From Hydrogenimonas cancrithermarum (GTDB taxonomy: Bacteria > Campylobacterota > Campylobacteria > Campylobacterales > Hydrogenimonadaceae): DNA of 64,000 nt. The position numbers were made by a program, and so were the translations under genes. Positions 1-64,000 of this stretch are shown here, in pieces. Position 1 is the first letter of the stretch; each line of letters starts with the position of its first letter. The DNA lies in NCBI RefSeq assembly GCF_030296055.1, contig NZ_AP027370.1, positions 2,175,001 through 2,239,000 on the forward strand. Direction: 5' to 3'. The notes under the pieces are model-generated. The model was not told the origin of the DNA. It made no database searches and saw only the letters and a program-made list of their open reading frames with translations.

Positions 1-141
1 AAACTGAAAAATATTCACAAAAATGACCAACTTGCAATGAAGAAATTAAACTCTTCCAAATTCAATAAAAATCTTAAACATTTGCGACAATTCTTCGAAA
101 AATATGCCAGTGACAGTGGTAACGTCCCTGCGTGTAACTAA
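1..141 (+). CDS. possible 3' end of a gene cut by the window edge
   Basis: Frame 1 is open from the first base to a TAA at 139-141, giving 46 residues rich in Lys and Asn with no recognisable motif. The region is more AT-rich than argH. The opposite strand offers a competing reading: a 34-codon ORF starting with ATG near 148 behind a good GGAGG box. I cannot choose between them, and neither may be real. Confidence 0.25.
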   Translation, partial: KLKNIHKNDQLAMKKLNSSKFNKNLKHLRQFFEKYASDSGNVPACN

Positions 142-230
142 ATTTTTCATACCAGCATCCTCCTCTATATCTACTTGAGATGGATCCTTTTTGGCCCCTA
201 ATATCTTTTGTAGAGTATAGACAAATTTGC

Positions 231-236
231 TACAAT
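231..236 (+). promoter_or_regulatory. putative -10 box for argH
   Basis: TACAAT lies 27 bases before the argH ATG and is followed by an AGGAGT ribosome site at 251-256. There is no clear -35 box, which is usual for sigma-70 promoters of Campylobacterota. The call rests on position and consensus only. Confidence 0.4.
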
Positions 237-262
237 AGCGAACTTATTTGAGGAGTGAAACT

Positions 263-1666
263 ATGGGAAAATTATGGTCTGGACGTTTTAGCGAAAATTC
301 TTCTAGTTTACTGGATGAGTTCAACGCTTCATTGAATTTCGATAAGAAACTTTATCGTTACGACATACTCGGGTCTTTGGCACATGCGAAAATGCTGTAT
401 CAGCAAGGAATTTTGAACGAGGAAGAGTACAGAAGCATCGTTGATGGTATGGATCAAGTTCTCGACGAGATCGAAAAAGGTGACTTCACTTTCAATATTT
501 CGGACGAAGATATCCATATGGCGATTGAAAAACGTTTGACAGACATCATCGGTGATGCCGGGAAAAAACTTCATACCGCCCGCAGCAGAAACGATCAGGT
601 TGCACTCGATTTCAGACTCTATGTCCAGGCCCACAACGAAATTATTCGTGAACTTGTTTTGAAACTCGTCAATGCATTTGTTTTCGTGGCAAGAGAGAAT
701 ACTCAAACGATGCTGCCTGGCATGACCCACTTACAGCATGCACAGCCAATCAATTTCGGTTATCACATGATGGCATACGCTTCAATGTTGAAGCGGGATT
801 ATGAGCGATTCGAAAGCAGTTTCAAACGTAACAATCTTTCTCCTATCGGATGTGCTGCACTGGCGGGTACTCCCCATCCTATCGACCGTAATCTTACGGC
901 GAAAGAACTCGGTTTCGATGCTCCGACGCTAAACTGTCTCGATACGGTCAGCGACCGCGATTTTGCGCTGGAGATGCTTTTCAATATCGCAACAATGATG
1001 ATGCATATCTCCCGTCTTTCCGAAGAGTTGATTTTGTGGTCGAGTTCGGAATTTGGATTTGTAACACTGAGCGACGCATATTCCACCGGAAGTTCGATCA
1101 TGCCTCAGAAAAAAAACCCCGATGTGCCGGAACTGCTTCGTGGCAAGACCGGACGTACTTACGGCAATCTCATATCACTTCTTACTGTCATGAAAGGTTT
1201 GCCGCTCGCCTATAACAAAGATATGCAGGAAGATAAAGAGGGGACATTTGACAGTGTCGAGACAGTGGAAATCTCACTGACGATTCTTACAGAAGTGATA
1301 AAAACAATGAAAGTCAACAAGGAGCGTATGGAAGAAGCGTGCAAAATTGGTCATCTGAGTGCAACCGATCTTGCCGATTATCTGGTTGAAAAGTGTGGAA
1401 TTCCTTTTAGAGAAGCCCATTTCATCACGGGACGGGCCGTTGCACTTGCCGAGCAGAAGGGATGTGACCTCAGTGAACTAAGTGCGACCGATCTGAAATC
1501 GATCGACAATCGTATCAAAGATGACGTAACCGACTATCTTTCGATCCGCCACTCTATGAATGCAAGAAATTCCGAAGGCGGTACATCGACAAAGCGTACA
1601 TTGGAGCAGATTGAGAAAATAGCGGAATGGATTACGGAAAAAGAAAAAGAGATAGCGAAACGGTAG
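263..1666 (+). CDS. argH: argininosuccinate lyase
   Basis: Cytoplasmic enzyme of the last step of arginine synthesis; it splits argininosuccinate into arginine and fumarate. The product is 467 residues, the normal family length, and begins with the typical N-terminus MGKLWSGRF. The fumarase/ASL superfamily signature [12 protein letters not shown] is near residue 280 and carries the mobile catalytic serine loop; the TARSRND substrate-binding segment is near residue 110. The ATG at 263 is preferred over an in-frame TTG at 248 because AGGAGT sits just upstream of it and because homologues start there. The gene stands alone, facing the HIT gene across a hairpin. Confidence 0.96.
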
Positions 1667-1676
1667 TACCGAATAT

Positions 1677-1697
1677 GCAGTAGCGAAAAGCTACTGC
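1677..1697. terminator. hairpin between convergent argH and HIT genes
   Basis: A perfect 8-bp stem (GCAGTAGC / GCTACTGC) with the loop GAAAA lies between the two convergent stop codons. There is no strong T-run on either side, so it may act as a two-way or factor-assisted terminator or as an mRNA end stabiliser. Confidence 0.5.
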
Positions 1698-1716
1698 AAA
1701 GGTATCGTAACGTAGG

Positions 1717-2073
1717 TTATAGACTTTTATGTGTGTCGTCGTGTGTCAGATGGGTCCATTTCAGTTTGGCGCCGCCAAGCAGATGGAAATGTAGATGTGG
1801 TACTTCCTGACCGCCGTCTTTGCCATTGTTCGTCACGAGACGATATCCTGTCTTGTCAAGACACAACTCCGCTGCAACCTTTTGAATAAACGGTGTCATT
1901 TTTGCCATTAATTCAGGTGAAACTGACTGAAAATTTTCGACATGCTCTTTTGGAATAATCAGAATATGAACCGGGGCGATGGGATTGATATCGTGAAATG
2001 CGATAAACTCCTCATCCTCCAATACTTTGTTTGCAGGAATTTCACCTTTTACGATCTTGCAGAATATACACAT
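1717..2073 (-). CDS. HIT-family nucleotide hydrolase (HinT-like)
   Basis: A small 118-residue histidine-triad protein. It starts CIFCKIVKGEIPA, typical of the HinT/PKCI branch, and carries the catalytic HLHFHLLGG triad near residue 95. Family members hydrolyse adenosine 5'-phosphoramidates and similar nucleotides in the cytoplasm; the physiological substrate is uncertain. An AGGAGT ribosome site precedes the ATG, and a TATAAT on this strand (complement of 2101-2106) is the likely promoter. It is divergent from pheS, the arrangement I recall in Helicobacter (HP0404/HP0403). Confidence 0.93.
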   Translation of the reverse strand: MCIFCKIVKGEIPANKVLEDEEFIAFHDINPIAPVHILIIPKEHVENFQSVSPELMAKMTPFIQKVAAELCLDKTGYRLVTNNGKDGGQEVPHLHFHLLGGAKLKWTHLTHDDTHKSL

Positions 2074-2100
2074 TCTCGTTGACTCCTCTATTTTTTTCTC

Positions 2101-2152
2101 ATTATACCAAAGTTGCCTTTTTACTGGGACTTAATGAACTTTGTTATACAAT
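2101..2152. promoter_or_regulatory. divergent promoter region for the HIT gene and pheS
   Basis: ATTATA at 2101-2106 reads TATAAT on the minus strand, 28 bases before the HIT start. TACAAT at 2147-2152 is a -10 candidate on the plus strand for the pheS operon. A short ORF starting at 2167 overlaps the pheS start, but it lacks a ribosome site and is not Phe-rich, so I do not call it an attenuator leader. Confidence 0.45.
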
Positions 2153-2221
2153 CGCCACAAATTACGATGAGACTCCTGGACAAAATTTGGGGATCTTTCA
2201 ATACCTTTTCAAGGAAAAAAT

Positions 2222-3214
2222 GTGGAGAATTGGATCGATAGAATCAAATCGGCCGAGACGCTTGATGAACTCGAGTCCCTGCGTATCGCCATTTTTGGTA
2301 AAAAAGGGGAGCTTGCCCAGGCATTTGCCAATATGAAAAATGTACCGCCTGAGGAGAAACCCAAAGTTGCCAAGGAACTCAATCTGCTCAAACAGGCGTT
2401 GACCAGAGCGTACAATGAAAAAAAAGCGGAACTTGATACGCTTGAACTTCAAAAACGCCTAAAGGCCGAGGAAATCGATGTATCGCTCTATTCGCCCAGG
2501 CCCCAAAGCGGTGCGCTTCATCCCGTAATGGATACGATGGATAAGATTATCGACTATTTCGTTTCGTTGAACTTTTCCGTTGAGACGGGCCCGCTCGTAG
2601 AAGATGAATTTCACAACTTCGAGGCGCTCAATCTGCCTGACTACCATCCTGCACGCGATATGCAGGATACCTTCTATTTCAAAGACGGCAAGCTGTTCAG
2701 GACGCATACATCGCCGGTTCAGATTCGCACGATGATGCAGCAAAAGCCGCCGATCAGGATGATCAGTCCGGGTGCAGTGTTCCGTCGCGATTTCGATCTG
2801 ACCCATACGCCGCAGTTTCACCAGGTGGAAGGTTTGATGGTTGATGAAGAAGGCAAGGTGTCGTTCGCCAATCTAAAATGGATTTTGGAGGATTTTCTCC
2901 ATACGATGTTCGGGGATGTCGATGTCCGGTTCAGGCCAAGTTTCTTTCCGTTCACGGAGCCTTCGGCGGAGGTTGATATCAGCTGTATCTTCTGCAAAGG
3001 AAATGGGTGCCGTGTCTGTTCTCATACAGGGTGGCTTGAAGTGCTGGGCTGCGGGATGGTCGACTCCAATGTCTTCAAGGCGGTAGGATACGAAAATGTA
3101 AGTGGTTATGCGTTTGGACTGGGTGTCGAGCGGTTTGCGATGCTGATGCACCAGATTCCTGATTTACGATCTTTGTTTGAAGGGGATCTTCGTTTGTTGG
3201 AGCAGTTTCAATGA
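2222..3214 (+). CDS. pheS: phenylalanyl-tRNA synthetase alpha subunit
   Basis: Catalytic alpha subunit of the (alpha-beta)2 class II enzyme that charges tRNA-Phe. It has 330 residues, the normal length. The N-terminal coiled-coil tRNA-binding arm covers about residues 1-80. Class II motif 2 is [18 protein letters not shown] near residue 190, and motif 3 contains [10 protein letters not shown] near residue 300. A Cys cluster ([12 protein letters not shown]) precedes the [10 protein letters not shown] segment, as in many bacterial PheS. The start is GTG, with AAGGA just upstream at 2211-2215. The stop overlaps the pheT start (ATGA), implying coupled translation of the two subunits. Confidence 0.96.
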
Positions 3215-5544
3215 TAGTCACACGCAATTGGTTACAAGAATGGGTCGATCTGGATGGCATTACGACCGATGATATATGCAAAAAACTCAACAGTATCGGG
3301 CTGGAAGTCGATAGCTTGACGCGTTTTCGTGTACCGGAAAAGATTGTGGTCGGGTATGTCAAGTCGTGCGAAAAACATCCGGATGCGGATAAGTTGACTG
3401 TTTGTCAGATCGACCTTGGCACGGCAACCCGCCAGATTGTCTGCGGGGCGAAAAATATTCGCGAAGGATTGTATGTTCCTGTCGCTACGGTTGGGGCGGT
3501 GATGCCCAATGGTATGAAGATCAAGCACGCAAAACTCAGGGGTGTCGAAAGCGACGGAATGGTCTGTTCAAGTACGGAACTTGGTCTTCCAAAAATCGGA
3601 GAGGGTATCCTGGAACTTGATGAAAGCATAGGGAAACTTGAAATCGGAAAAGCGCTCTGTGAATATTCTTTACTGAACGATGATATGATCGAAATCGAGT
3701 TGACGGCAAACCGTGGGGACTGTTTGAGCATTCATGGTGTCGCACGTGAGCTTTCTGTGGGATTCGACCGCTCGATAATACCCTTCGAATTCAAACAGGA
3801 TGAGAACAACCATCTTGGTATTGGCCGTATTCTGCAGTTTATGCACGAAGGTAATCCTCCCGTTTCATTGATTTACCGTGCTGCAAATCTTGCAAATCTT
3901 CGTATTCCACTTCTGGTCAGGCTGCGTCTGGCGATGATTGAGCAGGATGCTGCGAATGGATTGGAAGCGTTTTGCAACTATGCGATCCATACGACAGGTG
4001 TCGTCTTGCGCCATTATGATTTCTCCAAGCTTTCTTGCGCCAAAGAGAAGGTGAAACTGGTACTGAAAGAGCTGGATAACGGTCTGGGTGCAGTCGAATA
4101 TGATGGAAAAATCGCCTCGATTGTCGGAATAAATCAGGATGAGACACTTAAAGCCGAGAGGGATGAAGGAGTTGTACTGCTTGAAGCGAGTTACATCGCA
4201 CCGGACATTATTGCACCTGTCGTCAAAAAAGAGGGACTTGAAACCGATGCGCTTTATTATCGTACCTCACGCGGGAGCGAGCCCGATCTTGAGTTCGGTC
4301 TCAATTTTCTCCTGTCACTGCTCGGTCAGTGGAGCGATGCGGAAGTTTATGCCGGTTGCAGCGAGTTCATCACTCCCAAAGAGCTCCATACACTGAAAAT
4401 TACGGTTGAGGAGATCGAACGGTTGATAGGACAGCAAATCGAGCTCTCTGTCATTGTCAATATCTTGAGTCGTCTTGGATTTGTCATTCATAAAACGGAG
4501 GATGGTCAGATCATTCTCGATACCCCAAGTTTCAGACACGATATCGAAAACCGACAGGATGTGATCGAAGAGATCGTTCGGATTGTCGGGATCGACAATA
4601 TCGCTTCGAAACCTCTTCGTTTCCAGGAAGCCAATCGAAATTCACTTGCGTTACAGCGTTATAAATATCTGCGTGATCTTCGTCTCAAAGCGGTAGCAAA
4701 CGGCTTTTTCGAAACAGTTCACTATGTTTTTTGCGACAACAAAAAGCTCCGGCAACTCGGTTTCGAACCGCTCAAAGAGGAGAAGGCGCTGCTGAACCCC
4801 ATCACCAACGAGATGGATGGCCTGCGCCCCTCTTTGATGGTAACGATGCTCGATTCGCTGCAACGCAATGTCAGCATGTCGAAAAAGAGAATTCCTCTCT
4901 TCGAAATCGGAAAAGTGTTCGATACGGAACGAAACGAAGCGTTTCATTTTCTTCTTGCTTACGCCGGAGAGAAAGAGATGGAAGCTGTAACCAATGCCGG
5001 CAAGCCGGAACCGATCGACTTTGCGTCGTTCGTCGATAAAGTAGCGGCAGTCATCGGCCCGTTTGAGTTAAAAAAGGGGAGTGCCGAAAACGGACTGCTA
5101 CACCCATATCAATCGGCTGAAATATGGATTGACGGAAAACGTGCGGGGGTGGTGAGCAAACTCCATCCGACGGTTGCGGACGCCTACGATCTACCCGATA
5201 CATTTTTTGCAGAGCTTGATGTATCCAACCTCGAAGCGAAGCATATTCATGCAAAAGCGATCAGCGCCTATACACCGGTGCAGCGGGATATCAGCATCGT
5301 CGTTCCACAGACGATGCCGTATACGCAGATAAAAGAGGCGCTTGAAGGCAATCTGCCCGAGAGTGTCAAGCAGTTCTTTCCGATCGACAGATATGTGGAT
5401 GAATCGTTGGGTGAGTGGATGAGTCTTACACTGAGATTTATGATATCGTCGATGGAAAAGACGCTGGAAGAGAGTGAAATCAATGCCATTATGGATGATG
5501 TTCTCAAAATTCTGGAGAAGAGATGTGAGGCGAAACTGCGATGA
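3211..5544 (+). CDS. pheT: phenylalanyl-tRNA synthetase beta subunit
   Basis: Large, tRNA-recognising subunit, 777 residues. The order of parts is an N-terminal EMAP-II-like tRNA-binding domain (about 40-150), the B3/B4 editing region (about 200-360), the B5 domain (about 400-470), a catalytic-like core (about 475-680) and a C-terminal FDX-ACB anticodon-binding domain with QRDISIVVP near residue 690. It overlaps pheS and aroA by ATGA at each end, so it is the middle gene of a tightly coupled operon. The pairing of aroA with pheST is a conserved Campylobacterota arrangement rather than a pathway link. Confidence 0.96.
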
Positions 5545-6827
5545 AATGGCTGAAGGTTAAAAAAACTGAAGCGTTCGATTTTGTCTGCGACAAGATCGCG
5601 AGTGACAAATCGATCTCCCACCGCTGTGCAATGTTTGCTCTTTTGAGTGACCGCCCAAGCCATGTAAGAAACTTTCTGCGGGCGGAAGATACGCTCAATA
5701 CACTTGAAATTGTCAAAAAGCTCGGTGCAGAGGTTGAAGACGATGGTTTTGAACTTACCATTACCCCACCTGAAGAGATGCGTGAACCGGATGATGTACT
5801 CGATTGCGGAAACTCCGGAACGGCCATGCGCCTTTTCTGCGGTTTTTTGAGTGCCTTGCCCGGACACTATGTGTTGACGGGGGACAAATATCTCAGACGT
5901 CGGCCGATGAAGCGGGTGACGAAACCGTTGACACAGATCGGTGCGAAAATCGACGGCCGTGAAGCGGGAAATCTGGCGCCGCTTTGCATCAGAGGGCAGG
6001 AACTTCAATCTTTCCAGTATGAGAGCACGATCGCTTCGGCACAGGTCAAAAGTGCGATGATCCTGGCTGCGCTGCGAGCCGATGGACCATCCACGTACAG
6101 GGAGCCGGAGCTCAGCCGAGACCATACGGAGCGGATGCTTCGTGGTATGGGTGCCAATATCGAAAGCTGGGATACGATTACGATCGAGCCGATACGCAAA
6201 CCGCTTGAACCGCTCGATATTATGGTGCCCGCGGATCCGTCAAGCGGCTTTTTTTTTGCAGTGGCAGCTGCAATCGTTCCCGGAAGCCATGTCGTAATCA
6301 GGAATGTGACACTCAACCCGACCCGTATCGAAGCCTATCAGGTATTGAAAAAAATGGGTGTCAAAGTCGTATTCGAAGAGAAAGAGAACCGCTATGAACC
6401 TATCGGTGATATAAGCGTCACCTACAACGGCCGCCCCAAAGGGGTAGAAGTGAATGAGCGTATTTCGTGGCTTATCGACGAATTGCCGGCGTTGTCGATT
6501 GCCATGGCAGTTGCAGAAGGTGAAAGTATCGTTCGGAATGCGGAAGAGCTGAGAGTCAAAGAGTCCGATCGGATCAGCTGTGTCATCGCCGGTCTTCAAG
6601 CGTGCGGGATAGCGTGTAGCGAAAGGGAGGATGGCTATACGATTCAAGGCGGCAAGATTCATTCTGCGCAGATCGACAGCTGTGGAGATCACAGGATTGC
6701 AATGAGTTTCGCCATTGCGGGGCTTTTGGCGGATATGACGATCAAAGATATCGACTGTATCGAAACGTCGTTCCCGAATTTTCTGGAACTGCTTGGTGCC
6801 ATTACGGAGGTGGAAACATGGAAATAG
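5541..6827 (+). CDS. aroA: 3-phosphoshikimate 1-carboxyvinyltransferase (EPSP synthase)
   Basis: Adds the enolpyruvyl group of PEP to shikimate 3-phosphate in the chorismate pathway. The product has 428 residues. Visible landmarks are the substrate loop [16 protein letters not shown] near residue 20, [12 protein letters not shown] near residue 90, the [11 protein letters not shown] segment near residue 117, [12 protein letters not shown] near residue 170, and the VKESDRI motif of the C-terminal half. It shares ATGA with pheT and overlaps ispH by 10 bases. aroK, two steps... of the same pathway, lies apart at 18463. Confidence 0.96.
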
Positions 6828-7648
6828 CGCTTGCAAAAAATTACGGTTTCTGTTTTGGTGTCAAACGTGCCATCAAAATCGCGGAAGAGCATCCGGGAAG
6901 TTCCACGCTAGGGCCGCTGATTCACAACAACCTCGAAATAGAGAGGCTGAAAAAAGATTTCGGCGTTTCGCTGGCCAACTCTCTTGAGGAGGTAAAGGCG
7001 GGGCAGGCCACGGTTATTCGTACACATGGTATTCCCAAAAACGATTTGGAACGTTTGAAGGAAAAGGGCGGTGAAGTCATCGATGCCACATGTCCTTTTG
7101 TGACCAAGCCGCAGCAGATTGTTGAAGAGATGAGCAAAGAGGGGTATGACATCGTTATTTTCGGAGATGAGAACCACCCCGAAATCAAGGGGGTCATGAG
7201 TTATGCCGTCGGGCCGGTCTATGCCGTATTGAGTGTCGAACAACTCGAAAAGCTTCATTTGAAAGAGCGTGTAGCCGTTGTCGCACAGACGACACGCAAA
7301 ATCGAAGAGTACAACAAGATCGTCAACTATCTGATCCCGCGTCACAAAGAGGTAAGAGTATTCAACACGATCTGCAATGCCACTTTTGAAAATCAGGATG
7401 CAGCCAAAGAGCTTGCACAAAAAGCGGATGTAATGATCGTTATCGGTGGAAAACAGTCTTCGAATACCAAGCAACTCTTCTCGATCTGCAAAAAGTTTTG
7501 CCACGATTCTTACCATATCGAATCGAAAGATGAATTGAAAAAATCCTGGTTTGAAAACAAAAAACTGTGCGGTATTACCGCAGGTGCATCGACGCCGGAG
7601 TGGATTATTGAAGAGATTATTGGAAAAATAAGAGAATTTAAAGTATAA
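6818..7648 (+). CDS. ispH: 4-hydroxy-3-methylbut-2-enyl diphosphate reductase
   Basis: Last enzyme of the MEP isoprenoid pathway; it reduces HMBPP to IPP and DMAPP with a 4Fe-4S cluster. It has 276 residues. The three conserved cluster cysteines are visible in [10 protein letters not shown] (near residue 13), DATCPFVTK (near 97) and ICNATFENQ (near 190); the catalytic TCP-type Thr-Cys-Pro and the SSNT motif ([11 protein letters not shown]) are intact. An ACGGAGG ribosome site inside the aroA 3' end sets the ATG at 6818. The stop codon overlaps the -10 box of rpsA. Confidence 0.95.
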
Positions 7649-7649
7649 T
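7644..7649 (+). promoter_or_regulatory. -10 box for rpsA
   Basis: TATAAT overlaps the ispH stop codon and sits 33 bases before the rpsA ATG. It would give rpsA its own transcript in addition to read-through from the pheS operon. Confidence 0.5.
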
Positions 7650-7681
7650 ACAGCACTTTAAAATCGGAAAAGGAATCAGGT

Positions 7682-9349
7682 ATGGATAAGGCCTCAATGG
7701 AAGAGTTTGAGAACATGGAGGAAGACTTCGCGTCGATGCTGGACGCGTATGAGAAAAAGGAGCAGGGCGGAAGTATAACGGATGGTGTAATTGTAGAGAT
7801 TCGTGAGAGTGACAACCAGGCATTGGTCGATGTTGGGCGAAAGCAGGAAGCTGCCGTAAACTTGGATGAATTGAAAGATGAAGAGGGTAACCTCAAGTTC
7901 AATGTTGGCGATACGATTCCGGTTGTCATTACAGGCTACCGCAACGAGCGACCGCAGGCGTCTTATCAGAAGGCGATTCGTAAAGCGAATGTTCGTAAAT
8001 TTATCGAAGAGCATGAAAACGATGCAGAAAACATGGTCGTTGAAGGAAAAGTGGTTCGCAAAAATCGCGGTGGATATTTCGTGATAGGCGAGGACAATAT
8101 CGAATTTTTCATGCCGATGAGCCAGGCGGCATTCGCAATGGGGAAAAATCCGATCGGCAAAGATATCAAAGCGATCATTCTCAAGCTCGATAAGGACCGG
8201 GATTCGATCGTCATTTCACGTAGGAAGTATCTCGACCAGCTTCGAAAAGAGCGTAAAGAGATCGTCGACAAACTGATGGAAGAAGAGAAAATTGTCGAGG
8301 GGACGATCAAAAAAATCACAAGCTACGGTATGTTTGTCGATGTCGGTGGAATCGAGGGACTCGTCCACTACAGTGAAATAAGCTACAAAGGGCCTGTTAA
8401 TCCGGCAACACTTTATGAAGAGGGTGATGTCGTCGAAGTCAAAGCGATTGGTTACGATCCGAAGAAACGTCATCTTTCACTCTCCATCAAACAGACCATG
8501 CCTGATCCGTGGGAAGAGATTATCGATCAGCTGGAAGAGGGTGATGCGATCAAAGTCACCGTGAGCAATATCGAACCGTATGGCGCATTCGTCGATCTGG
8601 GCAATGATATCGAGGGATTCCTGCACGTTTCCGAAGTTTCATGGGACAAAGATATCAAAAATCCGAAAGACTATCTCAATGTCGGTGACGAAATTGATGT
8701 CGAAGTCATCGAGATCAATCCTGAAACCCGCCGTCTTCGTGTTTCGTACAAAAATCTACAGCCCAAACCGTTTGAAGAGTTTTTACAGCAGTACAAAGAG
8801 GGTGATGTCGTCAAGGGTACCGTTACGACACTGACCGATTTCGGTGCGTTCGTCCGTATTGGCAAGGTGGAAGGACTTCTGCACAATCAGGATGTCTCCT
8901 GGGAGAAAGGTGCCAAAGCGAAAGATCTTTTGAAGAAGGGCGATGAAGTCGAGGTGAAGATTACTAAAATCGATTCAGAGCAAGAGCGTATCAGTCTTAG
9001 CAAAAAAGCGCTTGAAGAGAGCCCGATCGACCGTTTTGCGAAAGAGCATAAAGTAGGAGATATCGTCAAAGGAAAAATCCGCGACGTAAAAGATTTTGGA
9101 GTTTTCGTAGAGCTGGAAGACGGCGTCGATGCTTTGATCCGGAAAGAAGATGTTTCTCCTTTGAATGTGGATGAGTTGAACAAAGGTGACGAGATAGAGG
9201 GTGTCATCGTCATGCTTGATCCGTCATCCAACAAAATCAGACTCTCCGTTAGAAGACTTGAGCGTCAGAAAGAGCGCGATGCTCTGAACGAATTCAACAG
9301 CAGTGAAGATCGTCTGACAATCGGGGACATCATTAAAGACCAACTGTAA
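7682..9349 (+). CDS. rpsA: 30S ribosomal protein S1
   Basis: RNA-binding ribosomal protein that helps load mRNA on the 30S subunit. The 555-residue product has six S1 (OB-fold) repeats. The first two, from about residue 35 to 190, are the more diverged ribosome-binding pair; the four later repeats begin near residues 200, 285, 370 and 457 and each carries a [YF]G-x-FVx[LIV]G-type strand (for example SYGMFVDVGGIEGLVH and PYGAFVDLGNDIEGFLH). AAGGAATCAGGT precedes the ATG. Its place after ispH is conserved in the phylum. Confidence 0.97.
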   Translation: MDKASMEEFENMEEDFASMLDAYEKKEQGGSITDGVIVEIRESDNQALVDVGRKQEAAVNLDELKDEEGNLKFNVGDTIPVVITGYRNERPQASYQKAIRKANVRKFIEEHENDAENMVVEGKVVRKNRGGYFVIGEDNIEFFMPMSQAAFAMGKNPIGKDIKAIILKLDKDRDSIVISRRKYLDQLRKERKEIVDKLMEEEKIVEGTIKKITSYGMFVDVGGIEGLVHYSEISYKGPVNPATLYEEGDVVEVKAIGYDPKKRHLSLSIKQTMPDPWEEIIDQLEEGDAIKVTVSNIEPYGAFVDLGNDIEGFLHVSEVSWDKDIKNPKDYLNVGDEIDVEVIEINPETRRLRVSYKNLQPKPFEEFLQQYKEGDVVKGTVTTLTDFGAFVRIGKVEGLLHNQDVSWEKGAKAKDLLKKGDEVEVKITKIDSEQERISLSKKALEESPIDRFAKEHKVGDIVKGKIRDVKDFGVFVELEDGVDALIRKEDVSPLNVDELNKGDEIEGVIVMLDPSSNKIRLSVRRLERQKERDALNEFNSSEDRLTIGDIIKDQL

Positions 9350-9357
9350 GTTTTACG

Positions 9358-9849
9358 ATGAACCGACTGTTGATCATCCTTTTTGGGATCGTTTCAACAG
9401 TTTCGGTTTCGATCTTGCTCATGCTTCTTTACAGATATGCCAGTCATGATGAAACGACCCCAAGGGTTTACAATGGCATATTGGAAGAGGCAGATACTCT
9501 TTTGGACAAGAGAGATAGCGGCGGAAATGGCTGGCTTGAAGGGCTTGCAGTTAAAAAACGTCCTTCACACAGTTATGCAGTCAGTGAAATGGAGATTGAG
9601 CTTCCGCTTAAGAAAAGTCCGAAGCCACGAAAGGTGTTCCGGCTTACCCTGGACAATCTTGACGACTACAAAATGTTCTGTATCAGACAACTTCTTACGC
9701 AAAATGGTATCAAATACGCTATCTTTCGGAAAGAGAAGAGCGGTGTATTAATGATACATGATCTCGATAAATCAAAACTGGAGCGTATTGTCGATATGGT
9801 ACGCGAATACGAGATCAAAACAAAGATAGAAAACTATACAAAGGATTAG
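9358..9849 (+). CDS. small single-span membrane protein of the rpsA-serA cluster
   Basis: 163 residues. One N-terminal membrane segment (about residues 3-25, Ile/Leu/Val/Ser-rich) is followed by a hydrophilic domain, with a mixed alpha/beta stretch from about residue 95 (VFRLTLDNLDDYKMFCIRQLL). It sits 8 bases after rpsA and 1 base before serA, so it is cotranscribed with both. A gene of this size occupies the same slot in Helicobacter (HP0398, from memory). I do not recognise a known domain and assign no function. Confidence 0.85.
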   Translation: MNRLLIILFGIVSTVSVSILLMLLYRYASHDETTPRVYNGILEEADTLLDKRDSGGNGWLEGLAVKKRPSHSYAVSEMEIELPLKKSPKPRKVFRLTLDNLDDYKMFCIRQLLTQNGIKYAIFRKEKSGVLMIHDLDKSKLERIVDMVREYEIKTKIENYTKD

Positions 9850-9850
9850 G

Positions 9851-11437
9851 ATGCAAAAGCATACGATCATGGTTTGTGACCATATTCATGAAAGTGGACT
9901 GAAGATGCTTGAATCGCAACCGGATATCAACTATATCAATGCGGCTGATCTGCCGAAAGATGAACTTCTCAAAGTGGTTGGCCAGGCAGATGTCGTCATC
10001 ACGCGAAGTTCGACGGAAATCAATGAAGCGTTTCTCAATGCGGCGACAAATCTGAAGGCACTTGTCCGTGCCGGTGTTGGTGTGGACAATGTGGATATCG
10101 ATGGATGTAGCAAGCGCGGTATCATCGTCATGAACGTTCCGACAGCCAATACAATCGCAGCGGTCGAACTCACCATGGCGCATATGCTTGGATGTATGCG
10201 ATCGTTTCCCTATGCACACAACCATCTGAAGCTGGAAAGAGTATGGAAACGTGAAAAGTGGTACGGGTACGAACTCAAGGATAAAAAACTTGGCATAATC
10301 GGTTTTGGTAACATCGGAAGCCGTGTAGGGAAACGTGCCAAAGCATTCGAAATGGACGTGATAACCTATGACCCGTACATCAACCCCAGCAAGGCAACCG
10401 ATCTGGGTATCGAATATACGACGAACTTTGACGATATTCTCGCTTGCGATATCATCACGATTCATACGCCGAAAACCCAAGAGACGATAGGGATTATCGG
10501 TAAGAAAGAGATCGATAAGATGAAAGAAGGCGTTGTGCTTATCAACTGCGCACGTGGAGGGCTGTATGATGAAGAGGCACTTTATGAAGGCCTTAAAAAC
10601 GGTAAAATCCGTTTCGCCGGGATCGATGTCTTTGTCAAAGAGCCTGCAACCGACAATCCTCTTCTTGACCTTGACAATATCACCGTGACACCTCACCTGG
10701 GTGCCAATACACATGAATCTCAGTACAAAATCGCGACACAGGCTGCACAGCAGGCGTTGGATGCAGCCCGTGGGATAAGTTATCCGAACGCACTCAACCT
10801 TCCAATTCGTGAGAACGAGATTCCCGATTTCGTCAAACCCTATCTGGACTTGATGCAAAAAATCGGATTTCTCGCTGCTCAGGCGAACAGAGGAGCTATC
10901 AAATCTCTTAAAATCGTTGGAGAAGGAGAGATCGGGGAGTTTGTCGAATCGTTGGCGACATTCGCGACCGTCGGTGCACTGAAAGAGTCATTGGGGGAAA
11001 CTATCAACTACGTGAATGCCGATTTTGTTGCAAAAGAGCGCGGGATCGATGTTGTCAAAGTATCTTCTCCGACAGCTGGTGCGTATAAGAGTATCATACG
11101 CCTGCGATTGACGACAGACAAAGAGGTGATCGAAATTTCAGGCACAATTTTCAATGACGATGTTCAACGGATTGTGGAGATCAACGGTTTCACTCTCGAT
11201 GTTGAACCGAAAGGACGAATGATCTTGTTCAAAAATACAGACGTTCCTGGTGTCATTGGGGATGTCGGGCAGATCTTGGCAAAATATAATGTTAATATCG
11301 CCGACTTCAGGCTTGGCCGCGACAAATCCGGACTGGCACTTGCCGTGATACTTGTTGACAACGATGTCAGCGAAGAGGTTCTCAAAGAACTCGATGCTCT
11401 CAAGGCGTCAATCTACGTAAAATACGTCATTCTATAA
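9851..11437 (+). CDS. serA: D-3-phosphoglycerate dehydrogenase
   Basis: First enzyme of serine synthesis; it oxidises 3-phosphoglycerate with NAD. It has 528 residues, the long form with an extra ASB domain and a C-terminal ACT domain. The Rossmann motif is LGIIGFGNIGSRVG near residue 148. Catalytic residues are visible as Arg in NCARGGLYDE (near 234), Glu in IDVFVKEP (near 265) and His in TPHLGANTHES (near 282). The ACT domain covers about 455-528, containing MILFKNTDVPGVIGDVGQ, and implies serine feedback. A terminator-like hairpin follows the stop. Confidence 0.96.
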   Translation: MQKHTIMVCDHIHESGLKMLESQPDINYINAADLPKDELLKVVGQADVVITRSSTEINEAFLNAATNLKALVRAGVGVDNVDIDGCSKRGIIVMNVPTANTIAAVELTMAHMLGCMRSFPYAHNHLKLERVWKREKWYGYELKDKKLGIIGFGNIGSRVGKRAKAFEMDVITYDPYINPSKATDLGIEYTTNFDDILACDIITIHTPKTQETIGIIGKKEIDKMKEGVVLINCARGGLYDEEALYEGLKNGKIRFAGIDVFVKEPATDNPLLDLDNITVTPHLGANTHESQYKIATQAAQQALDAARGISYPNALNLPIRENEIPDFVKPYLDLMQKIGFLAAQANRGAIKSLKIVGEGEIGEFVESLATFATVGALKESLGETINYVNADFVAKERGIDVVKVSSPTAGAYKSIIRLRLTTDKEVIEISGTIFNDDVQRIVEINGFTLDVEPKGRMILFKNTDVPGVIGDVGQILAKYNVNIADFRLGRDKSGLALAVILVDNDVSEEVLKELDALKASIYVKYVIL

Positions 11438-11446
11438 TCTTTCTTC

Positions 11447-11469
11447 TATCGAGGCCTTGTGCCTTGATA
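11447..11469 (+). terminator. hairpin after serA
   Basis: A 9-bp stem, TATCGAGGC / GCCTTGATA with one G-T pair and the loop CTTGT, lies 10 bases after the serA stop and is followed by an AT-rich run. It plausibly ends the pheS-serA operon. Confidence 0.55.
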
Positions 11470-11509
11470 ATTTAAACTTATAAATAATATAACTTTAAAT
11501 TTATTCAAG

Positions 11510-11515
11510 TATAAT
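11510..11515 (+). promoter_or_regulatory. -10 box for the efflux operon
   Basis: TATAAT lies 52 bases before the TolC-type gene in a very AT-rich 129-base gap. Just upstream is an inverted repeat (AATTTAAA at 11469-11476 and TTTAAATT at 11494-11501). It could be an operator, but it is also easy to get by chance in such AT-rich DNA. Confidence 0.45.
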
Positions 11516-11566
11516 TTCCCTACTTTATAGTAAAATTAATGACTTTTTTCGTCAAAAGGAGCGGGC

Positions 11567-12916
11567 ATGAAAAAAACGCTGCTGGCAATGGTTCTCACTT
11601 TGCCTCTTTTCGCCGTCCAGGAGCATCTGACACTCGATCGGGCATTGATGCTGGTCAAGCAGAACAACCTGGAAATCAAGGTGGCACAGGATGAGATCCG
11701 TATGAAAGAGCTCGACGTCGATGTTGCCAAAGGATACAACTATGGTAGCGTTGATCTAATCATGAATGCTTTGCGTTCTAACGATGCATTAAATGTTTTC
11801 GGTTTTAAATTGACAAGCCGAGAAGCAACATTCGGAGCCTTTGGTGCAGGTGAATTCAATCCTGCCGATCCGAATGTATTGAATATTGCTCCTAAAGACT
11901 TGAACTATCCAGGTTCGAGAAACCATTTTCAGGAAAAGATCCAATACCAGGTTCCTCTCTATGTCGGAGGAAAACTCAACAAGTATGGACAGATTGCCCA
12001 GAAAATGGCCAACATGAGTCGGCTCGATAAGCAGAAAGTGGTTAACGAAAAGGTTTTTCAGACACGAAAGACCTTTTACGACATTGCGCTTGTCAACAGC
12101 TATATCAAGAATCTCAAAATCATTCTGAACAATGTCGAAGAACTTGAAGATACGGTATCGAACATGGTAAAAGAGGGCTATGCGCTGGATATCGACCTTC
12201 TCCAGGTACAGTCGAAAAAAGCGGATGTTCTGAGAATGCTCAATCAGGCGAAACTGAATCGGGATCTCGCCTATCAGTTTCTCTCTTTTCTCGTCGATGA
12301 TGAAGTGCGGTCCGTATCCGTTGTCGACAAAGATGTTCCTATGCCGAAAATGAGCAAAGAAGAGATGATCAACAGAAATATCGATATTCAGAAAGCGCAT
12401 ATGGGGCTGGAAGTGACCGATCTGGCGATCGGTGTCGAGAAAGCCAGTTATTATCCGCAGGTTGGAGCATTTGCCGAGTATGGAAGTGCAGACAACTCTT
12501 TTATGAACGACTTTACCGATAAGGATGCCTATACCGTAGGGGTTCAGCTGAAGTGGAACGTCTTCAATGGACTTATCGATAAATCGAAATATGAGAAAGC
12601 GCGTGTACAGAATCTCAAAGCACACCATCAGGTTGAGCTTGCAAAAAAAGGAATTGCCCTTCAGATCGATAAAATTATCACCGAGATCAAAAGCCGTGAA
12701 TACGATATCAAATCGTTGCAGGAGAAAGTCAAGTTTACACGTCGTGTCTATGAAAACTACTACAACCGCTATAAAGAGGGATTGATCTCCATCAACGACG
12801 TATTGATCAAGAACAGTGAAGAGATTCAGGCGGTTTTGAAACTGGCTGAAACCCGCAACAAAAGAAACAACAAAGTCTTCGAGCTTGAAAATATTATCAA
12901 CAAAGGAATGCTATGA
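11567..12916 (+). CDS. TolC-family outer-membrane efflux channel protein
   Basis: 449 residues, with a signal peptide (MKKTLLAMVLTLPLFA, cleavage near residue 17) followed by LTLDRALMLVKQNNLEIKVAQDEIR, the usual start of the first outer-membrane efflux repeat. Long amphipathic helices with regular Ala/Leu/Lys spacing at about 130-230 and 350-440 match the periplasmic tunnel. A second repeat carries YYPQVGAFAEYGSADNSF near residue 300. It is the outer-membrane part of a tripartite RND pump with the next three genes and overlaps the adaptor gene by ATGA. The substrate cannot be read from this protein. Confidence 0.9.
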   Translation: MKKTLLAMVLTLPLFAVQEHLTLDRALMLVKQNNLEIKVAQDEIRMKELDVDVAKGYNYGSVDLIMNALRSNDALNVFGFKLTSREATFGAFGAGEFNPADPNVLNIAPKDLNYPGSRNHFQEKIQYQVPLYVGGKLNKYGQIAQKMANMSRLDKQKVVNEKVFQTRKTFYDIALVNSYIKNLKIILNNVEELEDTVSNMVKEGYALDIDLLQVQSKKADVLRMLNQAKLNRDLAYQFLSFLVDDEVRSVSVVDKDVPMPKMSKEEMINRNIDIQKAHMGLEVTDLAIGVEKASYYPQVGAFAEYGSADNSFMNDFTDKDAYTVGVQLKWNVFNGLIDKSKYEKARVQNLKAHHQVELAKKGIALQIDKIITEIKSREYDIKSLQEKVKFTRRVYENYYNRYKEGLISINDVLIKNSEEIQAVLKLAETRNKRNNKVFELENIINKGML

Positions 12917-13704
12917 AAAAGATCGCTCTTTTAATTGCACTGTTTGCTGCGGCATTGAGTGGTGCCGAACTGACGTTGACCGGAAGTGTGGTTTCCGACA
13001 ATCAGAAGATGATGACAAGCCGCTATATGGGGTTTGTAAAAAAAGTTTACGTTGTCGAGGGGCAGCGTGTCAAAAAGGGACAGCTCCTCTATACGATCGA
13101 TTCCAAGGAGATCGACAGTGCGAAATCGCAGGTTGAACTCGCTATTTCGCAGGCGGAACTGGCCCTGCAGATGAACCGCAACCAGTACAACAACATTCTG
13201 ACCAACCTGGCACGACATGAACGCCTTTTCAAAAAGGGGATGGTTTCGAAATATGAGTTGGAAAATCTGCAGCTTGCCGCCGAAAATACGAAGGCGATGA
13301 TAGAAATTGCCGAAAAACAGGTTGAGCAGGCGAGAGCGAAGCTCAAAGAGGTTCTAAGCCAATATAAATATCTCGAAGTCCGAGCACCCAACAACGGCGT
13401 TGTCGTTGAAAAGAGAATCAATGCCGGAGAGATGGCGATGCCGGGAATGCCAGCCATTGTCCTGACCGATCTTAGCCGACTTAAAATCATGACGGAGATC
13501 TCCGAGAGCAACCTTAAAGACGTAAAAGTAGGAGAGAAAGTACTGGTGGAAATTCCCTCTATCGGATATGAAAAAGAGGGCAGAGTCTATGCGATCATTC
13601 CCAGCTCCAACCCGATGACACACCAGTTCAGAATGAAAGTATCGTTTGATTACAAAGGATATCAGGTCTATCCGGGGATGTATGCCCAGGTTACGGTCAA
13701 GTAA
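12913..13704 (+). CDS. RND efflux periplasmic adaptor subunit (membrane fusion protein)
   Basis: 263 residues, short for the family (usually 300-400). It begins with the signal peptide MKKIALLIALFAAALSGA and has no lipobox, so it is probably a free or peripherally held periplasmic protein. An N-terminal lipoyl-like half (GFVKKVYVVEGQRVKKGQLLYTID near residue 38) leads into a coiled-coil hairpin (about 68-145), then the second lipoyl half (VRAPNNGVVVEKRINAGEMAMPG near 157) and a beta-barrel. The membrane-proximal domain seems to be largely missing, which explains the short length. It links the channel to the split pump that follows. Confidence 0.9.
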   Translation: MKKIALLIALFAAALSGAELTLTGSVVSDNQKMMTSRYMGFVKKVYVVEGQRVKKGQLLYTIDSKEIDSAKSQVELAISQAELALQMNRNQYNNILTNLARHERLFKKGMVSKYELENLQLAAENTKAMIEIAEKQVEQARAKLKEVLSQYKYLEVRAPNNGVVVEKRINAGEMAMPGMPAIVLTDLSRLKIMTEISESNLKDVKVGEKVLVEIPSIGYEKEGRVYAIIPSSNPMTHQFRMKVSFDYKGYQVYPGMYAQVTVK

Positions 13705-13714
13705 AGGGTTGCAG

Positions 13715-15346
13715 ATGCAAGAGAGTAAAAGCTATCAGCCGCAGGATGTTGCAGGAAAGCTCGCACGCGGTTTTCTGCACAATCCGCTTACACCGATTCT
13801 CGGTATATTTTTGTTGTTGATCGGATATATTTCGCTCGAAATTATGCCACGGGAAGAGGATCCGCAAATCTCCGTTGCCGGCGGCACGATCATCGTTCCT
13901 ATGCCGGGCGCGACACCTCGGGAAATTGAAAATATTATCGTCAATCCGCTCGAAAGAAAGATTCGTGAGATCAAAGGGGTCGAACACATCTATGGAATTG
14001 CCATGGACAATGTTGGTGTCGTGAATGTTATGTACTACATCGGTGAAGATAGAGAGAAAGCGAATCTGAATCTCTACGATAAAGTGATGCAAAACATGAA
14101 TCTGCTTCCCAAAGGGGCAATGCAGCCACTTGTCAAGCCATTCGATGTCGATATCGATATTCCGATTATGGCGATCACCTTTTATAAAAAAGAGAATGCC
14201 CCCATCAGCGATACCGAACTCTTCAAGATCGTAAGAGAGATACAGCAGGATCTCAATCGAATCGACAGCGTCTCGAAGACAGAAATCAAGGGCGGATGCA
14301 AAGAGCAGTACAATATCGAAGTCGATCTTGGAAAACTTTCTGGATACCATCTCTCTTTGGGCCAGATCGTTCAGGCGATCAAAGCGTTGGCCGTGGACGT
14401 TCCCGATGTCAAAGGGCGCACGCAAGAGGGCAAACTTGTCATTTTCGGCATCAAAAATGCCATCGAGAGTGTACGTGATGTTGAAAATCTCATCGTAGCA
14501 CAATATATGGGTTCACCGATCTATCTGAAAAACGTCGCGAAAATCAGTGCAGGTAACGATATACAGAACTTTCAAAGTGTCGAGATTACAGAACGAAAGG
14601 GCAATGCTTTTACCCCTCTCAATCGTGCGGTCACATTGACACTCGGCAAGTTGGCCGGTGCCAATGCTGTCGTGATCGCTGATGAGGTAAAAGCGCGTAT
14701 GCAGGAGTACAAACCACGCCTTGAAAAGGAGGGTGTTGGTTTTACGATAACACGCGACTACGGAAAGCGCGCCAACGATGCGGTCAACGAACTGGTGGAC
14801 CACATTCTCATCACGATCGTCATTATCTCGGTCATGCTCGTCTTTTTCCTCGGATGGAAAGAGTCGCTCATCGTTACGTTCACCGTTCCGGCGATTCTCG
14901 CGATTACACTTTTTATTGCCTATCTGACGGGGCAGACGATCAACCGTATCACACTCTTTGCCTTTCTGCTCTCGCTGGGGCTTTTGGTTGATGCGGCGAT
15001 TATCGTGATCGAAAACATCCACCGTCATCTGCATTCCCATGACGCCGTTGACAAAGATATGGATGAGATCATGGTCGAGGCGACCGACGAGATCGGTGCG
15101 CCAACCAATATCGCGACACTCGCGATCATACTGACGATGGTTCCGATGGCGTTTGTCGGAGGGATGATGGGACAGTTTATGAAACCGATTCCCGCCAACG
15201 TTCCGGTTGCGTTGGTGGCTTCACTGATCGTCGCCTATATCTTTACACCGTATCTTGGGCGCAGGTTGCTCAAAAAACCGCATTTGCACCACCATCACCA
15301 CCATTGGCAAAAAGATGAAAAACGGGTAGAAGGAGGTGCCGAATGA
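13715..15346 (+). CDS. RND efflux permease, N-terminal half (split pump, His-rich tail)
   Basis: 543 residues covering the first half of an AcrB/CusA-type inner-membrane pump, which is normally one chain of about 1030-1050 residues. TM1 is at about 25-45 (NPLTPILGIFLLLIGYI), followed by the periplasmic porter region with IIVPMPGATPREIENIIVNPLE. TM2-TM6 lie between about 365 and 510. TM4 has LLVDAAIIVIENIHRH, the proton-relay region, in an Asp-Ala form nearer to heavy-metal pumps than to drug pumps. The chain ends in the cytoplasm with a run of six His in PHLHHHHHHW (about 523-532). ATG 13715 is chosen because the adaptor gene ends at 13704. The stop overlaps the next gene by ATGA, so the two halves are made together. 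Confidence 0.88.
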   Translation: MQESKSYQPQDVAGKLARGFLHNPLTPILGIFLLLIGYISLEIMPREEDPQISVAGGTIIVPMPGATPREIENIIVNPLERKIREIKGVEHIYGIAMDNVGVVNVMYYIGEDREKANLNLYDKVMQNMNLLPKGAMQPLVKPFDVDIDIPIMAITFYKKENAPISDTELFKIVREIQQDLNRIDSVSKTEIKGGCKEQYNIEVDLGKLSGYHLSLGQIVQAIKALAVDVPDVKGRTQEGKLVIFGIKNAIESVRDVENLIVAQYMGSPIYLKNVAKISAGNDIQNFQSVEITERKGNAFTPLNRAVTLTLGKLAGANAVVIADEVKARMQEYKPRLEKEGVGFTITRDYGKRANDAVNELVDHILITIVIISVMLVFFLGWKESLIVTFTVPAILAITLFIAYLTGQTINRITLFAFLLSLGLLVDAAIIVIENIHRHLHSHDAVDKDMDEIMVEATDEIGAPTNIATLAIILTMVPMAFVGGMMGQFMKPIPANVPVALVASLIVAYIFTPYLGRRLLKKPHLHHHHHHWQKDEKRVEGGAE

Positions 15347-17016
15347 AACGGTTCGAACAGTTCGTTTTTAATATTTTGGGATCGAAAAAGAAGCAGTGGA
15401 CCGTCATTCTTTTGACACTTGTCGCACTTGCCGGATCGATTATGATGCTGCCTACGAAAGTAGTGTTGGCCAAGATGCTGCCGGGCAAGAGTGCCAACAC
15501 ATTCTCTATCTATGTCAATGCTCCGACCGACAGTTCGATCGAGGAGACACGGAGAATCAGCGAGTGTGTGGTTTCGTTTTTGCAAAAAGAGAGTGAAGTG
15601 ACCGATACGGAGGTTTATCTTGGGCAGGGAGCCCCTCTCGACTATGCGGGCCTGGTAAAAGGCTCGGCATTCAAAAATAGCGAAAATGTCGCGGAAATTG
15701 TCGTGAATCTGACGGACAAACACGAACGGGAAGAGCCCTCATTTATGATGGTACACCGTTTGCGTCCCATCATCAAGAGCAATTGCGAAGCGATCAAAAA
15801 AGATACCGTCATCCAGATGATCGAACAACCGGCCGGACCGCCAACTCTGGCTGCCGTTGTTGCCGAAATCTACGGAAGGAACCATGAGAGTACCTATGCC
15901 TTGAGTAAAAAGATCGCAAAGATATTCAAATCGACGGATGGACTGGTGGATATCGATATCATGGCTGACGATCCTTACAAAAAGTTCGAACTGATTCCCA
16001 ATGCCGACAAGATCGCCCGATCCGGCCTGAGTGTCGAACAGGTCAACAAGATACTCTATCTCGCTTTCGAGGGGATGGTTATCGCACATAAAAACAGTCG
16101 CAACTATCCCGATCAGATTGGGCTTTTTGTACGCCTCAGCGACAAGACACGACGTCTTCGCGACCACAGCAAAGCGGCGCTTCAGAGCAAACTCGCATCA
16201 CTGAAACTTATGAATCAGAAAGGGTTGCTGGTTCCAATGAGCGAAGTCGTCACGATCAAGGAGGTGGACGCCTCTCCGACAATCATGCAGAAGAATCTGC
16301 GTCGTATGATCAATGTCACGGCGGAGACCGATCTTGTCTCACAGGTCTATCCACTGCTCGATGCACGAAGCAGGATCATGGAAGAGCTTTCAAGTCAGTA
16401 TGAGATCACGACGACCGATTACCTTTTCAATCTTCGTCTGAAGGACAAAAAAACAGGTGAGATCTTCGATCTGAAATGGGATGGCGAGATGAAAGTGACA
16501 CTCGATACATTCCGAGACCTTGGCGCGGCTTTCATCGCGGCGCTTATTCTGATCTTCCTGTTGCTTGTCGTTTATTACAAAAATTTCACCATCAGCGGTA
16601 TCGTGCTAGCAGGTAGCTTCCTCTCCATTATCGGGGTTATCATTGGTCACTGGGTTGCCGACCTCGTGACGGAACATACATTTTTCCTGACGGCCACATC
16701 GTTGATAGGCTTTATCGCCCTGATGGGTATCAGTTCGCGAAACTCCCTTCTGCTCATCGATTTCGCCAAGGCATTGATGGCTGAGAAGGGATTCGACAAG
16801 CAGCATGCCATTGCCGTTGCGAGTGCGACACGGGCCAAACCGATCATGTTGACCGCCATCGCGATTATTCTCGGTTCGGCACTGCTTGCGAGCGATCCAA
16901 TCTTCGGCGGCCTCGGTGTTGCACTCATTTCAGGTACCGTGGCCGCTGTCATTGTATCGCTGATCTTTATTCCTGTTCTTATGTACCGAGCCAAAGCGAT
17001 GGATTTTGACAAATAA
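15343..17016 (+). CDS. RND efflux permease, C-terminal half (split pump)
   Basis: 557 residues. It supplies the second half of the pump: TM7 at about 18-38 (WTVILLTLVALAGSIMML), the second periplasmic porter/docking region (about 40-380), and TM8-TM12 (about 390-550) with FIALMGISSRNSLLLIDFAKAL, the usual TM10 region, and AKPIMLTAIAIILGSALL. An AAGGAGGT ribosome site (about 15329) precedes the ATG. The cut falls in the cytoplasmic linker between TM6 and TM7, the one place where a break keeps both six-helix halves intact. This looks like a functional two-chain pump rather than a damaged gene. Confidence 0.88.
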   Translation: MKRFEQFVFNILGSKKKQWTVILLTLVALAGSIMMLPTKVVLAKMLPGKSANTFSIYVNAPTDSSIEETRRISECVVSFLQKESEVTDTEVYLGQGAPLDYAGLVKGSAFKNSENVAEIVVNLTDKHEREEPSFMMVHRLRPIIKSNCEAIKKDTVIQMIEQPAGPPTLAAVVAEIYGRNHESTYALSKKIAKIFKSTDGLVDIDIMADDPYKKFELIPNADKIARSGLSVEQVNKILYLAFEGMVIAHKNSRNYPDQIGLFVRLSDKTRRLRDHSKAALQSKLASLKLMNQKGLLVPMSEVVTIKEVDASPTIMQKNLRRMINVTAETDLVSQVYPLLDARSRIMEELSSQYEITTTDYLFNLRLKDKKTGEIFDLKWDGEMKVTLDTFRDLGAAFIAALILIFLLLVVYYKNFTISGIVLAGSFLSIIGVIIGHWVADLVTEHTFFLTATSLIGFIALMGISSRNSLLLIDFAKALMAEKGFDKQHAIAVASATRAKPIMLTAIAIILGSALLASDPIFGGLGVALISGTVAAVIVSLIFIPVLMYRAKAMDFDK

Positions 17017-17030
17017 AAAGAGGATCGCCT

Positions 17031-17231
17031 GTGCATGATGCAGGACGTTATATCATAGGATTGGGTATCGTCCTGATCCTTTTTGGACTTTTTGTCACAG
17101 TCGTCGGTAAGTTGCCCGGCGATATCGTGGTACGGAGAGAGAACTTCACGTTCTACTTTCCGATCACCACTTCCATTCTCTTCTCTATCCTTCTTTCCCT
17201 GATGTTTTACCTTTTCTCCAAGTTTTTTTAG
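17031..17231 (+). CDS. DUF2905-type small membrane protein
   Basis: 66 residues with two membrane segments (about 6-27 and 45-65) flanking KLPGDIVVRRENFTFYFPI, the signature of the DUF2905 family; the function is unknown. The only suitable start is GTG at 17031, supported by AAGAGGA at 17018-17024. It lies 14 bases after the efflux genes and is probably cotranscribed, though the family is widespread and not tied to efflux. Confidence 0.85.
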   Translation: MHDAGRYIIGLGIVLILFGLFVTVVGKLPGDIVVRRENFTFYFPITTSILFSILLSLMFYLFSKFF

Positions 17232-17265
17232 ATAAAATAATTGTAAATTTTTCTTAGGAGTTACA

Positions 17266-17835
17266 ATGGCAACAATCGGCATGAGCGACCTGAAAAAAGG
17301 GATTCGACTCGAGATTGACGGACAACCTTACCGCGTTACGGAGTATCAGCATGTCAAACCGGGGAAAGGTGCAGCTTTCGTACGTATCAAGATCAAATCG
17401 CTCTCGACTGGACGTGTGATTGAAAAGACTGTCCATGCCGGCGATAAGTTCGAGACGCCGAACCTCGAGCAGAAGACGATGCAGTATCTTTATGACGATG
17501 GAGAGATGTTGCAGTTTATGGATACAACCACCTATGAGCAGATTGGCTTGACGCATGAACAAGTCGGTGAAGATGTCATCAAATTCATGGATGAAGGATT
17601 CACTGTCGATATCCTTTTCCATAACGGAAAACCGATCACAGTCGAGCTTCCACAGGTCGTGGAGCTTGAAGTGGTCGAAACACCACCGAACTTCAAAGGC
17701 GATACATCGAGCGGAAGCCGAAAGCCTGCTACACTCAAAACGGGTGCGGTCGTTCAGGTCCCCTATCATATTCTCGAAGGTGACAAGATTCGTGTCGATA
17801 CAACCGAAGGCAAGTATCTCGATAAAGTGAAGTAG
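17266..17835 (+). CDS. efp: translation elongation factor P
   Basis: 189 residues, the normal length, forming three beta-barrel domains. EF-P relieves ribosome stalling at polyproline stretches. The modification loop [14 protein letters not shown] (about 28-41) keeps the Lys that EpmA beta-lysylates in enterobacteria; whether a modifying enzyme exists here cannot be seen. AGGAG precedes the ATG, and the gap before it contains GATAAAATAATTG, an AT-rich promoter candidate. Confidence 0.97.
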
Positions 17836-17845
17836 TTGATAGTAC

Positions 17846-17860
17846 GGACGCTATGCGTCC
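17846..17860. terminator. short palindrome after efp
   Basis: GGACGC-TAT-GCGTCC forms a 6-bp perfect stem 11 bases after the efp stop, without a T-run. It could be a weak terminator or processing site; chance is possible. Confidence 0.3.
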
Positions 17861-17895
17861 TACAGTCGTTCGAAAAATGATGCAGGAGGTCAATC

Positions 17896-18447
17896 ATGGC
17901 AAAAGTTTGTGTTCCATTGGCAGCGGGTTTCGAAGAGATCGAAGCTGTCAGTCTTATCGACGTCATGCGGCGTGGTGGCATCGAAGTGGTCGTTGCAGGT
18001 GTCAATGAAGATCTCGTGACCGGCGCCAACGGAATTACCGTCAAAGCCGATACCGACATCAAAAACGTGATAGCGGACGAACTCGATATGATCGTTCTTC
18101 CCGGCGGATGGGGCGGAACGCACGTCCTTGCCGAAAATGAAACGGTTCAACAGCTTCTTCGCGATATGCAGGCGAAAGAGAAGATCGTCGGTGCGATCTG
18201 CGCGGCACCGTTCGCCCTGAAACAAGCAGGCGTGTTGAGCGAACACTATACCTGTTACCCGAGTGTCGAAGAGCAGATCGGGAAAGAGGGATATACCGAT
18301 AGCGAGAAGGTCGTTATCGACGGTAACGTCATGACGTCACGCGGACCGGGCACGGCCATCTGTTTCGGCCTGGCCATCGTACGAAAACTGGTGGGCGAAG
18401 AGACCTACCAACAGCTCAAAGAGGGCTTGCTGGCAGACTACTGTTGA
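17896..18447 (+). CDS. DJ-1/PfpI family protein
   Basis: 183 residues with the flavodoxin-like DJ-1 fold. It shows the conserved Glu segment LAAGFEEIEAVSLIDVMRRGG near residue 8 and the nucleophile elbow VGAICAAPFALK, with the reactive Cys near residue 104. Family members include deglycase/glyoxalase-type stress proteins (YajL, DJ-1) and chaperones, so the exact activity is open; length and sequence are nearest to YajL/ThiJ. GCAGGAGGT precedes the ATG. A two-way terminator separates it from aroK. Confidence 0.92.
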   Translation: MAKVCVPLAAGFEEIEAVSLIDVMRRGGIEVVVAGVNEDLVTGANGITVKADTDIKNVIADELDMIVLPGGWGGTHVLAENETVQQLLRDMQAKEKIVGAICAAPFALKQAGVLSEHYTCYPSVEEQIGKEGYTDSEKVVIDGNVMTSRGPGTAICFGLAIVRKLVGEETYQQLKEGLLADYC

Positions 18448-18452
18448 AAAAG

Positions 18453-18475
18453 AGAGGTGCGGTTATCGCACCTCT
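18453..18475. terminator. bidirectional terminator between the DJ-1 gene and aroK
   Basis: The 8-bp stem GAGGTGCG / CGCACCTC is extended by A-T pairs and has the loop GTTAT. The minus-strand side is followed by TCTTTTTC, a good T-run for aroK; the plus-strand side has TCTTTC. The stem includes the last bases of aroK. Confidence 0.75.
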
Positions 18476-18978
18476 TTCAGGAGCTCTTCGGCAATCGTTT
18501 CAAGATCGCCTTTGCTTACGTCGACGACGATATCCGCGACCTTTTCGTACGCTTCATACCTCTCGTCGAAGAGTTTTTTCGCTTTTTCGAGATCCTGAAA
18601 AAGCGGGCGTTTTTTCAATTTTTTCTTTGCATTGTGTGCGCCCAGAATGCGCTCGACGATCCAGTTGAAATCCGCTTGGAGATAGACGACGGTTCCGATG
18701 GCTTTGAGATTGTCGACTTTGTAGAAGCCTCCGCCAGTGGAGATGACGGCGTTTGTGACGTTTTCGGCGAGCCAGTCGGCGGTTTTCTGTTCGAGTGCCC
18801 TGAATGCCGCTTCTCCGGCTGTCGCGAAAATCTTCTTTATCTTGGTGTTGGTGAGGCTTTCGATCATGTCATCGGTATCGAGAGCGTACAAAGCGGGTTC
18901 ATGCCTGACGATCTCCCTCGCCAGTGCACCTTTTCCGACACCCATGAATCCGATCAGAACAATGTTTCGTTTCCCCAT
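18463..18978 (-). CDS. aroK: shikimate kinase
   Basis: 171 residues, the normal length. It phosphorylates shikimate at the 3-hydroxyl and so feeds AroA. The P-loop IGFMGVGKGALAR (about 9-21) has Gly where most kinases have Ser/Thr after the Lys. Substrate residues follow as Asp-Asp in LDTDDMIE (near 36), the Arg in EAAFRALE (near 60) and STGGGFY (near 80), and the lid contains KKRPLFQD near 120. Because these other motifs are intact, it should still be active. It is convergent with the DJ-1 gene. Confidence 0.93.
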   Translation of the reverse strand: MGKRNIVLIGFMGVGKGALAREIVRHEPALYALDTDDMIESLTNTKIKKIFATAGEAAFRALEQKTADWLAENVTNAVISTGGGFYKVDNLKAIGTVVYLQADFNWIVERILGAHNAKKKLKKRPLFQDLEKAKKLFDERYEAYEKVADIVVDVSKGDLETIAEELLKEVR

Positions 18979-18989
18979 CTATCAAACCT

Positions 18990-19757
18990 TTAAGCGACTT
19001 GTGAATATTCTACCTTCAAATCGCTTATGGCTTGTTTGAGACGGTTTAGATACGCTCTGACGATCTGTGGATCTCGACCACTTTTCATATAGGTATTGAA
19101 GTCCACGAGAAGCTCGGCGACACCGCCGTTCCCGATATTCAGTGCGGCACCTTTCACCCCATGGGTGATATGTTCGATCTCTTCGAAGGCGTTCTCCTTC
19201 ATCGACTCCTCGATCTGGTTGACGGCATCTTCGAGCTGATGGATCAGTTCTATGACGAACTCGTCCGCTTCTTCGGGACTCAAACCCATTCCTTCGACAA
19301 GACGGGCATGGCTGAAACTTCCATAGCCTCTCTTTTCTATCTCCTCGATCAGCTTACGCTCCATTTCGGATGAAACGTTTTCCTCTATTTCGCAGGGTTC
19401 AGCGAGTTTTATGACAGGTGACGTCGTGGCGGAGGAAACATCTCTGTTCCCGCTTGGAGTCTCTTCTGACTTATCAGTCTGTACAAGTGGTTCGATTCTT
19501 CGGGGACCTCGTCGCTCCCTACTCTCTTGTCTCGCTGTTTCGGATCGCTCGATCTCCTGTGGCATCTTTTCTGTCGGAAAATTTTTCGGTTCCGCGACCC
19601 TCTTTTCTTCATCTTCCCGAAGCTCCCGTTGTGACTGTTTCAGATAGAGATCGAATGATTTGTCACCATGGCGGTGCTCTTTGAGAATGACGACAAGTAG
19701 GCCGATCACGATCATCAGCATGAGCGCAATGGCACCGAACATAATGATATCCAGCAT
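18990..19757 (-). CDS. membrane-anchored HPt-domain protein
   Basis: 255 residues: one N-terminal membrane span (about 4-25), a charged low-complexity linker (about 30-125), then a helical C-terminal domain. The last 85 residues look like a histidine phosphotransfer (HPt) domain, with EHITHGVKGAALNIG (near 200) matching the H-x-x-K-G pattern around the phosphorylated His. It would relay phosphate between a hybrid kinase and a response regulator at the inner membrane; no partner is encoded nearby. It lies 12 bases upstream of aroK on the same strand. The HPt call is from the motif only. Confidence 0.75.
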   Translation of the reverse strand: MLDIIMFGAIALMLMIVIGLLVVILKEHRHGDKSFDLYLKQSQRELREDEEKRVAEPKNFPTEKMPQEIERSETARQESRERRGPRRIEPLVQTDKSEETPSGNRDVSSATTSPVIKLAEPCEIEENVSSEMERKLIEEIEKRGYGSFSHARLVEGMGLSPEEADEFVIELIHQLEDAVNQIEESMKENAFEEIEHITHGVKGAALNIGNGGVAELLVDFNTYMKSGRDPQIVRAYLNRLKQAISDLKVEYSQVA

Positions 19758-19905
19758 CTTTTATCCTTTTGGAATGGACTCTTTAAACCAGATCGGTCAA
19801 TTTTGGAAAAAACTTAAATATTTATAGCGCTTGGATTTTCACGGCACCCTTTTTAGCCCGTTCTAAATGGTAATAGGATAAACTCTATCAATCTAAGGAG
19901 AGTGT

Positions 19906-22900
19906 ATGAAACCGCGATTTACCCATCTGCATCTGCATACCGAATATTCGCTGCTCGACGGCGCGAACAAGATTTCGAAACTTGCCGGCCGCCTCAAAGA
20001 GCTTGGCATGGATTCGGTCGCCATCACCGATCACGGCAACATGTTCGGCGCGATCGATTTTTACCAGCAGATGAAACGTGAGGGCATCAAGCCGATCATC
20101 GGAATGGAAGCGTATCTTCACAACCAAGAAGATCTCGGTGACAAAAGTACCCGTCAGCGCTTCCACCTTTGCCTCTACGCCAAAAACGAAATCGGTTACA
20201 AAAATCTGATGTACCTCAGTTCACAGGCTTACATCAACGGTTTCTACTACTATCCGCGTATCAACAAAAAACTGTTGCGTGAACACAGCGAGGGGTTGAT
20301 TTGCTCTTCGGCCTGCCTGCAGGGTGAAGTGAACTGGCACATGAACCTGAGCGAGCGAAACGTCAAATTCGGCGCGCAGGGGTACGAGCGGGCCAAAGAG
20401 GTCGCGCTGGAGTATAAAGAGATTTTCGGCGATGACTTCTACCTCGAGCTGATGCGCCACGGCATCGGTGACCAGCATGCGATCGACGAACAGGTCCTCA
20501 AGCTGAGTCTCGAGACCGGCATCAAGATCGTCGCGACCAACGACACCCACTATCTCTATCCGGATGATGCCGAAGCACACGAAGCCTTTATGTGTATCGC
20601 GATGAACAAACTCTACGACGATCCAAACCGCCTGCGCCATTCGGTACACGAGTTCTACCTCAAATCGCCCGAAGAGATGGCCGCGCTCTATGCCGATATC
20701 CCCGAAGCGCTTGAGCATACGCAGGAGATCGCCGACAAGTGTGATCTGGAGCTCGACCTTGGCAACCCGACACCGCCGAACTTCAAATTCGCCCGAGAAT
20801 ACGCCGCCAAAGTCGGTTTCGAAGTGCCTGAACCCGATGTGGAAAACAGTTTCGCCAATGACGAGGCGCTCTTCGTTCTCGAGTGCAGAAAAGGGCTCGA
20901 GGAGCGTTTGAAGTTTGTCGATCCCTCGAAACACGAGGCGTATAGGGAACGTCTCGAGACCGAGATGAAGATTATCAACCAGATGAAATTTCCCGGTTAC
21001 ATGCTAATCGTCTGGGACTTCGTCCGGGAAGCCAAAGAACGCGGAATTCCGGTGGGACCGGGGCGGGGGTCGGCTGCGGGCAGCCTCGTCGCCTACTCGC
21101 TGGGGATTACCAATATCGATCCGATGAAGTATGACCTGCTCTTCGAACGATTCCTCAACCCCGAGCGCGTCAGCATGCCCGATATCGATATGGACTTCTG
21201 TCAGGCAAGACGCGGGGAGATCATCGATTACGTTGTCGAGAAGTACGGCCGCTACAACGTGGCCCAGGTCATCACTTTCGGTTCGCTGCTGGCCAAGGGT
21301 GTCATCCGCGACGTTGCGCGCGTGCTCGGCGTCAGCTATGCCGAGGCGGACAAGATGGCGAAACTGATTCCCGACGAACTCGGGATCACGCTTAACGGAA
21401 AGGGGAAAGAGGGGACGGAAGGGTTCAAGCCGGGTGCCTATCAAAAAGAGCCCAAACTGCGCGAGTTGATCGAAAGCAACCCGACCGCCGCACGCGTCTG
21501 GAAATTTGCGCTCTCCCTCGAAGGGCTCAAGAGAAATGCCGGCATGCACGCCGCGGGCGTCGTTATCTCCAACGAAGAGTTGTGGCACAAGACGCCGCTC
21601 TACAAACCTTCGGGCGAAGAGACGCTGGTTACGCAATACTCGCTCAACTTTCTCGAAGATGTCGACCTGATCAAGTTCGACTTCCTCGGCCTCAAGACAT
21701 TGACCGTCATCGACAATGCCGTCAAACTGGTAAAAAAACGTCATAACGTCGATGTCGACCTCGACAACATGCCGATGGACGACCCGAAAGTGTTCGAGAC
21801 GATTCAAAGCGGCGAAACGGTCGGAATGTTCCAGATCGAATCGGGCGGGATGCAGCAGCTCAACTCCAAGCTAAAACCGGGCAACTTCGAAGACCTCGTC
21901 GCGGTACTGGCCCTCTATCGTCCGGGTCCGATGGAGTCGGGTATGCTGGACGATTTTATCGAACGTAAGCACGGGCGGCAGGAGATCACCTACATGTTCC
22001 CGCAGCTCGAGGAGATTCTCAAACCCACCTACGGCGTCATCGTCTACCAGGAACAGGTCATGCAGATCGTCCAGACGATCGGTGGCTTCAGCCTCGGCAA
22101 AGCGGATATCGTCCGCCGTGCGATGGGTAAGAAGAAATTCGACCTGATGCAAAAATATAAAGAGGAGTTTGCGCAGGGTGCGAAAGCGCAGGGGCTCGAC
22201 TACGACAAGGCAGCGGAACTTTTCGACCTGATCGAAAAGTTCGCCGGCTACGGTTTCAACAAGTCCCACTCGGCCGCCTATGCGATGGTCACCTACCAGA
22301 CGGCGTGGCTCAAAACGCACTACCCGGCCGAATTTATGGCTGCACTGCTGACGAGCGAAAAGGACAACACCGACAAGGTCGTCAAATACATCGATGAGGT
22401 GAAACGGCTGGGAATCAAGCTTCTGGCTCCCGACATCAACCGTTCGGCACTCGAGTTCACGCCGGACAGCGACGATGCGGAGGGGAATGAAGTGATTCTC
22501 TTCGGGCTCGGTGCCATCAAGGGGGTCGGAGATGCGGCGGTCCATGCCATTCTTACCGCCAGGGAGGAGGGGCCTTTCACGTCGCTCGACGACTTCGTCT
22601 CGCGCATCGATACGCAGAAGGTCAACAAGAAGGTGATCGAATCGATGATCAAGGCGGGAGCGCTCGACGGGTTCGGTTACAGCCGCCGTGCGTTGTTGGA
22701 GTCGATCGATGCGATTATCGAAGCGATGCACGAGTCGGCGAGGGCGCAGCAGATGGCGGTCGGTTCGCTCTTCGGCGACGACGAGGAGATGGTCAATATC
22801 AAGGTCGATATCGTCCCAATGGAGGAGTATGACCAAAAAGCGATACTCGAGCTCGAAAAAGAGTCGCTGGGATTCTACGTTTCAGGCCATCCGCTTGACC

Positions 22901-23475
22901 GGTTCCGCGAAGAGTTGGCCAAGATCGACTACACGCTCTCCTCCGACATGGACCAGATCGCCGACGGATCGAGTGCGCTTCTGATCGGAAAAGTCGAGGA
23001 GGTGACGACGAAGATCAGCAAGAAGGGGAACAAATTCGGTATCGCCAATGTGATGGATTTTCACGGCAACATCGAAATCACCCTCTTCGAGCGGCAGCTG
23101 GAGCAGCTGGAAAAAATGGATCTGGACGAGCCGATCGGCTTCAAAGTTTCCATTACACGTGATGGCGATTTTACCAGGATGCGTGTTCACAAGATCATGG
23201 AGCTTAAAGCGTGCAAGAGGGAGAAAGTCGAGACCCGAATGCTCGAAAAACCGGAGGAGCCGATGGTCATCCGTCTCAACCTCGACCATGAGAAGATGCG
23301 AATCCTCGAAGAGATTTACCGGTTGGCACAGAGCCATCCCGGGCGCAAACCGCTGCGCCTTCTGCTCTGCTCGAAACTTCAGGAAGTCGAGATCGAGTCT
23401 TCTATCTATGTCAATGAACAGATGGAAGCGCAGTTGCGGCAGATGGGAGAGGTCGAGATACTCGCTTCAGCCTGA
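19906..23475 (+). CDS. dnaE: DNA polymerase III alpha subunit
   Basis: Replicative polymerase catalytic subunit, 1189 residues. An N-terminal PHP domain (FTHLHLHTEYSLLDGANKI, about 4-22; AITDHGNMFG near 40) is followed by the polymerase core. The metal-binding aspartates are in MPDIDMDFCQARRGEIIDYV (near 425), with PGRGSAAGSLVAYSLGI near 385. A helix-hairpin-helix region is near 870-910 (GLGAIKGVGDAAV), and an OB fold lies near 1010-1090. AAGGAGAG precedes the ATG. The 3' end overlaps the convergent flgS by 9 bases. Its codon use is the most GC-rich in the window. Confidence 0.97.
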   Translation: MKPRFTHLHLHTEYSLLDGANKISKLAGRLKELGMDSVAITDHGNMFGAIDFYQQMKREGIKPIIGMEAYLHNQEDLGDKSTRQRFHLCLYAKNEIGYKNLMYLSSQAYINGFYYYPRINKKLLREHSEGLICSSACLQGEVNWHMNLSERNVKFGAQGYERAKEVALEYKEIFGDDFYLELMRHGIGDQHAIDEQVLKLSLETGIKIVATNDTHYLYPDDAEAHEAFMCIAMNKLYDDPNRLRHSVHEFYLKSPEEMAALYADIPEALEHTQEIADKCDLELDLGNPTPPNFKFAREYAAKVGFEVPEPDVENSFANDEALFVLECRKGLEERLKFVDPSKHEAYRERLETEMKIINQMKFPGYMLIVWDFVREAKERGIPVGPGRGSAAGSLVAYSLGITNIDPMKYDLLFERFLNPERVSMPDIDMDFCQARRGEIIDYVVEKYGRYNVAQVITFGSLLAKGVIRDVARVLGVSYAEADKMAKLIPDELGITLNGKGKEGTEGFKPGAYQKEPKLRELIESNPTAARVWKFALSLEGLKRNAGMHAAGVVISNEELWHKTPLYKPSGEETLVTQYSLNFLEDVDLIKFDFLGLKTLTVIDNAVKLVKKRHNVDVDLDNMPMDDPKVFETIQSGETVGMFQIESGGMQQLNSKLKPGNFEDLVAVLALYRPGPMESGMLDDFIERKHGRQEITYMFPQLEEILKPTYGVIVYQEQVMQIVQTIGGFSLGKADIVRRAMGKKKFDLMQKYKEEFAQGAKAQGLDYDKAAELFDLIEKFAGYGFNKSHSAAYAMVTYQTAWLKTHYPAEFMAALLTSEKDNTDKVVKYIDEVKRLGIKLLAPDINRSALEFTPDSDDAEGNEVILFGLGAIKGVGDAAVHAILTAREEGPFTSLDDFVSRIDTQKVNKKVIESMIKAGALDGFGYSRRALLESIDAIIEAMHESARAQQMAVGSLFGDDEEMVNIKVDIVPMEEYDQKAILELEKESLGFYVSGHPLDRFREELAKIDYTLSSDMDQIADGSSALLIGKVEEVTTKISKKGNKFGIANVMDFHGNIEITLFERQLEQLEKMDLDEPIGFKVSITRDGDFTRMRVHKIMELKACKREKVETRMLEKPEEPMVIRLNLDHEKMRILEEIYRLAQSHPGRKPLRLLLCSKLQEVEIESSIYVNEQMEAQLRQMGEVEILASA

Positions 23476-24492
23476 AGCCGGAAGAAACAGCCTGAACTGT
23501 TTCGGTGCGCTCTGCACTTCGACTCTCCCGCCGTGCGCTTCGACAATCTGTCTCGCGAGAACGAGCCCAAGGCCGTTCCCTTTCGTTTTTGTGGTCTGGA
23601 ACGCTTCAAAGAGGTTTTCCGGATTCTCGAGCGGTATACCGCTGTCTTCGATCGTGAATACCATGTGCGCTTCGTCTTCCTCCGTTTTGATCCACACACT
23701 CCCTTCATCTTCATCGCTCTCCTCGATCGCATCGATGGCATTGAAAAGAAGGTTTTGCAGTGCCAGTGACAAAAGGCCAAGATCGCCCTCGATCGTATGG
23801 TCGGAGAGGTCGAAATGGAAATGTATCTCTTTGGTGTAACTGTAGGATGCGATTGCGGCACGGCACTCCTGTTCGAGTCGATCGAGTGTAATTCTGCTCA
23901 GATTCGGCTGGACCCCTTTCGAATACATCAGTGTCGTCTTGATGATCCGCTCGACACGAAAGAGCGAACGTCGAATCTCGTCGACAATCGGCTGGTTTTT
24001 GGGAACGACCCGTTTTGCCAGTGACGAAACGAGCAGGGCGATGGAACCGATGGGATTTCGGATCTCATGGGCCAGGTGTGCTGCCATTTGCCCCATCGAA
24101 GCAAGCCGCTCTTTTCGTTTCTGCTCGGTGATATCGGTAGCGCTGATAATCGTTTTCGCTTCGTTGTGAGTCGATTTGACCAGGAAGTGGCGTCCGTCGA
24201 ATGCGACTTCCGTCTCTTTGATCTGTGGCGGGAGCATTTGAAGCAGCCCCTCCAGCGATTCCGCTTCACTGTTCTGCAAAAAGACGGAACCATCTTCGTT
24301 TATGACCCACAAAGCGTTCGGCAGCGCCTCGATGATCTGTTTGATGAGGCTTTGCAGCTGATTGTAGGAGCTGGTGAGCGTGATATACTCTTTTTCGACA
24401 CTGTAGGTCTGCTCGATCAGGTTTTCGAGTTGTGACAAAAGTGTCTGTTTCTCATCCTCTTTCATGGAAGCGGGGAGTTTGAACTCGTTCAT
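23467..24492 (-). CDS. flgS: NtrB-like histidine kinase, probable flagellar regulator FlgS
   Basis: 341 residues with no membrane segment, so a soluble sensor kinase. The N-terminal part (about 1-60) is coiled coil, then comes a PAS-like region (IEALPNALWVINEDGSVFLQN, near 58). The H-box MAAHLAHEIRNPIGSIALL is near residue 143, the N-box LLFNAIDAI near 255, and the G-boxes IEDSGIPLE and KGNGLGLVLARQIVEAHGG follow. Size, layout and motifs fit FlgS, which with FlgR activates sigma-54 flagellar genes in Campylobacterota; no flagellar gene lies nearby to confirm it. The start overlaps the stop of the next minus-strand gene. Confidence 0.8.
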   Translation of the reverse strand: MNEFKLPASMKEDEKQTLLSQLENLIEQTYSVEKEYITLTSSYNQLQSLIKQIIEALPNALWVINEDGSVFLQNSEAESLEGLLQMLPPQIKETEVAFDGRHFLVKSTHNEAKTIISATDITEQKRKERLASMGQMAAHLAHEIRNPIGSIALLVSSLAKRVVPKNQPIVDEIRRSLFRVERIIKTTLMYSKGVQPNLSRITLDRLEQECRAAIASYSYTKEIHFHFDLSDHTIEGDLGLLSLALQNLLFNAIDAIEESDEDEGSVWIKTEEDEAHMVFTIEDSGIPLENPENLFEAFQTTKTKGNGLGLVLARQIVEAHGGRVEVQSAPKQFRLFLPASG

Positions 24493-25379
24493 GCCAGGAG
24501 TCTTTCGAAATCACTGAGATCGAAACACAAAAGCGAGGGATCGTTGGAGCTTTTGAGCTCCTTGCTGAAACCGCTTTTGGAAAAGAGTGCGAAGTAGTCG
24601 GGTGCCAGGCCCGATTTTTCACATTTTGATTTGAGTTTGCTGACGAGGCTTTTGCATATTTTGTGCCCTTTCCATTTGCACTCACCGATAATCATGCGGT
24701 TGGCTTCGGTTTTCGCAAGCAGGTCGAACTCGTTGTGTCGGTCCCAATAAGTCCCCTTTTCGGACACAGGATCCATCTTCTCGAAGGTTTGTTTAATGAG
24801 TGCATTGGAAAGTTCTTCGAAGGTAAAACTGACATAACGGTCGAAAGATATTTCGAGTGACTCGAAAAAGAGGTCGAATTCACCCTGTTCGATCTCCGCT
24901 GCATGAGGCTCGACGAACGTGTACCAGAAGCGGTAGAATGGATGGGTGAACTTGATCTTCGCCTGAACGACGTAGCGGCGCTCCTCTTTTCTCTTTTTCC
25001 GGCCCGGCGTTACGGTGGAAGGTTTTTCTCTCGAGAGCTCTTTGTGAAGCATTCCGATCTGTCGAAGCGATTGATAGGTCGCCATCCCCTCCGCTCTCGC
25101 CAAGCGGGCACGTCTGAAAACATTGATCGTTTTACCGTCCGAGACGGCAACGGCACGAAGCATCCTGCGGCTTTCGTTTTCATGGCTCGCCGGGGGAAGG
25201 ATTTTTCTCTTCAAAAAGTGGTAGCGATCGAGGATGTTGGATCGGATCGATTGGTGCAGTGTATCGCTGAAATTGAGCGATACATGTTTTTCAAGGCCGC
25301 CGAAAACGGCATAATATTCGATCAATTGTTCAATTTCAAGGTGGGGAAAGTGTTGATGGAAATAGCGGAACTTTTCTAT
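24489..25379 (-). CDS. DUF234-type nuclease-like protein, start unusual
   Basis: About 296 residues. A helical N-terminal half (LEIEQLIEYYAVFGGLEKHVSL) leads to a C-terminal domain with EFDLLAKTEANRMIIGECKWK near residue 225; the D...E-x-K spacing is that of the PD-(D/E)XK nuclease fold seen in DUF234 proteins. Target and role are unknown. No ATG/GTG/TTG fits the expected N-terminus. A strong ribosome site (AGAAGGAAGAG) lies just upstream of an ATA at 25379, where homologues as I recall them begin. Canonical alternatives are ATG 25487, without a ribosome site and inside the divergent gene, and TTG 25325, which removes conserved residues. The stop overlaps flgS. Confidence 0.65.
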   Translation of the reverse strand: MEKFRYFHQHFPHLEIEQLIEYYAVFGGLEKHVSLNFSDTLHQSIRSNILDRYHFLKRKILPPASHENESRRMLRAVAVSDGKTINVFRRARLARAEGMATYQSLRQIGMLHKELSREKPSTVTPGRKKRKEERRYVVQAKIKFTHPFYRFWYTFVEPHAAEIEQGEFDLFFESLEISFDRYVSFTFEELSNALIKQTFEKMDPVSEKGTYWDRHNEFDLLAKTEANRMIIGECKWKGHKICKSLVSKLKSKCEKSGLAPDYFALFSKSGFSKELKSSNDPSLLCFDLSDFERLLA

Positions 25380-25469
25380 TTTTTCTCTTCCTTCTCGTGA
25401 ACTTTCGAATAACCGAAAAAGGTTCAGTGAAATAATTATAACGTAAATTTGTAACCTTTCCGTGGTAAA

Positions 25470-26963
25470 ATGAACGACATGAAACATTATGAGATCGAAC
25501 GAAGATTTTTGCTTTACCCCTGCTCCATGAAAAGATTTCTCAAGAAAGAGGGATTTCACTGGAAGTCGATCAGGATCAGACAGTTTTATCTTGTGTCCGA
25601 TGGGAACGAAATGGTGCGCTACCGTCAATATGGAGAGCGTTATATCAAAACTGTCAAACACGGATCCGGGATGGTCAGGAAAGAGTTCGAAACAGAGATT
25701 TCCAAAGATGAATTTGAAAAAGCGGAGCGTCAGAACCGTTGCGGCGTCATCGAAAAGACCCGGCGGATTGTCGAGTTCGAAGGAAGAGTTTTCGAGGTCG
25801 ACAGTTTCAAAAAGAGATTGAAGGGGTTGAACCTGCTTGAAGTGGAATTCGAAGATGAATCGGAAGCGAACGCATTCCGACTGCCCGACCCTTTTGGAAA
25901 AATCGTGGTCGATGAAGTGACTGAAAAGAGAGCCTTTTCCAATGGGGCGCTGTCGCGTTCGATGCAAATTCCTTCCATCGAGACCCCTTTGCCTTCGCTG
26001 TTGGCACAGATCGAGCGTAGGGAAGATTTCCTGAAAGCTTCCACCACCATATCGTTCGGGCCCTACGAGAGCGGTGCCCATGCCGTAAAAACGGTGTTTT
26101 ATACACTTTTAAAAACGGTGGAAGCCAACCGGGATGCCATTCTCGCGGGAGATAGTGATCCCGAGAGGCTGCATCAGCTGCGTGTCGCGATGCGCAAACT
26201 CAGAGCCCTTTTGTCGCAGATGAAACCGCTTTTCAATCCGATATGGTGCGACGAGCGGAGGCAGAAACTCGCTACGCTTATGCGTAAAACTTCCATGCGG
26301 CGTGACATCGATGTCTATCTCGAAGCGATCCCCAATTACAAAGCGATGCTCCCAAAACATCTGCGTAAAGGTCTGGATGCATTGGAACGCTATCTTGTCG
26401 AGAGTGCGGAAGAGAGCGGACGTGAACTTGTCGATTTTTTGCAGAGCCCCGATTTCAACGGGGAGATCGATACGCTTTTCGATTTTTGCCGTCATGATGA
26501 TGATGGAGCGCTTACCGTCCGCAGCAGAGGTCCCGTTATCATCGAACTCAAACGGGTATTGTTCAAACGCTATAGACGTATTTTGAAAAAAGGGCATGCC
26601 CTTGACGATTCATCGCCTGCACAGGCCTACCATCTTCTGCGTATCGACGTGAAGAAACTTCGCTATATGATGGAGTTCTTCGCGTCGGTTTTCGACCATG
26701 ATGCCTATGTGACGATGCTCAAACGTCTCAAGAGCATCCAGTCCGTTTTGGGAGAGCACCAGGATCTGGAAGTGCAGCGCCAGCATCTCAAAGCATTGGG
26801 CAGGCTGCCGCAGCTGCATAACGACAAAACGATTGCCGCTCTCGAAGCGTTGCGCAAAGAGATGGCACGGCTCGAAGAACGAAAACGCCATGAGTTCAGA
26901 GAAGTGTTCAAGGCGTTCGCCCACACTGAAGAGCTTTTTCAGAGAATGATTTGCAAATTTTAA
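25470..26963 (+). CDS. CYTH-CHAD domain protein (triphosphatase/polyphosphate-binding type)
   Basis: 497 residues. The N-terminal CYTH domain (about 1-160) starts with YEIERRFLL, the E-x-E-x-K/R-type metal/triphosphate tunnel signature, and continues with basic and acidic alternating strands (VRYRQYGERYIKTVKHG, LEVEFEDESEA). The C-terminal CHAD domain (about 205-490) is helical with conserved His and basic residues (RLHQLRVAMRKLRALLSQMKPL, LLRIDVKKLRYMMEFF). CYTH enzymes act on triphosphates; CHAD domains bind polyphosphate. The substrate here is not known. Start could also be ATG 25479; neither has a strong ribosome site. Confidence 0.88.
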   Translation: MNDMKHYEIERRFLLYPCSMKRFLKKEGFHWKSIRIRQFYLVSDGNEMVRYRQYGERYIKTVKHGSGMVRKEFETEISKDEFEKAERQNRCGVIEKTRRIVEFEGRVFEVDSFKKRLKGLNLLEVEFEDESEANAFRLPDPFGKIVVDEVTEKRAFSNGALSRSMQIPSIETPLPSLLAQIERREDFLKASTTISFGPYESGAHAVKTVFYTLLKTVEANRDAILAGDSDPERLHQLRVAMRKLRALLSQMKPLFNPIWCDERRQKLATLMRKTSMRRDIDVYLEAIPNYKAMLPKHLRKGLDALERYLVESAEESGRELVDFLQSPDFNGEIDTLFDFCRHDDDGALTVRSRGPVIIELKRVLFKRYRRILKKGHALDDSSPAQAYHLLRIDVKKLRYMMEFFASVFDHDAYVTMLKRLKSIQSVLGEHQDLEVQRQHLKALGRLPQLHNDKTIAALEALRKEMARLEERKRHEFREVFKAFAHTEELFQRMICKF

Positions 26964-26998
26964 ACTGTGCAATACCAGTTATATTATAAAGGAGAACG

Positions 26999-29080
26999 AT
27001 GCATACCCGTTCACTCTATGTTATTTCCAAAGAGCCGCATGCCGGAAGTCTTTTTGTTTCGATGGGGCTGATGGAGATTCTAAAGCGCCAGTTCAAGCGG
27101 GTCGCCTTTTTCAAGCCGATCGTTGCAGCGGAAGAAAAAGAGGAAGATATCGAAACGGTTCTCACGCTTTTCGGTATGGACCAACGCTCCGAAGAAGCCC
27201 AGGGCATAAGTACGAGCGAGGCCGAAGTTTTTTTGGCGAGGGGTGAAGAGGCAAAGCTTTATGAAACCCTCATTTCCCGTTTCGAGTCCCTCCATGATCG
27301 TTACGACTTCGTTCTGTGTCTTGGATTTTTCGATCCGCATCTCATCGAGGTGGTGGATTTCGATCTGAATCTTCGCATTGCCAAAAACTTCTCCTCTCCT
27401 GTCGCCGGCGTCGTGAGTGCCCGGGGCAAATCGCTGGAGGCGGCGCAGGAGGATATCCTGCTGTGGGAGCGGGTTTTGAAAGAGGAGGGGCTCAAACCTT
27501 TCGCCTTTTTTATCAACCATGTCCAACAGACACTGGCATGTGATATGGATATCGTGAAGCCTTTCAAAGGGGTTCCATGTTTTCCGATTCCCTATGAAGA
27601 GGAGATCGACAAACCGACGGTTCTGGACCTGCTGGAGGTGACGGGTGGCGAGATCTTGGATATGAAAGATGAGCGGCGATTGGAACAGACGATCAACAAA
27701 TCGCTGATCGCGGCGATGCGCCCGGAACATTTTCTTCGCTATTTCGAAGAGGGCGACCTGGTGATCGTACCCTCGGACCGTTCGGACATCCTTCTCGCGG
27801 TTCTCGCGGCCAATCAGGCCAAGGGATTTCCGAGTGCTTCGGCTGTCGTCATAGGCGGAGAGATGGATCCGGCAGAGAACATTTTGCAGCTGCTGGCATC
27901 GGATGAGATGTTTCGCATCGTGCTTATAAAGGTACCGCTCGATACGATGCAGATAGCGATGCAGGCACAAAAGATGGTGGCGCGTATCACGCCGAAACAT
28001 CGCAGGAAAACCGCTCTCGCGCTAGGCCATTTCGCCAAATATGTCGATACGGAGCTGATCGAGAAATCACTTGCTAAGAGCGAACTCGATATTGTGACGC
28101 CTGCGATGTTCTTGCATCGTATCTTTGCACGGGCTGCACGTAAAAAGGAGCGAATCGTTCTGCCCGAGAGTATGGATGACAGGGTTCTCAGGGCCGCGGA
28201 AATTATTTTTCGCCGCAATCTCGCCGAAATTGTCATACTGGGTGAGAAAGCTTCGATTCTCGATCGCGCGGGGATTCTGGGAATCGACCTGGAAGGAATC
28301 GAGTTTGTCGATCCGCTCGAGAGCGGCTACCTCGAGAGATTCGCACAGAAGTTTTATGAACTGCGCGAAGCCAAAGGGATCACGCTGGACGAAGCGAAGG
28401 ATACGATGAAGAACTGGACCTATTTCGCGACGATGATGGTCTATGAGGGGATGGTTGACGCAATGGTCTCGGGTGCGACGCACACGACGCGCGAAACGGT
28501 GCTGCCTGCGCTTCAGATTATCAAGACAAAACCCGGTATCGATATTGTTTCGAGCATCTTTTTCATGTGCCTGGATACACGGGTGTTGGTCTATGGTGAC
28601 TGTGCTATCGTCCCGGACCCCACTCCCTCGGAACTCGCCCAGATCGCGATCGAGTCGGCTGAAACGGCCAAAGCGTTCGGAATCGAGCCGATTGTGGCGA
28701 TGCTCTCCTACTCCACCGGCGAAAGCGGTGTTGGCGAAGATGTCGAAAAGGTGCGCGAAGCGACAAAGATCGCCCAGTCGTTGCGTCCGGATCTTTTGAT
28801 CGAAGGACCGATGCAGTACGATGCGGCGATCGATCCGGAGGTCGGTCGGCGCAAGATGCCGGGCAGCAGAGTGGCAGGCCGTGCCACTGTCTTCATTTTT
28901 CCCGATCTCAATACGGGCAACAACACCTACAAAGCGGTACAGCGTGCGACAGGAGCCATCGCGATCGGGCCTGTTTTGCAGGGGCTGCGGAAACCGGTCA
29001 ACGACCTGAGCCGCGGCTGCAGCGTCGAAGATATCGTAAGCACCGTCGCCATTACAGCGATCCAGGCACAAAAATCATGA
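26999..29080 (+). CDS. pta: phosphate acetyltransferase
   Basis: 693 residues, the long three-domain form. An N-terminal BioD-like P-loop-fold domain (about 1-200) lacks a clear Walker A; a DRTGG middle domain (about 210-330) follows, then the catalytic PTA_PTB domain (about 370-690) with RIVLPESMDDRVLRAAEII, VDAMVSGATHTTRETVLPAL and KMPGSRVAGRATVFIFPDLNTGN. It interconverts acetyl-CoA and acetyl phosphate. AAGGAGA sets the ATG, and it shares ATGA with ackA, so the acetate node is one operon. An AT-rich TATATTATAAAG lies before it. Confidence 0.96.
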   Translation: MHTRSLYVISKEPHAGSLFVSMGLMEILKRQFKRVAFFKPIVAAEEKEEDIETVLTLFGMDQRSEEAQGISTSEAEVFLARGEEAKLYETLISRFESLHDRYDFVLCLGFFDPHLIEVVDFDLNLRIAKNFSSPVAGVVSARGKSLEAAQEDILLWERVLKEEGLKPFAFFINHVQQTLACDMDIVKPFKGVPCFPIPYEEEIDKPTVLDLLEVTGGEILDMKDERRLEQTINKSLIAAMRPEHFLRYFEEGDLVIVPSDRSDILLAVLAANQAKGFPSASAVVIGGEMDPAENILQLLASDEMFRIVLIKVPLDTMQIAMQAQKMVARITPKHRRKTALALGHFAKYVDTELIEKSLAKSELDIVTPAMFLHRIFARAARKKERIVLPESMDDRVLRAAEIIFRRNLAEIVILGEKASILDRAGILGIDLEGIEFVDPLESGYLERFAQKFYELREAKGITLDEAKDTMKNWTYFATMMVYEGMVDAMVSGATHTTRETVLPALQIIKTKPGIDIVSSIFFMCLDTRVLVYGDCAIVPDPTPSELAQIAIESAETAKAFGIEPIVAMLSYSTGESGVGEDVEKVREATKIAQSLRPDLLIEGPMQYDAAIDPEVGRRKMPGSRVAGRATVFIFPDLNTGNNTYKAVQRATGAIAIGPVLQGLRKPVNDLSRGCSVEDIVSTVAITAIQAQKS

Positions 29081-30198
29081 AGATTCTGGTTCTAAACGCC
29101 GGCAGTTCTTCACTCAAATATGCCCTCTATGAGAACCTGGGAAAGAGGGTCGAAGGGAATATCGAGCATATCGGTGAACCAAACGGCCCCAAAGACCATC
29201 GTACCGCACTCTTTGAAATTGAAAGAGAACTGGCGGGGCATGGTGAAATCCGTGCGTTCGATGAGCTCGATGCTGTCGGCCATCGTGTGGTCCACGGCGG
29301 TGAAAAGTTTGTCGAACCCGTACAGATAGACGAGCGCGTCGTCGAAGCGATCCGGGCACTGATTCCGCTGGCACCGCTTCATAATCCGGCCAATCTTCAG
29401 GGTATAGAACTGATGCGAAAGCTGATACCCGACATCCCGCAGGTAGCGGTGTTCGATACGGCGTTTCATCAAAGTATGGAAGAGGAAGCCTATCTTTACG
29501 CCATTCCTTTGGCACTCTATGAAAAATATGGAATACGGCGCTACGGATTTCACGGTACCTCTCATGCGTATGTGGCGAAAGAGGCGGCGAAGTATTTGAA
29601 AAGAGCGCCTGAAACTCTCAATCTTATCACGCTTCATCTGGGCAACGGTGCGAGTGCCTGCGCTGTCCAACGGGGGCGTAGTGTCGATACCTCGATGGGG
29701 TTTACCCCGCTGGAAGGGCTTGTGATGGGAACGCGCAGTGGCGATATCGACCCGGAAATTCCGATTTTCATGCAAAAAGAGGGGATGGATGCGGACAGGC
29801 TGCTCAACAAGGAGAGCGGTCTGAAAGGCTTATGCGGACACAATGATGTACGCACCATAGAGAAGATGGCGAAAGCAGGCGACAAAACGTCCCGGACGGC
29901 ATTGAAAATTTTTTCCCGAAGGATAAAAAAATATATCGGGGCCTATACCGCTTTGCTCGGGAATGTCGATGCGGTTGTTTTTACGGGAGGGATAGGCGAA
30001 CACAGTGCCATGGTCCGCCGAATGGTTTGCGAAGGATTGGAGCCTCTGGGAATTTGTCTCGACGATACAAAAAACCGAAAAAATGTGAATATCGTCTCGA
30101 CGGAGGGAAGCGGTGTGAAGATACTCGTCATTCCAACGGACGAAGCGCTCGAAATCGCCCGTCAAACCGAAACAGTTTTAAGCGTTCATAAGTTATAA
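29077..30198 (+). CDS. ackA: acetate kinase
   Basis: Makes ATP and acetate from acetyl phosphate, or the reverse for acetate uptake. It has 373 residues, somewhat shorter than the usual 395-405; the early region after residue 20 is compact. Motifs are intact: VLNAGSSSLKYALY at the N-terminus, FDTAFHQSM near 127, RYGFHGTSHAYV near 148, LHLGNGASACAV near 187, MGTRSGDIDPEI near 217 and VFTGGIGEHSAMVR near 302. The stop overlaps the gap promoter. Confidence 0.95.
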   Translation: MKILVLNAGSSSLKYALYENLGKRVEGNIEHIGEPNGPKDHRTALFEIERELAGHGEIRAFDELDAVGHRVVHGGEKFVEPVQIDERVVEAIRALIPLAPLHNPANLQGIELMRKLIPDIPQVAVFDTAFHQSMEEEAYLYAIPLALYEKYGIRRYGFHGTSHAYVAKEAAKYLKRAPETLNLITLHLGNGASACAVQRGRSVDTSMGFTPLEGLVMGTRSGDIDPEIPIFMQKEGMDADRLLNKESGLKGLCGHNDVRTIEKMAKAGDKTSRTALKIFSRRIKKYIGAYTALLGNVDAVVFTGGIGEHSAMVRRMVCEGLEPLGICLDDTKNRKNVNIVSTEGSGVKILVIPTDEALEIARQTETVLSVHKL

Positions 30199-30199
30199 T
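30194..30199 (+). promoter_or_regulatory. -10 box for gap
   Basis: TATAAT overlaps the ackA stop codon and lies 34 bases before the gap ATG, which has its own AAGGAGA site. This suggests independent transcription of gap. Confidence 0.5.
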
Positions 30200-30232
30200 C
30201 TTTATAAACATATTTATCTCAAAGGAGAATCA

Positions 30233-31228
30233 ATGGCAGTCAAAGTAGCGGTAAACGGAACGGGACGAATCGGCCTCTGCGTCATCAAGATAGTGATGGA
30301 GCGTGACGATATGGAGCTGGTCGCTCTCAATACGACGGCAAAACCGGAGATGCTGGAGTATCTTCTGAAATACGACACCGTACACAAAGGGATCGACGCG
30401 AAAGTGATCGATGACGAGACGATCGAGATTGCGGGCAAGCCGGTAAAAATGTTCAGCGAACGGGACATCACCAAACTCGATTTCGGTTCGGTCGGGGCCG
30501 ATGTGGTCGCCGAGTGTACCGGAGTGTTCCTGACAACGGAAACGGCGCAGAACCATCTGAAAGGGAGTGTCAAAAAGGTTGTTCTCAGTGCACCGGCCAA
30601 AGACGATACACCCACTTTTGTCATGAACATCAACACCGATACCTACGCCGGTCAGTCTATCGTCTCCAATGCCAGCTGCACGACCAATGCACTCGCCCCC
30701 GTCTGCAAGGTGCTAGACGATGCATTCGGTATCGAAAACGGCTTGATGACGACGGTCCACTCCTATACGAACGACCAGAACCTTCTGGATGTGAAACATA
30801 AAAAAGATTTCCGCCGTGCCCGTGCCGCGGCGATGAATATGATTCCGACATCCACCGGCGCCGCCAAAGCGATCGGTCTTGTCATGCCACACCTCAAAGG
30901 CAACCTGAACGGCTTCGCGATGCGTGTACCCACTGCGGATGTCTCTGTCGTCGACTTGACCGTGAACCTGAAAAAAGGGGTGAGTGTCGAGAGTGTCAAT
31001 GAAGCGTTTGCAGAGGCGGCGGAGAAGAGCTTCAAGGGGCTCATCGAGATCGACAACGACAAGCGCGTTTCGAGTGACTTTATCGGTTCGTCCTACAGCT
31101 GTACATACGTTCCGGACCTGACCCGTGTCGTCGGTGAAAACACCGTCAAAGTGATCGCCTGGTACGACAACGAATGGGGCTACAGCTGCCGCCTCGTCGA
31201 TATGATGCATTTCGTCTCGACACACTGA
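30233..31228 (+). CDS. gap: glyceraldehyde-3-phosphate dehydrogenase, type I
   Basis: 331 residues. The catalytic Cys is in SNASCTTNALAPVCKVLDDAFG (near 150) and the partner His in TTVHSYTNDQ (near 177). The Rossmann start is NGTGRIGLCVIK instead of the usual G-F-G-R-I-G-R. The acidic residue that normally binds the NAD ribose (Asp in ALND) is Thr34 (VALNTTAKPEM), which would favour NADP or dual use and suggests an anabolic role. The remaining conserved parts (PTSTGAAKAIGLV, WYDNEWGYSCRL) are normal. Confidence 0.95.
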   Translation: MAVKVAVNGTGRIGLCVIKIVMERDDMELVALNTTAKPEMLEYLLKYDTVHKGIDAKVIDDETIEIAGKPVKMFSERDITKLDFGSVGADVVAECTGVFLTTETAQNHLKGSVKKVVLSAPAKDDTPTFVMNINTDTYAGQSIVSNASCTTNALAPVCKVLDDAFGIENGLMTTVHSYTNDQNLLDVKHKKDFRRARAAAMNMIPTSTGAAKAIGLVMPHLKGNLNGFAMRVPTADVSVVDLTVNLKKGVSVESVNEAFAEAAEKSFKGLIEIDNDKRVSSDFIGSSYSCTYVPDLTRVVGENTVKVIAWYDNEWGYSCRLVDMMHFVSTH

Positions 31229-31309
31229 TCTCTCCACTATCTATAACGGGTGGCTCTCCTGCCGCCTGAACCTTTGACCTGCATCAAATCTCCTTTAACA
31301 TAAAAAAGT

Positions 31310-31315
31310 TATAAT
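31310..31315 (+). promoter_or_regulatory. -10 box for the PAS protein gene
   Basis: TATAAT lies 28 bases before the ATG at 31344, which is preceded by TAGGAGT. Confidence 0.5.
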
Positions 31316-31343
31316 GCATGAACACTACTTTTTAGGAGTAAGT

Positions 31344-31865
31344 ATGGATATCACATTCGATATGTTCATCGAGACGGAAGTTCCTGAAGATGAGGTCATC
31401 ATTTCCCGAACCGATCTGCAAGGTGTTATCACCTACGTTAATGAAACTTTCGCAAAAATCTCCGGTTACAGTGCCGAGGAGCTGATTGGAAAGCCGCATA
31501 ATATTCTTCGCCATCCCGATATGCCCAGATCGGTCTTCAAAGATCTGTGGGAGACGATTCGAAAAGGTGAAAACTGGAGCGGATATGTCAAAAATATGCG
31601 CAAAGACCGTGGGTACTACTGGGTCTTCGCCGAGATTTCCGGCGTGTATAAAAACGGAGAACTGGTCGAATACAAGTCGATCCGCTCCCCTGTTCCCAAA
31701 GAGAAACGCATCGAAATGCAGGATATTTACGACGATATGCGCTGGGCGGATGGCGAGAATGTACGGATGGTGACCTATCTGCCGTTTGAGACCTTCGAAA
31801 AGCTCGAGCGCGCCGCCGATGAGAAGAAGATGAGTGTCGAAGCGTACATCGATTCACTTCTTTGA
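31344..31865 (+). CDS. PAS-domain protein (Aer-like sensor)
   Basis: 173 residues; essentially one PAS domain (about 18-120) with ISRTDLQGVITYVNETFAKISGYSAEELIG and HNILRHPDMPRSVFKDLWETIRKGENWSGYVKNMRKD, the form seen in Aer-type redox sensors that bind FAD. A short helical C-terminal tail (about 135-173) has no kinase, GGDEF or MCP part, so it must signal through a partner. Such single-PAS proteins are common in Campylobacterota chemotaxis systems. It starts at ATG 31344 behind AGGAGT; an earlier in-frame ATG overlaps the promoter and is not used. Confidence 0.85.
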   Translation: MDITFDMFIETEVPEDEVIISRTDLQGVITYVNETFAKISGYSAEELIGKPHNILRHPDMPRSVFKDLWETIRKGENWSGYVKNMRKDRGYYWVFAEISGVYKNGELVEYKSIRSPVPKEKRIEMQDIYDDMRWADGENVRMVTYLPFETFEKLERAADEKKMSVEAYIDSLL

Positions 31866-31971
31866 ATATTTTTTCTGCAGAAAGAGAGCGGGAAACGTCC
31901 ACTTTCGTAATTTAGAAAATGTCGACTTCATTATTACTCCCGAAACCCTTTAAATGAGTGGATTTAAGTGA

Positions 31972-32440
31972 ATGAACAAAAAAGAGATCAAAGTCTGTCT
32001 TATTTTCTAAAGGCGCGACGCTGCCGGCAAAGATGGCACGATCAAGCGGTTTATAGAGTATTTGAGCCCGCGAGAGGCGCGTGCCGTAACACTTGGAAAA
32101 CCGAGTGACAGGGACAAAAAGTCGTGGTGTTTCCAGCGCTGTATTCCGCACCTTCCCAATGGTTGCGAAATCGTTTTTTCAATGGCAGCTGGTACAACCG
32201 GCCAGGTATCGAAAGAGTGATGGGGTTTTGCACTCCAAAAGAGTACAAACTCTTTATGAAGGAGGTTGGAAGTTTCGAGCAGATGCTGAGGTATTCGAAG
32301 ATGATTTTTTTCAAATATTATCTGGATATCAGCAAGAAAGAGCAGGAAAGGCGGCTCGAAGCACGGAAAAAAAGATCCGCTTAAACAATGGAAACTGAGC
32401 CCGATCGATCAGCAGGCGCAGATAATGTCGAAGCGATGGC
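31972..32440 (+). pseudogene. ppk2: decayed polyphosphate kinase 2 (ppk2)
   Basis: Three reading frames join into a PPK2 sequence. From 31972 frame 1 reads KKEIKVCLIF, then a TAA at 32008-32010 where a Glu/Gly codon is expected, then RDAAGKDGTIKRFIEYLSP (Walker A) and LGKPSDRDKKSWCFQR to about 32160. Inside Walker B the frame shifts, losing the catalytic Asp-Arg; the next frame reads NGSWYNRPGIERVMGFCTP and ISKKEQERRLEARKK. At a 7-A run (32367-32373) it shifts back to DPLKQWKLSPID and soon stops. The N-terminal 60 or so residues and the C-terminal third are missing. It sits in the 733-base gap between the PAS and HdeD genes; I see nothing else there before the HdeD promoter. Confidence 0.85.
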
Positions 32441-32529
32441 CTGGTATGGCCTTGAACGGTGGGAAGTGTCCCGGAACTTGAAAAGAGGCTTGGAAAGATC
32501 GAATAGAGGGTCTATTGTGAAGATTGGGA

Positions 32530-32535
32530 TATAAT
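32530..32535 (+). promoter_or_regulatory. -10 box for the HdeD-like gene
   Basis: TATAAT lies 64 bases before the ATG at 32599, giving a leader of about 55 bases. AAAGGATTG precedes the start. Confidence 0.4.
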
Positions 32536-32598
32536 TGTATCAAACGTGACAGGTGGCAGAAACGATGTTGGCAAAAATTAATGCCGAAAGGATTGTAG

Positions 32599-33150
32599 AT
32601 GTGGAAAATATGGCTTGAGATGGATGAGGAGACACGACAGAAGGTCGCCAAAAATGCGAAGGTTGCGGGCATTGTCATGATGCTTTTGGGCCTGATAGGG
32701 ATTCTTTTTCCCGGGTTGATGTCACTCGCGACGATCTTTTTTGTCGGTTGGTTGCTGCTTCTTGGCGGTATGATGTCCGGCTATTTTACCTGGATGACCG
32801 ACAAGAACGACTGGCTTGGATGGCTCAAAGCGTTCATTCTCGTTGCGACCGCACTTTTTATCATCGTCAAACCATTGCCGGGCATTGCTGCTGTCGGCCT
32901 TCTGCTCGCGATCTATTTTCTCTTCGATGCGTTTGGGAACACGGCACTCGCATTTACGATGAAACCGGCGAAAGGATGGTGGCTTTGGCTGGTCAATGGC
33001 GTTTTCTCGTTGATCCTCTCTTTCATCTTTCTTGTCGGCTGGCCGTTCAGCTCTCTCTATCTGGTGGGACTGTTTGTCGGAATCAGCCTTTTTATCGATG
33101 GTATCGTCCTTATGACGCTCGGTAATTATCTCAAATCCGGTAAAGAGTGA
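32599..33150 (+). CDS. HdeD/DUF308 family membrane protein
   Basis: 183 residues with six predicted membrane helices in three hairpins (about 22-62, 72-108 and 125-178), the layout of the HdeD family. HdeD is linked to acid resistance in E. coli, but the family's function is otherwise unclear. The N-terminus MWKIWLEMDEETRQKVAKNAK is amphipathic and cytoplasmic. It is a single-gene unit. Confidence 0.85.
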   Translation: MWKIWLEMDEETRQKVAKNAKVAGIVMMLLGLIGILFPGLMSLATIFFVGWLLLLGGMMSGYFTWMTDKNDWLGWLKAFILVATALFIIVKPLPGIAAVGLLLAIYFLFDAFGNTALAFTMKPAKGWWLWLVNGVFSLILSFIFLVGWPFSSLYLVGLFVGISLFIDGIVLMTLGNYLKSGKE

Positions 33151-33353
33151 CGTCGGGGCATCGCTAGACAGTTGTTGGAATAGTGTGGTCAACGATCGTC
33201 GGAAATCGGTTTTGTGTACTGCATGGTGTCATACGGTTGAATATCCCGGATGTAGTTGCAGCTCCGTTCGGCGTCTTTCCAGTCGCACGATGCCGTGTTG
33301 CAGACGATGTTTCTGGCGATACATGATATCGGTTGCAATCAAGGAGGTTTGGT

Positions 33354-33416
33354 ATGTTTGAAAATACGATTCGATCGGGTCATCTCTCTTTTTCGTTTTT
33401 TCGGAGAACTCGATGA
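33354..33416 (+). CDS. 20-residue leader peptide coupled to glgP
   Basis: An ORF of 20 codons plus stop begins at an ATG 8 bases after a perfect AAGGAGG ribosome site (33341-33347). Its TGA overlaps the glgP ATG (ATGA at 33413-33416). The peptide is Phe/Ser/Arg-rich (HLSFSFFRRTR at the end). The pairing of a strong ribosome site with stop-start overlap points to translational coupling. The rest of the 262-base gap upstream shows nothing I recognise. Confidence 0.5.
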   Translation: MFENTIRSGHLSFSFFRRTR

Positions 33417-35548
33417 TGCAAAACGATCCATCGGCAAATATCGTCATTCCGGAGCTTCCAGATGAAGTGAAAGGGATCGGTGAGATCGCTTTGAATCTAT
33501 GGTGGACGTGGAATCCGAGAGGAAAGAATCTTTTCAAACTCTTGAATCGTTATTTATGGAAAGAGAGCGAGCAGAATCCGATCAAACTGCTCAGATCCCT
33601 TTCCGAGTCACAGATACGCGCGCTCTCCTCGAACGAAAGCTTCATGCGCGAATACCGTTATGTCTACGCGCTTTTCAATCAGTATATGCAGGACAAGACA
33701 CTCTATTCGATAGAGGAGCCGTTACCCGTCGTCTACTTCTGCGCCGAATACGGCCTGCACCATTCGGTTCCCATCTATTCCGGAGGTCTCGGGTTTCTTG
33801 CCGGTGACATTCTGAAAGAGTCGAGTGACATGGGACTGCCGATGGTTGGCATCGGGTTCATGTATCCCCAGGGTTACGTGCGGCAGGTCATCGGTAGTGA
33901 TGGATGGCAGAACGGTGCCAACGAATCGATCGACAAAGATACCGCGCCGATCGAGCGGGTACTCGACGAGAACGGGGAGCATTTGACGATCCAGGTCCCC
34001 TTCATCGATCCGCCCGTCTATACGGCGGTGTGGAAGATCAATGTGGGGCGTGTCACACTCTATCTGCTCGATACCGATATCGAACAGAATGACCCATGGG
34101 ATCGGCAGATCTCTTCGCATCTCTACGCTCCCGATATCAATCAGCGCCTGAGACATCAGATTGTGCTTGGAATCGGCGGTTACAGAGTGCTCGAGGAGCT
34201 CGGTATCGAATACTCCATTTTGCATCTGAACGAAGGTCATCCGGCTTTCGCTCTTTTCGAACGGGTTCGGGCGTTTATCGAGAATGAAGGGATGACACTG
34301 GACGATGCGATCGAACGGGTAAAGAAAAGTTCTGTTTTTACGACCCATACACCGCTTCAGGCTGCCACCGATGTATACAGTTTCGATCTTATGAGCCACT
34401 ATTTCAGCGGTTACTGGAAACGCCTGGGAATGGAAAAGGAGGAGTTCATGCGTTTTGGGATGAATCCGGACAAGCCACAGGCGGGATTCAATATGACGGT
34501 TTTCGGACTCAATATGTGCGAATATCGCAATGCCGTCAGCAAGAAACACTGCGATGTCACCCGCAAGATTTGGCGGAACCTTTTCGAGAGTGAAGAGCGT
34601 GCGGCCGAGGCGATCGACTATGTGACCAATGGTGTCCATTTATCTACCTGGCTGGGAGATGAGCTGACCGACGAACTGGATAAAACACTCGGCGAGAACT
34701 GGCTCAACATGCAGGATGTTTCCGATATCTGGCTTCGAATCGACGAGTTGGATGAGAGGAAAATCTGGGACCTTCACTATACGTACAAGGTACGAATGGT
34801 CAACTTCATTCGTGAGCGGGTGCGCAGGAAGTGGTCGGACGAGGGAATCGATCCCCTCGTCGCGATGGCGGAAGGGGTGATGCTCGATCCCGATGTGTTG
34901 ACGATAGGCTTCGCGAGGCGGATGACGGCGTATAAACGGCCAGACCTGATACTTCATGACCTCGATCGGCTCGAGAAGATTATCAACAACTTTTCACGTC
35001 CCGTGCAGATTGTCTTTGCCGGTAAAGCGCATCCGGCCGACAACCCCGGGAAGAAGATTTTGCAGCGTATCTTCAAAACGGCACAGGATCCGCGTTTTCG
35101 GGGGCGCATCGCCTTCGTGGAGGATTATGGGGAGAATGTGGCGAAATATTTGGTACGCGGATGCGATGTCTGGCTCAACAATCCGCTCATCCCGATGGAG
35201 GCGTGCGGTACGAGCGGAATGAAAGCGAGTATCAACGGCACATTGCACTGCTCGACACTCGACGGATGGTGGCCCGAAGGATTTAGCGGCCAAAACGGTT
35301 GGGCCTTCGGCGGCGACGTTTCGAGCGACGATTCGGATGCCGCGGCGCTTTACGATACGATAGAAGAGAAGATCGTTCCGCTTTTTTACATACTCGACGA
35401 GAATAATCTTCCCATTGGATGGATTAGGATGATGAAAGAGGCGATGAAGAGTGTCGCGCCGAATTTCAGCGCAAGGCGTATGATGAAGGATTATCTGTCG
35501 AAGTTTTACCTGCCGATTTCAAAAAGGTGTCTATCATGGGACGACTGA
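33413..35548 (+). CDS. glgP: alpha-glucan (glycogen) phosphorylase
   Basis: 711 residues, the shorter bacterial/archaeal type that has a DUF3417-like N-terminus (IGEIALNLWWTWNPRGKNLFKLL) rather than the 800-plus residue animal-like form. It releases glucose 1-phosphate from glycogen or maltodextrin. Visible sites are AEYGLHHSVPIYSGGLGFLAGD near 108, LHLNEGHPAFA near 272, TTHTPLQAATD near 305, FARRMTAYKRPDL near 500, and the PLP-binding Lys in EACGTSGMKASINGT near 602. The gene has a GGAGAA site of its own and is coupled to the leader ORF. It overlaps gpmA by 13 bases. Confidence 0.94.
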   Translation: MMQNDPSANIVIPELPDEVKGIGEIALNLWWTWNPRGKNLFKLLNRYLWKESEQNPIKLLRSLSESQIRALSSNESFMREYRYVYALFNQYMQDKTLYSIEEPLPVVYFCAEYGLHHSVPIYSGGLGFLAGDILKESSDMGLPMVGIGFMYPQGYVRQVIGSDGWQNGANESIDKDTAPIERVLDENGEHLTIQVPFIDPPVYTAVWKINVGRVTLYLLDTDIEQNDPWDRQISSHLYAPDINQRLRHQIVLGIGGYRVLEELGIEYSILHLNEGHPAFALFERVRAFIENEGMTLDDAIERVKKSSVFTTHTPLQAATDVYSFDLMSHYFSGYWKRLGMEKEEFMRFGMNPDKPQAGFNMTVFGLNMCEYRNAVSKKHCDVTRKIWRNLFESEERAAEAIDYVTNGVHLSTWLGDELTDELDKTLGENWLNMQDVSDIWLRIDELDERKIWDLHYTYKVRMVNFIRERVRRKWSDEGIDPLVAMAEGVMLDPDVLTIGFARRMTAYKRPDLILHDLDRLEKIINNFSRPVQIVFAGKAHPADNPGKKILQRIFKTAQDPRFRGRIAFVEDYGENVAKYLVRGCDVWLNNPLIPMEACGTSGMKASINGTLHCSTLDGWWPEGFSGQNGWAFGGDVSSDDSDAAALYDTIEEKIVPLFYILDENNLPIGWIRMMKEAMKSVAPNFSARRMMKDYLSKFYLPISKRCLSWDD

Positions 35549-36240
35549 TTCTTCTGCGTCACGGCCAGAGCCTCTACAACAAAGAGAATCTCTTTACCGG
35601 CTGGACCGACGTCGATTTGAGCGAAGAGGGGATCGAAGAGGCGAAACGTGCAGGAGAGATCTTGCTGAAACACGATCTGCTCCCCGACATCTGCTTCACA
35701 TCATGGCTCAAACGTGCGATTCACACGGCACAGTTGGCACTGAAAGAGATGGAGTGGGAGCAGATCGACTGCATCAAGAGTTGGAAGCTCAACGAACGTC
35801 ACTACGGTGCATGGCAGTGCCACAACAAAGATGCGATAAGAAAAGAGGTGGGAGATGAGATGTTCATGGCGGTTCGAAGAGGTTACGACACCTCTCCGCC
35901 TCCGCTGCAAGACGGCGATCCGCGTCTCGCTGAAAACGATCCGAAGTACCGAAAACTCGATCCTTCGTCACTACCACGCGGCGAATCGCTCAAAGCGACG
36001 CGTAAAAGAGTGCTAAACTACTTCGCAGAAGCGATTGCGCCGGAGCTTGCACGCGGGAAGGATCTCCTCGTCAGTGCACACGGAAACTCGTTGCGTGCAT
36101 TGGTGATGGCGATCGAGCATCTGACACCGGCGGAGATCGTCGAAGTGGAGATACCGACCGGCGAACCGATCGTCTATGTTTTCGACGAGACACTCCACCT
36201 TTTAAGGAAAGAGCGGCCGGCCAGATTTTCAAAGGATTAG
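35536..36240 (+). CDS. gpmA: 2,3-bisphosphoglycerate-dependent phosphoglycerate mutase
   Basis: 234 residues. It interconverts 3- and 2-phosphoglycerate. The phospho-His motif [27 protein letters not shown] is at the N-terminus, [10 protein letters not shown] is near 85, and the second catalytic His is in [13 protein letters not shown] near 178. This is the cofactor-dependent form; many Campylobacterota rely on the independent GpmI. The ATG at 35536 lies inside the glgP end; a GTG at 35527 is possible. With glgP it links glycogen breakdown to lower glycolysis. Confidence 0.95.
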   Translation: [234 protein letters not shown]

Positions 36241-36244
36241 CGGG

Positions 36245-36276
36245 TTGACAAAAAATTCCAAATCATATTGTATAAT
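36245..36276 (+). promoter_or_regulatory. putative promoter after gpmA
   Basis: TTGACA at 36245-36250 and TATAAT at 36271-36276 are each a perfect consensus, but 20 bases apart, longer than the usual 17. It would drive the small gene at 36365. Confidence 0.45.
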
Positions 36277-36364
36277 AAAGGTGGTATACCTTTGTGTTAT
36301 TTTTTCATACATGTATACCTCAATGGCGCTACCCGCATTCAATGGTCTCTAAAAGGAGGAGGCA

Positions 36365-36547
36365 ATGGAGTTGAACGGCTACGAGTGCTATGCAAACGGC
36401 ACGGTAAAACCAAAAAAGATGTTTGTGAAAAGGCGTCTAAAAGGGAAAAACGGCGATCAGTTTTATGGTAGCGATATCGTAAAACCGGAATCTTTGGAAA
36501 AGATGAGAGAAAAAAAACGGCGAGTTATGTATATAGGCTCTCGCTAA
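36365..36547 (+). CDS. small basic protein, unknown
   Basis: 60 residues, strongly basic (many Lys/Arg), with GYECYANGTVKPKKMFVKRRLKG at its start. A very strong AAGGAGGAGG ribosome site (36354-36363) and an upstream promoter support expression. No known domain is recognised. The size and charge would suit a nucleic-acid-binding protein, but that is only a guess from composition. Confidence 0.55.
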   Translation: MELNGYECYANGTVKPKKMFVKRRLKGKNGDQFYGSDIVKPESLEKMREKKRRVMYIGSR

Positions 36548-36573
36548 AGCGTAAGGGAGTGCGGGTAACGCTT
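36547..36573 (+). terminator. possible hairpin after the small basic gene
   Basis: AAGCGT at 36547-36552 and ACGCTT at 36568-36573 form a 6-bp stem with a 15-base loop, followed by TTAAG. It is weak, but placed right after the stop codon. Confidence 0.3.
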
Positions 36574-36683
36574 TTAAGATGCCGGAGCGAATCGGAAAAT
36601 AACACGTTTTTCATATTTCATTTCACTTGGAGTCTTTAAAGAGCGCTCATGCGATGCTATGATTGCTATGATAAAATAGAGAT

Positions 36684-36938
36684 ATGAAAGATAATATTAT
36701 TCTAGAAAAGATCAAACGTCTTCCGCAAAAGAGTCGGGAGAAATTCTATCTGCGCCTTAGAGAAAAAGCTCTCCTTCGGACGCGTGCCAGACTGGTGGAA
36801 AGCAGGGTGGATATCGAGACGTTGAGTGACGAGGAGATCGAGATCATCATCGCCGACGAAGAGGATAAGCTGATCGGTGAGTACAAAAGCAAAGGGCTCA
36901 TCGCGTTGTTGGCGCTCCTTGGGATCTCCTGGATATAA
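36684..36938 (+). CDS. small charged protein with C-terminal hydrophobic tail, unknown
   Basis: 84 residues. A highly charged helical body (IKRLPQKSREKFYLRLREKALLRTRARL, then an acidic DIETLSDEEIEIIIADEEDKL) ends in a hydrophobic stretch GLIALLALLGISWI that could anchor in the membrane. It ends 2 bases before the next gene, so the two are cotranscribed. No family recognised. Confidence 0.6.
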   Translation: MKDNIILEKIKRLPQKSREKFYLRLREKALLRTRARLVESRVDIETLSDEEIEIIIADEEDKLIGEYKSKGLIALLALLGISWI

Positions 36939-36940
36939 CG

Positions 36941-37351
36941 ATGTACCACTATTTGAAATGGGCCGCATTGAGCCTCTTTTTCAAACGGAATATCCGATAT
37001 CTCATATTTCTTCTCATCGGGTTGATCGGTATCTATGTCGCCGATGCGGTGTACCAGGACATGGTGGAATTTTCGGTCGTATCCAAAGAGACCGGAAATA
37101 TCGGCAAATACCTTCTGATGAAATGGATCGCCGTACTCTTTTTCAGCGGTATGGTCGTTTGGTCGATCTTCAAATTTGGATTTGGCAGAAAGAGCGCTTC
37201 GAAAGAGAAGAGATCGAACGAGGCGGTGTTGGAAAACGACCCCTACATGAAGCGTCTCAAAAAGTTCAAAACCCCAAAAAAACTCCGTTCAAAATCGGAT
37301 CTTTTGATAGAGAAGAAGAGAAAAAATAGAGATTGGCATTTTAGAGCTTAG
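36941..37351 (+). CDS. two-span membrane protein, unknown
   Basis: 136 residues with two membrane segments (about 18-37 and 62-81) and a long basic cytoplasmic tail from about 85 (KSASKEKRSNEAVLENDPYMKRLKKFKTPKKL). It follows the charged small protein by 2 bases, and the pair may form a membrane complex. Similar short proteins occur in this phylum, but I know no function. Confidence 0.65.
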   Translation: MYHYLKWAALSLFFKRNIRYLIFLLIGLIGIYVADAVYQDMVEFSVVSKETGNIGKYLLMKWIAVLFFSGMVVWSIFKFGFGRKSASKEKRSNEAVLENDPYMKRLKKFKTPKKLRSKSDLLIEKKRKNRDWHFRA

Positions 37352-37441
37352 ATCCTTCGTTATGGAAACGAGTCGGCCATAAACCCCCATTCTGTGTATT
37401 GAAGACGGTAGTGTCTGCATTTTGGGCCTAAACATCGATTT

Positions 37442-37927
37442 TCAAAATGGTTGTAGCGAGTATGTAACGTTGAGATCGATGTTCCCACGGTCGGATTCGC
37501 CCATGATTTCCACTTCGAGTTTGTTTGTGGAGATCCATTTCAGAAACTTCATACGGGGATGTTCGATATCTTCGATCGAATATCCCGTTGTTTCGCGTAC
37601 CCGATTCCAAAGTTGGACGGCAAATGGAGGGGAGATTCGCCGAAAGCATCCCTTGGGCGTTTTCCGGTAGAGCCTGACGATTTGCAGGTTGGACATCATC
37701 AGCGTTTCGACGGCGAGCGCATCGCCGTTGGGAGAGGGGTAGACTTCGTAATCGATGGCGTCGTCCGCAAGCATACAGCTTTTTTCTCCCGTTTTCACCA
37801 TCAGCAGGCCGTTGCCTTTGACAATCGCAAAAGAGGAGGGAGCCTCATGGGTTTCCGCTTTCAACGATGGTTGTTGACACCCGGCCAATACTATCAGCGG
37901 GAGTATGAAGAAGAGATATCTAATCAT
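37442..37927 (-). CDS. lipoprotein, unknown function
   Basis: 161 residues. The signal peptide MIRYLFFILPLIVLAGC has a clear lipobox (LAGC), so the protein is lipid-anchored after cleavage at Cys17. The mature part is probably a beta-rich domain (YEVYPSPNGDALAVETLMMSNLQIVRLYRKT) with a further Cys pair. It overlaps the upstream cell-wall-type gene by 8 bases and is cotranscribed with it, suggesting a shared role in the periplasm. Confidence 0.75.
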   Translation of the reverse strand: MIRYLFFILPLIVLAGCQQPSLKAETHEAPSSFAIVKGNGLLMVKTGEKSCMLADDAIDYEVYPSPNGDALAVETLMMSNLQIVRLYRKTPKGCFRRISPPFAVQLWNRVRETTGYSIEDIEHPRMKFLKWISTNKLEVEIMGESDRGNIDLNVTYSLQPF

Positions 37928-38693
37928 CTCTTCTCGGATCGTTTTTCAAATAGAAACCGAAAAGTCTCTTGACTGCATCCGAAGTTCTTTTCCCCGGCCA
38001 TCCATCCACTCTTAGGGCGATACCCGGGAATTTGTTGAGAAAGCGTTGGAGCTTTTCCGCTTCCGGGATGGGGTGATCGCTATAGATAAAGAGCGGTTCG
38101 GTTATTTCGGCCAGTTCTATCTCTCCGCGTTCTTCCATCCGGTGAAGCAGTACGGCGGAGCCGCACTGTCTCGATTTGGCGGTGTCGGACCATCGGCCGT
38201 CGGCGATATATTTTCCGCTGGTATAGTGGTTCGACCACGACCAGAGATAGGGTGAGAGGACATGGGGGTGATAGAGGCGGTAGCCCCAACCGTTGTAGCC
38301 TTCGAGTTCGTAGAGGAGTCGAGGAAGCGGCCATTGTGGAACTTTGTCGACTCCCCGCATTTTCATCGCATCGACGGCACTCTCTTCCCAAGTAAATGGC
38401 GGCGTACCCTGTTTCGGCCTTCCGGCGGGTACGTGTTTGGTTCTATCGGTGAGAGGGTCACCGTTGTGCAGATGTTTCGTGAAATCCTGGCTGCTCTCCA
38501 TGGTGTGAATCGCCGCTATGAAATACCATGGCGCTCCTACTTCCGTCGCTACATTTACATAACGGTTTTTGTGATTCAAAATATTGTCGACGAGCCGATC
38601 GATTTCGTCGAAACGGGATCTTGTCGCGACACACTCCCTGTATAGGTTTTCATACTCTTCCGCCAGACCGGCACTATATTTCACTTTTGCCAT
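37920..38693 (-). CDS. lysozyme-like protein with C-terminal peptidoglycan-binding region
   Basis: 257 residues, no signal peptide seen. The N-terminal two thirds resembles lysozyme-like enzymes, with VGAPWYFIAAIHTMESSQDFTKHLHNGDPL (Glu near residue 66 a catalytic candidate) and YNGWGYRLYHPHVLSPYLWSWSNHYTSGKY. The C-terminal 70 residues (AEKLQRFLNKFPGIALRVDGWPGKRTSDAVKRL) resembles a peptidoglycan-binding domain. The ATG at 38693 is chosen because CAGGAGTC sits just before it; an earlier in-frame ATG at 38717 lacks a ribosome site. Export without a signal peptide is unexplained, so a phage-like origin is possible. Confidence 0.65.
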   Translation of the reverse strand: MAKVKYSAGLAEEYENLYRECVATRSRFDEIDRLVDNILNHKNRYVNVATEVGAPWYFIAAIHTMESSQDFTKHLHNGDPLTDRTKHVPAGRPKQGTPPFTWEESAVDAMKMRGVDKVPQWPLPRLLYELEGYNGWGYRLYHPHVLSPYLWSWSNHYTSGKYIADGRWSDTAKSRQCGSAVLLHRMEERGEIELAEITEPLFIYSDHPIPEAEKLQRFLNKFPGIALRVDGWPGKRTSDAVKRLFGFYLKNDPRRDD

Positions 38694-38976
38694 AAGAGAC
38701 TCCTGAACAGATTTCAATAACCAATTATAGTGAAAGAAAGTTGCATCGGGATTTCATTTTTTAAAAAGGGCAGTGCGATAAAAATGTTTCGAGTCCGACT
38801 TCATAAAATGATGCGATGCAACAGAAATGAAATTTTTTGTCTGTAGACTTGTAGATGTGAAACGAAATGGATAGGAAACCCGATCTGTTTTTATCTAATA
38901 TTTTATCTGAATTGTAAAAAATAAAAGCAAGATTTGATTAAAATATGTTGTTGTACGAAAATCAAAAGGAGTCAAG

Positions 38977-39717
38977 ATGCTTGAGCTGCTTAAAAACAAT
39001 TATGAAATCATTATCATGCTGGTCGGTATATTGTTGATCGTGATGGGCTTGATTCTTTTTATAACCGGAAGATATTCCAACAACGAGAACCATGTCGAGG
39101 GGTTCGGTATCAAGATGGATGTGAAAAATCCATCGCTCATACTCATAGTTTTTGGAGTCTTTCTGCTGGTCGCACCTATGACATTGAACAAAAAAGAGCC
39201 TTCGGTGGAATCCAGACCCGGCAACCTAACGCAGAAAGTCGAGGAAACACCCTCTCCATTGAAGAAAACCGAGGTAGATGAAACACCGAAAAGTCGGGCA
39301 CAGCCAAAGAGTGTCGCCCCGAAACCTGAAATAAAAGAGCATGGTGAAAGAAGAAGCACACCTGTTAAAGCCCCTTTCCTGGGTACGTATCAACTCGTTT
39401 CGTATATCGAAAACGGCATGACGATACCCGTCAACGGCCAATTGGCCATAGGGAATTTACAGAACGGTTCATATCCTTTCAGTGCAAAATATCAGGTGGT
39501 AGATGAGTGGGGTAACGTGCTGATTTTCATGTACGAGGGATATTTTGTCAAAAGGCAAGGGCAGTGGTTCTTGAAAGTCAACAGGTCGAACGATCCCGAT
39601 TGGGTGGATCTTGGAGAGGTCGCTACGCGGTTTATATTCGATAGAAGTTCGAATTCGTTGGGGCTGCGCTATTTCTACGATGCCGATGTTGCATCCGTAT
39701 GGCAGAAAATTCGTTAA
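38977..39717 (+). CDS. two-span membrane protein with C-terminal domain, unknown
   Basis: 246 residues. Two membrane helices (about 10-30 and 50-68) are followed by a Pro/Lys/Glu-rich linker (about 70-128) and a beta-rich C-terminal domain (FLGTYQLVSYIENGMTIPVNGQLAIGN, about 132-246). AAAAGGAGTC precedes the ATG. It ends 9 bases before the patatin gene and is cotranscribed with it, so it may be its partner at the membrane. The 283 bases upstream are AT-rich and hold only the likely promoter. No known domain. Confidence 0.7.
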   Translation: MLELLKNNYEIIIMLVGILLIVMGLILFITGRYSNNENHVEGFGIKMDVKNPSLILIVFGVFLLVAPMTLNKKEPSVESRPGNLTQKVEETPSPLKKTEVDETPKSRAQPKSVAPKPEIKEHGERRSTPVKAPFLGTYQLVSYIENGMTIPVNGQLAIGNLQNGSYPFSAKYQVVDEWGNVLIFMYEGYFVKRQGQWFLKVNRSNDPDWVDLGEVATRFIFDRSSNSLGLRYFYDADVASVWQKIR

Positions 39718-39726
39718 AGGATCGAG

Positions 39727-42129
39727 ATGAGAGATGAAACCAGATTTATGAAAGAAGATATAAGCAATGGGCTGTTCGTCATTTTCGAGTCATATAGCGA
39801 AACCGCGAAAATGGATGGTTTACATGAAATATGTACCGGTTTTTTGGATGATTTTCACTGGAACGATCCCGAAGCGTTCAGGAGCGGCGCGTTCCGCATA
39901 CTCGATGAAACGAGACGAAAGCTGAAAAGCGAAACCTCGATGAAACCCGAAACGATGGACGATGTATTGGAAGAGATTCACGATCTTCTTTTCAAGAAGG
40001 TCTATTACCGATTCATTCTCGATCGGGAATCGGAGTGGATCGAAAAGAGACGGGAACTCGCAGACGACCATGAGCGCGACGACCCTTCCCATGACGCTTT
40101 CGGACTTGCGCTATCCGGCGGAGGGATTCGTTCAGCGACGTTCAACCTTGGGCTGCTGCAAACACTCCAGCGATACGATATATTCAAAAGCGTCGACTAT
40201 CTCTCGACCGTTTCGGGGGGTGGGTATATCGGTTCATCCCAAACCTGGCTGAAATATGTGAAGCCGGAGCTGGAATACCCGTTCGGGGCGAAACGAAAAG
40301 ACCACGATGGAATGGGCGGTAAAATTCTTTCATGGCTGCGGGATCACGGCAATTATCTCAATCCGGGGCATGGCCTGAATCTATGGAGTCTTATAGGCGC
40401 TTTTATGGGATCGGTGCTGATCAACGTGCTCATTCTCGTTCCGATTTTTCTTCTGGCCGTTTATCTCTTGTATATCACTTCGCCATATCATGTTTTTGCA
40501 TATGTAGGCGCACTCCTGCTTCTTGTTTACGTTGCCAAAATCGCATTGTACGCTCTGGATACTGTAAGGGACGAAAGGCCAAATTTTTACCAACAGAGGC
40601 TACAGCGAAAAAGAGCGGGAAATTTTTTGATGTCCGCCGTTTTGATGCTTGCGGTAGGTTCGATTCCATGGCTGCACGATTTCTTGAACATGCATCTGAA
40701 AGATTGGATCGACACCGTTTCTCTCTCCACGCTCGGCGCAGGGCTCGCTTCTTTTATAACGGCTTACAGCAAGAGTAAAACCGAAGAGAGCCAACCGAAG
40801 GGCGCGATGTCGTTTTTGTTGTCCGCAGGGGTTGGACTCATGCTTTACGGCGCTCTCATATGGGCCTATCATCTTTTCTGGCTCAGTTCGGTGGGTACGG
40901 GATTGTTGCTTCCCTTGTCTGTGTCGCTCTCTTTTTCCGGTCTTATTTTCATCATGCCGAAAATATTCAAAAATTCGATCAAAACGGCCTGTGCCGCTTC
41001 AGTGATTTTGCTGGCCGTTTCCATTGGAGTGAGTACCGGATTTCTGCTGGATGGGACGGTGGCGAGTTTCGGAATCGGAATGCTCTTGCTTCTTTTGTTG
41101 CCCATTTCCGCACTGTTCGCCGCTTATACGAAAATCAATTATGTCAGTATGCATCGTTTTTACAGAAACCGGTTGATGGAAGCCTACTTTCCGTGGAATG
41201 TGGTCGATGTCGAGGTCGAAAAAGCCGATAAATTCTATTTGAAAGATATGAAACCCGCAAAGACTCCCTATCACATCATCAACACCAACGTCAATATGGT
41301 CGGCTCCAAAAGAACCAGACAGCGTGAACGCGGCGGGGATAATTTTATTTTGTCCCCACTCTTTTGCGGTTCCGACGTGACGGGTTACAGGCCGACCGAC
41401 CGATACGCCAGTGGTGGGATGAATCTTGCAACGGCGTTCGCCATCTCGGGTGCCGCCGTCGACCCAAACACCTACGCTACACGCTCCAAGCCTATTTCGT
41501 TTGTCATGTCTCTTCTCAACGCCAGACTGGGCTATTGGATAGAGAACCCCAGAAAAATAGACGGTGTGGAACGGATCGGTTGGAGTTACTATATCTCCAT
41601 TTTCAAAGAGCTGTTCGGCAGTGGGTTGAACGAAAACGAAACCTATATCCACCTTGCGGATGGGGGCCATTTCGAAAACCTGGGCGTTTATGAGTTGATT
41701 CGGAGAAAATGCCGCTATATCATTGTTTCAGATGCAGGTAAAGACCCGGATTTCACGTTTGGGGATCTCGCGAAGGCGATAGAGCTCGCCAGAGTCGATT
41801 TCGGGGCGCAAATCACTATCGACACCGAGCCTTTGAGGCCCTTAGGCGAGGAGAAGATATCCGATACGGCTTTTGTCTACGGCACCATCACATACAATGA
41901 CGGAAAAGTCGGAGATCTGATCTATGTGAAAACGACCATCGTCGAGGGGTTGCCGGAAGATATCTACAGTTACCGCAGAACCAACCCGAATTTTCCGGAC
42001 CAGACAACCACCGATCAGTTTTTCGATGAAATGCAGTTCGAAGCGTATAGAGAGCTGGGGTACCAGATAGGGAAACGACTGTGCAAAGGGAGGGAGCAGG
42101 AAGATTTCACTTCGATCTTCAGGCATTGA
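39727..42129 (+). CDS. patatin-like phospholipase with multi-span membrane insert
   Basis: 800 residues. Patatin landmarks are split around a membrane region. The oxyanion loop ALSGGGIRSATFNLGLLQTLQ is near residue 127, and the nucleophile elbow STVSGGGYIG (Ser near 163) follows. About six to eight hydrophobic helices occupy 218-460. The catalytic Asp motif HLADGGHFENLGVYELI is near 642. Patatins hydrolyse acyl esters of membrane lipids, so the enzyme probably works at the inner membrane. AAGGATCGAG precedes the ATG. Cotranscribed with the upstream two-span protein. The physiological role is unknown. Confidence 0.85.
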   Translation: MRDETRFMKEDISNGLFVIFESYSETAKMDGLHEICTGFLDDFHWNDPEAFRSGAFRILDETRRKLKSETSMKPETMDDVLEEIHDLLFKKVYYRFILDRESEWIEKRRELADDHERDDPSHDAFGLALSGGGIRSATFNLGLLQTLQRYDIFKSVDYLSTVSGGGYIGSSQTWLKYVKPELEYPFGAKRKDHDGMGGKILSWLRDHGNYLNPGHGLNLWSLIGAFMGSVLINVLILVPIFLLAVYLLYITSPYHVFAYVGALLLLVYVAKIALYALDTVRDERPNFYQQRLQRKRAGNFLMSAVLMLAVGSIPWLHDFLNMHLKDWIDTVSLSTLGAGLASFITAYSKSKTEESQPKGAMSFLLSAGVGLMLYGALIWAYHLFWLSSVGTGLLLPLSVSLSFSGLIFIMPKIFKNSIKTACAASVILLAVSIGVSTGFLLDGTVASFGIGMLLLLLLPISALFAAYTKINYVSMHRFYRNRLMEAYFPWNVVDVEVEKADKFYLKDMKPAKTPYHIINTNVNMVGSKRTRQRERGGDNFILSPLFCGSDVTGYRPTDRYASGGMNLATAFAISGAAVDPNTYATRSKPISFVMSLLNARLGYWIENPRKIDGVERIGWSYYISIFKELFGSGLNENETYIHLADGGHFENLGVYELIRRKCRYIIVSDAGKDPDFTFGDLAKAIELARVDFGAQITIDTEPLRPLGEEKISDTAFVYGTITYNDGKVGDLIYVKTTIVEGLPEDIYSYRRTNPNFPDQTTTDQFFDEMQFEAYRELGYQIGKRLCKGREQEDFTSIFRH

Positions 42130-42209
42130 TGGATTCTGTCGTTTCCGCTCAAAGAGGCATCGGGTGTCGTTTGTGCTTGATACCACCTCTCCTTTTAATA
42201 AAAATAGAA

Positions 42210-42215
42210 TATACT
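42210..42215 (+). promoter_or_regulatory. -10 candidate for addB
   Basis: TATACT lies 22 bases before the addB ATG and forms a 6-bp inverted repeat with AGTATA at 42228-42233. AT-rich surroundings make both calls tentative. Confidence 0.3.
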
Positions 42216-42236
42216 ATTTAAAAATAAAGTATAGCG

Positions 42237-44555
42237 ATGACGATACCCACCTTCATCACATTCTCCCGCCATCGTGCGAAAGCCGCCGAAAAGAGCGGCC
42301 CACTTCTTAGTGTTACACTTGGACGTTTCATTCGTGATTTTTTCGAAAAGAGAAGCCTTCAGCGTGCCATCGTGCCCGAAGAGGCGGCCTATATTCTCTT
42401 TCACTTGCTGAGACAAAACGGTTCGAAACATTTTGCCTACATACAAAACCCCGACAGCGACACCCTTCGGCAGATGGCCGCCTTTTTCATTCGCTGTAAA
42501 CGAAACGATGCCGGAGTCGGTGCTTTCTTTTATACCGAAGAGAAGAAAAAAGAGCTGGAGAGGCTTTTTGAAAGCTACAATCGTTTCCTCGACGAACATG
42601 GTCTGGCGGATATGGGGGATATCGAAGGATTTTTTCTCGAACATATCGAAGAGGTCGACACCGCCCGCCTGATGCTGGACGACTTCACTCTCCATGGCAT
42701 CCGGCTTTTCGAGTCCAGGCGGCAGGAGATGGCCTATGAACAGCTTGCGAAATCGTCGCAGACTTTTAGCTCGCCACCGACACTCAAAAACGCCCGACTT
42801 TATGGCATCGAGGCATTCGACCGTTTCGACGAAATGCGTATGGCACTGAAAACTGCCAGGGAGCTGATCGAACGAAATGGAGTGGCGCCGGAGGATATCA
42901 AGATCGTTGCAAGTTCCGTCGAGACGTACTTTCCCCTCTTTGAAACGCTCCTGCCGGAACTTGGGCTAGTGGGATACAGCCGGCGTGGAACGCCTCTTAA
43001 AGCACTGCTGCCGATAGCTGGAAAAGGGGAACATCCGCTGCTTCGTCAGGCGAAAAGAACGCAAAAACAGCTGATGGAGCAGGCCCGAATCATTGCGAAA
43101 CGGCTTGAAAAAACAGGTATAGCGACAGAGAAAAAAGCGATATTCGAAAAGCTTGCCGCAGCGGCCTATGTCAAAGATGCGGGACGAAACGGTATCGAGC
43201 TGCTGGAGACCAACCAGATTTTCGATCTGCACGATCTTGGCCATCTTATCTTCGTAGGGGCCGACATGGAGCAGTTTCCGCCCAAGAAAGAGGAGGGTGT
43301 TTTTTACACGAATGAAGAGGAGCGGAGATATCTCTTCACCAACTCCCTCTATGCCACGAGCCGCGCGCACTATGCGCTGATGAAAGAGATCGCCGAAAAC
43401 CTCTATGTCGTCCATGCAGGCCGTCGGGGAAAGATGAAACTTTCCCGTTCGATGATCGTCGATGATCTTTTGGAACCGTTCGATCCCAAGGTTCTGAGCG
43501 ATATCGAACAGATAGGATACGGCCGCCGTATCTGCCTACCGGAAGCGGAAGCGTTTTTGTCCGACGTTCAAAACGATACACCGACCCGCTACGACGGAGC
43601 GGGTGTGGGAAGTTTCGAAGCGGAGCATCTGAGTGCCAGCCGCATCAACCGCTACCTTGGCTGTCCCCGCCGCTATTTTTACAGTTACATACTGCAGCTT
43701 CAACCGCCGATGAAAGAAGAGGAGGCGATGGAAGCGACGACACAGGGACGCATTATGCATCTTTGTTTCGAGCTCTACGCCAAAGCGGTAAAACGAGGAG
43801 AGATCGATCCGGACGATAATGGTGCCGCGGAAGAGGCGATGAAGGAATTTGCCAAACAGGCTTACGAAAGTATACTCGAAGAAGAGCAGATCGAGCCCAA
43901 TATCTATTACGACATTTTCTTTGACGGCCTTGTTCGAGGCCTTGGAGAATCGGTGGATAATCCCGGAGTGTTGAAAAACTTTCTCATCTATACCAGGAAA
44001 ATGCGCAAGGAGCTGGCAGAGTTCCGCTATTCGGAGATGGAAAAACGGTTCCTTCTCGATAAAAATCTGGATATAACCGATAGCGAAGAGGCTGCCTTCA
44101 TCAAAGGCATCATCGACCGCATCGATGTCAACGACGAAGTGTTGATCCACGACTACAAGAGCAAGCGGGTGAAGGGTATCGACACGAAAAAGATCGAGCA
44201 GATCGAGGGTTTGAAGGATCTACAGCTAGGGCTCTATCTCTACTACGCCAAACGGCTTTATCCCGAGAAAAAGATCAAAGCCTCGCTCATAAGTTTCAAA
44301 ACCGACAACGGCCAGCCATGGGTCGAGTTTGCGACCCTGGCCAACTATGACATACCCAAACCGCCGCGGATGCGCAACCAGCATTTCGTGTTGTATGACG
44401 ACACGTACGAAGCTGCACTCAAGGCCCGTATCGAAGAGGTCAAAGAGGGGATTGCAGCCGGGGCTTTCGTCTGGGATGACAGCAATGAGGAGCAGTGCGG
44501 CTGGTGCGAGTTCGGAAAGATCTGCAAACGAAGAGCGAGGGTTGTGGAAAAATGA
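42237..44555 (+). CDS. addB: AddB-type subunit of the AddAB helicase-nuclease
   Basis: 772 residues. Partner of AddA in double-strand break repair. The N-terminal half is an inactive helicase-like fold without a clear Walker A. The C-terminal PD-(D/E)XK nuclease (about 460-770) has the first iron-sulfur Cys in INRYLGCPRRYFYSYIL, catalytic residues in GIIDRIDVNDEVLIHDYKSK (near 625) and the Cys cluster EQCGWCEFGKICKRR at the end, together giving the 4Fe-4S staple typical of AddB. It shares ATGA with addA. AddAB also degrades linear phage DNA, which fits its place beside the defence genes. Confidence 0.9.
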   Translation: MTIPTFITFSRHRAKAAEKSGPLLSVTLGRFIRDFFEKRSLQRAIVPEEAAYILFHLLRQNGSKHFAYIQNPDSDTLRQMAAFFIRCKRNDAGVGAFFYTEEKKKELERLFESYNRFLDEHGLADMGDIEGFFLEHIEEVDTARLMLDDFTLHGIRLFESRRQEMAYEQLAKSSQTFSSPPTLKNARLYGIEAFDRFDEMRMALKTARELIERNGVAPEDIKIVASSVETYFPLFETLLPELGLVGYSRRGTPLKALLPIAGKGEHPLLRQAKRTQKQLMEQARIIAKRLEKTGIATEKKAIFEKLAAAAYVKDAGRNGIELLETNQIFDLHDLGHLIFVGADMEQFPPKKEEGVFYTNEEERRYLFTNSLYATSRAHYALMKEIAENLYVVHAGRRGKMKLSRSMIVDDLLEPFDPKVLSDIEQIGYGRRICLPEAEAFLSDVQNDTPTRYDGAGVGSFEAEHLSASRINRYLGCPRRYFYSYILQLQPPMKEEEAMEATTQGRIMHLCFELYAKAVKRGEIDPDDNGAAEEAMKEFAKQAYESILEEEQIEPNIYYDIFFDGLVRGLGESVDNPGVLKNFLIYTRKMRKELAEFRYSEMEKRFLLDKNLDITDSEEAAFIKGIIDRIDVNDEVLIHDYKSKRVKGIDTKKIEQIEGLKDLQLGLYLYYAKRLYPEKKIKASLISFKTDNGQPWVEFATLANYDIPKPPRMRNQHFVLYDDTYEAALKARIEEVKEGIAAGAFVWDDSNEEQCGWCEFGKICKRRARVVEK

Positions 44556-47500
44556 TAGAAAACAGATTTACCATCATGCATACTTTCGCCATCAGTGCCG
44601 GTGCCGGAAGCGGCAAGACCTACACCCTTTCGCGCCGGTATATCAATGCCGTGCTGGGGTTCGACTTTTTCACCGAATCCGACGGGCAGCAGCAATATGT
44701 CGAAGGGCATGAAAAGAGAGCGGCCGATCTTCACGAGATCGTAACCATCACCTACACCGAAGCGGCGGCACTGGAGATGAAAGAGCGCATATTCGCGCTG
44801 ATGGCGAAGGTGCTCCATTTCGATTCTCTGGATCGAAAAGACGGCGACTACGACTCCGTTTCCCGAGCCTTCGAAAGCCTGAATGGACCGCTAAGAGAGT
44901 ATGTACGGAGTCGTCTCCAACAGGCGCTCGAACGCATGGACGAGGCCATCGTGACTACGTTTCATGGATTTTGTCTTCGTGTACTGAAACGCTACGGCGA
45001 TTATGTCGGAATCGACGGGACGCTGACCGTCGTGCCCGAAGATGAGCGTGAAGCGAAATTCGAAGAGGCCTTTTATGAGACGATCAACGATGACGCCCAT
45101 AAAAAATCGGTACTCGAGATCAGCCGTCACGTCTCTTTGTTCAAATCCCGGGAGATTATCCGGCGCTATGTTTTCGATCAGCGGTTTCGAAAGAATATGC
45201 GGCATTTCAGAATCGATTCGAATGGCATCGCTTCACTGCTTAAAGACTTCAATCTGCCCGAAGAGGATGGGACGCTGGCGGCGGCGATGGAGGAATTTTC
45301 CGAAAACGGCCTGGATGCTGCATCGCTTGGAAAGTGGGTGGAGAGTTTCGCACGGTTTGAAGCGTTCCCCTTTTTGGACATAGAGGAACGGGTTGGTGTA
45401 AAGTTCGACTATCGAAAAAAGGAGATCAAAGAGAAATATCCAAATCTCCGCACGCTTCGTGATCGTTACAGTGGATTGGTGGACCTCTTTCGCATCGATT
45501 GGGAGAAAGAGAAGCGGTTCGCCGGTCTGATCGAAACGTTCAAAACGCTTCTTGACGCCATAAAAAACGGGTATGACGAAAAACTTGCCGCAGACGGGCA
45601 GGTTGACTTCGATCTTATCATCGAAAAAGCTGACGAAGTACTTCGGAAGGTCGATCCAGGCTTTCGTTACGTGATGGTGGATGAGTTTCAGGATACCAAT
45701 GCTCTGCAGTGGTCCATCGTGCGACGCATCGCCCAAAAGAGCAATCTCTTTGTCGTCGGGGACGAAAAGCAGTCGATCTACTCTTTCCAGGGTGGTGAGA
45801 TCGAGGTTTTCAAGAATGCACTGGAGGAACGCTTCAAAGGCAGGGTTGTGCCGATGAACGTCAATTATCGCAGCGACAAAGCGGTGCTCTCCTTTATCAA
45901 CGAGCTCTTCTTCCATATCTTCTCTCCTCCAAAAAATATGCCTGTCCGCACCGACTTCTATGCTGAACATCAGGTGCTTGACGCTCATAGTGAAGAGCAG
46001 GGGAGTGTCACCTTGCTTTTGACGAAGAAGCCAGAGAAAGAGGATGAGACAAGTGCGGCTGAAAAAGAGGCCGAAACCATCGCCCGTTTCATTGTGGAAA
46101 TTCGGGATGGAAAGCATCATCGGCACATTAAAAAGCTGATGGATGTGCGAAAACCCGCGATCGCCGTTCTCTACGACGCCAGGGGGAAGATGCCCGAGCT
46201 CAAAAAAGCGCTGGATCGCTACGGCGTTGCATGCAAGGTCAGCGCCGGCGAGAACTTTTGGCAGAAACCGGAGATTCGCGATATCTACTTCGTCCTGCAT
46301 GCGCTGCAGATCCTTTCGCAAAAGAGCGATTTTGACGATTTCGACCGCTATGTCTTCGCTGGGGCGCTGAAAAGCGACATTGTCCATCAAGACGATGCCA
46401 AACTATACGAGGCGATTGAAAAGGAGGATTACGAGGCGATTGGACGATGGAACGAAACGATGCCGCTCTCCCTTCATGAACGCATCCGCCGTCTTTTCAT
46501 CGACAGCGGTGCTTACCTGGCTTACGCGGTTCGAGGTGAAGGGTTCGAGCAGGCGGTGGCCAACATCGAGAGCCTGATCCACGAGGCGGTTCTTTTCGAA
46601 TCGGAGTACGGGTACGATCTGCGCCGCTTTGTGGAGATGATGCGCGAAAACATCTTTTTCAGCGATGTGGAAAAAGAGGAGGCATTCTTTCGTGCGGAGG
46701 GTTTGGAGAGTGTCGAGCTTTGCTCCATTCACTCCACCAAAGGGCTGGCCTATCCGATGGTGATACTGGCCGACACCGCCAAGCGCCTGACGCGACAGAC
46801 CGATACGGAAGGGATCAAACAGAACCGTTTCAAGGATGCGGAAGGCAGGGAGCATACATTGATGGGTTTCAAACTCGGCGATTATTCGCCGCTTTCGTAT
46901 CGATTGCTTTCGCATATCGATCGGCTCAAACATATGGAAGAGAAAAAGCGACTTTTGTATGTCGCTTTGACCCGTGCCGAACACGATCTGGTTATTTCGG
47001 GCATCGAACCTTTTGAAAAGAGTTCATATGCCGAGATGCTCGCGCAGGCTCTGAGGGTGGAGAGCTTTGCCGATATGCCCGAAACACTGGAATTGCCGGA
47101 GTGCCGGGTCAAGGTATGGTGGGACGATACATCCGAAAAGCCGAAAGAGAAGCCGATAACGAGAACGTTCGAGTGTGCCCGGCCTTTGAAGGCGTTGCCG
47201 TTTGAGGAAAAAGAGTATACGACACCCTCTAAAAGCGATGAAACCTACGATAGCGAACAGGCGCTCATCGGAACCATCGTTCACCGTATCATCGAGCTCT
47301 ATCACGAAACGCTTCATGAAACACAGATCGGGAAAGTGCTGGATGAATACGCCATCGACGATCCCGGAACGATCGAAAAGATCGAAACGCATATCGAGGC
47401 GTTCAAGCACAGCCCGATCTACACGACGATATGCGGGGCCAAAGAGAAGTATTTCGAGTTCCCGATCGAAACCGAAACCGTACGTGGCAGCATCGATCTC

Positions 47501-47650
47501 CTTTATTACGACGAAAAGGGACAAGAGTGGGTCGTCGTCGATTTCAAAACCGGACATGTCCGGGACCATTCGGCGCAGCTTGAAAAGTATGTGCAGGTAT
47601 TGAAAGAGAAGGGTTTCCAGTCAGTCAGGTCGGAAATAGTCTATATTTGA
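44552..47650 (+). CDS. addA: AddA-type helicase-nuclease subunit
   Basis: 1032 residues, UvrD/SF1 helicase fused to a RecB-like nuclease. Walker A is FAISAGAGSGKTYTLSRRY near residue 13; EIVTITYTEAAALEMKERI is near 63; Walker B is VMVDEFQDTNALQW near 375; GDEKQSIYSFQGGEIEVF is near 405; the later SF1 motifs CSIHSTKGLAYPMVILAD and KRLLYVALTRAEHDLVISG are near 728 and 805. The nuclease end has RGSIDLLYYDEKGQEWVVVDFKTG near 993. The ATG at 44552, overlapping the addB stop, replaces a longer reading that begins inside addB. Confidence 0.92.
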   Translation: MIENRFTIMHTFAISAGAGSGKTYTLSRRYINAVLGFDFFTESDGQQQYVEGHEKRAADLHEIVTITYTEAAALEMKERIFALMAKVLHFDSLDRKDGDYDSVSRAFESLNGPLREYVRSRLQQALERMDEAIVTTFHGFCLRVLKRYGDYVGIDGTLTVVPEDEREAKFEEAFYETINDDAHKKSVLEISRHVSLFKSREIIRRYVFDQRFRKNMRHFRIDSNGIASLLKDFNLPEEDGTLAAAMEEFSENGLDAASLGKWVESFARFEAFPFLDIEERVGVKFDYRKKEIKEKYPNLRTLRDRYSGLVDLFRIDWEKEKRFAGLIETFKTLLDAIKNGYDEKLAADGQVDFDLIIEKADEVLRKVDPGFRYVMVDEFQDTNALQWSIVRRIAQKSNLFVVGDEKQSIYSFQGGEIEVFKNALEERFKGRVVPMNVNYRSDKAVLSFINELFFHIFSPPKNMPVRTDFYAEHQVLDAHSEEQGSVTLLLTKKPEKEDETSAAEKEAETIARFIVEIRDGKHHRHIKKLMDVRKPAIAVLYDARGKMPELKKALDRYGVACKVSAGENFWQKPEIRDIYFVLHALQILSQKSDFDDFDRYVFAGALKSDIVHQDDAKLYEAIEKEDYEAIGRWNETMPLSLHERIRRLFIDSGAYLAYAVRGEGFEQAVANIESLIHEAVLFESEYGYDLRRFVEMMRENIFFSDVEKEEAFFRAEGLESVELCSIHSTKGLAYPMVILADTAKRLTRQTDTEGIKQNRFKDAEGREHTLMGFKLGDYSPLSYRLLSHIDRLKHMEEKKRLLYVALTRAEHDLVISGIEPFEKSSYAEMLAQALRVESFADMPETLELPECRVKVWWDDTSEKPKEKPITRTFECARPLKALPFEEKEYTTPSKSDETYDSEQALIGTIVHRIIELYHETLHETQIGKVLDEYAIDDPGTIEKIETHIEAFKHSPIYTTICGAKEKYFEFPIETETVRGSIDLLYYDEKGQEWVVVDFKTGHVRDHSAQLEKYVQVLKEKGFQSVRSEIVYI

Positions 47651-47668
47651 AAGGTTGAATGATGGACA

Positions 47669-47703
47669 CATGACACACTGTTGTCATGACTATGGGGCAT
47701 AAT
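47669..47703 (+). promoter_or_regulatory. dyad operator and -10 box before the double-AAA gene
   Basis: CATGACA at 47669-47675 and TGTCATG at 47682-47688 form a perfect 7-bp inverted repeat with a 6-base spacer, the shape of a dimeric regulator site. CATAAT at 47698-47703 follows as a -10 candidate, and the GTG start at 47731 comes 27 bases later with AAGGAG in between. This would make the AAA-to-DUF262 run a separately controlled unit from addBA. No regulator is encoded next to it except the WYL protein at the far end. Confidence 0.45.
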
Positions 47704-47730
47704 CTCCTTATCCCGAAAAAGGAGAAGCCC

Positions 47731-49833
47731 GTGAGAAGACGCCGACGCAAAAGTGCCCATGCTTTCCCTCTCGAGCACGACAGTGAAGAACTCACCCGTG
47801 TCCGGCTTATCGTATGCCATATCATCAAAAGCTTCAATCTGGCATCCAGACTGGTCTACAACAACGGTTTCGCGAAAGATTCCGTTGCGCAACTTCTTGG
47901 CCTGAGCCACCTCGAAGATCGATGCTACGACGACAGGGATGGCGTCATCGTCGCTGTGAAACAGCGCTGCGACGAGATCGTGAAAAAGGGTCCGCATATC
48001 TTTTATCCAAAGATTCTCGAACGTAATGTCGAAAAGATCAGGGAGATCATCGAACTGAACGATATCGAAGCGGATATTCTCAAATTTTCCGTCTTGCTGC
48101 ACGATTCCCAGGATCTCGAAGATCTCGAGGACCTGCTCGATACGATGAACAGCTCCCGCCTCGTGAGGGTACTGGCCACGATTCTCGGCCATCCTTTGGG
48201 CCGGATCAGGGAGGCTTTTTCCCCAAAAGCCATCTTGCACCGTTCGGGACTCGTGACGATCGATCGTAACGGGGCCAGAAATTTAAAAGGCAAGCTCGAC
48301 CTGCTTTCCACAAGTTTCGCCGACATGATGATGAACTACGAAGGCGGCGACATTTACGAACTTTTCAAAGAGGCGGTGCGTCTTTGCGAGCCCGGCACGT
48401 TGCATCTGAGCGATTACAGCTACATGCAAAAAGAGATCGATACCATTCTGCCCTACCTCCGCCATGCCGTTCGCAACCGGTTGCGGGGTACCAATATTCT
48501 TCTCTACGGCCCTCCGGGTACCGGAAAGACGGAACTCGCCAAAGCGATCGCCCATGAACTGTCGCTGCAGCTGTTCGAAGTGAGTTACGCCGACGACGAT
48601 GACGAGCCGATCAGCGGACGGCAGCGCATCAACGCCTTTAAAAGTGCGCAGTATCTCTTCGGCAAAAAGCCGGTGCTGCTCATGTTCGACGAGATGGAGG
48701 ATATATCCGAAGAGGAGCTCCCTTTTTTTCTGTTCGGCAAAAAACCGAGACAGGAAAACAAAGGGTGGATGAACCGGATGCTGGAGAGATCCATGGTGCC
48801 CACCCTCTGGATCACGAACAGTGTCGGTTCCATCGACAATGCCACGATTCGCCGTTTCGATATGATTGTCGAAATGCCCATTCCTCCGAAATCGAAACGT
48901 GCGGAGATTGTTCGGGCCAATTTTGGCGACAGACTCGAACCGGGTGTCGTCGAAACCATCGCCGAACACCCTCACGTCGCCCCAGCCATCCTCACACGTG
49001 CCGCCAAAGTGGTCGAACGTGTCGGTTTCGACCGTGAAACGGCGCAAAAGAGTGCGACGATGCTCATCTCCGCCACGCTCAAAGCGCAAGGTTTCAACGC
49101 GCTTGGCAAACCCGGAAGTTTCAATGAAAACGACTATGACCCCACGCTCGTCAATACGAAAGAGGAGCTGAGCGCCATCGCGGAAGGCATACTCCGGCAC
49201 CAAAACGCCAGACTATGCCTCTACGGCCCTCCCGGTACGGGAAAGAGCGCATTCGGCAGGTGGATCGCCAAACGGCTCGACGCACCGCTTCTGGTCAAAA
49301 AAGGGAGCGATCTGCTCAGCATGTTTGTCGGTGGCACCGAGAAAAACATTGCCGCCGCGTTCGAAGAGGCCGAACGCGAAAATGCCGTGCTGCTCTTCGA
49401 CGAGGTCGACGGCTTTTTGCAGGACAGAAGAGAGGCGCAGCGAAGCTGGGAAATCACACAGGTCAACGAACTGTTGACACAGATGGAAAGTTTCGAGGGG
49501 GTTTTCATCGCCACCACCAACCTGATGGGAAATCTCGACCAGGCATCGCTCAGACGCTTCGATCTGAAGCTGCGTTTCGGCTACCTGCGCCCTACCCAGG
49601 CAGCGGCGATGTTCCAGCGTACCTGTTTACAGATTGGCCTGAAAGCCGATACGAACGAAAGCATCGTTTCGGTCAAAAGCCTGAAGAACCTCACGCCCGG
49701 CGATTTCGCCGCCGTCATGCGGCAGCACCGGTTCCGCCCCATCGAAACGGCTTGGGATTTTGTCGAACGGTTGGCGGAGGAGTGCGCGGTGAAAGAAGAA
49801 GCACAAAGCGGCACGATGGGGTTTTTGGTATGA
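47731..49833 (+). CDS. double-AAA ATPase, unknown target
   Basis: About 700 residues. A basic N-terminus (RRRRRKSAH) and a helical domain (about 15-240) precede two AAA modules. Module 1 has Walker A LLYGPPGTGKTELAKAI near 260, VLLMFDEMED near 315 and sensor-like WITNSVGSIDNATIRRFD near 367. Module 2 has LCLYGPPGTGKSAFGRWIAKRL near 495, AVLLFDEVDGFLQDRREAQRSWE near 553 and TTNLMGNLDQASLRRFDLKL near 592. Both look ATP-competent. The GTG at 47731 is chosen for its AAAAAGGAGAAGCCC ribosome site; an in-frame ATG at 47686 lacks one and lies in the dyad. The Sir2 gene follows after 22 bases. Function unknown; the fold is that of hexameric unfoldase-like machines. Confidence 0.8.
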   Translation: MRRRRRKSAHAFPLEHDSEELTRVRLIVCHIIKSFNLASRLVYNNGFAKDSVAQLLGLSHLEDRCYDDRDGVIVAVKQRCDEIVKKGPHIFYPKILERNVEKIREIIELNDIEADILKFSVLLHDSQDLEDLEDLLDTMNSSRLVRVLATILGHPLGRIREAFSPKAILHRSGLVTIDRNGARNLKGKLDLLSTSFADMMMNYEGGDIYELFKEAVRLCEPGTLHLSDYSYMQKEIDTILPYLRHAVRNRLRGTNILLYGPPGTGKTELAKAIAHELSLQLFEVSYADDDDEPISGRQRINAFKSAQYLFGKKPVLLMFDEMEDISEEELPFFLFGKKPRQENKGWMNRMLERSMVPTLWITNSVGSIDNATIRRFDMIVEMPIPPKSKRAEIVRANFGDRLEPGVVETIAEHPHVAPAILTRAAKVVERVGFDRETAQKSATMLISATLKAQGFNALGKPGSFNENDYDPTLVNTKEELSAIAEGILRHQNARLCLYGPPGTGKSAFGRWIAKRLDAPLLVKKGSDLLSMFVGGTEKNIAAAFEEAERENAVLLFDEVDGFLQDRREAQRSWEITQVNELLTQMESFEGVFIATTNLMGNLDQASLRRFDLKLRFGYLRPTQAAAMFQRTCLQIGLKADTNESIVSVKSLKNLTPGDFAAVMRQHRFRPIETAWDFVERLAEECAVKEEAQSGTMGFLV

Positions 49834-49855
49834 AAAAAGAAAACAGGAGTATGAT

Positions 49856-50689
49856 ATGTACGATGATATAGCAAGAGCCAGAGAGATCGTAAAGGAGGCC
49901 GATGCCGTACTGATAACGGCCGGTGCGGGCATGGGCGTAGACAGCGGATTGCCGGACTTCAGGGGCAAAGAGGGGTTCTGGAAAGCGTATCCGCCTGTCA
50001 GAAAACTGGGATTGAGTTTTTCCGAAATGGCATCTCCCCACTGGTTCGAGACCGACTCGCAGTTTGCATGGGCGTTCTACGGCCATCGTCTGCATCTTTA
50101 CAGAGATACGACGCCCCACGAGGGGTTTGAAATACTGCTCGACCTGGTCAACCGGAAAGAGGGTGATTATTTCATCTATACCTCCAATGTCGATGGGCAG
50201 TTCCAAAAAGCCGGGTTCGACGAAAAGAAGATTGTGGAGATTCATGGTTCGATCCACCATCTGCAGTGTGCCCGAAACTGCCGGGGGCGTATCTGGCCGG
50301 CCGAGGGTATTGACGTAGAGGTCGACATGACACGGTTCGAAGCGCTGAATATCCCCCTTTGCCCCGACTGCGGTGGCGTGGCCCGGCCGAATATCCTGAT
50401 GTTCGGCGACTGGTACTGGAAAAGCAGGCGTACCAATAGGCAGGAGATGCGTTACAATGTATGGTTTAAAAATGTTTTGAAAAATTCGAAAAAACTGGTC
50501 ATCATCGAGATCGGAGCGGGAACGAAAATCGCGACGATTAGAAGTTTCGGCAATGCCTTGGCCAAAAACTACATGAAAGCGACGCTGATCCGTATCAATC
50601 CTGTAGAAAATGAAGTGGATGACGAGAACGGTGTCGGGCTTCGGATGGGCGGGTTGGAAGGACTGATGAGATTGAAAGGCAATAAATGA
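49856..50689 (+). CDS. Sir2-family NAD-dependent protein deacetylase
   Basis: 277 residues with a complete sirtuin core: LITAGAGMGVDSGLPDFRGKEGFWKAYP near 19-46, YTSNVDGQFQKAGF near 104, the catalytic His in EIHGSIHHLQC near 124, and Zn-ligand cysteines in CARNC and CPDCGG. The GMGVDSG and NVDGQF variants mark a bacterial standalone branch also found outside defence loci, so it may be a regular deacylase rather than an NAD-depleting effector. It ends by ATGA overlap with the next gene, where base composition changes abruptly. Confidence 0.88.
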   Translation: MYDDIARAREIVKEADAVLITAGAGMGVDSGLPDFRGKEGFWKAYPPVRKLGLSFSEMASPHWFETDSQFAWAFYGHRLHLYRDTTPHEGFEILLDLVNRKEGDYFIYTSNVDGQFQKAGFDEKKIVEIHGSIHHLQCARNCRGRIWPAEGIDVEVDMTRFEALNIPLCPDCGGVARPNILMFGDWYWKSRRTNRQEMRYNVWFKNVLKNSKKLVIIEIGAGTKIATIRSFGNALAKNYMKATLIRINPVENEVDDENGVGLRMGGLEGLMRLKGNK

Positions 50690-51510
50690 GACAGGAAGAG
50701 CGGGATAGAAGAGTTTATGAACTGGCATACAGGTTTCTATTGGAATTTGATCAAGTCAATGAAGAGAGATTGGAGAAGTATTTAAATTCTTCCGATGTTG
50801 AAGTCAAGAATATCAATGATGTTTTTCACAGGCTACTCGATTCCTTGCAAAATGCGAATATGAAAGCGAATGTTATTGGAAAATCAATAGACCGCTCTGA
50901 TGGTATAGAGAAACTTAAGCAGTTTTTGCCTTCACTCCATTCACTTGATCAGTATAAAAACAGCGATGAATTGCTTGATGCTATTTTTATGAACTTAAAT
51001 CCCAAATCAAAAATGAATGTGGAAGAACATAAAAGGAATTCCAAATCTCTCTGGAATAGATATGCAAGATCTCTTTTTTCCGCTAAAGATTTTCTTTTGC
51101 AATTTAAAGATTTGGATGATTTCAAAAAATGGGTGGATTTTTTTGATAGTGACGAAAGATCGAGAGCTGCTTTGCCGCTTATTTTGTCAAAAGAAATATA
51201 CGGTCTTGGCTTTGCATTGGCATGTGATTTTTTGAAAGAGATTGGATATTTGGACTTCGGAAAACCGGATATCCATATTAAAAAGATTTTTGTTGAAACA
51301 GGCTTATCGACTACACAAGATGATTATAAAGTTTTGAAAGATATTGCTCGAGTGGCAAAGCATGTCGACAAAACTGCTTACCATGTAGATAAAGTGTTTT
51401 GGTTGATTGGAAGTGGCAATTTTTATGAAGATGAAATTAGCATCGGCAGACAAAGAGAAAAATTTATTGAATATGTGCATGAGAATTTAAGCAAATTAAA
51501 TGAAGGATGA
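50686..51510 (+). CDS. AT-rich helix-hairpin-helix-like protein, unknown
   Basis: 274 residues, no signal peptide. The C-terminal third has LILSKEIYGLGFALACDFLKEIGYLDFGKPDIHIKKIF (about 165-205), which resembles the helix-hairpin-helix and following loop of DNA glycosylase-type domains, with the K-P-D-x-H part often near their active site; this is my pattern reading, not a database hit. The N-terminal part is helical and charged. Codon use is strikingly AT-rich compared with Sir2 upstream, so it came in recently with the front half of mcrB. It lies 3 bases before mcrB and could help it find or process DNA. Confidence 0.6.
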   Translation: MRQEERDRRVYELAYRFLLEFDQVNEERLEKYLNSSDVEVKNINDVFHRLLDSLQNANMKANVIGKSIDRSDGIEKLKQFLPSLHSLDQYKNSDELLDAIFMNLNPKSKMNVEEHKRNSKSLWNRYARSLFSAKDFLLQFKDLDDFKKWVDFFDSDERSRAALPLILSKEIYGLGFALACDFLKEIGYLDFGKPDIHIKKIFVETGLSTTQDDYKVLKDIARVAKHVDKTAYHVDKVFWLIGSGNFYEDEISIGRQREKFIEYVHENLSKLNEG

Positions 51511-51513
51511 AAT

Positions 51514-53820
51514 TTGAACACAAGAGAAAAAGAATTGGATTTTGATGGCTTTGATCGGTATTGTAAAAATGTAGCTATTCCCACAACATCAATATCACAC
51601 TATAAGTCTTATCTTCGGGATGGTTTGAATGTTCTATTGCAAACTGAACGATACAGCAATCGAAATGTGGAAGAAGTTCTTGATGATTTTCTTAAACATA
51701 AACAGAATGATGCCAATTTTTTAAAAGAGGAATTTGAAAAGATTAGAAATCAAAACGATAAGTATAAAAATAAAACAGATCTTTATTCTGGCTTCACAGC
51801 TGCACTGAAAAAATATCGGGATTTTTTGGAAAAAAAATATCCAATGTCGAAAGAGGAACTTGAAAAAAAATATGACACAATAATTCAAAGTCTAATCTCT
51901 GGTCCTATAATTTTAAAGACAGTAACAGGGGCAAAATTTAAACTCAAAGCAAATTCAAACAAATCTTTTTATGTGTCTGCATTGAACGGCGAAACCGATA
52001 TGTCTGTTTCCAAAGAAAAATTAATGAGAGTTTTATATGAGAATGAAGCTTACACTTATACATCATATGAACCTGTCATCATTCAATATTTATTTGGATT
52101 GATTGAACCTGAAAAAGAAGGAATAAAAAACATGATCGAAGAGCCTTCCAATAAGTCTTATCCATTAAAAAATATAATTTTCTATGGACCTCCAGGCACT
52201 GGTAAAACGTATCATACGATTAATAAAGCTTTAGAGATTATTTACAATTGTGATTGTGATAAAGAAGGATTGGATAAGTACATAGACGAAGATCAAAATA
52301 TAGATAGTGAAATTAAACGTCTTAAAAATAAAAGAGAAAAATATAAAAAAGTTTTTGAATACTATAAAGCACAAGGTCAAATAAAGTTTGTAACGTTCCA
52401 TCAAAGTTATGGATATGAAGAATTCATAGAAGGATTAAAAGCTAAAACTGTGAATAAACAGATTGAATATAAAGTTGAAGATGGAATTTTTAAGAAACTT
52501 TGCAAAAAAGCATCTTTGAAAGCTGAAATAGAACAGAATATTGAACTTGATGATCCTAACCAAACTGTTTGGAAAATGTCATTAGGTGAAGCTGGAACGG
52601 AAAAAGCAAAACAGATTAGAGAATACTGTTTTGAAAATAACATAATAGCTTTGGGTTTTTGTGTTTCAAATATCAAGTTTGAAGGTAAAAATAGTTCTGA
52701 AATTTTAGAAGAAATGAAAAAAATTAATAAAAATTGTAAAGAAGAAGATGCAAATAAAACTTCAAGATTTATCAATGAACTGAAAGAGAACGATATTGTG
52801 CTGATTGCCGGTGATGATTTAAAAACAATCACTGGAATTGCAAAAGTTAAACATACATATAATGTGTTATCCAATAATTGTCCAGATTTTATGAAAGGTT
52901 ATGAACAATTCAGAGAAGTTGAATGGTTGGCAAAAAATATCGATTTAAAAGTTGATGATTTGCTATACGAAGGTAAGCAACGGTTAGGCAGAGGGACTTT
53001 AATTAAAAATAACACTATTGACATTAAAAAGTTATTTAATGCTGAAAAAAACTATGTCCTCATCATCGACGAAATCAACCGCGGTAACATATCCAAAATC
53101 TTCGGTGAACTTATTACACTGATTGAAGAGGACAAACGGCTCGGCGCCGACGAAGCGATGAAGGTAGCCTTGCCGTACAGCGGTGATCACAGTGAACCGT
53201 TCGGGGTGCCTTCGAACCTTTACATCATCGGGACGATGAACACGGCGGACAGAAGCATTGCATTGATGGATACGGCGCTGCGGCGCCGGTTCGTTTTTGA
53301 GGAGATGATGCCCTATCCAGAACTTCTCGGCAAGATAGAAGTTGCAAAAGATAAAGATAGAGAAATGATCGATCTGAAAGAGATGTTGAAAACGATCAAC
53401 GACCGGATCGAATACCTGTACGACCGGGACCATACCATCGGCCATGCCTATTTCATGGGATTGGAAAAAGTACGGGATGAAAAACGGTTCGATGAACTCG
53501 GGCAAGTTTTCAAAAACCGAATTATCCCGCTGTTGCAGGAGTATTTCTACGACGACTGGGAGAAGATAAGGCTGATGCTGGGCGATAATCAGAAAGATGA
53601 GGATTTTCGGTTCATTCAGGTTTCAAAAGAGAAAAATGCGAAGGATCTGTTTGGCAACATCGAGAGCGAGGGTTTTGATGGGATGATTAACGAAGAGAAG
53701 AAGATCTATACGCTCAATGAGAAGGCTTTCAAGAAATCGGAAAGTTATATCGGCATCTACGATCCCGAAAGAGCCAGAAAAACCGGTCAAACATCAGACA
53801 ATGAAACCAAGCAACCTTAA
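51514..53820 (+). CDS. mcrB: McrB-like GTPase of an McrBC restriction system
   Basis: 768 residues, starting at TTG behind GAAGGATGA. The N-terminal 200 residues are the variable target-recognition part. The AAA domain has Walker A IIFYGPPGTGKTYHTINKAL near 222, Walker B YVLIIDEINRGNISKIFGEL near 513, and NLYIIGTMNTADRSIALMDTALRRRF near 568, the MNTADRS motif being diagnostic of McrB. Between Walker A and B lies a PUA/EVE-like segment (VWKMSLGEAGTEK ... ENDIVLIAGDD ... FREVEWLAK, about 350-475). Bases up to about 53050 are AT-rich; the rest is host-like. It overlaps mcrC by 20 bases. Confidence 0.9.
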   Translation: MNTREKELDFDGFDRYCKNVAIPTTSISHYKSYLRDGLNVLLQTERYSNRNVEEVLDDFLKHKQNDANFLKEEFEKIRNQNDKYKNKTDLYSGFTAALKKYRDFLEKKYPMSKEELEKKYDTIIQSLISGPIILKTVTGAKFKLKANSNKSFYVSALNGETDMSVSKEKLMRVLYENEAYTYTSYEPVIIQYLFGLIEPEKEGIKNMIEEPSNKSYPLKNIIFYGPPGTGKTYHTINKALEIIYNCDCDKEGLDKYIDEDQNIDSEIKRLKNKREKYKKVFEYYKAQGQIKFVTFHQSYGYEEFIEGLKAKTVNKQIEYKVEDGIFKKLCKKASLKAEIEQNIELDDPNQTVWKMSLGEAGTEKAKQIREYCFENNIIALGFCVSNIKFEGKNSSEILEEMKKINKNCKEEDANKTSRFINELKENDIVLIAGDDLKTITGIAKVKHTYNVLSNNCPDFMKGYEQFREVEWLAKNIDLKVDDLLYEGKQRLGRGTLIKNNTIDIKKLFNAEKNYVLIIDEINRGNISKIFGELITLIEEDKRLGADEAMKVALPYSGDHSEPFGVPSNLYIIGTMNTADRSIALMDTALRRRFVFEEMMPYPELLGKIEVAKDKDREMIDLKEMLKTINDRIEYLYDRDHTIGHAYFMGLEKVRDEKRFDELGQVFKNRIIPLLQEYFYDDWEKIRLMLGDNQKDEDFRFIQVSKEKNAKDLFGNIESEGFDGMINEEKKIYTLNEKAFKKSESYIGIYDPERARKTGQTSDNETKQP

Positions 53821-55078
53821 TCTCGTCGAGTACAAGGCGATCTACAGAAGTGACGTAAAAGAGCCAAAAAAAGAGGAGAACGGCAACATCGCCCTGCCGC
53901 CCAAACTTTTTGAAGCCCTCGAAAATTTCTATTTCGCCAACGCAGACGCCCAGCACTTTTTCCAGCCCGCTAAAGTCCATGGCAAAAAGGCGCTGCGGGC
54001 GAAAAACTATGTGGGGCTGGTCCAGTTTCACGACGGCACGACGATCGAGATTCTCCCCAAGATCGCCGATCTGGAAAACGATATCGAGGGAGCCAGGGAG
54101 ATCCTTTTGCGCATGCTGCGCACGCTGAAAAAATCGCCGTTCCGGCATCTGGACAAAGCCCGGCTCAAAGCGACGCGCCTGCCGCTTTTTGAGATCTTTG
54201 TCTCGATGTTTCTCGAAGCGGTGGCCGATCTGGTGCGCCGGGGCATCAAAAGCGACTACATCAGCCGCGAAGAGAATCTCAAATACCTCAAAGGCAAACT
54301 CAAAATCGGCGAACACCTCAAACGCAACTTTATCCACAAAGAGCGCTTTTATGTCGCGTACGATGAGTTTTTGAGCGACAGGGTCGAAAACCGGCTCATC
54401 AAAACGACCCTGCAAACACTCTACAAACGCTCCCGATCGAGCGTCAATCAGCAGAGGATTCGGGAGTTTCTTTTCGTTTTCGACGATATTGGCACGAGCC
54501 ACGACCACCGCAGCGATTTTAAAAAGGTGAAACTCGACCGGCAGATGGCCCACTACGAGCAAGTGCTGGCGTGGTGCCGCATCTTTCTGCTCGGGCAGAG
54601 TTTCGGCCCCTATCGCGGAAGGGATGTCGCCTTTGCGCTGCTTTTCGATATGAACAGGCTCTTTGAGAGTTATGTGGGAGCGTGGTTTAAAGTGGCGAAA
54701 GAATATACAGACAGGAAGATAGTCTTGCAGCACGGTATCCACCACCTGGTCTATCTGGAGAAGAAGGGAAGAGAAAAAGATGGAAAATTTCGTCTGAAAC
54801 CCGATATCGTTATCGATGGGGGCGACATTGTCGCCGATACCAAATGGAAACTGCTCGATGAAGAGAACAAAAATCAGGGGGTATCGCAGGGCGATATGTA
54901 CCAGCTTTTTGCCTACGGAAAAAAATATGAGGGGTGCAAAGAACTCCTTTTAATCTACCCCAAAAGCCACACAAAAGTAGAGGAGATGAGATATTTTTTT
55001 CAAGACGATTTGCCGTTGTCGGTCCGTTTTTTCGACGTAAAAGAAAACAGACTTTGCGATGGCGATGAAATACTTTGA
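53801..55078 (+). CDS. mcrC: McrC-like nuclease subunit
   Basis: 425 residues. It pairs with McrB to cut modified DNA. The N-terminal part binds the McrB ring (VGLVQFHDGTTIEILPKIADLEND near 75). The middle is helical with HKERFYVAYDEFLSDRVENRLIKTTLQ near 183. The nuclease centre is LKPDIVIDGGDIVADTKWKLL near 331, giving the PD...D-x-K residues, followed by QGDMYQLFAYGKKY. The ATG at 53801 inside the mcrB end is chosen over an earlier in-frame start because McrC homologues begin about there. Its composition is host-like, as in the back half of mcrB. Confidence 0.9.
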   Translation: MKPSNLNLVEYKAIYRSDVKEPKKEENGNIALPPKLFEALENFYFANADAQHFFQPAKVHGKKALRAKNYVGLVQFHDGTTIEILPKIADLENDIEGAREILLRMLRTLKKSPFRHLDKARLKATRLPLFEIFVSMFLEAVADLVRRGIKSDYISREENLKYLKGKLKIGEHLKRNFIHKERFYVAYDEFLSDRVENRLIKTTLQTLYKRSRSSVNQQRIREFLFVFDDIGTSHDHRSDFKKVKLDRQMAHYEQVLAWCRIFLLGQSFGPYRGRDVAFALLFDMNRLFESYVGAWFKVAKEYTDRKIVLQHGIHHLVYLEKKGREKDGKFRLKPDIVIDGGDIVADTKWKLLDEENKNQGVSQGDMYQLFAYGKKYEGCKELLLIYPKSHTKVEEMRYFFQDDLPLSVRFFDVKENRLCDGDEIL

Positions 55079-55110
55079 CAATGTTCTTAATGATAAGGGG
55101 ATGGAGTTTG

Positions 55111-55140
55111 GATTTCAATTTCTCCAAGTGAATTGGAATC
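55111..55140. other. hairpin between mcrC and the first DUF262 gene
   Basis: A 10-bp stem (55111-55120 with 55131-55140, one G-T pair) closes a 10-base loop. It has no clean T-run after it. It could be a weak terminator or a regulatory or processing structure for the downstream genes. Confidence 0.35.
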
Positions 55141-55221
55141 GAAAAGTTTGATTTATGACTTTTCAATCCGTTAAGCAGCTTCAGAATGGATTTGAACAAC
55201 AAATTGAGGAAAGGTGAAGTG

Positions 55222-56694
55222 ATGACCTATTGTCTTGAAGATAGAATAAAGAATACAGAGGTGTCTAACATTGAATTGCTTTTAAATAAGAACTTGACCA
55301 TACCATCCTACCAGCGGCCTTATAGCTGGGAGGATGAACAGGTAACGCAACTTGTGGAAGACCTGATCGAGGCGTGGAAAGAAGAGAAAAAAATCTACCT
55401 TGTCGGTAACCTGATATTGCAAAAAAGCGAAAAAGAAAGCCCGAAGGAGGAGTCTTTGGAGATTGTGGATGGTCAGCAGCGTATCACGACATTTGCTCTG
55501 ATAGAGTACGCCTTGACTGGAGAATTCAAAGCAAAATTCTTGACCCAAAGCCATTTTACGCCTCTCTCCACGGAAAAGATCAGACGCAACCACCATCTAA
55601 TAAAAAACCGTTTGGAGAAATCGGATGTCAGCAAAAAAAAGTTCCAGGAGTTTTTTAAAAATAGAGTCTGTGTGACATGCACCTATGCCGATACTTTGGA
55701 TGAAGCGTTTTTCTATTTCGATTCCCAAAATACACGAGGAAAACCTCTGGCGCGCAAGGATCTTCTGAAAGTGCATCATCTAAGAACCATGATGGATGAA
55801 AACGAAGAAGAAACGATAAAGGGCATTGTGAAAAATTGGGAACACGATGAGAAGGTAGAAGATCCAAAAGAGGTCAAGTATCTTGGCGATGATTTTTTGG
55901 AGTTTTTGTTCGAACAGTTGCTGGCTTTGGCGAGAAGATCGGTTCGTGGAGAGCTTGTAGAGGAGGATCTTACGTGGATGGATGTCTATCGAGAGTTTCG
56001 TTCAGAAGGGGGAGGTGACTTGCTCAATAATTACAACCAACCTCCACTGTTCGAACGCTATGAATACGATGTGCAAAGGGATGTCGTGAGCTACATGCCA
56101 AAAATCGCGCCCTTTGCAGGGCCGTACATGCTCAATGAGGGAAGAAAGTATCTTCCTTTCGAGGTCACACAGTCTATTCGTGGAGGGTTGTATTTTTTCC
56201 TGTATGCGTTCAAGTACTCCAAACAGTTGAAAAAACTAAGGGATGATCCTTGGTTTCGCTTGCTTGATGACGTGCCGGGAGCGGGAAATCATTACTTGCG
56301 AAAGGTTTACCGTGCTTCTTTGCTCTATTTTTACGATAAGTTCGGAAAAAGAGATTTTCAGGAATTTGCTGCTTTGTTCTTTTTGACATTGTCCTATTAT
56401 CGTTTCAACAAAGGGAAACTTTACAAGCAAGGGGTGGTCAAATTCGAGTGGAACGATATGGATGGAGGAGAGGAGACAAAGCAGTGGGACCCTTTTAAAG
56501 TCATTTCGTTGAAATATGCGTCTGAACATGTCGTAGGCGATTTGAGAAACTATCTTATTTTTTATTGCGACCCGAAAAAATGGAAAAAAGATTCGGACTC
56601 CAAAACAAAGAACGACTTTTACGATGCATCGTCGAGGGAATCGATTGATGGGGCATTTTTGAAACAGATGGAACGCGAGATTTGGGGGGTATGA
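55222..56694 (+). CDS. DUF262 protein without HNH domain (GmrS-like)
   Basis: 490 residues. The ParB-like DUF262 domain is visible as IPSYQRPYSWEDEQVTQLVEDL near 27 and EIVDGQQRITTFALIEYAL near 81; the DGQQR motif is the nucleotide-hydrolysis signature of this family, the GmrS part of GmrSD type IV enzymes. The C-terminal half is helical and I find no HNH motif in it. GGAAAGGTG supports ATG 55222. It ends 1 base before the next gene, which carries the HNH domain, so the two probably act together. Confidence 0.82.
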   Translation: MTYCLEDRIKNTEVSNIELLLNKNLTIPSYQRPYSWEDEQVTQLVEDLIEAWKEEKKIYLVGNLILQKSEKESPKEESLEIVDGQQRITTFALIEYALTGEFKAKFLTQSHFTPLSTEKIRRNHHLIKNRLEKSDVSKKKFQEFFKNRVCVTCTYADTLDEAFFYFDSQNTRGKPLARKDLLKVHHLRTMMDENEEETIKGIVKNWEHDEKVEDPKEVKYLGDDFLEFLFEQLLALARRSVRGELVEEDLTWMDVYREFRSEGGGDLLNNYNQPPLFERYEYDVQRDVVSYMPKIAPFAGPYMLNEGRKYLPFEVTQSIRGGLYFFLYAFKYSKQLKKLRDDPWFRLLDDVPGAGNHYLRKVYRASLLYFYDKFGKRDFQEFAALFFLTLSYYRFNKGKLYKQGVVKFEWNDMDGGEETKQWDPFKVISLKYASEHVVGDLRNYLIFYCDPKKWKKDSDSKTKNDFYDASSRESIDGAFLKQMEREIWGV

Positions 56695-56695
56695 C

Positions 56696-58747
56696 GTGAC
56701 TGAGCAAAGTAAGAAGTTTCAAATTAACATCGAAACAATATGTTGGAAGGAAATAGAAAAGCTAAAAGGTGAGAAAAATCGGGAAGTTGTTTTTACAATT
56801 CCCGTATATCAACGGCGGTATGCATGGAAAAGTGAAGAGGTAATTCAGCTACTCAGCGACTTGGTATCATGGGAAAGTGACAATCCGTATTTCATTGGAA
56901 ATATTGTGGTGGAAAAGAGGGATGATGGCGTATATGACATTATCGACGGTCAGCAGCGTTTGACGACACTCTACCTTGTCGCAGTCATGGCAAATAAGAA
57001 GACCTTTGAATTGAGTTACGAAGTAAGAGAGGGAGATAACGCTTTCTTGCAGGAGATTGGAAGAAGGTTTGATGCACGACATGTTGAGGAACTTACCCAA
57101 AAAAGCAAGGCGGATGGTGTTTTTAAAGCTAACATAGAAGCGATCGAGAGTTATATCTCGGAAAACAGGGTTGAGCTTGGAACTTTGCTTGAGAAGGTGA
57201 AGTTCGCCTTAACTATTCTCGATCGCGAAGAGGTCGACATCGCCAAATATTTCGAAGTGATGAACAGCCGGGGGAAGCAGCTGGAAAAACATCAGATCAT
57301 CAAAGCCAATATACTGGATGGGCTTGAGGAAAAAGAGAGGGGTATTTATGCCAGAATATGGGACTATTGCTCTCGTATGGATAGCTATGTGGAAGAGTTT
57401 ATCTACCGTTATATTAAAAGGGCATATGACAAAACTTCTGGGAATATGAAGCAGACGGAGAGCATGGAGAAAATCAGGAAGGGTCTGATTGACCTTGCGT
57501 TTGAACCAACTTATGAAAGAGCAGAAAAGTTGTTTCAAAAAGAAAATGGCGGAGATAATACAAATACAGCCAAGCTTTCCATTGAGAATATTTTATCAAA
57601 GAAAGACGTTTTGAGCTCTTCGGAAGAATCGTACGAGGGGGTTGAAAGGTACAGATCTTTTCTGAAGTTTGAATATTTTCTTCTTCATGTTTTGAAACTT
57701 TACTCCGAAGAAAAGGAGAGTATTGAAATTAACGACGCCAAGCTACTCGAGCAGTTTGAAAGATTCAAGTCTGCTGAGAAAAAAGAGAAAAAGGCTTTTA
57801 TGAACGACTTGCTGGCCTATCGGATACTGTACGACTATTTTGTCGTAAAACGACAAATGGATGGTGATGAACCTTTTTTCGCGGTTTTAGAGACGGCAAA
57901 CAAAGGATTGGGTATCGATAGAAAAGCAGCTGAAAAGGATCTGAAGATATCTCGGGCCATTATGAATATGCAACTGCTATTCAATTTCACGACAGATTTT
58001 TTCGCGCAAGACTGGATTTATACGGTATTGAAATGGATCAAAAGTTTGGAAAATGATGTTCTGAGCGAAAAATTTTATGATCGATATTTGGAGTTTTTGA
58101 AATCGCTTGACAAAAAGGCAGCTTTGACGAGGTTGCGAAAGGGAGATTTGAAAAAGATGTTCTATTCATATAATGGTCCTCCTGCAACAACGGATGGTGA
58201 AGATGCAAAACCGTGGAATTTAGATGAAGTGCTTAATAGAGGTACTTCTACGCCCCATTATTGGTTTTATAAACTCGATTATCTTCTCTGGGAGCAGGAA
58301 CTCTTGGAATCTAAGTTTGAAAAAGGCGAGTACGAGCATCCTTTTAGTGAAGAGGAGAAGTTTAAATATGAAGAAATCAAAAAGAATTTTCGCTTATCCA
58401 GGCTTAATTCAATCGAACACATGAAGCCGCAAAGTAAAGCGAATGATTGGGGAGAGCGATGCAATGGCTGTAAAGCTAAGCGTAGTATAGACTGCTTCGG
58501 AAATTTGGCTTTGGTGACGCACCACCTGAACAGCTCGTTGCTTGACGATGAAGTTAATAAAAAATATACCATCCAGCGACAGCTCAACAGGGGAACGATA
58601 GAAAGTTTAAAAATGATCGATTTTTACAGCCGTATTCGAAATTCTCAAGAGATGACGATCGACCATTGCCGTGAGCATCATAAAGAGATGGTGGGAATTT
58701 TATGCAAATCATTAGGGGTAAACGGAGATAGATCATGTCCCGCCTGA
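56696..58747 (+). CDS. DUF262-DUF1524 protein (GmrSD-like type IV restriction enzyme)
   Basis: 683 residues, starting at GTG. It has the DUF262 motifs IPVYQRRYAWKSEEVIQLLSDL near 35 and IIDGQQRLTTLYLV near 81, plus KYFEVMNSRGKQLEKHQIIKANIL near 182. The C-terminal DUF1524/HNH nuclease domain carries NSIEHMKPQSKA (His near 574), a CNGC pair and DCFGNLALVTHHLNSSL near 600, the standard end of GmrD nucleases. GmrSD enzymes cut glucosylated or otherwise modified phage DNA, so it complements McrBC, which cuts methylated DNA. Base composition is moderately AT-rich. Confidence 0.88.
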   Translation: MTEQSKKFQINIETICWKEIEKLKGEKNREVVFTIPVYQRRYAWKSEEVIQLLSDLVSWESDNPYFIGNIVVEKRDDGVYDIIDGQQRLTTLYLVAVMANKKTFELSYEVREGDNAFLQEIGRRFDARHVEELTQKSKADGVFKANIEAIESYISENRVELGTLLEKVKFALTILDREEVDIAKYFEVMNSRGKQLEKHQIIKANILDGLEEKERGIYARIWDYCSRMDSYVEEFIYRYIKRAYDKTSGNMKQTESMEKIRKGLIDLAFEPTYERAEKLFQKENGGDNTNTAKLSIENILSKKDVLSSSEESYEGVERYRSFLKFEYFLLHVLKLYSEEKESIEINDAKLLEQFERFKSAEKKEKKAFMNDLLAYRILYDYFVVKRQMDGDEPFFAVLETANKGLGIDRKAAEKDLKISRAIMNMQLLFNFTTDFFAQDWIYTVLKWIKSLENDVLSEKFYDRYLEFLKSLDKKAALTRLRKGDLKKMFYSYNGPPATTDGEDAKPWNLDEVLNRGTSTPHYWFYKLDYLLWEQELLESKFEKGEYEHPFSEEEKFKYEEIKKNFRLSRLNSIEHMKPQSKANDWGERCNGCKAKRSIDCFGNLALVTHHLNSSLLDDEVNKKYTIQRQLNRGTIESLKMIDFYSRIRNSQEMTIDHCREHHKEMVGILCKSLGVNGDRSCPA

Positions 58748-59228
58748 AACTGACCCTCGACGCGCTCTTCCCCCTATCGTGGCGATGAAAAAGAACCGCC
58801 GTAGGGTGGAAGATTTCGGCTACCCAGGGAAAAAGCGCGAAGAGCTGGAGCGGATCCGGAACGTCTATGAAGAAAAAAGGTGGCGTTGGGGCTGGCGGAC
58901 TAGGCAGATCTACTTGCCGAAGGGCTGAAACGACTGCGTTTAAAGGGGGCAGGTGATAGCTGATAACCTTAAGGTTTTTCCGCTACAAAATACCCGGATT
59001 TTGCTTTTCAAATGCGCGCCATGCTCCAGTGAGATAGCCCACATACATAGCTATCTGTATCGTCAATTTCAAAGATAGTTAAAATTCAAGCCCCTTTTTA
59101 AATCTTGATGTAGTTGTTGATAACGAACCAGGAAATATATTTTCGGATCATCAACTGGGATTAACCGCAAAAGGACGTTAGGATTTTTCGATAGTCGTAA
59201 GGGGAGGGGGTACGGATGGAAATCCATC
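58748..59228. other. 481-base gap with gene remnants
   Basis: The stretch holds no long ORF. A 17-codon ORF begins with ATG near 58735, inside the end of the previous gene, and stops at about 58788; a 47-codon ORF follows at 58785. From 58929 on I see only AT-rich sequence with short hairpins (GATAGC / GCTATC near 59033-59055). It looks like the scar of a deleted gene of the island. Confidence 0.5.
58785..58928 (+). CDS. short basic ORF, probable remnant
   Basis: 47 residues, rich in Arg, Lys, Glu and Trp (RRRVEDFGYPGKKREELERIRNVYEE). It lacks a clear ribosome site and overlaps the stop of another tiny ORF by ATGA. It is either the leftover of a larger protein or a chance ORF; I do not recognise it. 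Confidence 0.25.
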   Translation: MKKNRRRVEDFGYPGKKREELERIRNVYEEKRWRWGWRTRQIYLPKG

Positions 59229-60206
59229 TTAAATCATCTTCTCGCCGGATAGATACGCTTCGGTATCTTTCCGTATCATATCGTCCAGCCATTTCGGCTC
59301 CACAATATGGATATGCGGCATCCAGTATTTGACGATGGGAACGATCTCCATTTCATGGGTGATCTTTATGACTGCCTCTATGCTGCCGTCACTGTCCTCT
59401 CCCTCGATGGCTTGATTTTTGCAAATCGGCTTGACTCGAAAATATTTTGCGACTTCGGCATCGATGAAAAGCCTTACCTCGAACGGTTCCTTACCGGCAT
59501 CGAACCATACGTTGATGGCGTTTTCAAGCTTCTCTTCCATTTCACTGGAAACGTCGAATGTCTCGTTCTGTACTGTAATATCCGAAATATTTCGCAGCAG
59601 GTATTTTTTAACGATATCGTTTCTCGCATCCATGGCGATAACGTACCAAAACCCTTCGAAATTCGCGATTTTGAGCGGTTTTATATCGATATCGTGTTTG
59701 TTTTCTTCCATCTTGTAGACGCATTGCAACAGACGCTTTTGCTTGATCGCCTTTTCAATTTTGGTAGCGACCGTCAGTTTGTCGCCGATATCTTCCATAT
59801 CGAGTTTCGCGTAGAAGGGATTGGCGGCGGTGGCTTTGAGTTTTTTTAGAAGGTTGTGGGCTTTCGAGTAGAATGCATTTCCCTGTTTTTTGCTCAGTTC
59901 ATCGAGAAGTTCGAGAACCGAAATCTCTTCCGGAGTGAAAGCCGTCTCGTTTTGCTCGGCCCATTTCAGCCCGAACCTGTCACCGTTTTTTCGTATCGGG
60001 AAACCGGCCATACGTTCGTTGACATCCCGCTGGATCGTGCGCAGATTCACGTCGAACTCGTCGGCTAGCTCTCTCATGGAGAGAATTTCGCCCGCATATA
60101 GCCTCGACAATATCACGGCGATGCGTTCATTACTTTTTGCATAGCGGCGTTCACGCTCCTTTTTGGTAGTATGGGAAGGTTTATGGCCGGGAAACGGTTT
60201 TTGCAA
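59229..60206 (-). CDS. WYL-domain transcriptional regulator
   Basis: 325 residues. The N-terminal DeoR-type helix-turn-helix (about 25-75, IAVILSRLYAGEILSMRELADEFDVNLRTIQRDV) is followed by the WYL domain (about 145-220, LLQCVYKMEENKHDIDIKPLKIANFEGFWYVIAMDARNDIVKKYLLRNI) and a C-terminal WCX-like extension. WYL regulators sense nucleic acids or nucleotides and often control defence loci. The start is TTG at 60206 with AAGGAT before it. It faces the island; a short dyad (AATTA / TAATT) in its own promoter may be its operator, and the 47669 dyad is another candidate target. Confidence 0.88.
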   Translation of the reverse strand: MQKPFPGHKPSHTTKKERERRYAKSNERIAVILSRLYAGEILSMRELADEFDVNLRTIQRDVNERMAGFPIRKNGDRFGLKWAEQNETAFTPEEISVLELLDELSKKQGNAFYSKAHNLLKKLKATAANPFYAKLDMEDIGDKLTVATKIEKAIKQKRLLQCVYKMEENKHDIDIKPLKIANFEGFWYVIAMDARNDIVKKYLLRNISDITVQNETFDVSSEMEEKLENAINVWFDAGKEPFEVRLFIDAEVAKYFRVKPICKNQAIEGEDSDGSIEAVIKITHEMEIVPIVKYWMPHIHIVEPKWLDDMIRKDTEAYLSGEKMI

Positions 60207-60404
60207 AATTTCATCCTTGAATTATGTTTGTCTAATTATAAACTTTTTATTCCGTTTTATTCTGTCAAATGCTGGAATCGGCAATTTTTCCATGAAAGTA
60301 CTTGTTTTAGCAGATTCTATCGGATATCTTTGGACGATACAAGTGGCTGAAGGTTCGGATATGCGGTATTTTACGGATTTTTTGGACGCTGTCGGATGCA
60401 GGTT

Positions 60405-60481
60405 TGGTGGGCCAACCAGGACTCGAACCTGGGACCATCCGGTTATGAGCCGGATGCTCTAACCAACTGAGCTATTGGCCC
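60405..60481 (-). tRNA. tRNA with anticodon CAT (Met elongator or Ile2)
   Basis: On the minus strand the 77 bases fold as a cloverleaf: 7-bp acceptor stem GGGCCAA / TTGGCCC, a D-arm with AGCTCAGTTGGTTAGAGC, an anticodon stem TCCGG / CCGGA with loop CTCATAA (anticodon at 60445-60447), a T-arm with GGTTCGAGTCC, and an encoded CCA end. A CAT anticodon with a paired first acceptor base excludes initiator tRNA. Met and lysidine-modified Ile2 cannot be told apart by eye. Confidence 0.93.
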
Positions 60482-60488
60482 GTGAGCA

Positions 60489-61610
60489 CTAAAGAAAGGT
60501 GACTTTAGAGCCGGAATTATACAGGAAATTGAAGCGAAAAGCAATAAAGTTTTCCAAAATACCAAAGAGGACCATAAAGTTGATGAAGCTGCTTCCTCCA
60601 TGGCTGAGCAGGGGTAGGGGAACGCCGACAACGGGTGCGAGGCCGATAGTCATGAGGATGTTGACGCTGGTGTAGACGAAAAGCAGAAAGGCGATACCGT
60701 AGGCTGTGACGCGAATGAAGTAGTCGGCGTGGGCGTGAATGCCCAGACTGAAGATGTGCAGGATCAAAAGCGCATAGAGGAAGATGAGTCCCGCCGCACC
60801 GACAAAACCGAAGCGTTCGACGAAATAGGCGAATATGAAGTCACTCGAGGCGATGGGTAGAAACTTCAGCTGGGTCTGTGTCGCTTCCTCTTTGGGTTTG
60901 CCCGTCATACCGCCCGAACCGATGGCGATGATCGACTGCTGAACGTGATAGCTCGGTTTTTCTGCCAGGAAATCATGGATGCGTTTTTTCTGATAGTCGT
61001 GCAGGTTACTGTAGAGAAAAGGTGCCGCAACAGCCAGCGTGATGGCGATGCCGGCCCAGATTTTCCAGTGAACGCCGACCAGAAAAAGAACGCCGTAGCC
61101 GATGATGAGAAGAACGAGGGCGGTACCGAGATCCGGCTCTTTGGCGATGAGCAGAAAGGGAAGCAGAATGTAGAACGAAAACTTCAGGAACTGTTTGAGC
61201 CGGTAACCGCCAGGTGGTGGTGGATTCTCCTGAATAAGGTGCCCCAGCATCAGGATAAAGGCGGGCTTGAATAGTTCGGAGGGCTGAATGGTCATGCCGA
61301 TAAAAGGAAGTTGCAGCCAGCGCTGTGCACCCAGTTTCGTAACACCGAAAAGATCGACACTGATCAGCAATAGTATCGTCGACCAGTAGAAAAAGGGGAT
61401 CAGCCACCGTAAAGATCGCCATGGAATGAGAAAAAAGATGAAAAACACTACGAAACCGAGCCCGATGTAAAAGAGTTCTTTGCGAAAAAGAGCAGGGCTT
61501 ATCTCTTTTACGAGGGTCAAAGAGATGAGAATGAGCGGCAAAATAAAAAGAATAAGGAAAAAGTCGAAGTGTGTTAAAATGCGTCTGTCGAACATCAATG
61601 TATGTTTCAT
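60489..61610 (-). CDS. rodA: rod shape-determining glycosyltransferase RodA
   Basis: 373 residues, SEDS family, about ten membrane helices from residue 15 to 365. It polymerises lipid II glycan for side-wall growth with a class B PBP. Family landmarks are GAQRWLQLPFIGMTIQPSELFKPA near 100, KEPDLGTALVLLIIGYG near 160 (the catalytic Asp region), SDFIFAYFVERFGFVGA near 260 and the conserved end LPLLSHGGSSFINFMVLFGI near 335. It is divergent from the pseudouridine synthase gene, with 43 bases between the starts. Confidence 0.95.
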   Translation of the reverse strand: MKHTLMFDRRILTHFDFFLILFILPLILISLTLVKEISPALFRKELFYIGLGFVVFFIFFLIPWRSLRWLIPFFYWSTILLLISVDLFGVTKLGAQRWLQLPFIGMTIQPSELFKPAFILMLGHLIQENPPPPGGYRLKQFLKFSFYILLPFLLIAKEPDLGTALVLLIIGYGVLFLVGVHWKIWAGIAITLAVAAPFLYSNLHDYQKKRIHDFLAEKPSYHVQQSIIAIGSGGMTGKPKEEATQTQLKFLPIASSDFIFAYFVERFGFVGAAGLIFLYALLILHIFSLGIHAHADYFIRVTAYGIAFLLFVYTSVNILMTIGLAPVVGVPLPLLSHGGSSFINFMVLFGILENFIAFRFNFLYNSGSKVTFL

Positions 61611-61653
61611 GGAAACCTGTCCAAATTTTTATCAAAAGAATTGTACCCAACGA

Positions 61654-62658
61654 ATGAAAAAAGAGAGTTTAACAGCAGACCGGCAAGAGCGGCTCGACAA
61701 ATTTTTGCATCGTCATATCGGCGGGTCACGGAACCAGATAGAGCATCTGATCAAGAGAGGGTTTGTAGAGGCTTCCGGAAAGCAGGTCACGAAAGCCGGT
61801 TACAAATTGAAGCCGGGCGAAAGCGTTTTCTATACGATACCGCAGGAACCGGTATACGAGGAAAAAACGGTCGGATTCGACGTTCCGGTCATTTACGAAG
61901 ATGAAGATATATTGATTGTCAACAAACCGTCGGGGCTGGTCGTGCATCCTGCACCAAGCGTGAAAGAGGCGACACTGGTCGACTGGCTCAAAGCGAAAGG
62001 TGTGAACCTTTCGACGATCAGCGGCGAGGAGCGTCACGGTATCGTTCACCGCCTGGACAAAGAGACGAGCGGTGCGATGGTGGTTGCGAAGAACAATGCC
62101 GCCCATGAAAAGCTTTCGAGGCAATTGCAGAACAAAACGATGGGGCGTTACTATGTCGCGGTCATCGATTATCCTCTCAAAAGTTCGGGGATTGTCGAAG
62201 GGCCGATCGCCCGCAACCCCTCCAACCGTCTGAAGATGGGGATCGTCAATGGTGGGAAAGCGGCGAAAACAGAATTTCGGAAACTTCTGGAAAGTCCGAA
62301 GGAACGATACGAGCTGATCGCCGCCAAACTCTACACGGGGCGTACCCACCAGATCCGTGTCCATCTCACTTCGATCGGCCGTCACATCGCAGGTGACAGT
62401 TTATACGGTTTTAAGAGCCGGGGCGGTAAAATAGAACGCATTTTGCTGCATGCCTATATACTCTATCTTGACCATCCCGAAACGGGCGAACCGATGCAGT
62501 TTACAGCCCCGATACCGGTCGATATGAAAACAGCCTGTGAAAGTTTTTTTGAGAAGGAGAAATTAGATGAAATATTGGATCCGTGCGCTCTGCTTCGGCG
62601 CTTTGATGATGATTGCAAGCGGCTGCGCACCCAAGAGCCTGAGCCAGGAGGCTCCTAA
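61654..62658 (+). CDS. rluD: RluA/RluD-family ribosomal pseudouridine synthase
   Basis: 334 residues. An S4 RNA-binding domain at the N-terminus (ERLDKFLHRHIGGSRNQIEHLIKRGFVEASG) is followed by the catalytic domain with HGIVHRLDKETSGAMVVAKN (near 130, catalytic Asp in HRLDKETSG), ARNPSNRLKMG near 187 and GRTHQIRVHL near 230. Which rRNA uridines it modifies cannot be told; RluD is the nearest guess. The start at 61654 fits the domain, though an in-frame ATG exists at 61609. The last 30 residues run into the next gene's signal peptide in another frame, a 92-base overlap, and look like a lost original stop. Confidence 0.88.
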   Translation: MKKESLTADRQERLDKFLHRHIGGSRNQIEHLIKRGFVEASGKQVTKAGYKLKPGESVFYTIPQEPVYEEKTVGFDVPVIYEDEDILIVNKPSGLVVHPAPSVKEATLVDWLKAKGVNLSTISGEERHGIVHRLDKETSGAMVVAKNNAAHEKLSRQLQNKTMGRYYVAVIDYPLKSSGIVEGPIARNPSNRLKMGIVNGGKAAKTEFRKLLESPKERYELIAAKLYTGRTHQIRVHLTSIGRHIAGDSLYGFKSRGGKIERILLHAYILYLDHPETGEPMQFTAPIPVDMKTACESFFEKEKLDEILDPCALLRRFDDDCKRLRTQEPEPGGS

Positions 62659-63820
62659 AATCCTGCCCAACCTTCCGACGGTCGAATCGATCAAGACGCT
62701 CAGCAGCATGACGGCAGTGGGCTTCGAATGGAAAATGGTACCTTCATCGCAGATCGCTGGCTACAGGCTCTACCGTATGGAACCGAATGCAACACAGAAG
62801 AGACTCAAGCGTGTGGCACAAATCGACGACAGGTACAGTTCCCACTACGTCGATGTCAAATTGAAACCGGGTATAGAATACATCTATCAGATGTCAACGT
62901 TCAACGAAGAGGGATTCGAGTCGAAACAGTCCGAACCCGTACGCGTTCGAACCAAACCGATGGTCAAATCGGTCAGTTTCGTACGTGCCATCACCGATCT
63001 TCCAAAGCGGATCAAGCTGATCTGGCGCCCGCATCAGGATCTGCGAGTTACCGGCTATGTCGTCGAGCGTGCACGGGTCACGGAGCCGGATAAATGGAAA
63101 AAAATAGCGGAAGTCCCCAATCGCCTGAGTGCCGAATATATCGACAAAGATCTTGGAAACGGGGAAATCTATATCTACCGGGTCCGCGTCAAGCTCTGCA
63201 ATGGGCTGACGTCCGGTCCGAGCACGGCCGTGAAGGCTATTACCAAGCCGCTTCCGAAGCCGCCGACGGATCTGAAAGCCACGTTTGACCTGCCTAGAAA
63301 GATCCATTTGGAGTGGCAGCCGAGCCCGACGCAGGATGTGGTTTACTACAAAGTCTACCGTAGCCCGTTCAATATGGGATTTTATAGCTACCGCGCCAAA
63401 ACGGATAAAACCTTTTTTGACGATGTCGTCGACGATGATGGAAAAATATACTATTACAAAATTTCGGCGGTCGACAAAGACGGGTTGGAGAGCCCGATAC
63501 CGGAAACGCCTGTCATGGGAAGCACGCTGGTCAAACCGAGTGCACCGACGATCACCGCTGCGAAAGTCGCTTTCAATCAGGCGATCATTCTTTGGGAGCC
63601 GGGTGATTCCCGTGCCGACAGATACGATGTCATCCGAACCGAATGGGAAGGCCTGACCAGGAAAAAGCGTGTCTTTAAAAATATCTACGGAACCAAGTTC
63701 GTCGACAAATTCATGAAACCCGGTGTCAAATATACCTACCGGGTTGTCGAAATCGACAAAAACGGGCTACGGTCGGAGCCCTCCGAGCCGGTTGAACTCT
63801 ACATCGCGACGAAAGAGTAA
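62567..63820 (+). CDS. fibronectin type III repeat lipoprotein
   Basis: 417 residues. The signal peptide has a lipobox ending IASGC (Cys near residue 19), so it is anchored by lipid, probably in the outer membrane or periplasm. Four fibronectin type III-like repeats follow (about 40-125, 130-222, 225-315 and 320-415), each with a W/F...Y-x-V/L-Y/E-R pattern, such as RIKLIWRPHQDLRVTGYVVERA and KIHLEWQPSPTQDVVYYKVYRS. GAGAAGGAGAAATTAG sets the ATG at 62567. Such proteins bind partners at the cell surface; the partner is unknown. trmB follows 8 bases after the stop. Confidence 0.88.
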   Translation: MKYWIRALCFGALMMIASGCAPKSLSQEAPKILPNLPTVESIKTLSSMTAVGFEWKMVPSSQIAGYRLYRMEPNATQKRLKRVAQIDDRYSSHYVDVKLKPGIEYIYQMSTFNEEGFESKQSEPVRVRTKPMVKSVSFVRAITDLPKRIKLIWRPHQDLRVTGYVVERARVTEPDKWKKIAEVPNRLSAEYIDKDLGNGEIYIYRVRVKLCNGLTSGPSTAVKAITKPLPKPPTDLKATFDLPRKIHLEWQPSPTQDVVYYKVYRSPFNMGFYSYRAKTDKTFFDDVVDDDGKIYYYKISAVDKDGLESPIPETPVMGSTLVKPSAPTITAAKVAFNQAIILWEPGDSRADRYDVIRTEWEGLTRKKRVFKNIYGTKFVDKFMKPGVKYTYRVVEIDKNGLRSEPSEPVELYIATKE

Positions 63821-63828
63821 CGTAGTCG

Positions 63829-64000
63829 ATGCCCCATATTCGTATAAAATCTTTCGACCTTTCGAAAATACCGTTTGAAAGGGAGGATGTCCGTTTCGAA
63901 TGGTACGCCGAAAATCTCCAAAGTGCGGGGGAAGGGCTCGTGGGAGTGCGTGTTTCGAATATCCCTTTTTTACTGCAGGTAAAGCCCAAAGGTGATAGTG
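63829..64000 (+). CDS. trmB: probable tRNA (guanine-N7)-methyltransferase, N-terminal extension (cut by window end)
   Basis: 57 residues are visible, then the window ends. The start MPHIRIKSFDLSKIPFEREDVRFEWYAE and the beta-rich part that follows resemble the N-terminal extension that Campylobacterota TrmB proteins carry before the methyltransferase domain, as I recall it. The SAM-binding domain itself lies outside the window, so this is a resemblance and synteny call, not proof. Confidence 0.6.
   Translation, partial: MPHIRIKSFDLSKIPFEREDVRFEWYAENLQSAGEGLVGVRVSNIPFLLQVKPKGDS

Follow-up and report, generated by a model that had tools for sequence, protein, structure and literature searches.

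We report that two overlapping genes of Hydrogenimonas cancrithermarum encode the two repeats (TM1-6 and TM7-12) of one RND permease, at 13715-15346 and 15343-17016 of the window, i.e., the whole stretch of 64,000 nucleotides that was analysed, at 2175001-2239000 of contig NZ_AP027370.1. Taken together with the two genes preceding them, they probably code for a tripartite pump of AcrB-like type that is driven by protons and whose permease consists of two half-proteins made in a coupled way. The features of this four-gene cluster and of its permease genes are the following.

11567-12916, plus strand: gene of a TolC-family outer-membrane channel, the first of the cluster (Pfam OEP, 1.5e-32)
12913-13704, plus strand: gene of a periplasmic adaptor (membrane fusion protein) of 263 aa (TIGR01730 RND_mfp, 120.1 bits, cut-off 94.9)
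13715-15346, plus strand: first half of the RND permease, P0001, 543 aa, with TM1-TM6 and the first periplasmic domain (ACR_tran positions 12-504)
14990-14995, plus strand: codons of Asp426-Ala427 in TM4, at the places of AcrB Asp407-Asp408 (alignment with AcrB and CusA)
15020-15040, plus strand: codons of His436, 438, 440 and 442 (IHRHLHSHD), spanning the cytoplasmic end of TM4 and the loop to TM5 (alignment)
15287-15304, plus strand: six histidine codons of the tail (HHHHHH here, HHHxHH as the family motif), placed in the cytoplasm by topology (tail alignment, pattern counts in genome and shuffles)
15330-15337, plus strand: AAGGAGGT, predicted ribosome-binding site of the second half, coded in the end of the first-half gene (sequence)
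15343-15346, plus strand: ATGA stop-start overlap of the permease halves (sequence)
15343-17016, plus strand: second half of the permease, P0002, 557 aa, with a helix before TM7, TM7-TM12 and the second periplasmic domain (ACR_tran positions 525-1017)

Both permease genes match the Pfam family ACR_tran, P0001 at 1.1e-80 (272 bits) and P0002 at 2.9e-47 (161.5 bits) with a cut-off of 28, and the two matches together span the family profile of 1021 positions, while the usual single chain of about 1000 residues is absent here. Since the first protein matches positions 12-504 and the second positions 525-1017, P0001 and P0002 represent the ancestral repeats of one permease. The cut falls after TM6 and before the helix preceding TM7. 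An earlier note on this DNA had placed it in the TM6-TM7 linker, with full transmembrane sets in both halves and an ATGA junction; the boundaries of the ACR_tran matches and the AlphaFold2 helices (TM1-TM6 and TM7-TM12) bear this out, and the junction lies exactly at 15343-15346. Modelled alone, each half gave moderate AlphaFold2 confidence (pTM 0.57-0.59): the model of P0001 has six long helices (pLDDT 75.5) followed by a tail that is disordered from residue 525 onwards (pLDDT below 50), and that of P0002 has an extra helix and six more (pLDDT 73.5). Foldseek returned AcrD, AdeJ and OqxB for the first half and AcrB, AcrD and CmeB for the second. The adaptor and TolC genes, which share 4 bases, adjoin the permease genes, as in a tripartite RND system; no extra metal-binding domain was found in the 263-aa adaptor.

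The sequence conservation and distribution of the split were analysed within the genus and across the class. A family-level genome search, in which one genus was represented throughout, gave matches in 16 of 18 genomes, and all 16 loci read have both the split and the HHHxHH motif; the earlier note had made conservation of split and tail in close relatives the touchstone of its reading, and on this point it has held. Both halves were present in 80 of 80 loci in a scan of named records, and across the class matches were found in 97 of 298 genomes at 1e-90 and in 162 of 397 at 1e-120, these being two overlapping draws. Among the distinct sequences collected, 207 of 219 are split and 12 are single-chain, the 207 including L145, L266, L271, L272 and L273, split rows outside the 202 whose tails were parsed; it should be noted that such conservation counts are not independent, since the split rows are related to one another. 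Open frames of the single-chain form are found in seven genomes of one Campylobacterota family (f5) and in G223:C8, and plasmid-borne relatives in other phyla (Polaromonas, Roseibium, Pseudanabaena, Paracoccus) are likewise single-chain. The Paracoccus relative adjoins sulphide-type genes and the relative L142 an oxidoreductase, cases too few for a functional argument. On a tree of 159 rows, from which rows more than 92% identical were left out, the split or single state requires one change, and trees of the N-half and of the C-half, built separately, both give one split clade (support 100).

The surroundings of the pump are also conserved. In 76 of 77 loci the adaptor is at most 150 nt upstream of the first half, and in 61 of the 62 named-record loci with enough flank the TolC gene is next to the adaptor. 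serA precedes tolC in 54 of the 59 loci whose flank reaches far enough, and efp lies downstream in 38 of 55. The junction itself is a 4-base overlap in 69 of 140 split rows (counted without L199, an artefact row that is E. coli mdtBC) and a 1-base overlap in 45, with the other 26 ranging from -38 to +12. Extra copies of the split-pump locus exist. As judged from sequence, the locus is old and has mostly been inherited vertically, and the split is of single origin and not a mutation. The bacteria that retain it form a large group living on sulphur and hydrogen.

The following sequence of events and functions would account for such a locus. An ancestral single chain would have broken once, early in the Campylobacterales, at the boundary of the two RND repeats, and the adjacent genes would have stayed translationally coupled by means of the stop-start overlap and a ribosome site of gene 2 lying within gene 1. 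In H. cancrithermarum AAGGAGGT ends 5 bases before the second start, many relatives have GGAGG-type sites in the matching place, and a recurrent EGG near the C-terminus of the first protein is explained by AAGGAGGT occupying the final codons of that protein's gene. Because of the proposed coupling, similar amounts of both halves would be made; the halves would pair into an AcrB-like protomer, and three protomers together with the adaptor and TolC would form the pump. Export would be driven by protons via Asp426 of the first half with Arg466, Arg497 and Thr504 of the second half, which stand at the places of AcrB Lys940, Arg971 and Thr978. TM4 reads LLVDAAIIVIEN, and its Asp is kept in 202 of 202 split rows. 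With respect to the AcrB relay, the places of Asp407, Arg971 and Thr978 are kept, Lys940 is replaced by Arg, and Asp408 by Ala or retained as Asp. Asp408 and Lys940 are essential in AcrB; as both of these places have changed, the proton path may differ from that of AcrB.

The first half was described in the earlier note as ending in a six-histidine tail lying in the cytoplasm. The cytoplasmic location is expected from topology and six histidines are present here; however, the chain runs past ...HHHHHHWQKDEK with RVEGGAE, and the constrained motif is HHHxHH. Of 202 split tails parsed, 61 carry HHHxHH, 59 have at least three histidines without the motif, a further 58 contain one or two, and 24 lack histidine altogether. 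When tails were anchored on the flanking KKP and F/W-Q, histidine not being required (n = 52), positions 1-3, 5 and 6 were His in 51-52 of the 52, and position 4 was H in 28, K in 10, Q in 5, E in 5, R in 3 and A in 1. At the kept histidine positions both codons are used, with synonymous CAT/CAC changes. A scan of the 2.38 Mb genome gave a single instance of the codon pattern CAYCAYCAYNNNCAYCAY (one forward, none reverse) and likewise one of a backwards control, and none of 100 shuffles of the window contained the pattern. The HHHxHH motif is beyond chance. The freedom of position 4 and the synonymous changes at the others argue for selection at the protein level, with five specific histidines, and not a histidine run as such, as its target. 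On a tree of 84 rows (L199 and rows more than 86% identical left out) the motif requires eight changes, and it was thus gained or lost several times. Since the f7 genomes combine the split with histidine-free tails, the tail is not what makes the split tolerable, and many split pumps have histidine-free tails of 7-12 residues. Read from these alignments, the HHHxHH tail of some lineages is an accessory under constraint in the cytoplasm, which the split pump as such does not need. It might bind protons or a metal ion on the cytoplasmic side of the pump, or keep the free chain end in place.

The tail has a possible partner in the TM4-TM5 loop. His442 is present in 61 of 61 rows with the motif, in 46 of 59 other His-rich rows, in 16 of 58 with one or two histidines and in 8 of 24 without any, and in none of the 12 single-chain rows. 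In a first test of the tail-loop association (69 split rows) it was the strongest of 626 columns, and in a second one, of His442 against His-rich tails (147 split rows), the first of 915 columns (1.8e-16), with three further columns that have no evident tie to the tail at 4e-16 to 1e-14. Phylogeny-aware independent pairs gave 3.5 to 0 (p 0.25). The link between His442 and the tail may be taken as a hint, which shared descent can explain.

Other readings of the split and of its tail were weighed against these data. That the split is a recent mutation, an assembly error or a programmed frameshift hiding one long protein is scarcely credible: at least three loci (L075, L140, L141) do have the halves in one frame with a TAG between them, but the split is kept in the great majority of distinct rows and in many families, the frame between the halves is not kept (about 120, 11 and 9 of 140 rows per phase), and the second half is preceded by a start codon and a sequence resembling a ribosome site. 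Conservation and the unfixed frame lead us to reject recent mutation, sequencing error and a hidden frameshift. Hardly more probable is that the DNA of the tail and not the protein matters, with the histidine codons slowing the ribosome before the second start in a form of attenuation or coupling control; the histidine run does lie 39-56 bases upstream of that start, yet a fourth position open to other residues, and five histidines kept through synonymous codon changes, fit better with a constraint on the protein. A role of the tail histidines as a pH sensor, or as a surface anchor (to lipid head groups or to an acidic patch of the second half) stabilising the free end that the split made, is possible though doubtful. 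The tail is rich in basic residues, keeps an aromatic F/W after the motif, follows TM6 directly and is otherwise disordered, which would suit such a role, but the many split pumps with short histidine-free tails speak against it.

The earlier note had suggested a metal-gated pump, for which a gating or exporting role of Zn, Ni, Co or Cu bound by HHHxHH and the histidines of the TM4-TM5 loop, acting on the TM4 relay, would be required; we consider this unlikely. The near invariance of five histidine positions and the presence of His442 in every motif row and in no single-chain loop, at the head of all columns, are what such a pump would lead one to expect, although descent can explain the link, other columns come close and the independent pairs do not set it apart. 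The Asp-Ala of TM4, which had been taken as a sign of metal pumps, is rejected as such, because the residue following the Asp varies within the split-pump family (A in 177 and D in 25 of 202 split rows; S in 7, D in 3, G in 1 and A in 1 of 12 single-chain rows). Comparison with CusA and CzcA, which the earlier note had called for, went against its idea: in both the N-half and the C-half trees the family groups apart from CusA and from CzcA-like and CusA-like pumps, including those of its own genome, and the places of CusA Met573, Met623, Met672 and Glu939 lack these residues in the split pump by alignment, while all three methionines are retained in L003, a CusA-like pump which the host genome encodes in addition to a CzcA-like one (L002). 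Membership in the HME group is rejected, the split pump lying outside the HME clade and being devoid of the CusA metal methionines. Equally improbable is a cytoplasmically gated split pump, in which the freed end of TM6 would have let the HHHxHH tail evolve, and tail and IHRHLHxHD would together form a metal or proton site beside the TM4 Asp that switches the pump. We know of no RND pump that is gated from the cytoplasmic side by such a site.

Expression data bearing on the metal question are available for Nitratiruptor SB155-2, whose split-pump tail is HHHHHH. In a cadmium study the czc and cad candidates of this strain are given as not Cd-induced, NIS_RS03660 being the CzcB candidate (PMC10092412). 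By gene order the cluster NIS_RS04910-04945 maps to 913-921 kb of G053, which is taken as SB155-2 partly on this gene order, and groEL (NIS_RS02805) lies at 498 kb; interpolation puts NIS_RS03660 at about 667 kb. Between 105 and 910 kb there is a single adaptor match, at 672 kb, and it belongs to the split pump. From its map position, we infer that NIS_RS03660 is the split-pump adaptor in SB155-2. This adaptor would then not be induced by Cd, and none of the gene tags 02815 to 04830 is present in the 27-gene Cd-and-Cu table of that study (PMC10092412), both of which count against a metal pump. NIS_RS04925 is Cd/Cu-induced (PMC10092412); its identification with the CusA-like pump L193 is not supported by gene order. 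The split pump is thus less likely to carry a metal than a substrate of a housekeeping or organic kind.

Searches of the open-licence literature, by title and abstract opening, turned up neither a tripartite efflux permease divided in this way nor a His-rich RND tail. If the AcrB-like two-half permease does work as a tripartite pump, the covalent link between TM6 and TM7 would be dispensable in nature, and would have been so for as long as a whole bacterial order has existed. The split pump would further offer a ready system in which each repeat can be labelled, swapped or titrated separately, and the HHHxHH motif a case in which control of an RND pump from the cytoplasm can be put to the test. 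Annotators should also note that RND genes of half length, when they occur in pairs, are not pseudogenes.

Among known systems SecD-SecF is a natural pair of the RND fold in which each gene carries one repeat; unlike the split efflux pump it is a protein translocase, and P0001 reaches 23.8-25.9 bits against SecDF model cut-offs of 500-723, so that membership in this group is rejected. CusA has the Asp-Ala of TM4 in common with the split pump. AcrB, AdeJ and AcrD (HAE-1) share with it the fold of each half, the adjoining adaptor and TolC genes and the conserved Asp407, Arg971 and Thr978 places, and the best PDB sequence matches of the first half are 7m4p (AdeJ) and 6ows, which we take to be AdeB. 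The split pump differs from the AcrB kind in being encoded by two genes, in having Ala or Asp at the Asp408 place and in having Arg at that of Lys940, i.e., Asp-Ala and Arg stand here where HAE-1 pumps have the Asp-Asp of TM4 and the Lys of TM10; in a tree with few reference sequences its clade is separate from AcrB and MdtBC (support 100/99). For the second half the best PDB matches are TriC/MexK of Pseudomonas aeruginosa (6vej, presumably TriC, 3e-22; MexK, 3e-18), and 6vej shares with the split pump the Arg at the Lys940 place and a GPP motif; these pumps are single chains, unlike the split pump, and 6vej has Asp-Asp in TM4. Nearest are the single-chain relatives (L132-L138 of f5, L139 and the plasmid pumps), which have one gene of about 1060-1180 codons with few histidines in the linker, and which are 35-52% identical in the first half and form sister lineages, in one clade with the split pumps.

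At three or more of the loci compared (L075, L140 and L141 among them) both halves of the split RND permease share one reading frame and are separated by a TAG stop, so that occasional readthrough of the TAG could yield a fused permease at these loci. Some genomes, as well as a plasmid of Sulfuricurvum kujiense, carry an additional, diverged split copy (L156, L158-L162 and L187); several of these second copies lie away from the tolC-adaptor pair, or have the pair on the opposite strand.

In H. cancrithermarum itself the second half of the permease is separated from efp by a small open reading frame:

17031-17231, GTG start; short, hydrophobic product

This product is a putative DUF2905-like protein. 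The genome also encodes six RND permeases besides the split pump (L001-L006), among which L003 is CusA-like and L002 is CzcA-like.

The Cd/Cu-induced cluster of Nitratiruptor described in PMC10092412 was placed at L281 (900000-919900 of G053, taken as the SB155-2 genome). By gene names assigned by eye from the starts of the protein sequences, this locus holds an SO_0444-type transporter, a cytochrome c, an ArsR-type regulator, TolC, an adaptor and a CzcA-like pump.

A single-chain relative on a Paracoccus pantotrophus plasmid (L191) is clustered with genes for an ArsR/SmtB regulator, a cytochrome c, an MBL-fold hydrolase, a sulphur transferase and an FAD/NAD(P) oxidoreductase, a neighbourhood which looks like one for sulphide or persulphide handling. 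Ahead of TM1, the single-chain permeases of the Campylobacterota family f5 start with an extended cytoplasmic segment that is charged and resembles a coiled coil; in a further single-chain permease (L139) this segment is present but shorter. The split pumps have no such segment preceding TM1.
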